From: a virus
Length of the DNA: 23,896 nucleotides
IMG/VR virus record: IMGVR_UViG_3300046009_003603
Span: 1 to 23,896 of that record
Reading direction: 5' to 3' (one strand)
A program made the position numbers and the translations under genes. How positions within the stretch are numbered: position 1 is the stretch's first letter; every line of letters starts with the position of its first letter. Shown piece after piece: positions 1-23,896 of this stretch. The notes beneath the pieces are model-generated. The model searched no databases. It saw only the letters and a list, made by a program, of their open reading frames with translations, and was not told the DNA's origin.

Positions 1-384
1 TACGACATCAGGCCGACGCTTTTTCAGATACTCCACGGCGGCGGCCAGTGCCTGCTCGTCGTGGTACGGGATGTGGATGTCGCACAGAACGCCGACACGG
101 ATGCCGCACCCCAAGTCAAACGGCTCCCACTTCTTCGCCAGCGACGGCGGCAACTGCGGCTTTGTGCCTGCTTTACCCTTTGGCCGGAACAGCGACTTGT
201 CGGTCGTCTTCTTGCGGTGGTTGCTGCCGATCGCGCCGCGAATCCGTCTGATGGTGGCCCGTGCCTGCTCAATCGTACACTTGCATTCCTGGGCGATTCG
301 CTTGGCCAGCGTGCGGTTTGGTGCGTCGGGGAACTTGCGGCAGAGATTCTCAGCTGCCAGCCGCTGCGTTGTCTTCTGGGTCAT
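1..384 (-). CDS. HTH + calcineurin-like metallophosphoesterase, 3' end cut by window edge
   Basis: The first 128 residues are present and the frame is still open at base 1, so the C-terminal part lies outside. Residues about 10-50 look like a helix-turn-helix (TLAKRIAQECKCTIEQARAT), followed by a basic, Pro-rich linker. A metallophosphoesterase entry motif comes next: GVLCDIHIPYHD, with D102, H104 and H108 as likely first metal ligands, then PDVV where the family continues towards its GD motif. The ATG at 384 has a perfect AAGGAGG six bases upstream (397-391) and overlaps the upstream gene by 35 bases. From memory, this HTH-phosphoesterase pairing is common in planctomycete phage-like regions. 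Substrate and role are unknown; a DNA or nucleotide phosphodiesterase is possible. Confidence 0.85.
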   Translation of the reverse strand, partial: MTQKTTQRLAAENLCRKFPDAPNRTLAKRIAQECKCTIEQARATIRRIRGAIGSNHRKKTTDKSLFRPKGKAGTKPQLPPSLAKKWEPFDLGCGIRVGVLCDIHIPYHDEQALAAAVEYLKKRRPDVV

Positions 385-580
385 GCTGGGCCTCCTTGGT
401 TTGGCATGTGTAATCGTCACAGGCGAGGCAGCATCGCTCGAGCTGTCCGTGCCGGTATTTCGTGAGGGTGCAGATGACGTGCAGCGGGCAGCGGTAAACC
501 GGAACATGCACGCCACGAGTGCCGCAGAGCTTGCTGGGGACGTGTCGCCAGACTTCGCCGAGGTGGGTGCAGGGGGTCAT
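350..580 (-). CDS. Small Cys/His-rich putative zinc-binding protein
   Basis: A 76-residue protein with a C4xHLGE start, then C19, C31-PLH-x2-C37, and C50-C51-x2-C54, a pattern suited to one or two bound zinc ions. The C-terminal 20 residues are polar and probably disordered. The ATG at 580 overlaps the stop of the previous gene (ATGA), implying coupled translation. A similar CxHLGE/CPLHxxC arrangement is remembered in small proteins beside phosphoesterase genes in planctomycete phage-like regions, matching the next gene here. Function is unknown. Its position at the end of the tail block would fit a tail-tip accessory or a regulatory zinc protein. Confidence 0.75.
   Translation of the reverse strand: MTPCTHLGEVWRHVPSKLCGTRGVHVPVYRCPLHVICTLTKYRHGQLERCCLACDDYTCQTKEAQHDPEDNAAAGS
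391..397 (-). promoter_or_regulatory. Ribosome binding site for the metallophosphoesterase
   Basis: AAGGAGG lies six bases before the ATG at 384, inside the 3' end of the preceding gene. It fixes the start of the truncated downstream gene even though that start overlaps the preceding gene by 35 bases. Confidence 0.75.
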
Positions 581-1575
581 GTTTTGAACTGCGGGTCAAA
601 AACTAGGTCGTCCCAATATCTTGTGTCTTGCGGATTCGTGCGCCAAACAAAGTGAGTTCCGCCCGACAGCGGAAGCCTTTTAGATACGAACAAATTTCCG
701 TAATCGAAATAGGCGCAATTCAGGTATCGCCAATAGTCTGGCGTTGCCGTGCATTTAACCCAGCGGAAACCTCGGCTTGCCATGCTGGAAACTTCTTCTT
801 GGTAAACGGTTGAGCCGTTTAGCTTTAGCTCAATAAAAACCTGCGGCGTGTCTGGATACGCAAACGGAGCTGACTTTATCTTCATAGCTAGCTCGTGAGT
901 GCCCCACGGAATTTCAATCTCGTACAACGGCGTCACGTTTAGGCCGCTGGTAAATCCCGGTTTCCAGATGGTGTAGTACAGCCTAGGAGTTCCAAGGATT
1001 GGATACTCGCCCGCAAAGAACATCGCAGGCATCCGCAACTTAACCGCAACGCCATGCGTGATTACCTGCTGCAGCCCGAAGCTGGCGTCTTGGAATCTTA
1101 TCTTTGATTCGCCCATTCCAAAGTATTCGTTGCGTTCTGGCAGCAAAGGATTGGAACTTGTCCACAGATAAAACGGGGAGTATTCGCTTGGCGTTGTCAC
1201 TTTTATTTTGTATTCGTAGTCACGCTCATTCAGTGCTATTTGATTTGCAAAAGAATTTTCTCGCAAAAAATGCAGCGAGTTCCAATCTCCGGTCGCAGCC
1301 CACCCCTGCCAACCGCTGGTGCTGTCGTAAAGGTCAAATCCATCTGTCGGAAAATGATAAGAACGGCCTTGCCGATACCATCTTGTTATGTCGGCGGTTG
1401 TTACTGGATTTTGAGTGAAGAAAAAATGCGAGCTAGGCAATCCGCTGCTGATGTCGTGGTCCCACGTGTAGTTGTTTCGCTGGAAGTATTCGGCGCAGTT
1501 GCACCCGTTGTAGTTTGGCGGGTCGTCGTTGCCGGGTTTTGTTTGGCAACATCCGCATCCAAGTTTGCCGACCAT
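577..1575 (-). CDS. Putative tail-tip/fibre protein with Cys-rich N-terminus
   Basis: A 332-residue protein I do not recognise. Residues 6-28 hold a cluster of cysteines (CGCC and CNC separated by a Pro/Asn-rich stretch) that could bind metal or form disulfides. The rest is rich in aromatics, Gly and Asn, with alternating hydrophobic positions, which suggests a beta-sandwich or lectin-like body (for example TPRLYYTIWKPGF and FVWRTNPQDTRYWDD). No signal peptide or membrane segment is visible. The ATG at 1575 has AGGTGA just upstream. It follows three beta-rich structural-type genes, so a host-recognition or tail-tip role is inferred. Base composition looks slightly more AT-rich than in the head genes, as often seen for variable host-range genes. 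Confidence 0.75.
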   Translation of the reverse strand: MVGKLGCGCCQTKPGNDDPPNYNGCNCAEYFQRNNYTWDHDISSGLPSSHFFFTQNPVTTADITRWYRQGRSYHFPTDGFDLYDSTSGWQGWAATGDWNSLHFLRENSFANQIALNERDYEYKIKVTTPSEYSPFYLWTSSNPLLPERNEYFGMGESKIRFQDASFGLQQVITHGVAVKLRMPAMFFAGEYPILGTPRLYYTIWKPGFTSGLNVTPLYEIEIPWGTHELAMKIKSAPFAYPDTPQVFIELKLNGSTVYQEEVSSMASRGFRWVKCTATPDYWRYLNCAYFDYGNLFVSKRLPLSGGTHFVWRTNPQDTRYWDDLVFDPQFKT

Positions 1576-1582
1576 TCGTCAC

Positions 1583-2005
1583 CTATGTAGCAAAGTAAAG
1601 GCCGGACACGGCGTCAAAGTCCAGCGTAAACGTCTGGCCGCTGGCAACTGTGACGCTGTAGCCGTAGTCGAGATAGCCAATCAGCTCGTCGTTGGTCGCC
1701 GTGTCGTTGTAAAAGACCGCATAGCGGAATGGGCCGATGCTCCCGCCGCTGGCCGTGAAAGTGACGTCCGTGGCAATGAGGGTGTATAAGCCGCTGGACT
1801 GGGCCGAACTCGTTACGGGCACCGTCGCCCCACCGGACGTGTATCCATTGGCCGTTGACAGCTCGCCGCTGATGTCGCTTTTCTGCGTGTTGCTTAGACT
1901 TGGTGCCGTGTTGGTCAGCAGCACCTTCAGCGTGTCGCTGCCGAGGTTGTGCTTCTTTTCGTGAATCGCTTCAACGAAGCTGTAGAACTTGGTCAGTGTT
2001 GGCAT
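1583..2005 (-). CDS. Small phage tail/structural protein
   Basis: A 140-residue protein. Its N-terminus (FYSFVEAIHEKKHNLGS, then LKVLLTNTAPS) is a pattern remembered from many phage tail-region proteins. The remainder is Gly/Thr/Ser-rich beta sequence ending FTLDFDAVSGLYFAT. The start two bases after the previous stop lacks a good ribosome binding site, so it is probably translated by reinitiation. It has no membrane or signal segment. A structural part of the tail tip or fibre base is likely, but the exact role is unknown. Confidence 0.8.
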   Translation of the reverse strand: MPTLTKFYSFVEAIHEKKHNLGSDTLKVLLTNTAPSLSNTQKSDISGELSTANGYTSGGATVPVTSSAQSSGLYTLIATDVTFTASGGSIGPFRYAVFYNDTATNDELIGYLDYGYSVTVASGQTFTLDFDAVSGLYFAT

Positions 2006-2007
2006 TG

Positions 2008-2892
2008 TTAAGCCGGGCCGCTGCCCGTTCCTGTTCCAGTGAAGTTGACGTTGTAGAATTGCCCAGTGCTGACGGCAGGCGTGATTGTGCTGGTATCAAT
2101 CGCCTCGGCGACCTTGCCGCCTGAACCGCTCCCCGTTCCCGGCCCGACCGTCGAGCCTTCATCGTTGCAGTCTTCGCTGACGATGTGCCACTTGCCATCG
2201 ATCACACTGGCCAGCCCGTAGCGGTCGCCCGTTGCACAGGCCGCAGACGTGGCCCAGTTGTGGACCTTGACGGCAAGTGTGCTGGCCGCAAGCTGGTCGT
2301 TCGATGTGTTCCTCGTGATAATCGTGCAGGTCGCCGAACCCATCAGCGAACCGACGCGGCCGGGGATGCCGCCGCTTGGTGCCTGAATCATCAGCGTTGA
2401 AAACGGAATCAGCCGCGCCAGTGCGACCTTGTTCGTGGAATCGGCAACGTCTTCAATCAGCACCTGAAAATAAGGCTTGCCGCTGGGATAGCTGCGTGCC
2501 TTAAATCCGTCGATGCCGTACCAGTCACGAGCCGATGGACTGTCTGCCGAATCGTAGACGACCTTGACCAGCGGGCCGGATTGCAGAGCGCCATACTTGC
2601 CAGCCTCGACGGCGATGCCGCCGTTGGCCATGAATGACGAACCGGGACCGCCATCGGCAACGCCCGGCTTTTTAACTTTCAGCACCTCGCGGCCGCCGAT
2701 TGTCACCGTGCCGTTTACTCGCACGATGCCATAGGCCGGAACCGTCTCGCCGGTGTCGTTATAGAACGTCGTGCTGTCCGGCGACTCCTCGTAGAACTGC
2801 GAGCCGCGACGGCTGTGCGTGCCCTGCCGCATCTTGGAATGCTTGGCGACCCACTCAGCAGACTTCTGATCGAGAACGTAGCGGCGAGGCAC
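2008..2892 (-). CDS. Putative phage structural protein with Gly/Ser-rich linker
   Basis: A 294-residue protein with a basic N-terminal 35 residues (RRYVLDQKSAEW to HSRRGSQFYEE). A beta-rich core follows, including VPAYGIVRVNG, typical of small jelly-roll or decoration-type folds. A Gly/Ser-rich stretch near 250-262 leads into a short threonine-rich tail. The start is GTG at 2892, with GAAGGG about eight bases upstream and the previous stop three bases away. It sits among tail-tip genes, downstream of the tape measure. The VPAYGIVRV-type motif is remembered from planctomycete phage proteins. It is probably a virion protein; the function is not identified. Confidence 0.75.
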   Translation of the reverse strand: MPRRYVLDQKSAEWVAKHSKMRQGTHSRRGSQFYEESPDSTTFYNDTGETVPAYGIVRVNGTVTIGGREVLKVKKPGVADGGPGSSFMANGGIAVEAGKYGALQSGPLVKVVYDSADSPSARDWYGIDGFKARSYPSGKPYFQVLIEDVADSTNKVALARLIPFSTLMIQAPSGGIPGRVGSLMGSATCTIITRNTSNDQLAASTLAVKVHNWATSAACATGDRYGLASVIDGKWHIVSEDCNDEGSTVGPGTGSGSGGKVAEAIDTSTITPAVSTGQFYNVNFTGTGTGSGPA

Positions 2893-2894
2893 GT

Positions 2895-3512
2895 TTAGCC
2901 CTTCACGGTTGGAAGCATGTAGAGCTTCATAATGCGGCCGATGACTGCCGTGCCAGTGCCGGAATCGGTGATCGCAATCGTGACGCGGATGTCCAGCTCG
3001 TCACCGGCAGTCAGGCCAGTCGGGTCGATGGTGAATGCCTTGTCCGCAGCGGTCAGGCTGTTGATGGTCGTGGCCGAAGTGCTGACAAGGTCGCTGCCCA
3101 CCAGCCCGGTGTTGTCGTTCTTTTTGTAGGCCTCGAAGTCAATCGTGGCAGTGCCGTTGGCAACGGTCGTTTTCATTCCAGCCCACGCAACAGCGCTGAT
3201 AAGCTGGCCGCTGACGTAGTTGTGCGGCAGACGGTAGGTGAACCGTGCCCGCTGCGTTGCCGTTGTGTTCTTGGCGTCGCTGGTCTGGACGACAACGGCA
3301 TCAGTTCCGAACGTGCCGATAATCAGGCCGAGGTCGTCGCTGCTGGCCGATGTCGGCAGGTTGGTCTGGAACGCATCATGGACTCGTAGCAGCTCCAGCG
3401 GGATGTTGTCCTTCAGCTGTTCACTTGCCAGCTTGCTGCGTTCGATGGCGGCCGAGGCTGCGATCTGGCTGTTTGCGATTTCGCCTGATGGAATGAGTAC
3501 AGTGATCGGCAT
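2895..3512 (-). CDS. Beta-rich tail/fibre-like protein
   Basis: A 205-residue protein. The N-terminal 45 residues are helical and polar (SGEIANSQIAASAAIERSKL), like the stalk at the start of many phage fibre or connector subunits. The rest is beta-rich with Thr/Ser repeats and a ligand-fold-like region (VSGQLISAVAWAGMKTTV). The ATG at 3512 has a clear AAGGAG upstream. No catalytic motif is visible. Its place in the tail-tip block supports a structural or receptor-contact role, which is inferred only. Confidence 0.8.
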   Translation of the reverse strand: MPITVLIPSGEIANSQIAASAAIERSKLASEQLKDNIPLELLRVHDAFQTNLPTSASSDDLGLIIGTFGTDAVVVQTSDAKNTTATQRARFTYRLPHNYVSGQLISAVAWAGMKTTVANGTATIDFEAYKKNDNTGLVGSDLVSTSATTINSLTAADKAFTIDPTGLTAGDELDIRVTIAITDSGTGTAVIGRIMKLYMLPTVKG

Positions 3513-3530
3513 TTGTTTATTCTCCTTAGA

Positions 3531-4445
3531 TTAGAATCCCATGCTGCCGAAACTGACATCGGCAAACACAGGGAACAGCAGGTAATTCGCTTCGACGCTC
3601 AAGGCGTCTTTCGGGTGGACTTTTTCTGTGCCGTCTTCGTTCAGCAAAACCGGCTTGGTAACTGGCTTGCCTTCTTCGTCGGTTGCCCTGCGGTAGAAAA
3701 CAGCGCTTGTTCCAAACGGGTCGGCGTCTTTGATTCGATAGCCCTCGTGACGGACTCGCTTGTACCACGCCTCGACTGGCTCGCACTGGTACGGCTTGCG
3801 TGCGTGTATCTCAACGCTGACGCTCCAGAACGGGACTTCGTTGTCGTCTTGGTCGGTGTAGAACTGTTCGTCGGCGCTGATGTTTGCGATTCGCAGCGTG
3901 CCAGGTGGAAAGCCGAGAAAGGTGTCGCTGTTCACGCAGTCGATGAAAAGGTAAAAGCTGGCCGGGTCGAACGTGCCGAAGTTCTTCTGTAGCCGCACGC
4001 CGAGGTCGCTGATCGGTCTGGTGATGCCCTCAATCGGCTCGCCGTTGGCCGTGGCGATTGCCTTGCCTTCCACGTCGTCTTCGATTGGCTCTTCGCTGGT
4101 GATCGTGAAATAGCTGATCACGGTCGGCTGTGTCAGCGGTGACTGGTTGGCGTCGTTCTCGTCGCCTTCCTTGTAGGGCATGCTCTGATAGTCGGCGCTG
4201 ACTTCGTAGTGCAGCGGCCCCCGCCTGCTGATGTCAATGCCCATGCAGCGCAGCTGGCGGAAGTACGGATGTCGGCTCTTTTCATACGGGACTCGAACGT
4301 CGGCTCGCACGATGCCTTCGTTGTCACCGACATCATTACAAAAGGCGTTGAACCGCAGCTGAGCCGAGGCGGTCGTGAATCCCTTGTCGTCAACGCTTGT
4401 TTTGACTCCGCTGCTAAACAGCAGGTCGACGTGCTGCACTGCCAT
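3531..4445 (-). CDS. Distal tail/baseplate-like structural protein
   Basis: A 304-residue, beta-rich acidic protein with no signal peptide, membrane segment or catalytic motif. It follows the tape measure gene directly, the place where siphoviruses usually encode the distal tail protein. A sequence match to Dit or lambda gpM/gpL is not evident. Mixed short strands and charged loops (DQDDNEVPFWSVSVEIHARK) fit a ring-forming tail protein. The ATG at 4445 has GGAGGG upstream and lies three bases after the tape measure stop. The position-based role is an inference. Confidence 0.8.
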   Translation of the reverse strand: MAVQHVDLLFSSGVKTSVDDKGFTTASAQLRFNAFCNDVGDNEGIVRADVRVPYEKSRHPYFRQLRCMGIDISRRGPLHYEVSADYQSMPYKEGDENDANQSPLTQPTVISYFTITSEEPIEDDVEGKAIATANGEPIEGITRPISDLGVRLQKNFGTFDPASFYLFIDCVNSDTFLGFPPGTLRIANISADEQFYTDQDDNEVPFWSVSVEIHARKPYQCEPVEAWYKRVRHEGYRIKDADPFGTSAVFYRRATDEEGKPVTKPVLLNEDGTEKVHPKDALSVEANYLLFPVFADVSFGSMGF

Positions 4446-4448
4446 CGT

Positions 4449-6071
4449 TTAGCCCTCCACAATTGCAAGTTCTGTGACGCCGCGACGTTTCTGCAGGTCG
4501 AGCTGCTCACGCTGCAACCTTTCGATTTCTGCCGTCAGTTCCGCCGTCTTCTCGGTGGCCTTGGCAACACGGTCGCCGCCGCCAGTGCTGACGCGGGACA
4601 GCAGCCGGGACTGCATCGCCTGCAGCGGTGCGGTTGCCGATATTTGCTTGTCTACTGCTGGTTTGTTTGCCTGCTTTTGCAGTTCGGCTTCTTTCTTGGC
4701 TTTTTCTTCCAGTTCCTTGTTTTGTTCTGAAATGGCTCGGCCTTGCTCAATAGCTTCTTCGCTGATGCCTCGCTGTGCGGCAGCGAACTCTTGCGCTGCT
4801 TGCGTTCCTTGCGTCAATTCAATGTTGCGCTGCCGCAGGTTGTTGAGATAATCCTCATCCCGCTTGGCCTGATCCTCCATCGCTTTTTGAGTGTCTTCAA
4901 TTGATTTTTTCAATTCCGCATAAGCGGCCGCCTCTGCGTTTCGCGTCTCTTCAATTGAAGCTCGCATTTCGTCGCGGCCTTCCTGCTCGATTCGGAACCG
5001 CTCCTCGGCCTCGGCACGTGTGGCCCGCAGGTTCTCAAGCTCCATTCGCTGCGCTTCGGTGACGCCATCGGCGTTGAACATTTCCTCAACCCGTCGCCGT
5101 TCATTTTCGCCTGGGTTATTCATTTCGCGGATTTCCGCCCGCATGCGGTTAAGTTCTTCCTCTGCCGTTTTGCTTGCTGCTTGTCGCTGCTGTTCTAATT
5201 CCAGCTTTTGCCGTGCTGCCTTGACTTGTTCGTTTTCAACTTCAAGCTGCTGGTCCAGTTGGTTTTTTTGCTCTTGCAGAGCTTTAAGTCTTTTTTCTTC
5301 CTCGGTCAAAATGTTTTCGACAATCTGCTGATCTTCGTTGTTGTTGTACAGTCCGCCTGTAACGCTTTCCGCTAATGCGTTGACGCGGCCGCCAAAACTG
5401 TTGGCCGCTTCTTCTTGCGTCTTTCGCATTTCCTCGACTAGCTTTTGCTGGGCTTCCAGCTTGACCACAATTTCGGCCTGCGCCGCTTTCAGCATCTCCT
5501 CGCGGATGACGCGGTCGCTCTGCAAGTTGGCGATCTGAATCTGAACGTCGAGCTGTTCTTTTTGTTTTTTCAGGTTGAAGTCAACCTGTTGCTGATGCTG
5601 CTCCATCAACCGGTTCATTTTCATCTGCCAGCCAGCCGATCCGGTTATGTATTCGACGATCGGTTTGGCGGCCTCGGCAATTCCCCTTGCCCGGTTCAGT
5701 CCATCGCCCAATGAATTGGCAAACTCAGTAGCCGATTCACCGAACCCAGGACCGCTTTGCATTTCCTGCTGAGCTTGTGCGGCCTTCTCTGTTTGCTTGG
5801 CAAGTTCCTCTGCAGCACTAGCCGCTTCTTTAGCCGCTTCAATCTGCTGCTTTAGTGCCATTGCAGAATTGATCGTCTCTTCGGCAAATCCCATCTCGGA
5901 CAGCTTAAACCGCTCGGCCGCTTCGGCTCCCTGCTCCAACGCAATCAGCTGCTCCTTCAGCTTGCTGATGTACTTATTCTCATTGTCGACGAGCTTCTGC
6001 GTCACCTTGTCCATGACAGGCGTGGCGTTATCCACGCCGTTCAGCACAATCTCGACCGATTCAGCAGCCAT
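4449..6071 (-). CDS. Tail tape measure protein (short, coiled coil)
   Basis: A 540-residue, almost wholly helical protein dominated by Glu, Ala, Gln, Lys and Arg heptads (about 150-470), as expected for the ruler that sets tail length. It lies directly after the tail assembly chaperone pair, its standard place. The ATG at 6071 overlaps the preceding stop (TAATG) and has AGGCGG nearby; an upstream in-frame start at 6146 would read back through the chaperone gene and is not used. Residues 38-92 and 412-466 share a degenerate repeat (L-x2-Q...QG-x2-AA-x2-F...G-x2-EE-x-I). There is no obvious membrane segment and no lytic domain. At roughly 1.5 angstrom per residue it would predict a tail near 80 nm. 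Confidence 0.88.
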   Translation of the reverse strand: MAAESVEIVLNGVDNATPVMDKVTQKLVDNENKYISKLKEQLIALEQGAEAAERFKLSEMGFAEETINSAMALKQQIEAAKEAASAAEELAKQTEKAAQAQQEMQSGPGFGESATEFANSLGDGLNRARGIAEAAKPIVEYITGSAGWQMKMNRLMEQHQQQVDFNLKKQKEQLDVQIQIANLQSDRVIREEMLKAAQAEIVVKLEAQQKLVEEMRKTQEEAANSFGGRVNALAESVTGGLYNNNEDQQIVENILTEEEKRLKALQEQKNQLDQQLEVENEQVKAARQKLELEQQRQAASKTAEEELNRMRAEIREMNNPGENERRRVEEMFNADGVTEAQRMELENLRATRAEAEERFRIEQEGRDEMRASIEETRNAEAAAYAELKKSIEDTQKAMEDQAKRDEDYLNNLRQRNIELTQGTQAAQEFAAAQRGISEEAIEQGRAISEQNKELEEKAKKEAELQKQANKPAVDKQISATAPLQAMQSRLLSRVSTGGGDRVAKATEKTAELTAEIERLQREQLDLQKRRGVTELAIVEG

Positions 6072-6783
6072 TACATCCGCCTGTAGGCTTCCGCTTCCGC
6101 TCGGTTTTGCTCCGACCGGAAGCACTCGTAAAACGACACAAACCACGCCGATTGATCCAGCACACCGCCAGCCACCGGCGGCAGTCCCTGCTTCATGAGG
6201 TCCGCCATCCGAATGGCCCTGAGCAGGCCGCGATCAATCATTTCCTTCGGGCATCCGGTTAGTTCGACGTAACCGCTCTGCCCGCACTCGTCACACCCGG
6301 CTTCGTTGCAGCTGCTGCAGGCAATCGACACGCTGGCCACTTCAGTTGGCCGGTCGTGGCATTTGCCCGCCGTGCAGCTACCGCACAGCAGCCCCTGCCG
6401 GATCAGGGCTGCGACGCGGAGTTTTTTTCGTCGGCCTTGCTCGTGCTGCCGCCTGCCAGAACCTTGCGAAACACCTCATAGGCTTCGGACGTGGTGAACA
6501 CGTCGCGAAGTGCCTCACGGGTGTAGGGAATCTCGCCACCCGTTGCCGGGTCTCGAAAGTTCCGCCAGCCCGTGATGACTTCGCTCAGCCCCTGCTCAAG
6601 TGCCTCGTAAAATTCCCTCGTGCTGCCAGCCTTTGGCGCTTCGTCCAGCAGCTGGCCGAGGCGTTCCTGCCGTCGCATCGAAAGTGCGACCGTGTAAATC
6701 GTCGGCCGCTGGTCTTCTGGTTTGTCCATGTCCCAGTCGAGAACGATTGGGAATCGCTCGCCGGGTTCCAATGCTCGCCCCAT
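6071..6783 (-). CDS. Tail assembly chaperone, long form made by -1 frameshift (gpGT-like)
   Basis: Reading in zero frame from 6783 and slipping back one base at the A AAA AAC heptamer (6427-6421) gives a 237-residue fusion with no intervening stop. Residues 1-120 match the short chaperone. The extension begins LRVAALIRQGLLCGSC and carries a Cys-rich region (CGSCTAGKC, then CSSCNEAGCDECGQSGY), likely a zinc-binding treble- or ribbon-type fold, then a helical tail ending AEAYRRM. In lambda the equivalent gpGT recruits tail tube subunits to the tape measure. The extension frame has no good start of its own; its first candidate is a GTG at 6340 without a ribosome binding site. The stop overlaps the tape measure ATG. 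Confidence 0.85.
6388..6427 (-). promoter_or_regulatory. -1 programmed ribosomal frameshift signal
   Basis: The minus strand reads A AAA AAC at 6427-6421, with AAA (Lys) and AAC (Asn) as zero-frame codons, the classic X XXY YYZ arrangement. After an 8-nt spacer comes a hairpin at 6412-6388: GCAGCCC pairs perfectly with GGGCTGC, extended by TG/CA with one bulged G and a six-base loop. The zero-frame TGA lies at the stem top. Spacer length and stem strength fit known bacterial -1 signals. Confidence 0.9.
6403..6783 (-). CDS. Tail assembly chaperone, short form (gpG-like)
   Basis: A 126-residue soluble helical protein with an acidic N-terminal part (EPGERFPIVLDWDMDKPED) and helices containing RRQERLGQLLDEA and FYEALEQGLSEVITGW. 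It lies between the tail tube and tape measure genes, where lambda gene G sits. The ATG at 6783 has AGGAGG five to six bases upstream. The last codons contain the frameshift site, and the TGA at 6405-6403 lies inside the downstream hairpin, so most ribosomes should end here and a minority make the long form. It probably coats the tape measure during tail assembly. Confidence 0.88.
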   Translation of the reverse strand: MGRALEPGERFPIVLDWDMDKPEDQRPTIYTVALSMRRQERLGQLLDEAPKAGSTREFYEALEQGLSEVITGWRNFRDPATGGEIPYTREALRDVFTTSEAYEVFRKVLAGGSTSKADEKNSASQP

Positions 6784-6810
6784 TGGTTCCTCCTAGTTAA
6801 GTATGTTTGA

Positions 6811-7746
6811 TTACGGTGCTGAGAAAGTAAACGAAAGCTCATCGTTGCCAGCCGCTGCCGACTTGTTGCACTGGAACGTAATCTCATCGGTGACCACGCC
6901 GTTGCGGTCGCCGATGGCTACGTTGGTCCGCTGCAGTTTGGGTGCTGCAATGGCAAACTTGTCGGTTGCGTTTTCAAGGTCGAAAGCCAACGCTTCCTCG
7001 GTCATGCTGGTCCAGATGTCGTAGTTGTCCTTTGTGCCGTCCAGTTCCATTTCTGGGTTGATGGTTCCGGTCACGGATCGGTCGGTGATGATGGCGGCAG
7101 CGTAGCCGGTGCCGTCCGTGTTGGTTGCACACTCCCGCAGGACGACCGTGTTGCCGGCGTCGATGGTCATCGACTGCCAGCAAGGCGACCAACTGCCGAT
7201 GGTGAACGTGGCGTTGCCGACCCGCAGCGGCAGGGCCGTTGGGTAGGTTGGTGCCAGAAGCGAGACGGCCGAGTTGCCGACAAAGACGCCGGTGAACGTC
7301 CAGTTGATGCTGGCGATCTTGCCAGTCTCAAAGGTCATACTGAACGTCCCGGCACAGCCTCGCATCAGCAGGCGGTTGCCGTCGATGTAGGCTCCGATGG
7401 TCAGCGTCTTGACGTTGCTGCCTGGCGTTTCTGACTTCGGCGTGAACACGCCACCGGCCGCAGTCCAGCCGCAGGCAGGCAGAAAGGTCGACGCCCAGCC
7501 GGGAACAGTTCCCGAGCCAGTGCCGTAGACTTCGGTCCTGAATGTGCAGGTGCCGCCGTACAGTTCCGGCACGGCTGGCAGGCTTGAGAAGCTGCCTTGA
7601 CTTGGACGCGGCGTCATCGCAATTGTCGGCGTCATCGTCAGGTCAAAGACGTTGAACGCAGCATCGGCAGCGACGAGGCTTTCGGCACTTCCGCTAGTGA
7701 CTTCAATCTTGGCAGCAAGGACGCTTTTTCGGCGAAGTAGTGGCAT
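6811..7746 (-). CDS. Major tail tube protein
   Basis: A 311-residue, Gly/Thr-rich beta protein encoded just before the tail assembly chaperone, the usual place for the tube subunit. An N-terminal basic start (MPLLRRKSVLAAKIEV) is followed by GSAESL, a lead-in remembered from siphophage tail tube proteins. The length exceeds simple tube subunits of about 150-250 residues, so it probably carries an inserted or appended beta domain. The ATG at 7746 has AAGGAG upstream. Together with the absence of a sheath gene it points to a non-contractile tail. The identification rests on position and fold character, not a close sequence match. Confidence 0.8.
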   Translation of the reverse strand: MPLLRRKSVLAAKIEVTSGSAESLVAADAAFNVFDLTMTPTIAMTPRPSQGSFSSLPAVPELYGGTCTFRTEVYGTGSGTVPGWASTFLPACGWTAAGGVFTPKSETPGSNVKTLTIGAYIDGNRLLMRGCAGTFSMTFETGKIASINWTFTGVFVGNSAVSLLAPTYPTALPLRVGNATFTIGSWSPCWQSMTIDAGNTVVLRECATNTDGTGYAAAIITDRSVTGTINPEMELDGTKDNYDIWTSMTEEALAFDLENATDKFAIAAPKLQRTNVAIGDRNGVVTDEITFQCNKSAAAGNDELSFTFSAP

Positions 7747-7764
7747 GGGGATCTCCTTATGTGG

Positions 7765-8493
7765 TTATTTCTTTTTTCCGCGCATCATGTAGCCGTTGGC
7801 ATCGAAACGCATTCGGGTGTTGGGGTTGCTGCGTTCCAGTTCTTGAAACGCAACCATCTTCTCGACGTTCTTGATGAACTGCTGCTGCATGTACTCGCCG
7901 ATCTTGGCCCTATTCCCAAGTCCTGCGACCATGCCCCAGACGCTGACGCCTTGCAGAAACACGAGCCGCTTGTCTCTGGATTTTTGCTTTTGATGCGGCA
8001 GCCCAACACCCGCTCCCTTGTAGTCCTTCGCGTTTACGGCAACCCAGCGGCCGACCTGTCCTTGCCGCACAATGGCGTTAGGGATGACTTTTTTGCTGCC
8101 GCCTTTGAGAACCTTGTAGCTGACCTGCGTGGGTGAATTGCGAGGCATGCCCTTAACGGATGGCGGCGTCTGCTCCGCCTCAAAGTAACTTAGGCCCAGA
8201 CGACGCCCAGGATCAACGGACAGTTTGCCCGTGTAAACGTCCTGTGTTCGTGCCGCTTTGTGCATTTGTATCTTGTCGATCACGTCTTTTTGGCGGACGT
8301 TGTACTTGCCTTTTCCCTCGTCTCGGCCAGCCAGCAGCTTGGCTGTTTGCCGTCGTCCCTGCGGCAGCGTTTTGTTGATGGCCTGCAGAATTGCATTCGG
8401 CAGCGCAGCCGTCCACTTGCTGAGCCTTGCGGAGTAGTCCGCCATCTGGCTGGCATCCACGAAGAATGTAAGAGGTGGTTTCGGCTTCGCCAT
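7765..8493 (-). CDS. Minor tail protein, lambda gpZ-like
   Basis: A 242-residue basic protein. Residues about 30-60 (NAILQAINKTLPQGRRQTAK) resemble the lambda gpZ family opening, where helices with conserved Ala-Ile-Asn-x-Thr and Arg-x-Thr precede an Arg/Lys-rich body. The C-terminus is very basic. In lambda, gpZ completes the tail before head joining. The gene lies between the tail completion gene and the tail tube gene, matching the lambda Z-U-V neighbourhood. The ATG at 8493 overlaps the upstream stop (TGATG); an in-frame GTG one codon earlier (8496) is also possible. Confidence 0.8.
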   Translation of the reverse strand: MAKPKPPLTFFVDASQMADYSARLSKWTAALPNAILQAINKTLPQGRRQTAKLLAGRDEGKGKYNVRQKDVIDKIQMHKAARTQDVYTGKLSVDPGRRLGLSYFEAEQTPPSVKGMPRNSPTQVSYKVLKGGSKKVIPNAIVRQGQVGRWVAVNAKDYKGAGVGLPHQKQKSRDKRLVFLQGVSVWGMVAGLGNRAKIGEYMQQQFIKNVEKMVAFQELERSNPNTRMRFDANGYMMRGKKK

Positions 8494-8978
8494 CACGTCC
8501 TCACCGTGTAGGGGTTGTTTTCCGAAACACGAAACACAATCGTCAGCGAGAGCTTAAATCCGCTGGTTTCTTCGGTCGTGATGTTGTCCACTTGGCTGAT
8601 GGTGGAATCAATCGCCAGCGTGTCCCAGTTGTGCCAGCTGGCCGCCGGTGTGCAGATGGCCTTGATGCAGTCTGCGGCGAACGTGTTCCGCAGGGCGTCA
8701 ATCTTTGACGTGTTGCTTTCGGTCGGCATCAGCAGACCGGCAATCGTAAACTCGAGGTCGTAGGCGGTTCGTGGTGGGTTGCCCGGTGCGGACAGTTCAT
8801 CGTTTCGGGTCAGCGGTCCCTGCGTCACAATCAGCTGGTTGTTCTGCGGCCGGAATCCGTCGTAACGAATTGGCCGAGCCACCTCGGAAACGGTCAGCTC
8901 GTAACCGCCAACAACGGTGATCAGCGCTAGCCTCGTGGCCAGCTTCTGTGCAATCTGTTCGCTGATCGGGGTTGCCAC
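8493..8978 (-). CDS. Tail completion/terminator-like protein
   Basis: A 161-residue protein with an N-terminal helix (ISEQIAQKLATRLALITVV) followed by a mixed alpha/beta domain ending in a beta segment (GFKLSLTIVFRVSENNP). This resembles tail terminator or completion proteins of the lambda gpU / Gp17 type, which start with a helix binding the tube end. The start is GTG at 8978, with AAGGCG upstream and only nine bases after the connector stop. Its location between head-tail connector and minor tail protein supports the call. No sequence motif is diagnostic. Confidence 0.7.
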   Translation of the reverse strand: MATPISEQIAQKLATRLALITVVGGYELTVSEVARPIRYDGFRPQNNQLIVTQGPLTRNDELSAPGNPPRTAYDLEFTIAGLLMPTESNTSKIDALRNTFAADCIKAICTPAASWHNWDTLAIDSTISQVDNITTEETSGFKLSLTIVFRVSENNPYTVRT

Positions 8979-8987
8979 GGTTTCGCC

Positions 8988-9341
8988 TTATCCGTTTAGA
9001 GCCAGAACAATCACGCCTGCGTCGTCGCTGAGCTTGCGTGTTACCGTCATTCGGGTCGTTGCCGTGTCATCGACGCGGCGTTTTACGTCAACGCTGTCTT
9101 GGCCACGGTTGACCTCGTTGCTCAGCACGCCGCTGGTTGCGTGCCGCTTGATGCGGATGACCATCTCAAACAGCATCGGGTTACCGGCTTGGTCAAAAAT
9201 GGCCGGAGGGTTACGCTCCAGAATGGCGTCAATGGAGCGTGAACCCCCTCCGGCAAAATAATAGACGACCGGCTCCGCGAACTCGGCGAGTAGTTGCGGA
9301 AACGCGGCCGTCTGGAAACTCTGATCAAACCGACTCGCCAC
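8988..9341 (-). CDS. Head-tail connector, gpFII-like
   Basis: A 117-residue protein directly after the major capsid gene. It begins MASRFDQSFQTAAFPQLLAE and continues EPVVYYFAGGGSRSIDAILER, a pattern remembered for small gpFII-like head-tail joining proteins. The C-terminal half is beta-rich (RMTVTRKLSDDAGVIVLALNG). I chose GTG at 9341 because TTGGAG sits nine bases before it. The only earlier in-frame start, TTG at 9356, follows a stop directly and lacks a ribosome binding site. The protein is expected at the head-tail interface, where the tail docks. Confidence 0.72.
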   Translation of the reverse strand: MASRFDQSFQTAAFPQLLAEFAEPVVYYFAGGGSRSIDAILERNPPAIFDQAGNPMLFEMVIRIKRHATSGVLSNEVNRGQDSVDVKRRVDDTATTRMTVTRKLSDDAGVIVLALNG

Positions 9342-9359
9342 GGTTGCTGGCTCCAATCA

Positions 9360-10337
9360 CTAGGTGGTGATGTTGCTCAGCAAGTGGCCAGCCTGTGCGT
9401 ACAGCACAACTTCGTCCACGTCGTGACGGACACGGATGATGTTGCCGCGGACGATTTCGTCCCGGTAGCTTTCGACAGTGCCGCCAGGGCTGCTGCCGTC
9501 TTCCGACCAATGGAACATTCGGCCGATGCAAGGCTCGGCCATGTCGGCCGAGGTTGCGACGCGGCAGACCATTGCGTACTCGTCCGACCAGATTTGCGAG
9601 GCCGCAAACGTCTGACCTTCCTTGGCGCTGTTTCGGCTGGCACCGGCCACAATGACGAAGTCAAGACCAAACACCGATGCCAGTTGTGCGGCAGTGATGT
9701 CCGATTGCTTGGACGGGTCGCCAGCACCATTGGATTCAATGGCGTCGATGACTTGATTACAGCGCCGCAGGTTGCGAAAGACCTTCTGGTTGATGATCAA
9801 GGCATTGGCCCACAGGCCGCTGCCGTCCCAAACCTTCTTGACCGCAGCGTCAACATCGGTGATCGGCACGGCGTTGATTGTGTCATCCCATTCGTGGGTA
9901 ATGCCGGTGGTCAGGCTGGCACCGTTCCATGTCGTCGTGTTAAACACGGCGTCCGCGACCCGCTGCTCTGCATTTCGCAGAACGGCGGAAAATGCTCGCA
10001 GGGTCGAAACCTGCTCGGCGTCGAAGTACTCGCGGTACATCTTCGCTTGGCGGTCGTCGACTGGCTCTTCTGCACCGTGTTCTTCGCAGGCGAAGGTTGC
10101 AGTGCTGAAGGTGAAGTTGCCTCGGCTGTAACCGCTGCCGGGTGATCGGTTGGTGGTCCGCTGCTGCAGCAATTGCTCAACAGGGATCACGCCGAAAACA
10201 CCAGCTTGGCTGGCGACATCAATGACGGGGAAGACCTGCGAGGCGACGTAGCCGAGGCGGTCGCTTTCGAGGTCGAACTCCAAAAAGCTGGCCAAGTCTG
10301 GCCGCAGTGTGGTTAATGCACTGGTGGGTGATGGCAT
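9360..10337 (-). CDS. Major capsid protein (HK97-type fold expected)
   Basis: A 325-residue protein following protease and decoration genes in the standard head order. It has a central stretch typical of capsid proteins (WANALIINQKVFRNLRRC, then AAQLASVFGLDFVIVAGA) and a C-terminal domain ending YRDEIVRGNIIRVRHDVDEV, like many E-type or Mu gpT-like coat proteins. The length is normal for an uncleaved or lightly processed HK97-fold subunit. The ATG at 10337 has a strong AAGGAG. It should form the icosahedral shell, with the upstream protease and scaffold controlling assembly. Confidence 0.9.
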   Translation of the reverse strand: MPSPTSALTTLRPDLASFLEFDLESDRLGYVASQVFPVIDVASQAGVFGVIPVEQLLQQRTTNRSPGSGYSRGNFTFSTATFACEEHGAEEPVDDRQAKMYREYFDAEQVSTLRAFSAVLRNAEQRVADAVFNTTTWNGASLTTGITHEWDDTINAVPITDVDAAVKKVWDGSGLWANALIINQKVFRNLRRCNQVIDAIESNGAGDPSKQSDITAAQLASVFGLDFVIVAGASRNSAKEGQTFAASQIWSDEYAMVCRVATSADMAEPCIGRMFHWSEDGSSPGGTVESYRDEIVRGNIIRVRHDVDEVVLYAQAGHLLSNITT

Positions 10338-10365
10338 GTGAAAGCTCCTTTTTCAGTTTTGGTTA

Positions 10366-11106
10366 TTAGGCTTCGACGACGTAGCTGAGAAGTACGTCGA
10401 TGTTGGTGGACGTGGTCAACGTGCCGGATGCGGTGATCGTGATCGCAGTGTTGGCATCGCATGGCGCGAACGATGCACCGTCTGCGAGGATGCTGGAGTT
10501 GGCGGTAACGCCAGCCAATACGCGGGTGCTTTGGGTCAAAGCGCCTACGGTGTTGCTGACCAGCTGCACGCCAGAGGCGGCTTGCGTGGCAGAGATGCGG
10601 ACGGCCGTTGCGCCACCCGCATTGCCGCCAATTGAAATCATCGTCGCATCGACGAGCCGGTAACTGCGGCCGGGAATCGCTGGCAGCAGGGTCGCTCCGG
10701 CGTTGACGTTGGCCGTGGTTGTTCGCGCCCGCAGGTGCTGCACGCCGCCAGTGTTGCCGTCGACCAAGACTTCGATCACGTCGCCGTCGGCAGTGGCGGC
10801 TTCGAGTGCCGTTCCGTAGCGAACAGATCCGCTTGCGCCGACCTTGCCCGATGCGGCCAAGTAAACCGGGTCGCCGACAGTGATCGCGGCGTTGGCCACG
10901 CACTTGCGGGTGCCCATAGCGCTGTTCAGCCGAACACCGACCTGCTCATTGGCAGCCGTTGCCGGGTCTTCCATCGTTCCGATGCCGTAGTCGTTTGCTC
11001 CTGCCAGTGCCAGCGTGTTGCTGGATGTGAGGTACACTCGCAGGTGCTGACCAATTGCAGCCGAGGCGGTAAAGCCGCGGACTGATGCTTCTACATATTG
11101 ACTCAT
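10366..11106 (-). CDS. Capsid decoration protein (DUF2190-like N-terminal domain)
   Basis: A 246-residue beta-rich protein with at least two parts. Residues 1-120 resemble the DUF2190 / lambda gpD-type decoration fold: AAITVGDPVYLAASGKVG, then GTALEAATADGDVIEVLV. Residues about 125-246 form a second Ala/Thr-rich beta domain that could project from the capsid. It lies between the prohead protease and the capsid gene, as lambda D does. The ATG at 11106 has AAGGAG upstream. The larger size than gpD (about 110 residues) suggests a fused surface domain. Confidence 0.82.
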   Translation of the reverse strand: MSQYVEASVRGFTASAAIGQHLRVYLTSSNTLALAGANDYGIGTMEDPATAANEQVGVRLNSAMGTRKCVANAAITVGDPVYLAASGKVGASGSVRYGTALEAATADGDVIEVLVDGNTGGVQHLRARTTTANVNAGATLLPAIPGRSYRLVDATMISIGGNAGGATAVRISATQAASGVQLVSNTVGALTQSTRVLAGVTANSSILADGASFAPCDANTAITITASGTLTTSTNIDVLLSYVVEA

Positions 11107-11127
11107 GTTTTCGCTCCTTGTGTTTGT

Positions 11128-11604
11128 TTACTTGTTGTTTGCTTCGGCGATGACCGCATCACGCAGGCCAGCGTGTTCGCGTGCCGCCTTGCGGGCAGCG
11201 TCGGCCTTCTTCAGTCCTTGTGCCGTGTAGGTTGCGACAACGCCTTCCCACTGGGCCTTGGCGCTGGCGACCGGCTTTAAGGCGGTGACAGACGCCACCG
11301 GAGCCACGCCAGGACGAGCCTTGGCGGCTGGCATCACGACCATCTTTTCTTCTTCGTCGTCTTCTTCGACTTCGGTGACGGTCATCTCTTGGGCCTTGGC
11401 CTTGAGTGCAACCATCTCCTCTTCCATCGCAGCGATCTTGGCCTTGAGCATTTCATTCTCTTTGACCATCTCGCTGTGATACATTTCTGCGACTTGCTCG
11501 TCGGTCATCTCTTGGTCGAGTGCGGCGACGATAAAGTCAGACTTAGCCGACGGCCAGCGGAGCTTGATGCTCTTGGTCGTGGCCAGAATCTTTGGATTGC
11601 TCAT
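11128..11604 (-). CDS. Scaffold protein from internal start (Nu3-like)
   Basis: An in-frame ATG at residue 204 of the protease gene would make a separate 158-residue product (MSNPKILATTKSIKLRW onward) containing the whole coiled-coil scaffold. AAAGGA (11619-11614) lies nine bases before this ATG, better than expected by chance inside a coding region. It sits exactly at the boundary between protease and scaffold. Lambda makes Nu3 in the same way from inside gene C. The product would guide capsid subunit assembly and then be degraded. Confidence 0.7.
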   Translation of the reverse strand: MSNPKILATTKSIKLRWPSAKSDFIVAALDQEMTDEQVAEMYHSEMVKENEMLKAKIAAMEEEMVALKAKAQEMTVTEVEEDDEEEKMVVMPAAKARPGVAPVASVTALKPVASAKAQWEGVVATYTAQGLKKADAARKAAREHAGLRDAVIAEANNK

Positions 11605-12213
11605 GGGGTTATTTCCTTTCTGAGTTTCCACTTCGCCGCTCGAGTGGCCGCTGGCATTCAGCGACGACTGCACCCGCTCCGGCATGTTTCCTGTGAATCT
11701 GGCAACGGCCACGCTCTTGCGGGCAGTCGGCAGAATTGAATCGACGTATCCGCTGGCCTGTGCCTCGCGGGCATCCAGCCAAGTCTCGGCACGCATCGCG
11801 GCCTCGACTTCTTCGCGGCTCTTTCCTGTCTTGGTTGCGTAGGCGTTCACCATGCTGTCCCGCAGCTTGCCTAGCAGGTCGGCTTGCTTCTGCAGTTCTT
11901 CGCTGTCGCCTTCGGTCACGGTGTAGGGGTTGTGCAGCATCAGGTAGCCGTTCTCGGTAATCTCTACCTTGCCTGCCGCCATTGCGATAAAGCTGGCGAT
12001 GCTGAACGCACTGGACTCAACAACGGCCCGCACTGGTCCCGGCCATGCGGTGATTGCGTCATGGATGCCCAAGCCGTCAAACACGCTGCCGCCTTCGCTG
12101 TCGATGCGAATGACCAGCTCCTGCGACGGATCGCAATCAGCCAGCAGCGACTTGAACGTCGCGCTGGTAATGCCGGGATAGCCGATGCTGCCGTAAAGTT
12201 TGATTTCATTCAT
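11128..12213 (-). CDS. ClpP-type prohead protease with C-terminal scaffold (gpC-like)
   Basis: A 361-residue protein. Residues 1-165 are a ClpP-like S14 / lambda gpC-type protease: VIRIDSEGGSVFDGLGI, the nucleophile region SAFSIASFIAMAAG (S71 as the likely Ser), LMLHNPYTV with H94 as the likely His, and ETWLDAREAQASGYVDSI. After a linker (about 170-203), residues 204-361 form a charged coiled coil with an acidic patch (EVEEDDEEE) and a basic Ala-rich end, as in capsid scaffolds. It should cleave scaffold and itself during prohead maturation. The gene overlaps the portal stop by eight bases. Confidence 0.9.
   Translation of the reverse strand: MNEIKLYGSIGYPGITSATFKSLLADCDPSQELVIRIDSEGGSVFDGLGIHDAITAWPGPVRAVVESSAFSIASFIAMAAGKVEITENGYLMLHNPYTVTEGDSEELQKQADLLGKLRDSMVNAYATKTGKSREEVEAAMRAETWLDAREAQASGYVDSILPTARKSVAVARFTGNMPERVQSSLNASGHSSGEVETQKGNNPMSNPKILATTKSIKLRWPSAKSDFIVAALDQEMTDEQVAEMYHSEMVKENEMLKAKIAAMEEEMVALKAKAQEMTVTEVEEDDEEEKMVVMPAAKARPGVAPVASVTALKPVASAKAQWEGVVATYTAQGLKKADAARKAAREHAGLRDAVIAEANNK
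11614..11619 (-). promoter_or_regulatory. Internal ribosome binding site for the scaffold
   Basis: AAAGGA on the minus strand, followed by nine bases (AATAACCCC) and ATG at 11604. It is placed at the domain boundary of the protease-scaffold gene. Confidence 0.65.
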
Positions 12214-14029
12214 CGGTCAACTGCTCCTCTGGCGTGTCAATCGTGCCGTCACTGGCGTCTTCGATGTAAACGTCAATCTTGCTGGCCGGAACGCCGAGGC
12301 TGTCCAGTTCGAGCCGTGCCCGCCGCTCGCTGATTTTCCCGCTGGTCAGTTCCTTCAAAATGTCGTTGATCGCCTTGCGTGCGTTCTGCCAGTTCTTCCG
12401 GCCGACGCCGACCATCTCTGCGGTCGGTGCCTGCTCGGCAGCGGTCGATTCGGCTGCGGCATCGGCTGCAACAACGGCCGCCTGCGGGTCTTGCATCGTC
12501 ATCTGGATGCCGTTTGGCATCGGCAAGCTAATCAGCTCCCGCCAGTGAACGGGTGCGTTGTCCTGAAACTGGCTGTTGATGGCGACGGCTCGCTGCTTTG
12601 CCTTGACGATGGCGTAACTCATGTCCGAGACAATCTCGTCGGCGATTTCTTCCCAGTCCCTGCCGCCTTCAGCGTGCAGCCGCCGTGGGCTGGTCAGTGC
12701 GTTTTGAATCCGCAGGGCATCGCCCTGGGCATCGCTTACCGGGTCGATGTACTGCCACGTTGGAGCGTTCCAGCGATGGCCGAAGATGTCGATGCCGCTG
12801 GCCTTTGCTGCGGCCTGCAGTGCCCGGTCCTCGGCAATCCACTGCCGCAGTTTGAACTCATAAACGGGCCGGTGCAGCCGGTTCTGGAGGTTCGTCTGGT
12901 TGGTCTTGAATCCCTTGCGGGCTTCGTCCACCGCGCCACGCCAGCCGCTAAAGTTTGTCTCGCTGCCGTCCATCAGGACCAAGCACAGCGGCAGGCCGAG
13001 GTTGACGCCGATGATTTGCAGCATCAGCTTGACATGCGTGAAAAACTCGGCGTTGGGGACATTCGGGGAAAAGCCCTGCAGCTCCTCACCCTCGGCCCCG
13101 ATGATTTCCATGCCGGGTCCGATGTTTTCGATGTAGCGGGTTCCCTGTCCGGTCGATTCGGTTTGCGGCAGTCCGTAGCCGTCCGTTGATGGCAGCGGTC
13201 CGCCGCCGGCAATAGCGTTGCGTTTGCGGAAAATGGCGAAACAGCTAACGACTTGCTGCTGAACCAGTTTGGCAAAGTTGATGTCCTCGAACATTCCGGC
13301 AACGCTGAAGATAGGAGCCAGTGCCGTAACGCCGCGAGTCTGGTTGACTCGGCGAGGGTTGTAGACGTGGAACAGCACCCGGTCGCCGTTTTCGTCTCGA
13401 ACGCTGATCGCTTCGGCTGTTTCTTTCTGGTTTCCGACAACGGCCAGCACGCCGCCCGTTCGTTTGTCGGCACTGTACCAGTACTGCGTGCGGCGTCCGT
13501 AGGCGTCGCGAGTCACGCCGAGGAAGGTGTTCTCCTGCGGCGTGATGGTCTGAATGCTGTGAGCCTCGATCATCTGCAGCTGGCCGCCAGCCGTGCCCAG
13601 CGCCACGATGTCACCGTCCAGCAGCATCGACCGCATGACGTGCCGCTCAATGTCCTGCCAGGTGAACTCACCGGCCATGTCGCAGGCGTCGGCATTACTG
13701 CTCCAGTCCTGCCACCGCTGCCATAGCTCAAGGTCAAGCTGGCTGTCACCGGTTCGCACGTCCAGCGTGAAACCGTCCTGCACGATATTGGCAACGGCCC
13801 GGTCGATGGTCTGCCCGACGATGGCGTCGTTGCGGTCCATGTCCCGAGCTTTTTCGATGTCCCTGTAATAAAACTCCTCAGTGCGATAATGAAAATCAGC
13901 ACTGCCGCCACGAGGAGCCAGTCCTTGGCGTCGGCGGATGAACCGGCTCTCCCGGCTCATGTCGTAGTCGGCACGGATGGCGTCAAACTCCGTGGCCAGT
14001 GTTTTTCGCTTGCGAGGCGATGCGGTCAT
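12206..14029 (-). CDS. Portal protein (lambda gpB family)
   Basis: A 607-residue protein forming the dodecameric DNA gate at one capsid vertex. Family marks include the arginine-rich N-terminus with SRESRFIRRRQ, LLDGDIVALG, FHVYNPRRVNQTRGVTALAP (220-239), the stem/wing region NIGPGMEIIGAEGEELQGF, and NFSGWRGAVDEARKGF (359-374), a hallmark of gpB-type portals. W-x-P-T-W-x-x-IDP follows near 418. The C-terminal 70 residues are a helical, polar extension. The length is slightly above lambda gpB (533). The ATG at 14029 overlaps the upstream stop (ATGA). Confidence 0.92.
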   Translation of the reverse strand: MTASPRKRKTLATEFDAIRADYDMSRESRFIRRRQGLAPRGGSADFHYRTEEFYYRDIEKARDMDRNDAIVGQTIDRAVANIVQDGFTLDVRTGDSQLDLELWQRWQDWSSNADACDMAGEFTWQDIERHVMRSMLLDGDIVALGTAGGQLQMIEAHSIQTITPQENTFLGVTRDAYGRRTQYWYSADKRTGGVLAVVGNQKETAEAISVRDENGDRVLFHVYNPRRVNQTRGVTALAPIFSVAGMFEDINFAKLVQQQVVSCFAIFRKRNAIAGGGPLPSTDGYGLPQTESTGQGTRYIENIGPGMEIIGAEGEELQGFSPNVPNAEFFTHVKLMLQIIGVNLGLPLCLVLMDGSETNFSGWRGAVDEARKGFKTNQTNLQNRLHRPVYEFKLRQWIAEDRALQAAAKASGIDIFGHRWNAPTWQYIDPVSDAQGDALRIQNALTSPRRLHAEGGRDWEEIADEIVSDMSYAIVKAKQRAVAINSQFQDNAPVHWRELISLPMPNGIQMTMQDPQAAVVAADAAAESTAAEQAPTAEMVGVGRKNWQNARKAINDILKELTSGKISERRARLELDSLGVPASKIDVYIEDASDGTIDTPEEQLTDE

Positions 14030-14310
14030 CTGAATCCTTGGCTAATGCCGAAAAACCGAACCTTCGACTTGCTGGCCGAGGCGGTGTCACTGGCCGCTAC
14101 GAACGACTGAGCCCGAGCCAGCATCTGCATGACCTGCTGGACGTTGCGGGTCAGGCTGCTGCCCTGATTCGACGCACTTGCCGCCACGATTGTCAGCCAG
14201 CGATTGGCTGCCGTGATGTAGCTCTTGGCGCGGCTCACGCTGCCGACTTCCTCAAAATCTGAGTAGTCAAGCAAGTCGCTTTCGACGGTTGCGAGGTCGT
14301 ACGTGGTCAT
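14026..14310 (-). CDS. Small helical protein between terminase and portal
   Basis: A 94-residue, mostly helical protein (AKSYITAANRWLTIVAA, then VQQVMQMLARAQSFVAA). It occupies the place of lambda gpW, a head completion protein, but no clear sequence likeness to gpW is visible. The start at 14310 has no obvious ribosome binding site and follows a 75-base gap, unusual in this tightly packed block. Its stop overlaps the portal ATG. A head-completion or packaging-accessory role is inferred from position only. Confidence 0.75.
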   Translation of the reverse strand: MTTYDLATVESDLLDYSDFEEVGSVSRAKSYITAANRWLTIVAASASNQGSSLTRNVQQVMQMLARAQSFVAASDTASASKSKVRFFGISQGFR

Positions 14311-14367
14311 GCCGCAATGGTAGCCGCCGACGCCACTGACGCTGCGAAAAAAGCGGCCGATGAAAGT

Positions 14368-14382
14368 TACGGATTTTCCGTA
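14368..14382. repeat. Short perfect inverted repeat in the gap before the gpW-position gene
   Basis: TACGGA-TTT-TCCGTA gives a six-base-pair stem with a three-base loop, four bases past the stop of the upstream gene on the minus strand. A six-T run lies downstream on the transcript side but about 10 bases away, so this is at best a weak terminator or an RNA processing or stability element. The rest of the 75-base gap (14311-14385) shows nothing recognisable. Confidence 0.4.
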
Positions 14383-14385
14383 GCA

Positions 14386-14724
14386 TTAGCTCGAGATCGT
14401 TTCCAGTAGCCACTTGATGGCATTGGACGGATTGTTGATGCGGCTTCCGTTGGCCAGCGTTGCCCCTTCGCTGCAGAGCGCCTCCTGCAGTTGCCGCAGT
14501 GCCTGCGACTGTCGGCCGGTCAGTTTCCGCACGTCGCACACTCGCGGCAGGTAGCCGAACGCAATCTGTGCCAGCGGAATCGTCAGCGTTCGGCTGGTGA
14601 CGGCCGGAACTGCCGCCGGCTGCGTCAGGACTTCCGCCGCCATGTCGTACCCTCGCAGCTGCTCCACGCCGCCTACTGGTGCCTCGTCAACTGTTGGCAG
14701 TTCCATCTTCTTTGCCTTCGCCAT
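14386..14724 (-). CDS. Small protein of unknown function after the terminase
   Basis: A 112-residue protein. The N-terminus (MAKAKKMELPTVDEAPVGG) is polar, followed by a compact region with LTGRQSQALRQLQEAL and a C-terminal helix SNAIKWLLETISS. A longer frame reaches back to 14946 but would be buried in the terminase gene. The ATG at 14724 overlaps the terminase stop (TAATG) and has AAAGGA upstream, so that start is chosen. I do not recognise the family. Candidates by position are a terminase accessory (possibly replacing a conventional small subunit) or a DNA-binding packaging factor. Confidence 0.78.
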   Translation of the reverse strand: MAKAKKMELPTVDEAPVGGVEQLRGYDMAAEVLTQPAAVPAVTSRTLTIPLAQIAFGYLPRVCDVRKLTGRQSQALRQLQEALCSEGATLANGSRINNPSNAIKWLLETISS

Positions 14725-16850
14725 TATTTCGTCCTTTGAGTAGCAACAAACGCCTGCCCATGCGGCGTACTGGCGACGATGCCAGGACGACTTCGCTGGG
14801 CTGGTTTCGCTTCCGATCTTGCGATTGCCTTTTGCATCTGGTCGGCGGTAACTCGCGGAATCAGCCGCACGCCGAGACACCCGGCCGCCGCACATGCCAG
14901 CGCCGCCGAATCCAGATAGTGATTGTTCTTTGATAGTTCTTTCCATTTCCGCACAACGCCCTTGCCCGGCACAAACTGCTCTTCACGCATCTCGGCCACG
15001 ATGTGGTGGGAAAATGCCATGTGCCGCTTCTTGTCGTGCCCGATGTACAGGCTCAAGCTGCCGTCGTTGAACTGGTGGGCCTCGTTAAATGTGGCGGTCA
15101 GAAACCGCTCCTGCAGCCAGCCCTTCCAGTGTTCCACGTCGATGATGTACAGCCAGATCCGTTCCTGCGGCTGATGGTTGGCGAAGACGTGATCGAACAG
15201 TCTGCGGGTTGGCGACTCGGTGCCGTGGTGAAACTTGCTCGAGGCGTAGCCCTTGGACGCTGCGAACGGCGTCCCGCCCACTCGGCGGATGAACTCGTAC
15301 ACGGCCGGCGAATAATCGCCTGAATCGACGAGGCAAAAGTCTGGCGGGTTCTTGGCCATGATGTCCGTCCGCCACAGCAGCAGGCTCTGCAGCAGCGCAA
15401 TCTCGACCGCCTGTGCATCGGTCGCCGCCTGCATGCCTGGCGTTTCCATCACGCCGTAGTCGATGACCACGCCCGTCGCATTGCCGAACCATGCGATCTT
15501 GGTCCAGTGGCTGTAGTACTTGCCGAGGTCCAGCCCGACGGTGATCTTCAGGTCTTCCACCTTTGGCAGCTCGTGCTGCTCGAGTCCGCTTACCCGGCTG
15601 GCGACCTTGTGTGCGGTCAGGCCCAGCGTCTCGGCCTGCTCCTCTTCCGGCGGTGCGTTCTGAATTTCGGTCAGCACGTAGTTGAGGCCGTTGTCGCTAA
15701 TCAGGTTGTAGATCGACTGCAGGGCCGTGTGTTCAATCTGATTTCCTTCTCGTGTCATCGCCCGGCTGTATCGCTCGGGGTTCAGCACCTCGCTGCCGCG
15801 TTCCATGTCTTCGCGGTTGGCCAGATAAAACGCCGTTGCATTCAGGCCGCACCCGTCGCCGTTTCGCTGGTCGTCTTGGCGCTGGTCAATGTACTGCTGC
15901 CAAAGGTCGGCACGCTCCGGCCACTGACGGACGCCGCTGTACCGGCGACCGTTCCAGCTCGGTGCTTTCGCCTGGTTGGTCAGTTTCTCGGCGAGGCAGC
16001 GGTTGTTTTGGATGGTACACAGTACGACCCGGCTGAGCCGCTTTCGCCCGTCGGCCAGCCCCGCCACGTCACGGTTCAGGATCACGTCCCGCGTCTCGAC
16101 TTGGTTCTCGTGGAATGCACTCTCCCGTGTCTCAGGGTCGTCGACCAGCACGAAGTCAGGACGATTGCCACGGATGTTGATGCCACGGATGGCCGAGTCC
16201 ATTCCGGCCCACGCCATGCAAACGGACGAATAAATGCTGACGCCGCCCTCGTGCCACGGCTCGCCCTTAATGGTCGGAGGCAGTCCGTCAATCTTGGGGA
16301 AGACGACCTGATTGCTCGACCACTGGATTTCGGTCGGCTTGCCGTTGTGCGACTGCTTGGCCGCACGCTGCGGCGTTCCCTCCAGTGCCGCACATGGCAC
16401 GCACAGCTCGGGGAAGTCTTCGATCAGCTTTTCATTGCTGTCGAAGTGCCGCCGGATGTCGTCAAAGATGCGGCTGGCGAACGTGCCGCTGGCAGCGATG
16501 ACCAGCGGGAACCGCACCAGCCCACGGCAAATCAGGTAGACGATCATCGCCTTGGTGATTTCCGTCTTGCCGTCGCCGCGAGGGGCCGCGATTGCTTGGT
16601 CGCCGCCAAACTCCGCCACGTCGACAATCAGCTGAATCATCTCTTTTTGGTACTCGGCAAACGGCGACCAAAACCGGTCGGGAAAGTAGTACTTTAAGAA
16701 CGCCACCGGGTCGGCCAGCAAAGCTCGCCGTCTCTGCAGGTCGACCGGTGGCGGGATAACAATGCTGTTCCGCTCAAGCTGTTTTCGCTCGGCGTAGCGT
16801 GCCTGTTTTGACTGCTGCTCGCCGCTGTATTTCATCGCTGTTTTAATCAC
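14724..16850 (-). CDS. terL: Terminase large subunit (GpA-like)
   Basis: A 708-residue packaging motor and nuclease. The ATPase shows a Walker A motif APRGDGKT (89-96) and a Walker B motif FVLVDDPE (233-240). The nuclease domain has acidic residues at D441 (VGLDLGKYYSHW), D509 (FCLVDSGD) and D647 (NNHYLDSAALA), matching the RNase H-like triad of large terminases. DPVAFLKYYFPDRFWSPF near 47-64 is a typical lead-in. It translocates DNA into the prohead through the portal and cuts it. The GTG start at 16850 has GAAGGT upstream and overlaps the previous small frame (GTGA); an ATG five codons later (16835) is less well placed. Confidence 0.93.
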   Translation of the reverse strand: MIKTAMKYSGEQQSKQARYAERKQLERNSIVIPPPVDLQRRRALLADPVAFLKYYFPDRFWSPFAEYQKEMIQLIVDVAEFGGDQAIAAPRGDGKTEITKAMIVYLICRGLVRFPLVIAASGTFASRIFDDIRRHFDSNEKLIEDFPELCVPCAALEGTPQRAAKQSHNGKPTEIQWSSNQVVFPKIDGLPPTIKGEPWHEGGVSIYSSVCMAWAGMDSAIRGINIRGNRPDFVLVDDPETRESAFHENQVETRDVILNRDVAGLADGRKRLSRVVLCTIQNNRCLAEKLTNQAKAPSWNGRRYSGVRQWPERADLWQQYIDQRQDDQRNGDGCGLNATAFYLANREDMERGSEVLNPERYSRAMTREGNQIEHTALQSIYNLISDNGLNYVLTEIQNAPPEEEQAETLGLTAHKVASRVSGLEQHELPKVEDLKITVGLDLGKYYSHWTKIAWFGNATGVVIDYGVMETPGMQAATDAQAVEIALLQSLLLWRTDIMAKNPPDFCLVDSGDYSPAVYEFIRRVGGTPFAASKGYASSKFHHGTESPTRRLFDHVFANHQPQERIWLYIIDVEHWKGWLQERFLTATFNEAHQFNDGSLSLYIGHDKKRHMAFSHHIVAEMREEQFVPGKGVVRKWKELSKNNHYLDSAALACAAAGCLGVRLIPRVTADQMQKAIARSEAKPAQRSRPGIVASTPHGQAFVATQRTK

Positions 16851-16933
16851 TGACCTTCGCCTTGGTCTGTGCCTGTTTCGCTACTGAACCCGCCGCCATC
16901 ATCATCGTCTTCTGCGTCAGACGCTCCGGCCAT
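16847..16933 (-). CDS. Possible 28-residue acidic leader peptide upstream of terminase
   Basis: A small frame from ATG 16933 fills the gap between the tailspike-like gene and the terminase. It has seven Asp/Glu in its first 13 residues, including EDDDD, then Gly/Ser/Thr-rich sequence, and ends in a TGA that overlaps the terminase GTG. It starts three bases after the previous stop and has only a weak AGGG upstream. It may couple terminase translation to the upstream genes. It is too short and low in complexity to be sure it is a real protein. Confidence 0.35.
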   Translation of the reverse strand: MAGASDAEDDDDGGGFSSETGTDQGEGQ

Positions 16934-16936
16934 GCG

Positions 16937-18571
16937 CTAAGCCCTGAGTGCTGTATCAAGTGACGCCAACTGACTACGGCTGAGTTCCGCCGATTGAACA
17001 CAAAGCGAAACAGCGGAATCGTATCCAGCCCCAGCCGTCACATGCGAACTGGCCAAGTCGTTGTCGCTGTTAGATGCGTCTCCCCAAACTCCCGAACCTG
17101 AACCGCTTAGAACCGACTGCTGCCAGAGGTTGCGGAGTTGCGTTATCGTGGTTGCGGTCAGACCTGCTGCAGTCAGTCTTGCCAGCCCAGCAGCTCCGCT
17201 CAGCGTCACGTAATAATTGGCGTCGATGTCAGCGACCAGCGTGCCCAAGTTTGTCGGGTACGCTCCGTTGAATGCGTAGTCGCTGTAGCAATCATCATCG
17301 AATGAAATTAGCACGTTATCGCGAACCGTGTAGTTGTTGCCGCCACCGCTGGCTGTCGAGCCGCCCTGAGTCCCGCCAAGCAGAATGCAGCGGTCAGCGA
17401 CGATAGTATTGCCTTCGATGTTTGGATTTGGCCCAAACGCCAGCACGCTCGCTTGACACAGATTGTTTTCAAACTGTATCCCGTCGCCCCACAGATAAAC
17501 TTGGTGGACGTTGGTCGTGTCGCCGAGCTGGGCTACGCGGAAGTAGTTGCCAGTGACAACCGCCCCGTCGGTGTTGGCAAACAGCGAAAAGACGCCAGCA
17601 CTCAAAACCGGCTGCGTCATGTCGTTGTCTGTGATTGTGATTGAAGTGAAGTTGATTCCCTTGGCGTTATTCACTGCCCGCGTCGACGCTTCCGTGATTT
17701 CCTGCCCGACGCCAATCCAGCCGGACGTTGTATTTCCGGACATGACCAGGCTGGCAGTGGTCGATGTACCCGGCGACGGAGAGTAGATAAACATCGCGTA
17801 CCCACTGCTGTTAGTGTAGGTAATCGTGTTGTTACGAATCTCTATAGGTGAGGTTGAATTGCTGGCGATGATCCGCAGTTGATTAACGACGGTATTGTTA
17901 TCAATCGTAATCTGTGAGTTTTGCAGTTTGACGCTTGCCCCAGACAATACGGTCGTGCCGCCAATTGCGGCCGTGGAGCTGATAACTGCTCCGTCGATGT
18001 CGATATTCGTGATTGAACCGACCGCCAGATTCGCCCACAGATTCCAGCCCGTGATCGTACATGCGGGCGAAATGCGAAACGTGCCAGAAGCGGGTGCGTT
18101 GATTCGGATTCCCTCTTCATTAAACACTCGCGAGTGTGTAAACGTGCAATTCCCGGCCAGCGTGATGTTATAACTGCCGGTAGAAGCGAACAGAAAAACG
18201 ATCCGATTGCAGGTTACATCACAATTTTCGACTCGCAGCGTTGCCTTTGCATTGTCCAGCCCAGTAATAAAACGGTCACAGGCATCGTTGACTACGAACG
18301 GGCTTGAAGTTGCCGAGCGAACGAGAATTGACCCGCCATTGTGCTGCGGCACTAGCCGAATATGGTCAGTCGATTGCAGTGGACCGGATGGCACGACGTT
18401 GACGACCAGATTGGTGTTTGCCGTCCATTTATTAACCAGTGATTGATAGGTAGCGTGATAGATGGTCGCAAACGGTGCCGACTGCGATCCGTTGTTGGAA
18501 TCGCTTCCACTCACCGGGTCCACCCAAAACTGAATCACGCTTTGACCACCAAGCAACATCAATAAACCCAT
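16937..18571 (-). CDS. Right-handed beta-helix tailspike-like protein
   Basis: A 544-residue protein opening WVDPVSGSDSNNGSQSAPFATI, characteristic of parallel beta-helix proteins, followed by many short Asn-rich turns (EIRNNTITYTNSSG, IEGNTIVAD, YTVRDNVLISF) typical of helix coils. Such proteins often act as phage tailspikes that bind or cleave surface polysaccharide; no catalytic residues can be assigned by eye. The ATG at 18571 overlaps the preceding stop (TAATG); the earlier in-frame start at 18586 is TTG and less likely. The N-terminus, MGLLMLLGGQ, closely resembles that of the upstream gene. It probably works with that gene in host surface contact. Confidence 0.85.
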   Translation of the reverse strand: MGLLMLLGGQSVIQFWVDPVSGSDSNNGSQSAPFATIYHATYQSLVNKWTANTNLVVNVVPSGPLQSTDHIRLVPQHNGGSILVRSATSSPFVVNDACDRFITGLDNAKATLRVENCDVTCNRIVFLFASTGSYNITLAGNCTFTHSRVFNEEGIRINAPASGTFRISPACTITGWNLWANLAVGSITNIDIDGAVISSTAAIGGTTVLSGASVKLQNSQITIDNNTVVNQLRIIASNSTSPIEIRNNTITYTNSSGYAMFIYSPSPGTSTTASLVMSGNTTSGWIGVGQEITEASTRAVNNAKGINFTSITITDNDMTQPVLSAGVFSLFANTDGAVVTGNYFRVAQLGDTTNVHQVYLWGDGIQFENNLCQASVLAFGPNPNIEGNTIVADRCILLGGTQGGSTASGGGNNYTVRDNVLISFDDDCYSDYAFNGAYPTNLGTLVADIDANYYVTLSGAAGLARLTAAGLTATTITQLRNLWQQSVLSGSGSGVWGDASNSDNDLASSHVTAGAGYDSAVSLCVQSAELSRSQLASLDTALRA

Positions 18572-19401
18572 TAGGCAATTCCCCAATAGGTCTTCTGGTT
18601 GGCGTCAATGGCGGCCCGGTTGGCAGACTGGTCAGACTTCCACAGAATGAACTCCGAGTAATAGCAGACTGGCGAGAATGTCGTACCTAAGTTGTTCGCT
18701 AAAAATCGTCGGTTTGTCGTTGTCCAATCTGCTACGTTGGCAAACGTGCCAACAACTCCCGCCTGAATCAATGCCCCGGTATGCAATGCCGTGTACAAGT
18801 CGCCTCGTGTCGAGTAAGAAACGGCCGATTCATTTTTGCGAACACTGGAAAGAGTGAAAGACGTTGCTAATGTGGTGCTTGAGCTAGATTGCTGCGAATA
18901 TACCGCCGCCGCTGAATTACTTACGCTTCCGATTAAAGCACATGAAGTCTGGGCGGTTGGAATCCCAAACACCCCAAACCAATCACACGCCGAGTTTTGC
19001 GTCACAATCGGGTAAGCCAGCCCGATGTTGCTGTTGGCGGTCTGATTGCTAATCGTGACCTTGCCGCTGTAGGTTTCGAGTGCCCCGCTGGCAACAATTC
19101 TGGGCTGCAATGCGTCGGTCGCCTGTGTACCGTTGGCACTTCCAACTTGGTCATACCACGTTTTAACAAACCCATCGCCAGCACCGCAAAACGACAACAG
19201 CGATGCCGTGTCAATTAAACCGCCAGAAAAATCAATATCCTGCTCTGTGCTGTCGCTAGAACGTCGCACACGCAAGCAGCTGCCAGCGTAAGCAGTTCGC
19301 AATTTCCGCAGACTATAGGCACCTGCCGAACCAGTGTAGGTGTCCAGCAGTGGCGGAGTTGTCGGCGTTGATGCGCTTCCCAGCAAAAGCAACAGTCCCA
19401 T
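18571..19401 (-). CDS. Arabinofuranosidase B-like / lectin-fold surface protein
   Basis: A 276-residue protein with an N-terminal hydrophobic stretch MGLLLLLGSAS and then a domain remembered from GH54 arabinofuranosidase B catalytic-domain relatives and phage adhesins. Marks are AYSLRKLRTAYAGSCLRVRR, EQDIDFSGGLIDTASLLSF, GFVKTWYDQVGSANGTQA and QPRIV. Such domains have a concanavalin-like sandwich and probably bind or cut a surface glycan. The C-terminus (FILWKSDQSANRAAIDANQ) is a common ending in this group. The ATG at 19401 directly follows the upstream stop. Enzyme activity is not assured; a sugar-binding adhesin is equally possible. Confidence 0.85.
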   Translation of the reverse strand: MGLLLLLGSASTPTTPPLLDTYTGSAGAYSLRKLRTAYAGSCLRVRRSSDSTEQDIDFSGGLIDTASLLSFCGAGDGFVKTWYDQVGSANGTQATDALQPRIVASGALETYSGKVTISNQTANSNIGLAYPIVTQNSACDWFGVFGIPTAQTSCALIGSVSNSAAAVYSQQSSSSTTLATSFTLSSVRKNESAVSYSTRGDLYTALHTGALIQAGVVGTFANVADWTTTNRRFLANNLGTTFSPVCYYSEFILWKSDQSANRAAIDANQKTYWGIA

Positions 19402-19914
19402 CTACTTAGCTCCGTATTTGGCGACCAACTGACCACGGCATCGGCCGCACCACGCTGGCCCAGTTCCGTTGATGTTCATGACGCATCCCTTGTCGGGACA
19501 ATGGCCCCACTTGTCGGCGGCTGGACTGGCCTTGACGCCGAGGAAGTGCCCGACCTCGTGCTGGACGCAAATCCCCGCCACCGTAGCCGTGATTGGCCGA
19601 GACTGCGACAGGTAAATCTTGCCGTCTCCCATGTAGACGCCGATGGCGTTGTAGGTGACCTGCTTCATGAAATAGAACCGGACGTTCGGCTTGCTGGTCG
19701 ACTCGACAAACTTCGCCCCAGACACCTTCGACAGGTCAGCCATTGCCTTGCGGATGATGCCGACCGTCTGTGCGTTGTTCATCCCCTTGAACGCAAAGCC
19801 GGGATAATTGCCGTAGACGAGCTGGAACTTGAACTGGCGCGGCTTGGCCTTGGCCGCTGCCATCAGCTGCGGCTGGTCGCTGGTTTCAATTTCGCATCCG
19901 CAGAAGGCTTGCAT
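19402..19914 (-). CDS. Archaemetzincin-like zinc metalloprotease with inserted loop
   Basis: A 170-residue protein. The zinc site begins H119-E-V-G-H123-F-L-G126, a metzincin signature. The usual third His position, 129, is Ala. An H138-C139 pair comes nine residues later, followed by PDKG, C144, V, M146, which reproduces the archaemetzincin pattern HC-x4-C-x-M. A closing CxxC (C156, C159) follows. Thus it looks like an M54-type site with about nine extra residues between the Gly and the third His. No signal peptide is evident. It could be a virion or lysis protease. The ATG at 19914 overlaps the upstream stop. Confidence 0.8.
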   Translation of the reverse strand: MQAFCGCEIETSDQPQLMAAAKAKPRQFKFQLVYGNYPGFAFKGMNNAQTVGIIRKAMADLSKVSGAKFVESTSKPNVRFYFMKQVTYNAIGVYMGDGKIYLSQSRPITATVAGICVQHEVGHFLGVKASPAADKWGHCPDKGCVMNINGTGPAWCGRCRGQLVAKYGAK

Positions 19915-20264
19915 TAGCCGACTTCTCGGAAATGCAGCGTCAGCGTCCGCTCAGCACCTTCAGCACTGCCAGCGACAAGCTTGATGAACGGGGCGCAAAC
20001 GAACACCCGAGGATCCAGCGGAACAGTTGTGCTGGCCGTAACTGTGATTGAATAAGCCGACGCACCGCCAACTTCTCGGATCGCAGTATACGTGCCTGCC
20101 TCCGTTGTCGCTCGCTGAAACGTCAGCGCCGTGCTGGTCATCGTCGCCGGAAAAGTGACGGCAACAAGCTGCGTCGTGCTGAAACTGCTGACGAGGCCCG
20201 TATCCACCGCCGCCGTCGTTGTGCCGTTGTTGGCAATCGTGATCGTCTTATCGTAAAAGGCCAC
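19914..20264 (-). CDS. Small beta-rich phage structural protein
   Basis: A 116-residue Thr/Ala-rich beta protein. VAVTFPATMTSTALTFQRATTEAGTY and TVPLDPRVFVCAPFIKLVAGS fit a family remembered from phage tail and accessory regions, in which a compact beta-sandwich ends LTLHFRE. The start is GTG at 20264, with AAAGGAG upstream and three bases after the previous stop. It stands between a membrane coiled-coil gene and the metalloprotease. It is probably a virion surface or tail protein. Confidence 0.78.
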   Translation of the reverse strand: MAFYDKTITIANNGTTTAAVDTGLVSSFSTTQLVAVTFPATMTSTALTFQRATTEAGTYTAIREVGGASAYSITVTASTTVPLDPRVFVCAPFIKLVAGSAEGAERTLTLHFREVG

Positions 20265-20267
20265 AGC

Positions 20268-20462
20268 TTACTCCTTTGAATCTAGTCGGTCGTTAATTTG
20301 TGTAATTCGCACCCAAAGGTTTTCCCGGTCTTGGCGGCAAGTGATGACTTCCTTCTTCAGTTCGTCGAACTGCGTCACGAACCAGCGAAACATCCAGGTC
20401 GTCGCTCCGGCCAGCGAACCAACGGCAACGGTCAAGGCTCCAATCAAGCTCAAATCAGTCAC
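20268..20462 (-). CDS. Membrane-anchored coiled-coil protein (holin or spanin-like)
   Basis: A 64-residue protein. Residues about 5-25 (LIGALTVAVGSLAGATTWMF) form one membrane segment, and residues 31-62 form a charged coiled coil (FDELKKEVITCRQDREN). This layout resembles inner-membrane lysis proteins such as i-spanins or some small holins. The start is GTG at 20462, with AAAGGT upstream and 12 bases past the cysteine-peptidase stop. Its place right after a peptidase gene favours a lysis role, but the exact class cannot be decided by sequence alone. Confidence 0.72.
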   Translation of the reverse strand: MTDLSLIGALTVAVGSLAGATTWMFRWFVTQFDELKKEVITCRQDRENLWVRITQINDRLDSKE

Positions 20463-20474
20463 GGCGATGACCTT

Positions 20475-21278
20475 TCAGGAAATGACTTTCGGTGTCGGAA
20501 AACTCATCCCGTCCGGTGCGTAACCGATAAACACCGTCCAGCGGGCCTTCAAAGCCTCCTTGACGCTGTCAATCGTCCATTCGTGGACGCCGTCGCCATT
20601 CCACCGCGTCCCCCACGAATTGATGTTCACGATGTTTCCACTGGCTCGCCGTTGCCAGAACACCGTCGAATGTCCGCCACCGGATCGGGATGAATAATTG
20701 GAAACGACTTCTTGGTCGCAGGTGCTGTTCCAAGTCAGGCCGGTTTGAATCGGCAGGCCGGAATCCAGCCACGCCAGCATGGCGTCGATGTCCTTGAGGG
20801 GCTTGGTGGCCTGCAGCTTGAAATTGAACTTGCCGTTTGCACTTGGCGGCATCGCCGGGTTGTAGCGCTGCGGGTATGGCCAGTCGGACTCAAGGCACAT
20901 CCCATGCTGGGTTGCGACCCACTGGCCGCCGCTGAGCGTGCTGCCCTTGTCGCCGCTGATGCCGTCCTTCTTCTGTGCCAGGTAGTAGCCCGCCGAACGG
21001 CTGAACGTCTCGTGCCGACCAGTGGCAAGGAAGTAGCAGATACTGAACACCTGCGCCAGTGCGTTTCCGGCACAGCTGCCCTGAGCCCCTTGATCGAACA
21101 CCTTCAGCAGGCCCAGCGGGTCGGCCTGCGTGTTGAACTTGGGGAAGGCGTCCCGGTAGTGCTGCAGCACCAGCTCGGCCTCGCTGCCCCGGTCCTCTAG
21201 CTCGTCCAGGCGTTCCCAGTCGAAGGCGTAGCCCATCCGGCCCGGCGTCATGTCTTTAGTCGGTTTGCTTTTGCTCAC
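20475..21278 (-). CDS. Papain-like (C1 family) cysteine peptidase
   Basis: A 267-residue protein with the papain catalytic set in order: Q63 (oxyanion) and C69 in VFDQGAQGSCAGNA, H203 in GGGHSTVFW, and N220 in VNINSWGTRWNGDG. The N-terminal 50 residues (DMTPGRMGYAFDWERLDEL) are charged and could be a propeptide-like or binding segment. There is no signal peptide. The start is GTG at 21278, overlapping the upstream stop (GTGA). It could be an endolysin-like protein released through the neighbouring membrane proteins, or a virion peptidase. No peptidoglycan-binding domain is visible. Confidence 0.88.
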   Translation of the reverse strand: MSKSKPTKDMTPGRMGYAFDWERLDELEDRGSEAELVLQHYRDAFPKFNTQADPLGLLKVFDQGAQGSCAGNALAQVFSICYFLATGRHETFSRSAGYYLAQKKDGISGDKGSTLSGGQWVATQHGMCLESDWPYPQRYNPAMPPSANGKFNFKLQATKPLKDIDAMLAWLDSGLPIQTGLTWNSTCDQEVVSNYSSRSGGGHSTVFWQRRASGNIVNINSWGTRWNGDGVHEWTIDSVKEALKARWTVFIGYAPDGMSFPTPKVIS

Positions 21279-22048
21279 TTGGCCCGTGCCTCCAGTGCCG
21301 TCGCCACTTCCGTCAGTGCTTTGAACCAGTCCTCGCGGCTGAAACTGCCACGCTTGGCCTGCGAGGCCTTCATCGCCTCATCCAGATTGAGCTTCCATTT
21401 GCCCCACGCCTCGCATTTGCTTAAGTCGCTGCACTGACGACCGGCGACCGTAGCGCCAATGTCCGCCAGAATCCTGTCCACGGTTGAGAGTCCACCAGTG
21501 CCGAACAGCTTGCCAGCCCCGTCGCGGTACACCTTGGCAAACTTGGTAGCGTTCGGAATGTCGGCTGGTGCCTGCTGGTATGTCAAAAGGCCGACGCCGT
21601 AATCGTTGGGGACGACTTCCGGCTGTGGCTCCGGGTCCGGCGTCGGCTCGGGAGGTTTCGGAGGGGTTGGCTTGCCGCCGATGTCGAACTTGATTTCAGC
21701 GTCGTCGATGCCTTTGTCGGGGTCGAATACCGTCACCTCGACCACATACGAACCGGCACCGGCAAACAGGTAAACATTATCAGCCAGCTTTTCCGGCTCG
21801 ACTCGATTGCCGCCAGCCCGTGCCTTTACCCGCTGGAACTTGTAATCGCTGCGGACCTCGAGCAGGACGACATCGGTAACGCTTACGTTACTATCATCGC
21901 CGACGAGAATGCGGTTGCCCTGCACCTGCGGATTGGTCACGCCCAGCAGTGCCTTCTTGCGGGTTACGGTCGTCTCGACCTGTGCCTGCACAAGGCCGCA
22001 AAGCAGCAGGCAGGCCGTAACGAAAAAAACAGTTGTTTTGTTACGCAT
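21275..22048 (-). CDS. Secreted two-domain protein with Pro-rich hinge
   Basis: A 257-residue protein. Residues 1-22 form a signal peptide (TTVFFVTACLLLCGLVQAQ, probable cleavage after AQ or nearby; a lipoprotein reading at C13 is unlikely because the hydrophobic part would be too short). Residues about 40-125 are a beta domain (SYVVEVTVFDPDKGIDD) of PKD/Ig type, followed by a Pro/Glu hinge (PPKPPEPTPDPEPQP) and a helical C-terminal domain (RQCSDLSKCEAWGKW). The ATG at 22048 overlaps the previous stop. It precedes the cysteine peptidase and overlaps its start, so the two are probably made together. It could bind the envelope; no enzyme motif is seen. Confidence 0.78.
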   Translation of the reverse strand: MRNKTTVFFVTACLLLCGLVQAQVETTVTRKKALLGVTNPQVQGNRILVGDDSNVSVTDVVLLEVRSDYKFQRVKARAGGNRVEPEKLADNVYLFAGAGSYVVEVTVFDPDKGIDDAEIKFDIGGKPTPPKPPEPTPDPEPQPEVVPNDYGVGLLTYQQAPADIPNATKFAKVYRDGAGKLFGTGGLSTVDRILADIGATVAGRQCSDLSKCEAWGKWKLNLDEAMKASQAKRGSFSREDWFKALTEVATALEARAK

Positions 22049-22284
22049 TACACCACCGAAAAGGCTTTGAGAATCAGCATCACAATTTCCAGCACCTTGG
22101 CCCAGTCGACCTTCGACCAGTCGATGTTGGCCTGATGGGTTGCCAGTTTGTTGGCGACTTCCTCTTCAATGCAGGCCCCAAAATCGGGGTCACGTCGGCA
22201 TCGCCGCGCCAACCACCGCAGGCCGATTCGCCGGTGCAGCGGCTCGTTCTTTGCCTTGTCTTCCAGCAGTTCAACGAACGTCAT
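22048..22284 (-). CDS. Small basic protein with C-terminal hydrophobic helix
   Basis: A 78-residue protein with a basic middle part (HRRIGLRWLARRCRRDPDF) and a C-terminal stretch VLEIVMLILKAFSVV that could lie in or on the membrane. The ATG at 22284 lies inside the preceding 33-residue frame, and GGAGGG stands about six bases before it. The stop overlaps the next ATG. Function is unknown. Placement in a chain of small membrane proteins suggests a part in lysis, for example a regulator of holin action. Confidence 0.72.
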   Translation of the reverse strand: MTFVELLEDKAKNEPLHRRIGLRWLARRCRRDPDFGACIEEEVANKLATHQANIDWSKVDWAKVLEIVMLILKAFSVV

Positions 22285-22372
22285 CTTGCCCTCCGTGAAT
22301 TTCAGCCAGCACGCTCAGCATGCCCGTTAGAATCAGCGCCAACAGCATCAGCCCGACCCACTCGCTGGTCAT
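22271..22372 (-). CDS. 33-residue single-pass membrane peptide
   Basis: A tiny frame beginning MTSEWVGLMLLALILTGMLS. Residues 5-23 form one hydrophobic helix, with a short acidic-polar tail. Its ATG overlaps the stop of the two-pass holin-like gene (ATGA at 22372-22369), and GGAG sits nine bases before it. Its last 14 bases overlap the next gene. The coupled overlaps on both sides and the good ribosome binding site argue for a real gene despite the size. It may be a holin partner, antiholin or pinholin-like peptide. Confidence 0.65.
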   Translation of the reverse strand: MTSEWVGLMLLALILTGMLSVLAEIHGGQDDVR

Positions 22373-22620
22373 CGCTTTGGCTCCGAATAGTGCGGCGAGA
22401 CCTTGACGAGCAGCAGCGACTCGAGCATCGGCCACCGCTTGGCCAGCAGGCCGATTCCGGCATTGGCCAGCCCGGTCAGGATGATGATCATCGCCGCCTC
22501 AACGGCCAGCGACTGGTCAGGCGTAAACGCCAAGCCCAGATACTGCAGCAGGAACGCAGCGAGCCACGCCCAGACGGACGAGGCAGCAACGCGAACAAAT
22601 CGTGTCAAAATTTCAGACAT
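22369..22620 (-). CDS. Holin-like two-pass membrane protein
   Basis: An 83-residue protein with two predicted membrane segments, about residues 10-29 (SSVWAWLAAFLLQYLGLAF) and about 36-57 (AVEAAMIIILTGLANAGIGL), and a short basic C-terminus. This size and layout are typical of class II-type phage holins. The ATG at 22620 overlaps the upstream stop (TGATG) and has AGAGGTGG upstream; the longer frame to 22722 runs into the previous gene. It would permit release or activation of lytic enzymes, here perhaps the nearby peptidase. Confidence 0.75.
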   Translation of the reverse strand: MSEILTRFVRVAASSVWAWLAAFLLQYLGLAFTPDQSLAVEAAMIIILTGLANAGIGLLAKRWPMLESLLLVKVSPHYSEPKR

Positions 22621-22826
22621 CAAAACCACCTCTTGCGCTGTGCCGGTTCCCAGTATTTTTCTGCATAGTAGCCCCGCATCCATGCAATTCGCCGAATGCT
22701 GCCGCCCTTGCTGCTTGGCCACGGGCAGCAGCTGCTTTCCTTGCCAGTCAGGAACGCCTTGCGGCCTTCCCTCTCGTCGTCCTCATAAGTCAACAGCGGG
22801 CTGCCTTCCGTAGCTGTGTTGGCCAT
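22620..22826 (-). CDS. Ribosome modulation factor (Rmf)-like small protein
   Basis: A 68-residue protein. Residues about 20-60 follow the Rmf pattern: EGRKAFLTGKESSCCPW, then R-R-x-x-W-M-R-G-YYAE, compared with G-x2-A-x3-G...CPY...W-x2-GW in bacterial Rmf. Bacterial Rmf joins ribosomes into inactive dimers. Whether the phage protein binds ribosomes is unknown. The ATG at 22826 has GGGAGG upstream. It stands between a secreted protease and the holin-like gene and overlaps the latter's start. Confidence 0.72.
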   Translation of the reverse strand: MANTATEGSPLLTYEDDEREGRKAFLTGKESSCCPWPSSKGGSIRRIAWMRGYYAEKYWEPAQRKRWF

Positions 22827-22854
22827 CCGTTAGCCTCCCGCTTGTTTGTTTCGC

Positions 22855-23532
22855 TTATCGTTTGCCCAGCAGTCTACGAACTGCTGAACAAGCTCCCGCG
22901 CGAACCGGTGCCGTGATGCTGGTCGCGTGTCCGTACACGTTTTTCAACTTCTTCTTGCACCAGACCGAACCGCCTGACACCACGCCGCAGACCTTGCCAG
23001 CTGCGTTCACAACTGGCCCGCCGCTGTCACCGGGTATCGCCCAGGAGAAAAGCACTTGTGATTTTTCACCAACGCCAGCCACCTTGGCCTTAAAGCACCG
23101 CAGCGGCCCGCCACCACCAAATCCGCAGACGTGGACCTCGTCGCCTTCGTTGACTTCATCGGCGACTTCCAGCACACTGCAGCCGCCCGGCGTCTTGCAG
23201 TTAAGAACCGCAACGTCCGCCTCTTGGTCGATGCCTCGCAGCGTTGCGTTATTGGCGGCTGTGCCGTCGTGAAAGCTGACCGTAAACGACTGATTGCCGT
23301 CGGCGATGTGTGCTGCAGTCAGAATGGCTGGGCCTTCATTTGCCGCCACGATACAGCCGGTGCCAGTGCCGCCGTTGCTGTTGCCGCGAACGACGACCAC
23401 CGCACTCTCGACGCAGGGGTCGCACTTCACGAACTCCCACAGACCTGAATCCTTGCCGACTTGCGCCACAGCGTGCGGCACAAACAGAGAAAAGACAACC
23501 AGAACTGATAGAGACAGTTTGGCGAGATTCAC
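22855..23532 (-). CDS. Secreted trypsin-like serine protease
   Basis: A 225-residue protein with an N-terminal signal peptide (residues 1-24, LSLSVLVVFSLFVPHAVAQ). The chymotrypsin-fold triad is H75 in LTAAHIAD, D106 in EADVAVL and S170 in GDSGGPV. There are ten cysteines after the signal, suggesting disulfides and an extracytoplasmic site. The start is GTG at 23532, with AGGTGA upstream. No PDZ domain follows, so it is not a full DegP-type protease. A secreted S1 protease in a phage late block is unusual. It could process envelope proteins at lysis, modify the host surface, or be an accessory gene. Confidence 0.88.
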   Translation of the reverse strand: MNLAKLSLSVLVVFSLFVPHAVAQVGKDSGLWEFVKCDPCVESAVVVVRGNSNGGTGTGCIVAANEGPAILTAAHIADGNQSFTVSFHDGTAANNATLRGIDQEADVAVLNCKTPGGCSVLEVADEVNEGDEVHVCGFGGGGPLRCFKAKVAGVGEKSQVLFSWAIPGDSGGPVVNAAGKVCGVVSGGSVWCKKKLKNVYGHATSITAPVRAGACSAVRRLLGKR

Positions 23533-23633
23533 GGATCACCTGCCTTTCGGGTTGGACTGCGATACGCCATCCCCCGAATAGTAACAGGCTGAACCGATGT
23601 TTAGCCGGTCCACTTTTGTATAACGCAATAAAG

Positions 23634-23840
23634 TCAGGGCTGATCCTGCAGGACTTCGCGGGCCATCTTGTCAACGTGGTCGCAGCCATTCACCGGGCAA
23701 CGCAGGTATGCCACGCGGCCGACGCTACTGCGAACGTGCAGCCGCTCGCCATGCACCGGACAACGCGGCCGATTGTGGGGACTGGTGACGAAACGCTGGG
23801 GTAATCCTTCCGCTGTTTGCGGCGTTTCCGGTGCGTCCAC
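23634..23840 (-). CDS. Ogr/Delta-like zinc-finger protein
   Basis: A 68-residue protein with C27-x2-H30, a 17-residue spacer, and C48-x4-C53 (CPVHGERLHVRSSVGRV, then RCPVNGCDH). The spacing is close to the Ogr/Delta zinc finger of P2-type late-gene activators, with one Cys replaced by His. Flanks are polar and disordered. The start is GTG at 23840, with AAAAGGAG eight bases upstream. As the first complete gene of the late block it could regulate it, but a structural zinc-ribbon protein is equally possible. About 100 bases without a gene follow it (23533-23633), with no clear promoter. Confidence 0.68.
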   Translation of the reverse strand: MDAPETPQTAEGLPQRFVTSPHNRPRCPVHGERLHVRSSVGRVAYLRCPVNGCDHVDKMAREVLQDQP

Positions 23841-23896
23841 GTTTTAGGCTCCTTTTGCTAATGGCGGTTATTCTTCCATGCGTTTTCGGTAAAAAC

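Follow-up and report, generated by a model that had tools for sequence, protein, structure and literature searches.

We found that a papain-type cysteine peptidase (w26) and an exported partner protein (w27) are encoded as a pair in phages that are otherwise unrelated, and we tentatively propose that the two proteins act as a single unit, which stands in for the endolysin and cleaves an envelope protein of the host. Were the pair the lysis enzyme, these phages would be an exception to lysis by peptidoglycan cleavage, the rule among double-stranded DNA phages, and the host envelope would have to be held together by protein. The pair would then also serve as a marker for phages of one host group and would be a cell-opening enzyme of a new class. 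Should the lysis role prove wrong, the fact that unrelated phages have this two-gene unit alone in common would still indicate a strong requirement specific to the host.

A gene pair shared by unrelated phages

The window, that is, the whole stretch of DNA that was analysed, is an incomplete viral fragment of 23,896 bases (record G000) whose likely genes all lie on the minus strand, the strand of every window gene located below. The gene block under study occupies 16.9–23.5 kb and is transcribed in the order w31, w30, w29, a 33-amino-acid transmembrane open reading frame (ORF), w28, w27, w26, w25, w24, w23, w22 and w21, followed by the terminase gene. To the left of the block lie genes for the terminase, a portal of the lambda-like type, a ClpP-type head protease and further structural proteins. 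A first-pass annotation of the window had placed three types of protease within 4.1 kb, amid small membrane proteins, and this arrangement was confirmed, the three being w31, w26 and w23. Comparison with relatives gave low dN/dS values (approximately 0.05–0.3) for w31, w26, w23 and w27, and these are therefore real genes under purifying selection.

We searched IMG/VR with the terminase, w26 and w27, took 27 related records whole or nearly so, and called their genes. The clusters of w26 and w27 were the only ones present in all peptidase-bearing records (23/23); the record set was gathered through w26 or w27, so that the query gene is present by construction and the presence of its partner is not. 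All 19 loci retrieved with w27 lay in records that carry w26, and every record with w26 carries w27. In every one of the 23 records, the two genes share a strand and w27 is upstream; they overlap by 4 nt in 19 records and by 1 nt in 2, are separated by a 7-nt gap in G024 and have one ORF between them in G026. In nearly all records, then, w27 and w26 are arranged as translationally coupled genes. Pairwise protein distances of w26 tracked those of w27 (rho = 0.92 over 19 records).

Apart from recognizable sister groups (G019/G021/G028 and G007/G011/G014), distant genomes had only 0–5 other clusters in common. Their portal and terminase types differ, with a Mu-like portal in G026 and Terminase_6N in G024, and even in the group to which the window belongs, the block is combined with a different structural module in G014 and its sisters. 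Judged by direct terminal repeats, three genomes are complete: G019 (59,638 bases; repeats of 127 bp), G024 (46,320 bases; 123 bp) and G026 (62,651 bases; 127 bp). G007 (42,119 bases) is probably near complete, because the two genes at its ends, the last of them encoding a fibre protein, are neighbours in G014. A role for w26 as the prohead protease was ruled out, as the window has its ClpP-type enzyme and w26 is common to phages with different head genes. In G011, the gene for the terminase large subunit is split, a short gap separating its two ORFs (388 and 277 amino acids; L044:7308-9430). The complete genome of G024 contains both a Phage_Mu_F match and a match to bacterial toxin 46 (Ntox46).

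Two scans of genome contigs, covering 85,000 bacterial and archaeal genomes, revealed no relatives. Among deposited phages, the only match was a partial one to w26 (26.7%) in an uncultured 595-kb phage, and w27 had none; among plasmids, only distant cellular C1 peptidases matched. No tRNAs were found in the records scanned. We found no description of the w27–w26 pair in the open-access literature.

w26 is predicted to be a C1A peptidase

On the basis of a marginal Pfam match, its catalytic residues and its modelled fold, w26 (20475–21278, 267 amino acids) is a xylellain-type cysteine peptidase of family C1A, and is predicted to be proteolytic. The window copy matched Peptidase_C1 just above the cut-off (E = 4e-4, 20.9 bits against 20.7). 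Gln63 (the oxyanion residue), Cys69, His203 and Asn220 do not vary in either of two alignments (13 and 16 sequences), and the catalytic motifs were also listed over all records. The AF2 model (pTM 0.84) has a papain fold (Foldseek E = 3.5e-11) and aligns with xylellain (3ois) over 225 residues with a Z score of 22.6 and an r.m.s.d. of 2.8; the next structure matches are cathepsin- and papain-like enzymes. Besides the fold over this length, w26 has in common with xylellain the Cys-His-Asn residues and the short form. It differs in sequence (approximately 22% identity), in being phage-borne, in having no signal peptide and in being always linked to w27. Acquisition of xylellain-type C1A peptidases by tailed phages has been reported, with no function given in the accessible text of that source (PMC10380794).

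The position and universality of w26 match those of an endolysin, and peptidoglycan is present in most bacteria. These points would also suit a C1A-derived endolysin that fills the same lysis role by attacking peptidoglycan at its peptide stems or cross-bridges, particularly as peptidoglycan endopeptidases are known from other lineages with the papain fold (PMC10318531). We consider such a specificity improbable, because the nearest folds are xylellain and the cathepsins, which are protein-cutting C1A enzymes, rather than NlpC/P60 or CHAP, and because w26 has no wall-binding domain.

The w26 gene of G011 is interrupted by an intein with a LAGLIDADG domain (L044:15168-17126). The catalytic cysteine is the first (+1) extein residue, directly preceded by the intein, so that the peptidase would be active only after splicing. 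Inteins prefer such sites in functionally important proteins. In G024, a gene for a secreted thioredoxin-like protein directly follows w26 (L130:3570-3956), and the genome also has a match to an Erv1/Alr-type sulfhydryl oxidase. It is a matter of speculation that the thioredoxin-like protein could keep the cysteine protease reduced outside the cytosol.

The exported partner w27

w27 (21275–22048, 257 amino acids), the constant partner of w26, was absent from the first-pass account. An alignment of 19 sequences revealed a signal peptide, an Ig/FN3-like β-sandwich, a proline-rich linker and a helical C-terminal domain; here and elsewhere in this study, signal peptides and transmembrane segments were called by hydropathy. 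In the AF2 model (mean pLDDT 82.8), the sandwich was likened to FN3, CopC and Ig domains with scores near chance. The helical domain, which has no Pfam match, contains invariant Trp, Gln, Arg and Glu residues and, in most sequences, a pair of cysteines.

That w27 is exported, that its C-terminal domain is matchless and that the pair is inseparable would also be expected if w27 were itself the wall-active enzyme, its helical domain being an unrecognized hydrolase exported by Sec, and w26 served to activate or process it. This arrangement seems to us very improbable. The only acid invariant over the 19 sequences, Glu247, lies near the C terminus, unlike the sites of lysozyme- or SLT-type enzymes. 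Foldseek and VIA searches against PDB or BFVD gave no hydrolase, with the sandwich dominating the matches and the helical domain barely probed.

Small membrane proteins adjoin the pair

Small proteins with hydrophobic segments surround the pair in the window. w29 (22369–22620, 83 amino acids) has two hydrophobic segments and a holin-like topology; by hydropathy only, it has the two-transmembrane small-protein form of a class II holin. It had no Pfam match and no homology to a known holin family, and its PHROG matches were only to families with no assigned function (phrog_10742, E = 6e-5). The single-transmembrane ORF of 33 amino acids (22271–22372) was also found in L086, and a segment similar to it is fused to w28 in G011. 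w28 (22048–22284, 78 amino acids) has a C-terminal hydrophobic helix, whereas w25 (20268–20462, 64 amino acids) has an N-terminal hydrophobic segment and a charged, probably coiled-coil C terminus. w29 and w25 each occur in 13 records. The neighbouring w24 (19914–20264, 116 amino acids) is β-rich, occurs in 12 records and has neither a Pfam nor a PHROG match.

In distant phages, small proteins with a C-terminal hydrophobic helix recur near the pair, with no clear similarity in sequence. Look-alikes of w28 were seen there in G019, G020, G024, G025 and G027, and w25-like proteins in G017, G024, G026 and G027. Genes of up to 150 amino acids with a hydrophobic segment made up 22 of the 57 within four genes of the pair and 12 of the 221 elsewhere (P = 1.5e-9), and the enrichment held with one record per lineage (15/39 versus 8/151, P = 6e-7). 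The block thus resembles holin–endolysin cassettes in that a two-transmembrane small protein, a signal-less enzyme and a small transmembrane/coiled-coil protein are found in one block. It departs from them in that a C1A peptidase replaces the peptidoglycan hydrolase, nothing in such cassettes corresponds to the exported w27 and the holin-like proteins lack homology to known holins. We also observed that the genes for membrane proteins are adjoined by w30 (22620–22826), which encodes a small ribosome-modulation-factor-like protein (Pfam RMF, E = 0.0011 in the window and 1.2e-5 in the G007 copy; phrog_13106, E = 4e-6).

Profile searches reveal no peptidoglycan hydrolase

The first-pass annotation had seen no peptidoglycan hydrolase in the block, and our scan of the window ORFs agreed, finding none. 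Because the window is a 23.9-kb fragment, the absence of an endolysin there means little and complete relatives are needed. A Pfam scan of the whole gene set of complete G024 contained no peptidoglycan hydrolase among all 19 families matched, and none was present among the best 25 of 29 families in G007, the best 25 of 32 in G019 or the best 25 of 47 in G026. A directed search of 20 records found no Amidase_2 or SLT domain, and lysozyme, M23, NlpC/P60, M15_4, GH108 and CHAP gave no match over the cut-off in 13 records. Neither w26 nor w27 matched a peptidoglycan hydrolase family, and neither has a recognized endolysin catalytic domain. The proposal in the first-pass annotation that the phage opens the cell mainly by proteolysis had been staked on there being no endolysin elsewhere in the genome; by profile search, there was none in G019, G024, G026 or the near-complete G007. 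In phages this divergent, absence by profile search is a weak argument.

Two candidates in G019 were rejected. A CHAP match (17732-17878, E = 2e-4) was below threshold, covered half of the profile and had no upstream cysteine; the aligned histidine is Cys or Pro in homologues, and the gene lies between those for the terminase and the portal. A GH108 match fell in a frame that contains stops.

An exported partner of a cytosolic protease also fits roles other than lysis. The pair could be a module for host takeover, anti-defence or superinfection exclusion, for example one that cuts a host or surface protein, with a divergent endolysin encoded elsewhere and invisible to profiles. Many genes in these genomes are without an assigned function, the exported Ig-like w27 would suit surface modification, and few roles are known for the short C1A peptidases of bacteria (PMC10380794). 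We nevertheless regard a takeover module as somewhat unlikely, given that genes for host takeover are usually more variable among unrelated phages than w27 and w26 are, that the pair adjoins small membrane proteins and that several complete genomes yielded no endolysin.

A model for lysis by envelope proteolysis

Of the lysis genes, it is those for endolysins that would be expected to track the host and not the type of capsid. w26 fits such a role in that it is signal-less, universal across unrelated capsids and located amid small membrane proteins in genomes in which no other wall enzyme was seen, and from these features we infer its part in lysis. Its target may be protein, the substrate of C1A enzymes. 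In the model that we propose for late infection, w29 and/or w28 would breach the inner membrane and w26 would then escape into the envelope. There, w27, exported earlier, would position or activate w26, which would cut a structural envelope protein of the host and cause the cell to burst. The exported serine protease w31 and the zinc protease w23 would be accessory and lineage-specific. A more far-reaching version, which we think rather unlikely, is that a whole group of tailed phages, with an uncultured host lineage in common but none of their structural genes, has given up peptidoglycan hydrolases, and that the papain-type protease and its obligatory exported partner lyse the host by cleaving a load-bearing envelope protein.

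Against lysis by w26, all endolysins known to us cut peptidoglycan. Papain-fold peptidoglycan hydrolases belong to the NlpC/P60–CHAP group, not to C1, which also counts against w26 as an endolysin (PMC10318531). In the open-access literature, we found no paper on C1-type lysis enzymes, on phage lysis in which a C1 enzyme acts as a protease or on lysis by planctomycete phages. A planctomycete may be the host; the premise of the first-pass annotation that such a host has a protein-rich envelope is doubtful, since the presence of peptidoglycan in planctomycetes is now established.

Two known systems offer partial parallels. PlyC, a two-gene endolysin, likewise pairs a catalytic subunit of papain fold with a partner of its own; the catalytic domain of PlyC is of the CHAP type and the partner is wall-binding, whereas w27 is separately exported and unrelated. 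Cwp84 of the Clostridioides difficile S-layer, which is among the top fold matches of w26, is a C1 peptidase that acts on a cell-surface protein layer. Unlike w26, it is a host-cell protein with a lectin-like domain, and it is not a phage lysis protein.

w31 and w23 are lineage-specific

The first-pass annotation had treated the three proteases as one system, which the comparison did not bear out: w31 and w23 are not conserved with w26, and only w26 is constant. w31 (22855–23532) encodes a secreted trypsin-like serine protease with a signal-like N terminus, the S1 trypsin-like triad (motifs AAH, ADVAV and GDSGG) and a Trypsin_2 match well over the cut-off (E = 7e-16, 59.6 bits against 27.6). 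It was found only in the window's group, in 12 gene-called records and as a partial copy in G015.

Fibre or adhesin genes had been described directly after the block, and w22 and w21 are indeed fibre-like, with weak domain matches. w22 (18571–19401) resembles a fibre or adhesin protein and has a partial match to ArabFuran-catal (E = 1.1e-7), and w21 (16937–18586) encodes a probable β-helix fibre protein (Beta_helix, E = 0.014, under the cut-off).

w23 (19402–19914) is a metzincin-like zinc protease with complete zinc and Met-turn elements (HEVGHFLG-x11-HC-x4-CxM-x9-CxxC). Its Pfam matches were all below the curated cut-offs, including Astacin (21.1 of 22.5 bits) and M54 (E = 0.056, 13.9 against 24.4 bits), and its profile had no match among PDB sequences. 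The archaemetzincin M54 signature is HExxHxxGxxHCx4CxMx17CxxC; w23 has these elements in order, but with x11 before HC and x9 before CxxC. Of the earlier label 'archaemetzincin-like', metzincin-like is therefore safe and archaemetzincin, sub-threshold in Pfam, is not. The absence of protease genes from close relatives, which had been named as evidence against opening of the cell by proteolysis, holds for w23, present in 8 of the 13 records of the window's group and absent from G004, G010, G011, G013 and G022; w26 is constant. Between G000 and G014, w23 is approximately 92% identical and w26 approximately 66%, which suggests that w23 has recently been swapped between phages as cargo of the variable fibre region. 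As it sits in this exchangeable region, w23 more probably serves host contact.
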